A stretch of 7,748 nt of DNA, from NCBI GenBank assembly GCA_021804195.1, contig JAJZKJ010000093.1, positions 1-7,748 on the forward strand, given 5' to 3'. The translations under genes and the position numbers were made by a program. The notes under the pieces are model-generated. The model was not told the DNA's origin and ran no database searches. It saw only the letters and a list, made by a program, of their open reading frames with translations. Shown here piece by piece: positions 1 through 7,748 of the stretch (positions are counted from its first letter, which is position 1; every line of letters begins with the position of its first letter). The stretch is from Acidobacteriota bacterium. GTDB lineage: Bacteria; Planctomycetota; Phycisphaerae; WQYP01; JAJZKJ01.

Positions 1-1248
1 GAGCCATTCCGTCGATCCAGCCTCTAGTGCTCTGTCAGCCGTGTAATGATGGATTGACGGCGGGCCAGAGGGCCGTGGGCGCGAAGCGAGGAGGATGGCG
101 TATGCAAACATACGTTGACGACGAGCGACAAAGCCCACGGCCCTCTGGCCCCCGCCCGCAGGGTTGGCCGGAAACGGGCCATCTGCGGCGTCGCAGCGGC
201 TCAAGGGGTCTACGGACCCGGTTTTCGCCGCTGGCTCCTTGCATCTGGCCCGTTTCCGGCCAATCAATCCATCATTACACGGCTGACAGAGCACTAGCCA
301 GGACCAGCGCTGCGCCCGCTCTCCCGCGTGGAGGTCCAAAAAATAAATTGTGCCGGCGCTTATCGTCGCGGTCATCACCGCCAATCCGAACAGCCCCGTC
401 CGAATTCGCCGCGTCGCCAGGCGAATCAGCAATATCACCACGAGCACAATCGGTCCGCACGCCAGGGCCGCGATACGCCAAATCTTTGGCGCCGGCGGCG
501 CGGGTGCGCCCAATCGCCGCAATCGCTCTACTATTACCGGCGGAAGGGATGTGGCGGCCCGGCTCTCCCACAATTTCCGGTTGGCAGCCGGCGGGGTCAC
601 CCACGCGCTCGCCGGCAACCAGCGGGGCGGCTGATGGCCGGCGTAAATCAGTCGGGTTCCGACGCCGAAGAATTGCAGCGCCCGCCGACGGCTCAGAAGC
701 GCTGCGCTTCGGCGGTTGAGCAGTATGGCGCAGCAGGATGAAAAATCCAGTGGAGGCGAGCGCAACAATTCTGCGGCGGTGATCGGCATGGCGGCGAGAC
801 GGGCCGGCTTAAACAAGACTGCGATTTTCGAGAGCAAACCGGTTGTGCCCGGCGGTATCGCCACGACCACGCGCGGCGCGCCGAGGCTTGCCGGAATTCG
901 TACTTGAATTTTCCATGTTCGCTTGCGCCCGCCGTTTGTTTGCTCAGTCAGAATTACAGGCCAACGGCCCATCGGCAGTGTGGCGGGGGCGACATACGCC
1001 AGCGGGACCAGGACATGCCGGCGACCATTGTTGTCGCGGCACACCGTCTCCGGTCCGCCGCGGGCGTCGCGAATGGTTAAACGCAGCGATTGCCGGCTCA
1101 GCCGGTGTGACAACGCAATCCGCAGCGCAGCCCAGCCGCCCGGTTTCGGCGGCGCACCGGCAGCCAGGCGGACGGCAACCGCTGAAACTCGCGGCGATGA
1201 GATAGTCAATAGAAAAACTGCAACCAGCGCCGTTGCTGGCAGCCTCAC
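1..1248 (-). CDS. Exported membrane protein of unknown function, partial, carrying an in-frame foldback-element insertion
   Basis: I do not recognise this protein with certainty. The frame is open for 416 codons from a GTG at 1248-1246 and leaves the window at the left edge, so the C-terminus is missing. It begins with a good signal peptide (MRLPATALVAVFLLTI, then an AxA-like VSA near residues 21-23). About 230 soluble residues follow, starting with a KPGGWAALRI stretch that resembles Ig-like beta domains of large planctomycete membrane proteins (inference). Two hydrophobic segments lie at about residues 259-275 and 285-304. No other ATG, GTG or TTG lies upstream in frame before the rsmB region, which favours this start; the GTG overlaps the stop of a short upstream ORF, so translation may be coupled. 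Host residues run to W317. Residues 319-408 are encoded by the foldback element, then the frame continues as EAGSTEWL. Without the insertion the join is also in frame (RWSWLEAG). Whether the product still works is unknown. Confidence 0.62.
   Translation of the reverse strand, partial: MRLPATALVAVFLLTISSPRVSAVAVRLAAGAPPKPGGWAALRIALSHRLSRQSLRLTIRDARGGPETVCRDNNGRRHVLVPLAYVAPATLPMGRWPVILTEQTNGGRKRTWKIQVRIPASLGAPRVVVAIPPGTTGLLSKIAVLFKPARLAAMPITAAELLRSPPLDFSSCCAILLNRRSAALLSRRRALQFFGVGTRLIYAGHQPPRWLPASAWVTPPAANRKLWESRAATSLPPVIVERLRRLGAPAPPAPKIWRIAALACGPIVLVVILLIRLATRRIRTGLFGLAVMTATISAGTIYFLDLHAGERAQRWSWLVLCQPCNDGLIGRKRARCKEPAAKTGSVDPLSRCDAADGPFPANPAGGGQRAVGFVARRQRMFAYAILLASRPRPSGPPSIHHYTADRALEAGSTEWL
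24..57 (+). repeat. Left terminal inverted repeat of the foldback element
   Basis: This 34-bp arm is the exact reverse complement of 264-297. Its outermost bases, TAGTGCTCTGTC, recur once more in the window at 3021-3032. The perfect match between arms suggests a recent insertion or strong constraint. Confidence 0.9.
62..151. repeat. Internal arm 1 of the foldback element: 19-bp perfect inverted repeat with nested hairpin
   Basis: Positions 62-80 (starting GGGCCAGAGGG) pair perfectly with 133-151. The 52-nt loop contains a second perfect hairpin, CGTATG at 99-104 and CATACG at 109-114, closed by the loop CAAA. The loop also contains GAGGAGG (88-94) seven bases before an ATG at 102-104, a textbook Shine-Dalgarno arrangement on the plus strand. 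Confidence 0.85.
164..263. repeat. Internal arm 2 of the foldback element: 18-bp perfect inverted repeat with two nested stems
   Basis: Positions 164-181 pair perfectly with 246-263. Inside, CAGCGGC at 194-200 pairs with GCCGCTG at 227-233. Inside that, GGGTC at 206-210 pairs with GACCC at 215-219 around the loop TACG. Read as plus-strand RNA the innermost hairpin is a C(UACG)G loop of the very stable UNCG class, whereas the complementary strand would give CGUA. This hints that any functional RNA would be the plus-strand one (inference). Confidence 0.85.
264..297 (-). repeat. Right terminal inverted repeat of the foldback element
   Basis: This is the exact reverse complement of 24-57. It directly abuts the end of the second internal arm (246-263), leaving no spacer at that side of the predicted three-way junction. 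Confidence 0.9.
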
Positions 1249-1343
1249 CCCTGGCAGTGATTGGCGTCGTTGCGAACTTCGATTTTGGCAAACGTTCCCG
1301 GATAGAATAGGCGAAGTCCTTGGAAAAAATCCCGCCGGTTCAT
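1245..1343 (-). CDS. Possible 32-residue leader ORF overlapping the membrane-protein start
   Basis: An ATG at 1343-1341 opens a 32-codon ORF (MNRRDFFQGLRLFYPG...) that stops with TGA at 1247-1245. The stop overlaps the GTG start of the membrane-protein gene as GTGA, the usual geometry of translational coupling. No good Shine-Dalgarno sequence precedes the ATG (a GGGGGAG lies about 15 nt away, too far). It could be a leader peptide, the original N-terminus of the gene separated by a frameshift, or chance. The downstream signal peptide looks complete by itself, which argues against a simple frameshift. Confidence 0.28.
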   Translation of the reverse strand: MNRRDFFQGLRLFYPGTFAKIEVRNDANHCQG

Positions 1344-1421
1344 GACGATTGGGAATTCTCCCCCGCCATCCCCAAATACCACTTGAGTCTAACACTTTTT
1401 CCCGTGAACGTTTATGAATGT

Positions 1422-1430
1422 TGCTATGAT
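1422..1430 (+). promoter_or_regulatory. Extended -10 promoter candidate for rsmB
   Basis: TGC followed by TATGAT matches the extended -10 pattern TGnTATAAT with one mismatch. No convincing -35 box lies 16-18 bases upstream (TTGAGT at 1383-1388 is too far), as is allowed for extended -10 promoters. A start point about seven bases downstream falls at 1437-1438, directly on the ATG preferred for rsmB, so the message could be leaderless. Confidence 0.35.
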
Positions 1431-1437
1431 GTTCACC

Positions 1438-2874
1438 ATGGAGACCAATGCCCGTGCGGTGGCGGTGGAGTTGCTGGCGCGATGGCGGCATCTTCACGAG
1501 CCGCCGCTTATTCCGGAGCATAAGAGCGCATTCTGGTCCAATCTTTCCCCGCGCGATCGGGTGTTGGCGTTCGATCTGATTCACGGAATCATACGCTGGC
1601 GCGGCACGCTGGATCATATTATACGGATTTCGCTGCGCCGCTCCGACGATCAACTGGAGCCGCTGGTACGAGCCATTCTTCAACTGGGGGCCTATCAATT
1701 GCTTATGCAGAACGGCGCGGCCGATTACGCCGTCATCGACACTAGCGTGAACCTGGCTCGCCAGCGCGGCGCGGCACGCGCTGCGGGCCTGGTCAATGCC
1801 GTTCTGCGTCATATTCAGCGGCTGCGCGTGGGCGCCCAACCGCGGCAGGCGCCGCGGCCCGATACGTTTGCACTCGATGCCCGGCGACAAATGCGATTAT
1901 CCAAACCAATTTTTCCTGACCCGAAAACGGATTTTCCCGCCTATCTTGCCGCCGCCGCCAGTCATCCGCCGGAACTGGTCGCGGCCATGCTGGCCTGGCT
2001 CGGGCCGGATCTCATTTTGCCGATGATGATCGCTGATAATTGCCGGCCGCCGATTGTACTGCGGGCGGATCGGACGGATTTCTCACCGCCGCTCGATGCC
2101 GGCTTGCGACCTCATGAAGAGCCGGGCTATTTTCTTGCCGCCGCCGGTTGGACGCCGTCCGTGGAAGAACTTGTCCAGCGTGGCGAACTTTCTCCCCAGG
2201 ATTCCACCGCCGGTCTTGCCGTGCGCGAGTTGATCGGGCTGCTCAAGAACCGATCCATGGAACAACCCGTCGATGCGTCCGCGCACACGGAAAGATCGGC
2301 CAATCTGAAAATTCTTGATTTATGCGCCGGCCTGGGCACCAAGACCGTACAACTGGCGCGCGCCTTGCCCACCGCTGATATCACCGCCGCCGATATGGCG
2401 CCGGAAAAACTCCAGCGACTCTCGCTTTGTGTTCGCCGGCTGGGTCTGACCAACGTGCGTGTTTTACCGGTGGCAATGATTGAATCCGATACCGGGAGCT
2501 ATCCCGACGGCGCTCGGGACAGGTCGTTCGATATTATTTTGGTCGACGCGCCCTGCTCCAATACCGGCGTTTTGGCTCGTCGCGTCCAGTCGCGCTGGCG
2601 CTGGCCCGTGCTGAACCGCGCCGCCCTGTTTGAGCAACAGCGTAAATTGCTCCAGTGGGCGGCGGGGGTTCTCGCCAACCGGGGATGGCTGGTTTACAGC
2701 ACGTGCAGCATCGATCCGGAGGAGAACCGTTCCGGCGTAACCGAAGCGCTGTTGCAAGACCGGCAAAGTTCCTGGCGCGTGCTTAGCGAAAAAGCCGTGT
2801 TGCCCGCGGATACCGGCGATCCCGCGCAGCGCCGCGATGGCGGCTTTATCTGTATCTTACGCCGCGATGGCTGA
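1438..2874 (+). CDS. rsmB: 16S rRNA (cytosine-5-)-methyltransferase RsmB
   Basis: RsmB methylates C5 of a 16S rRNA cytosine (C967 in E. coli numbering) using S-adenosylmethionine, in the cytoplasm during small-subunit assembly. The N-terminal 130 residues or so are a NusB-like RNA-binding domain (ARAVAVELL, RDRVLAFDLIHGIIRWR, LVNAVLRHI). The C-terminal Rossmann methyltransferase domain shows motif I LDLCAGLGTKT (about residues 293-303), motif IV DAPCSNTG (370-377, with C373) and motif VI STCSIDPEEN (421-430, with the expected nucleophile C423). It ends with the usual DGGFICILRR. The length of 478 residues is somewhat above the usual 430-450, because of linkers after the NusB domain and before motif I. 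ATGs at 1414, 1426, 1429 and 1438 are all in frame. I prefer 1438 (METNARAVAVE) because it fits the family's N-terminus and a -10 box overlaps the earlier ones; none has a Shine-Dalgarno site. Confidence 0.93.
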   Translation: METNARAVAVELLARWRHLHEPPLIPEHKSAFWSNLSPRDRVLAFDLIHGIIRWRGTLDHIIRISLRRSDDQLEPLVRAILQLGAYQLLMQNGAADYAVIDTSVNLARQRGAARAAGLVNAVLRHIQRLRVGAQPRQAPRPDTFALDARRQMRLSKPIFPDPKTDFPAYLAAAASHPPELVAAMLAWLGPDLILPMMIADNCRPPIVLRADRTDFSPPLDAGLRPHEEPGYFLAAAGWTPSVEELVQRGELSPQDSTAGLAVRELIGLLKNRSMEQPVDASAHTERSANLKILDLCAGLGTKTVQLARALPTADITAADMAPEKLQRLSLCVRRLGLTNVRVLPVAMIESDTGSYPDGARDRSFDIILVDAPCSNTGVLARRVQSRWRWPVLNRAALFEQQRKLLQWAAGVLANRGWLVYSTCSIDPEENRSGVTEALLQDRQSSWRVLSEKAVLPADTGDPAQRRDGGFICILRRDG

Positions 2875-2879
2875 TCCCC

Positions 2880-2902
2880 CGCGTTGGCTTTCCGGCCACG
2901 CG
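2880..2902 (+). terminator. Hairpin just after rsmB, possible terminator
   Basis: CGCG (2880-2883) and TGGC (2885-2888) pair with GCCA (2895-2898) and CGCG (2899-2902), with one bulged T and the loop TTTCCG. It starts six bases after the rsmB stop codon. There is no U-run after the stem, so it is not a canonical intrinsic terminator; it may protect the 3' end or be incidental. Confidence 0.35.
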
Positions 2903-3020
2903 CGGGCCAAGGTTCGATTGTCTCCCGATAGTCCCGATGGATAGCGACCCGATGGATGGCCAGAGGAATCGTCCAATCGCCACCCCGTCGAATTCGTCAT
3001 ATACTTTCCGCACTGGCGGT

Positions 3021-3032
3021 TAGTGCTCTGTC
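3021..3032 (+). repeat. Isolated copy of the foldback-element outer end
   Basis: TAGTGCTCTGTC is identical to the outer 12 bases of the element at the left of the window, after which the sequences diverge (TCAAAACAG here, AGCCGTGT there). No matching inverted end follows within the window. It may be the remaining end of a related, deleted or full-length-type insertion sequence. It lies 80 bases before the GH92 start codon. Confidence 0.5.
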
Positions 3033-3102
3033 TCAAAACAGTAGTGTTGCAAGAGCTTAACCCGTCGCATAGTGTCATGGAACGGTTGGTTTCTTTATTG
3101 AT

Positions 3103-3106
3103 GAGG
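3103..3106 (+). promoter_or_regulatory. Ribosome binding site of the GH92 gene
   Basis: GAGG is followed by two consecutive in-frame ATGs at 3109 and 3112. Spacing is 2 nt to the first and 5 nt to the second, so 3112 is the better start. The difference is one methionine. Confidence 0.5.
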
Positions 3107-3111
3107 TCATG

Positions 3112-5550
3112 ATGAAAGGCCGTGTTTTTCATCGTTTGCCGCGGCGGGTTTTTTTGAAGGCCTGCGCTCTGGCCGCCACCGCCGGTTCTTTTTCCGGCCC
3201 CTTGTGGGCGGCGGATCCTATTGCCTCCGTTAGCGGGCGAATTCATAAAAAAGGTTCATCACCATACCCCGGGCACACCCAGCGGGTGCTTCCGATTATC
3301 GGCACCGGATGGCGCGGGCATACGTTTCCCGGAGCCACGGCGCCGTTTGGACTGCTGCAGTTAAGCCCGGATACCGCCGGGCCACCGGAGCCGAATTACA
3401 ACTGGAATCATTGTTCGGGTTATCACTATCCGGATCAGACGGTGTTGGGATTCAGCCATACGCATCTGCAGGGCACGGGCGCAAGGGATCTTGGCGACGT
3501 GTTGCTCATGCCGGTGGTGGAGGGGCGGAATTGGGGTTGGGATGCCGGCGCCCCGGGCGCCGAGCATGAAGTGCAGATCGAAGCGTTGGGGCCCAATACC
3601 GGCTGGGTATCCAGGTCCGATCACCATGGTTACGCCTCGCGTTTTTCGCATCAGCAGGAGGTGGTTCGGACTGGTTATTACAGCGTGTACCTGCAAACAC
3701 CGCGCGTGAAAGCGGAGCTTACGGCGACGACCCGCTGCGGTATGCACCGGTATACATACCCGGCATTGCCGGCCTCTACGCAGCGGGGCGTGATCATGGA
3801 TCTGGTCCATGGCCTGGGATGCACGGTTTACCACGCGGCGTTGAACATGGAAAGTCCATCGCGCATCAGCGGCAAACGTTATACCCATGGATGGGCCAAG
3901 GACAGGCAAATCTATTTTGTCATGGAGTTCTCCCGCCCCCTGGCTGGTGCGCAGGTTAAGGTGGATGGCAAGATCCGCCGGGCCGCCACGGGGGACCGAT
4001 TCGCGGGTACACATATCAAGGCCATGTTCCACCCGGCGCCGGGATCGGAATCGCTGGTGATTCGCGTGGGCATTTCCTGCACCAGCATCGCCGGCGCAAA
4101 AAAGAATCTGGCCGCCGAGATGCCACACTGGGATTTTGACGCCCTTCGGCAGCAGGCCGAACAGGCCTGGAATCAGGCGTTAGCGGTCCTGGATGCCGAT
4201 TTTCCGGATCAGGCGCTTGCTCAAACTTTCTATACCGGCGCTTACCATGGCTTGGTGGCCCCGGCGACATTTAATGATGTGGACGGAACCTACCGCGGCC
4301 AGGATCATGGAAATCATCCCAATCCGGGATTCACCAACTACACCACTTTGTCGATATGGGATATTTTTCGCAGTGAATTTCCCTTGATTATGCTCATGCA
4401 GCCGCACCGCACCACGGATATTATCCACACACTCCTGGTCGACTACCGGCAGCTCAATCAGCACTCGCTGCCGATCTGGCCTTTATGGGGTAATGAAACG
4501 TGGTGCATGGACGGATTTCATGTTGTGAGCATGATCCTGGGAGCCTATGTCCGTGGGTTCCGCAATTTTGATGTGCCGGCCGCCTACGCCGCCATGCGTG
4601 ATACGGCTTTGGTTGGCGCCATCCCCAACGGCAACAGGGAATCGCAGGAACAATTTCGGCATGATGGCTATGTGCCCACGGGGCACGGCCAGGGATCGGT
4701 CTCGCGCTCACTCGATTTCGCCTACGATTGCTGGTGTGTGGGCGCCATGGCCGAGTTGCTGGGCAAGCGCGATGACGCCGCAATGTTCTACAAACTGGGA
4801 CAGAACTATAAGAATCTCTTTGATCCAAAGACCGGATTTATGCGGTGCAAAACGAAAGAGGGCCGATGGCGTGCGCCGTTCCGCCCGGATCAGGAACATG
4901 GGTACACGGAGTGCGACGCCTGGCAGGCGACATTTAATGTCATGCAGGATGTGCAGGGCTTGATTGATCTTTTTGGCGGAGATAAGCCGTTTATCGCCAA
5001 GCTGGATGCTCTGTTTGCCGCGCCATCCCACGGTCCATCGGATATCGATATCACCGGCATGGTGGGTCAGGACGCCCAGGGCAATGAACCAAGCAACCAT
5101 ATTCCGTACCTGTATCCTTTTGGCGGCGCGGCCTGGAAGACGCAGTATTGGATGCGAAAGGTGGCGGCGTTGTATCGCCACACTCCGGGGGGTATTCCAG
5201 GCAACGATGATTGCGGCCAGTTGTCAAGCTGGTTTGTTTTTGCGGCACTGGGCTTCTATCCGGTTAACCCCGCAACGGGGGTTTATGTGATTGGCAGCCC
5301 GCTGGTAAATCGGGCTGCAATTCACAACCCGGCGCAGGGGACCACCTTTGCCATCATAGCCGAGAACAATTCACATGAGAATGTATATATACAAAATGTT
5401 CAACTCAACGGCAAGGATTTGCCGCGGTCCTGGTTTGCGCATGCGGATATACTCGCGGGCGGGGAACTGCGCTTCCGGATGGGTTCAAAGCCCAACAAGG
5501 AATGGGCGTCCGCCCCGGCGGATCGGCCCCCTTCCGGGTTGGTTCCCTGA
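3112..5550 (+). CDS. GH92 family alpha-mannosidase, Tat-exported
   Basis: GH92 enzymes are calcium-dependent inverting exo-alpha-mannosidases (1,2-, 1,3-, 1,4- or 1,6-linkages) that trim mannans and N-glycans outside the cytoplasm. The 812-residue product starts with a Tat signal: twin arginine in RRVFLK (residues 11-16), hydrophobic ACALAATAG, likely cleavage near LWAA (31-34). The N-terminal beta-sandwich domain has GTGWRGHTFPGA (64-75) and GYHYPDQTVLGFSHTHLQGTG (around 103-123). The (alpha/alpha)6 domain has DVDGTYRGQDH, WGNETWCMDGFH (E462), GYVPTGHGQGSVSRSLDFAY, YTECDAWQATF, GNEPSNHIPYLYPFGG, and PGNDDCGQLSSWFVFAALGFY (D699, D700). In the characterised homologue BT3990 the acid is a Glu and the base an Asp; E462 and D699/D700 are the likely counterparts by motif. 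The end (RMGSKPNKEW) is that of a complete family member. It stands alone, with no transporter or other glycosidase beside it; linkage specificity cannot be read from sequence. Confidence 0.95.
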   Translation: MKGRVFHRLPRRVFLKACALAATAGSFSGPLWAADPIASVSGRIHKKGSSPYPGHTQRVLPIIGTGWRGHTFPGATAPFGLLQLSPDTAGPPEPNYNWNHCSGYHYPDQTVLGFSHTHLQGTGARDLGDVLLMPVVEGRNWGWDAGAPGAEHEVQIEALGPNTGWVSRSDHHGYASRFSHQQEVVRTGYYSVYLQTPRVKAELTATTRCGMHRYTYPALPASTQRGVIMDLVHGLGCTVYHAALNMESPSRISGKRYTHGWAKDRQIYFVMEFSRPLAGAQVKVDGKIRRAATGDRFAGTHIKAMFHPAPGSESLVIRVGISCTSIAGAKKNLAAEMPHWDFDALRQQAEQAWNQALAVLDADFPDQALAQTFYTGAYHGLVAPATFNDVDGTYRGQDHGNHPNPGFTNYTTLSIWDIFRSEFPLIMLMQPHRTTDIIHTLLVDYRQLNQHSLPIWPLWGNETWCMDGFHVVSMILGAYVRGFRNFDVPAAYAAMRDTALVGAIPNGNRESQEQFRHDGYVPTGHGQGSVSRSLDFAYDCWCVGAMAELLGKRDDAAMFYKLGQNYKNLFDPKTGFMRCKTKEGRWRAPFRPDQEHGYTECDAWQATFNVMQDVQGLIDLFGGDKPFIAKLDALFAAPSHGPSDIDITGMVGQDAQGNEPSNHIPYLYPFGGAAWKTQYWMRKVAALYRHTPGGIPGNDDCGQLSSWFVFAALGFYPVNPATGVYVIGSPLVNRAAIHNPAQGTTFAIIAENNSHENVYIQNVQLNGKDLPRSWFAHADILAGGELRFRMGSKPNKEWASAPADRPPSGLVP

Positions 5551-5552
5551 CT

Positions 5553-5566
5553 GGCGCCGGCGCGCC
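5553..5566. terminator. Small GC hairpin between convergent genes
   Basis: GGCGC (5553-5557) pairs with GCGCC (5562-5566) around CGGC, two bases after the GH92 stop codon. A second weak stem on the other side of the spacer, AGCCT/AGGCT at about 5604-5608 and 5621-5625, follows the convergent PIN-TRAM gene. Neither has a T-run, so the terminator role is tentative. Confidence 0.25.
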
Positions 5567-5626
5567 GTCAAGAGTCCCGCCTCGTGGACGATAGCCCGAC
5601 TTAAGCCTGGCTCAATAGGTAGGCTC

Positions 5627-6706
5627 TTATGACGATGCCGGCGGGTGGGACCGCCCGGCCGCACCGGATGGCGGCGTTTCCATCCGGCCGAAGATCATTC
5701 TGCCGGCCGAGGTCTGAACCGCGTTGGTCACGAGCAATTCCACCTCCTGTCCGATACTGCCTCTGGCTCCCTCCACCACCACCATCGTTCCGTCTTCCAA
5801 ATAGCCGACGCCCTGGCTGACCGTTTCGCCGGGTTTGACAATTCGCACGCGCATCGGTTCGCCCGGCAGCACCATGGGTTTGAGCGCATTGGCCAGATCG
5901 TTAAGATTGACCACCTCCACCCCGTGCAACGAGGCAACCTTGTTGAGATTGTAATCGTTGGTGACGATCCGCCCGTTCTCCTGCCGGGCCAGCGCCACCA
6001 GTTTCTGGTCCACACCCTCCAGGGACGAGGCGTCGGCGAGTGTTCCATCCCACATGCGCAGCTCGACGCGCCGCATCGTCTGCAGACGGTGGAGCACATC
6101 CAGCCCGCGGCGTCCGCGACCCCGTTTGAGTTTGTCCGCCGAATCCGCCACGGTTTGCAGCTCGTTGAGGACGAACCGCGGAACAATCAGCCGGCTTTCA
6201 AAAACGCCCGTCGCGGCGATATCCGCAATCCGCCCATCGATAATCACGCTGGTGTCCAGGATGAATGGACGCGATCCCCGCATCGCCCGGCTGAACTCCA
6301 CGTAGGGAATGATGAAGCGAAAATCATCCTTGGTCTGCAAGATAAATGAAATCGACAGGTAGACGCATATCAGCCCGATCAGCAGTTTAATCCCCGTAAT
6401 CAGCGGTTCTTCCACCCGCATATCGACATGGGAAAAAAAGATGTCCGCCACTTGCTGCACCAGGTAACCCAGCGCCAGCGCCACCAGCATACCCACCAGA
6501 ATGCCCATGAACATGCCCGATAACGCCGCCAAGTTCTTCCTTTCCATCAGGAAGTCCAGCAGAATTACGGCAATGGAAATCACCACGCCGCTGGTCATCA
6601 CCAGGTATGGCCAGAGATACTGGCCGGAAACCGTCTGCGACAGGTATGCCAGCGCCACGGCCGATACCAGCACGATGAAAATCAAACGAATGATATTGAG
6701 AATCAT
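5627..6706 (-). CDS. Membrane-anchored PIN-TRAM domain protein (YacL-like)
   Basis: The 359-residue protein has the YacL architecture: four membrane helices, a PIN nuclease domain and a C-terminal TRAM RNA-binding domain. Helices lie at about residues 4-23, 31-53, 59-90 and 101-123. The PIN domain starts at RPFILDTSVIIDGRIAD; the acidic metal-binding set is probably D151, E182 (VLNELQ), D233 (GVDQKLVALA) and D251 (TNDYNLNKVA), with the RGRGRRGLD loop at 195-203. The TRAM domain covers about 282-342 (MRVRIVKPGETVSQGVGYLEDG). The family is a predicted membrane-attached ribonuclease; substrates are not firmly known. The frame is open for 94 codons further upstream, but that part lacks family similarity, while the ATG at 6706-6704 directly starts the first helix and has an AGGAG five bases before it. 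It ends with TAA, convergent with the GH92 gene 76 bp away. Confidence 0.92.
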   Translation of the reverse strand: MILNIIRLIFIVLVSAVALAYLSQTVSGQYLWPYLVMTSGVVISIAVILLDFLMERKNLAALSGMFMGILVGMLVALALGYLVQQVADIFFSHVDMRVEEPLITGIKLLIGLICVYLSISFILQTKDDFRFIIPYVEFSRAMRGSRPFILDTSVIIDGRIADIAATGVFESRLIVPRFVLNELQTVADSADKLKRGRGRRGLDVLHRLQTMRRVELRMWDGTLADASSLEGVDQKLVALARQENGRIVTNDYNLNKVASLHGVEVVNLNDLANALKPMVLPGEPMRVRIVKPGETVSQGVGYLEDGTMVVVEGARGSIGQEVELLVTNAVQTSAGRMIFGRMETPPSGAAGRSHPPASS

Positions 6707-6711
6707 AACGG

Positions 6712-6716
6712 CTCCT
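6712..6716 (-). promoter_or_regulatory. Ribosome binding site of the PIN-TRAM gene
   Basis: AGGAG on the minus strand, five bases before the ATG at 6706-6704. It fixes the start at this ATG rather than the long upstream extension of the open frame, and it is one of the clearest Shine-Dalgarno sites in the window. Confidence 0.75.
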
Positions 6717-6755
6717 GCCGCCGGTCGGCCGCATCGAACCGCCGCGACATGTCTC

Positions 6756-6781
6756 AACCGCGGTTCCCGGACGCCGGCGTC
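6756..6781. promoter_or_regulatory. Two adjacent perfect palindromes in the divergent spacer
   Basis: AACCGCGGTT (6756-6765) and GACGCCGGCGTC (6770-6781) are both perfect palindromes with centres 15 bp apart. They lie between the PIN-TRAM gene and the divergent YjbQ gene and could be operator sites. GC-rich DNA produces such palindromes by chance, so support is limited. Confidence 0.2.
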
Positions 6782-6785
6782 TGGC

Positions 6786-6791
6786 ATTCTA
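6786..6791 (-). promoter_or_regulatory. Weak -10 candidate for the PIN-TRAM gene
   Basis: TAGAAT on the minus strand matches TATAAT in five of six positions, about 80 bases before the start codon. The possible -35 (TTCATT, 16-bp spacing) is poor. Two palindromes at 6756-6765 and 6770-6781 would lie in the leader. Confidence 0.22.
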
Positions 6792-6913
6792 ACCGTTTCT
6801 GAACGCCAATGAAGCGTCCTTCCTGGCGCCGGCGATCGGGGAACATGCGGGGATGAACCGCCATACTCCTGGGCGCCGGGCGGTAGCGGGTGGCATCCGG
6901 AACGCCTGTGAAT

Positions 6914-6919
6914 TATGAT
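6914..6919 (+). promoter_or_regulatory. -10 candidate for the YjbQ-family gene
   Basis: TATGAT matches the -10 consensus in five of six positions and lies 67 bases before the start codon. No clear -35 box is visible upstream. This is the same hexamer as in the rsmB promoter candidate, but here without the TG extension. Confidence 0.22.
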
Positions 6920-6986
6920 CCGTAAGGCGGGGAGACAACAGGAGTCGCCAGGAAATTCAATCCATTTTGGGAAACAGTATTCGCCC

Positions 6987-7406
6987 ATGAAAAGCTATAC
7001 CGAATATCTTACGTTCAACGTACCGGCACGGATGGACTTTGTGAATATCACGCCGCGGTTGGAGGAGATTGTCGAAAAAAGCGGCGTTCGGGAGGGACTG
7101 CTGCTGTGCAACGCCATGCACATCACCGCGGCGGTGTTCATCAACGACAATGAATCCGGCCTGCATCAAGATTACAAGCAGTGGCTGGAACGACTGGCCC
7201 CGCACGCGCCAGTTTCACAATATCGCCATAACGATACCGGCGAGGACAACGCCGATGCGCACCTTAAACGTCAGGTCATGGGGCGCCAAGTGGTCGTCGC
7301 CATCACCAACGGCCGGCTCGACTTCGGTCCTTGGGAGCAGGTATTCTATGGCGAGTTCGATGGCCGGCGGAACAAACGCGTGCTGGTGAAAATCATCGGA
7401 GAGTGA
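6987..7406 (+). CDS. yjbQ: UPF0047/YjbQ family protein (secondary thiamine-phosphate synthase family)
   Basis: The 139-residue protein covers the whole YjbQ (UPF0047, TIGR00149) fold, whose usual length is about 135-140. The family is annotated as 'secondary thiamine-phosphate synthase' from weak activity; its true role is not settled. Seen here are [21 protein letters not shown] (H45 and the acidic NDNE loop), [22 protein letters not shown] (H81, D90, H92) and [15 protein letters not shown] near the end. These clustered His and acidic residues are the conserved, probably metal- or phosphate-binding, site. The version with [15 protein letters not shown] belongs to a well-populated bacterial subtype. 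An upstream in-frame ATG at 6915 would add 24 unrelated residues, so I take 6987 (MKSYTEYL), although neither has a good Shine-Dalgarno site. It is divergent from the PIN-TRAM gene. Confidence 0.9.
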
Positions 7407-7460
7407 TACGCCCCACCGGCGGGAACGGGCGATCTCCGATCACGAAGGGGCACTACTGCG

Positions 7461-7554
7461 CGGCGCAGCCGCAGCTCCACTCTCTACTTTCTACTTTCGC
7501 CCGCCGGCGGCGCAGCCGCAGCTCTACTCTCTACTTTCCACTTTCTTCCGCCGA
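7461..7554. repeat. Two tandem 47-bp hairpin plus pyrimidine-tract repeats
   Basis: Copies at 7461-7507 and 7508-7554 both begin CGGCGCAGCCGCAGCTC and continue with ACTCTCTACTTTC, differing at few positions. With the base before each copy, GCGGC and GCCGC form a 5-bp hairpin around GCA (7460-7472 and 7507-7519). The pyrimidine tract itself has a 7-bp ACTTTCT-like period. The array lies in the convergent spacer after the YjbQ gene, and its second copy covers the stop codon of the PEP-CTERM gene, so it may act in transcript ending for both sides (inference). Confidence 0.8.
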
Positions 7555-7748
7555 CGCTTCAGCAGCCCCAAGCCGCCCAATGCCAGTAAAGCCAGCGTGG
7601 ACGGTTCGGGCACCGCAGGCCCGCCAAACGCGATGCCTGGATCGAACGATGCCCCGGCGGTGGTGGGAATTACGTCGAGCGATACCGCCAGCGTCAAATT
7701 CCCGCCGGAGGAAAGACCGGTGAGCGGGCCAAGGTCAATCACCGGATT
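7524..7748 (-). CDS. PEP-CTERM sorting-signal protein, C-terminal part only
   Basis: Only the last 74 residues are in the window; the gene starts beyond the right edge. The tail has the full PEP-CTERM signal: VPEPS, a hydrophobic stretch TLALLALGGLGLL and the basic cluster KRRRKK. In the known system such proteins are exported by Sec and then processed at the PEP motif by an exosortase, often ending in extracellular polymers or on the surface. The preceding residues (PLTGLSSGGNLTLAVSLDV) look like a beta-rich secreted domain but are too few to classify. The final KVESRE and the TAG stop are encoded inside the 47-bp repeat, so the repeat has reshaped the C-terminus; signals usually end soon after the arginines. 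Confidence 0.88.
   Translation of the reverse strand, partial: NPVIDLGPLTGLSSGGNLTLAVSLDVIPTTAGASFDPGIAFGGPAVPEPSTLALLALGGLGLLKRRRKKVESRE

Follow-up and report, generated by a model that had tools for sequence, protein, structure and literature searches.

A MITE-like element of a planctomycete genome carrying two inverted hairpin modules that may act as a two-way transcript stop

Positions 24-297 of the window, as we call the whole 7,748-nucleotide stretch of DNA analysed here, were found to be a non-autonomous, MITE-like element with 34-bp terminal repeats, no conserved gene and a length under about 600 bp. Between its ends lie two hairpin modules, arms A and B, which are related to each other and placed in opposite orientation. 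The element belongs to a widespread, real family of miniature elements, and what sets it apart from known kinds is the hairpin, which is separately conserved and portable. The explanation that we prefer, and to which we give an even chance, is that the inverted modules act as a two-way stop or insulator for transcripts.

The architecture of the element is defined by three perfect inverted repeats. The longest, of 34 bp, forms the left and right termini (24-57 on the + strand and 264-297 on the - strand; 100% complementary), while repeats of 19 bp (62-80/133-151) and 18 bp (164-181/246-263, extended by one tool to 37 positions at 78%) form the bases of arms A and B, respectively. A preliminary description of this DNA had claimed these three repeats and a basal stem with two arms, and the repeats were recovered exactly at those coordinates. 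In comparison, 200 dinucleotide-preserving shuffles of the whole window, counted for arms less than 300 bp apart, gave a longest perfect inverted repeat of 15 bp, which occurred once. The basal stem and both arms were obtained in the DNA fold of 24-297 (-119.2 kcal/mol; shuffle mean -53.8, z -18.1) as well as in the RNA fold (-203.2 kcal/mol; shuffle mean -110.5, z -17.9). The earlier remark that the element matched no named family also held: the window gave no Rfam match at the gathering score, and its best sub-threshold match was the microRNA model MIR1437, with 36 bits (E = 0.00013) against a threshold of 168. A permissive Rfam search returned mainly microRNA models of long hairpins.

The element was found to be highly repeated. 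In the assembly of the window (G000; 2.81 Mb in 86 contigs), 64 stretches matched it at E ≤ 0.001; three full copies showed 99-100% identity and two showed 84-85%, and there were many partial copies, some of which are interrupted by contig ends. The word CTAGTGCTCTGTCA occurred 55 times in G000 with at most one mismatch, compared with no occurrence of its reversed control. Matches to the element were present in 20 of 61 genomes (G000 and 60 relatives), and the end word AGTGCTCTGTCA was found in 14 of 18 chosen genomes, including 81 times in G022, whereas its reversed control was found once in all 18 genomes together. The copies are dispersed at unrelated sites. An alignment was made of 56 distinct full-length copies, taken from the genome of the window and from its family; these were BLAST matches to at least 200 of the 274 bases, extended to full length, and include part of the copies listed for the relatives. 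The view of 24-297 as a foldback or MITE-like repeated element was thus borne out by many aligned copies. Among the 56 copies, 26 contained no stop-free frame, 21 contained one and 9 contained two.

Comparison with a genome of the same genus (G001) revealed an empty site, GAGTA-CTCG-CCAGG, for which the occupied site in G000 reads GAGTACTAG, then TGC...GCA, then CTAGCCAGG. Both ends of the window's element carry CTAG (24-27 and 294-297); the same was true of 32 of the 56 copies, with CTAG at one end in 15 and at neither end in 9. The target is CTAG, duplicated as TA or as CTAG, with one empty site as the evidence; because CTAG is palindromic, the two kinds of duplication look the same. MITEs are a general class of miniature elements of insertion sequences, and the element resembles them in being short and gene-less, in its terminal inverted repeats, in its dispersal, in the empty site of a relative and in its short palindromic target. 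It differs from them in that its middle is filled by two conserved hairpin modules and in that related modules occur with several types of terminal repeat.

In G000, the left flank seen in the window belongs to another insertion site. Positions 1-23 matched the edge of another copy in G000 (contig C40, up to base 77923), while contig C56 of G000 and the relative G001 agreed on a left flank different from that of the window; one base within the window's element also differs from G000. Since positions 1-23 belong to the C40 edge, a copy switch in the 34-bp repeat is proposed for the window's assembly, and the left join is probably an assembly switch across this repeat or recombination between copies. 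The idea that the insertion was kept in frame was also considered, as the net gain of 270 bp leaves a long minus-strand frame open in G000, and an open frame across an insertion resembles the in-frame palindromes of Rickettsia. The differences from G001 by codon position were 14, 5 and 12 upstream of the site and were even downstream of it (21, 22 and 24); the frame after the site is therefore probably not coding, and the idea was dropped. Searches of plasmids and phages gave no match to the whole element at E ≤ 0.001, and the set of viral contigs gave no match to the hairpin core pattern. The end pattern was present in five viral contigs, in one common stretch with neither a second end nor a hairpin.

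As evident from the alignment of the 56 copies and the window (57 rows, 299 columns), the pairing is conserved. RNAalifold yielded 79 pairs, 36 of which showed two-sided changes. Given this structure, 96.1% of the cells were paired and the covariation score was 0.293; shuffles gave 86.5% and 0.122, and slid controls did not exceed 43.9% and 0.062. The comparison with the slid controls is biased towards the structure, as the structure was itself derived from this alignment. Two-sided changes were observed in 18 of the 21 pairs of the terminal stem, in 7 of 18 basal pairs of arm A and in 4 of 11 and 2 of 7 pairs of the two outer helices of arm B. Many copies with compensatory changes had been named in the preliminary description as the test of the element, and such changes were found in the terminal repeats and in both arms; neither of the contrary outcomes that it had named beforehand, a single copy or arms that lose their pairing, was seen.

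The internal loops of both arms were among the most conserved stretches of the alignment. In arm A (62-151, + strand), most columns of the 5' internal loop GCGAAGCGAGGAGGAT (81-96) are invariant or at least 90% identical over the 57 rows. The 3' internal loop TGACGACGAGCGACAAA (116-132) is likewise conserved, and the tip hairpin GCGTATG-CAAA-CATACGT (98-115; helix 5) covaries, with two-sided changes in 3 of 7 pairs. In arm B (164-263, - strand), the purine-rich strand runs 5' GATGCAAGGAGC ... GCGACGCCGCAGA on the - strand, with conserved internal loops that read GCGACGCCGCAGA (182-194) and GATGCAAGGAGCC (233-245) on that strand and a tip hairpin, GGGTC-TACG-GACCC (206-219), present in the fold and in the RNAalifold structure; both loops were part of the pattern that selected the cross-phylum loci described below. 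Stems that covary while the internal loops stay fixed make the conserved structure well supported.

Within a copy, the two terminal repeats differed by a mean of 1.96 of 34 bases, compared with 8.2 between copies, in a set of 53 copies that excluded the window row and L126:1354, L129 and L118, whose ends were lost or masked. In the variable part, positions 13-30, there were 1.11 differences within a copy and 6.74 between copies; positions 5-12 read TGCTCTGT or TGCCCTGT in 94 of the 106 ends. The repeats thus provide a clean natural case of concerted change in the arms of a palindrome, being rewritten together within a copy. Such near-identity could come from conversion, and about ten collapsed palindromes in G000 indicate that palindromes rearrange. 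Both points would fit a hairpin without a function of its own, passed down as the central part of an old MITE lineage, its pairing kept by hairpin-templated repair and not by selection. We regard this as unlikely: the internal loops, which lie beyond the reach of arm conversion, are among the most conserved parts, and the strand-specific excess of G.T pairs and the bare copies at gene ends, both presented below, also speak against it.

Upon comparison of the two arms, we found that arm B on the - strand folds like arm A on the + strand: in each, a tip hairpin and internal loops rich in purines sit on a basal stem; the reading of the loops as GA opposite GA was made by eye. The covariance model R1, which represents the arm-B-type hairpin and was built with copies of the window family included, matched arm B at 166-261 on the - strand with 112.8 bits. 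A model of arm A found arm-B-type hairpins weakly on the expected strand (L153, E = 0.0086; L177, E = 0.0099) and also matched the window's arm A on the wrong strand (E = 0.00017), so that the weak cross-matches partly reflect the palindrome.

A stem that folds on one strand tolerates G.T, and the same cell appears as A.C on the other strand. Read on the + strand, the base of arm A contained 125 G.T and 17 A.C cells, spread over several pairs, and its tip contained 45 and 3, with 43 of the 45 from one pair. The terminal repeats showed little strand bias (28 G.T and 19 A.C), as expected for double-stranded transposase sites. The base of arm B gave 62 G.T and 17 A.C on the + strand; 53 of the 62 came from one junction pair, and the remainder in the window family was 9 and 17. 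For arm-B-type hairpins from all sources, read in the purine orientation, a MAFFT alignment gave 33 G.T and 9 A.C (20 to 5 in window-family rows and 13 to 4 in other rows), and an alignment fitted to the model gave 61 and 5; in alignment A4, of 45 rows, five with E > 0.05 are probably false and were kept in the count. The preference is uneven; it suggests + as the strand on which arm A folds and - as that of the arm-B-type hairpins.

The preliminary description had also suggested that the structure itself is selected. That the selected unit is a three-way junction on one strand was not supported. In that account, one strand of the whole element would fold, as single-stranded DNA during transposition or replication or as RNA, and be recognised as a junction. 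Both the DNA and the RNA fold produce this shape, covariation extends over the basal stem and both arms, and the layout recurs in another family, that of G044 elements with the window's end word, other arms and no R1 match, two of which fold into the two arms (L140, z -9.4; L138, z -4.8). However, relatives with the same kind of ends contain a single arm, arm B is an arm-A-type module that belongs to the other strand, and the G.T excess in the terminal repeats is small; folding strands that lie on opposite DNA strands speak against one folded strand as a unit, and we consider this account quite unlikely. Still less probable, in our judgement, is a trans-acting small RNA, made by the element or identical with it, that binds a protein through its folded arms. 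Structured RNAs also combine fixed loops and covarying stems, but one transcript cannot present two oppositely oriented modules, the hairpin has no Rfam family, and no promoter-like site was detected in positions 1-400, which is a weak test for this phylum.

The inverted modules of the preferred explanation also occur separately. Three architectures were distinguished. In the first, terminal repeats surround one hairpin in elements of 164-177 bp (L242, L249, L255, L260, L262, L263, L267, L166 and L153). In the second, two hairpins are arranged as + then -, at nine distinct loci in G064, G099 and G200; this order is common also to the window family and to a family in G035. Among the ten double loci found with R1, nine showed the + then - order, eight of these nine had readable terminal repeats with spans of 272-322 bp, and a search for terminal repeats at the ninth (L352) found none. 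The tenth locus (L357 in G131, span 443 bp) had a weak second hairpin in the same direction. The third architecture consists of bare hairpins with no detected terminal repeat, including tandem ones (L332 and L370). The terminal repeats vary between elements, and many begin with CTAG or a near variant.

The hairpin was found well outside the window's family. A search with the arm B loop pattern, using one genome per species, revealed 34 stretches, of which 23 were in one MAG labelled Deltaproteobacteria (Zod_Metabat.169) and 7 in MAGs labelled Planctomycetota or Phycisphaerae. One stretch each was found in MAGs labelled Deltaproteobacteria, Myxococcota, Chloroflexi and Uhrbacteria, all labels being record titles. 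In a cross-phylum alignment of 29 sequences, the pairing was 94.0%, compared with 73.9% in shuffles. Of 294 genomes sampled from the window's phylum, 30 (among them G000) were matched by R1, often many times each; by genus, matches were found in 25 of 210 genera and, among the better genomes, in 12 of 155. As rough negative controls, R1 gave no match in 158 kb of transposase loci and one match (E = 0.95) in a further set of 258 kb, besides the two element copies supplied in it.

The bare hairpins differ from the mobile ones in their surroundings. In 26 bare loci from six genomes of one other family of the phylum (f27), AAA before and TTT after the stem were present within 6 bases in 21, and four As before and four Ts after the stem were present in 18; such AAA/TTT flanks were seen in none of 11 elements with terminal repeats. 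According to a crude gene caller, the bare loci comprised 11 between convergent genes, 9 tandem, 1 divergent, 1 inside an ORF and 4 unclassified, and the stem started within 13 bp of the stop of a called gene in 15 of the 26; the comparison gaps in the same loci numbered only 5 (3 tandem and 2 divergent). The 56 window-family copies (22 tandem, 10 convergent, 9 divergent, 2 within ORFs and 13 at an edge) showed no placement at gene ends as in the bare copies. The window's arms have no T-run, and a terminator scan gave no match in them; the scan also missed the bare copy L257, since it admits only loops of 3-8. The bare hairpins, with a T-run after the stem and a position at gene 3' ends, resemble intrinsic terminators that work in both directions.

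Terminator hairpins with a conserved DNA word are known, as in the Neisseria uptake sequences. The bare copies are similar: most are hairpins flanked by an A-run and a T-run at gene ends, and they have one internal sequence in common. In contrast, the shared part here is a purine loop motif within a structure of about 95 bases, and mobile elements carry the module as well.

REP/BIME sequences often lie near gene 3' ends, and the hairpins have dispersal and inverted pairs in common with the REP/BIME sequences of RAYT transposases. A further explanation would therefore have them be REP/BIME-like hairpins or terminal repeats of Y1 transposases (RAYT or TIRYT type) that act on single strands. The inverted hairpin pairs with internal mismatches resemble BIMEs, and Y1 domains were found in 15 of the 16 genomes searched, a set that left out the f27 genomes with bare hairpins. 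Y1 genes flanked by terminal repeats have been described (PMC3733652). The present hairpin, however, has no consistent GTAG/CGTC foot (either word lay within 12 bases of the stem, judged by eye, in 1 of the 26 bare loci, L333), its outer repeats carry CTAG, and its length is about 95 bases, compared with 20-40 bases for REP/BIME. No hairpin was found beside the examined Y1 genes: in the 30 of 65 Y1 loci examined, R1 gave only the match at E = 0.95, and the end word occurred once, alone and with two mismatches. Moreover, G022, the richest genome, had no Y1 match. We find the Y1 and REP/BIME explanation very unlikely.

If the ends of the element are instead the substrate of a DDE-type transposase, as the preferred explanation proposes, a partner might be sought among insertion sequences. 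The searches covered 16 genomes for Y1, 20 for DDE_Tnp_1 and 28 for IS1182, with at most 30 loci examined per search. IS1182 transposases (NF033551) were found in 16 of the 28 genomes and scored above the cut-off in 6. Their ends begin with CTAG in G013 (CTAGGAGCCTGTCCGAGTAA), G018, G025 (one end), G027 and G160 (CTAGCAGCCCGTTGAAGAAGTG), which is a likeness to the hairpin elements. The G160 gene scored 142.7 bits, below the cut-off of 270, and its ends have 15 of 20 terminal bases in common with those of the G160 hairpin element (TTAGCAGCCCGTGGTGAAAGTG). When 22 element ends were compared with 12 insertion-sequence ends (shuffle 99th percentile, 13 of 20), five hairpin elements (L246, L247, L262, L267 and L173) had 15-18 of 20 bases in common with an IS1182 end and the end of L259 resembled an IS1380 end (15 of 20), while the common G061 end matched an IS5 end and an IS1182 end alike (14 of 20). 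Fifteen of the 22 ends lay at or below the shuffle percentile. Unlike those sister elements, the window family matches IS1182 ends at chance level only, the best match of the window's terminal repeat (11 of 20) being within the shuffle range.

The IS1182 genes of G024, G061, G099 and G200 had inverted repeats without CTAG, unlike the ends of hairpin elements in the same genomes (L301, L306, L317, L329 and L302), and this counts against the preferred explanation. The one IS1182 match in G000 was weak and lay within a frame of 79 aa; no match was found in G022, the genome richest in end words. DDE_3 was not found in G000; DUF4096 was found in 2 of 14 genomes, neither of them G000 or G022, and a search for terminal repeats in the DUF4096 loci revealed no transposase gene between GTGCTCTGTCA ends. 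Nor was one seen between such ends in the examined loci of the transposase searches. The hairpin was absent from 54 transposase loci, which sets it apart from IS1182, and ORFs beside lone ends and around L204 gave nothing convincing. In searches of G000 for DDE_3, DUF4096 and IS1182, no autonomous partner with the window family's ends was found. By analogy with some sister elements, an IS1182-kind transposase acting in trans is our best guess, and the hairpin itself seems to be independent of any single transposase family.

Taken together, the following mechanism is proposed. A DDE-type transposase provided in trans would act on the 34-bp terminal repeats, which include the CTAG target. Between them one hairpin module is present twice, in inverted orientation, the purine-rich, structure-forming strand of each copy reading inward from its own end. 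The module is a separately conserved structure, with a covarying stem, fixed purine loops (GA facing GA) and a variable tip, that exists alone and singly inside other such elements as well. Its most likely job would be at the RNA level, as a hairpin at transcript ends. A transcript entering from one side would meet that side's module in its folding orientation, and the element would thereby be a portable stop or insulator, effective on transcripts entering from either side. Copy number and the empty site show dispersal, and the conserved pairing and loops, the strand preference and the position of the bare copies at 3' ends are likewise shown; we infer the transposase, the termination and a possible benefit to the element.

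The wider proposal, which we hold with slightly less assurance than an even chance, is that a structured hairpin not described before is conserved in Planctomycetota and beyond, in MAGs labelled Deltaproteobacteria, Myxococcota, Chloroflexi and Uhrbacteria. It would be free-standing at gene ends in some genomes and would have become the cargo of miniature elements that target CTAG and bear the ends of two or more transposase families (IS1182-like and IS1380-like), where it would be doubled in inverted orientation and act on transcripts from both sides. Literature searches on planctomycete MITEs, foldback elements, IS1182/CTAG and MITE terminators returned no description of the element in titles or the beginnings of abstracts, a scope that does not itself establish novelty. 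If the proposal is true, one structure would link mobile DNA and gene-end signals: a hairpin used at many gene ends would also travel in miniature transposons, perhaps between phyla. It would also provide a concrete RNA (or single-stranded DNA) motif with fixed loops for which a binding partner can be sought, and it would mean that miniature elements can distribute ready-made transcription insulators.

On the minus strand of the window, a long open frame (1-1890) runs across the element, which represents a net insertion of 270 bp. A codon-position test suggests that this frame is not coding past the insertion site. At the left edge of the window, positions 1-23 were found to be the flank of a different insertion site, located on contig C40 of the same assembly, than the remainder of the window; an assembly switch within the 34-bp repeat is the likely explanation for this foreign flank.

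The neighbouring genes in the window encode an RsmB/NusB rRNA methyltransferase (1414-2874), a GH92 glycosyl hydrolase (3109-5550), a PIN/TRAM protein (5630-6703) and a UPF0047 protein (6915-7406), followed by an apparent PEP-CTERM tail recognized by eye from the sequence (7524-7748, minus strand). A single TTAGTGCTCTGTCT was also observed at 3020-3033, 5' of the glycosyl hydrolase gene and without a partner; it is possibly a remnant element end.

In the window's own assembly, we also found short palindromes of approximately 19-66 bp, in which both terminal repeats are joined with little in between (loci L070, L071, L072, L073, L075, L076, L079, L080, L087 and L088), and these look like collapsed copies of the element. 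Separately, in G022, the genome richest in end words, two element ends at locus L148 (1600-1690 and about 3760-3850) had an identical outside flank of at least 40 bp in opposite orientation.

Elements in G044, a genome from another family of the class, share the end word of the window element and have different arm sequences (L138, 1580-1741; L140, 648-809; L136, 2779-2990); the folds of L138 and L140 contained a basal stem and two arms. Three elements of genome G131 (L357, L356 and L247, spanning 443, 255 and 261 bp, respectively) had IS1182-like ends and one clear hairpin each, and the second hairpin of L357 was weak and ran in the same direction as the first. The hairpin element L259 of genome G266 has ends that resemble, at 15 of 20 positions, the ends of an IS1380 element from a different genome (L278, G064). 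Because the L259 ends resemble IS1380 ends, the hairpin does not seem bound to a single transposase family.
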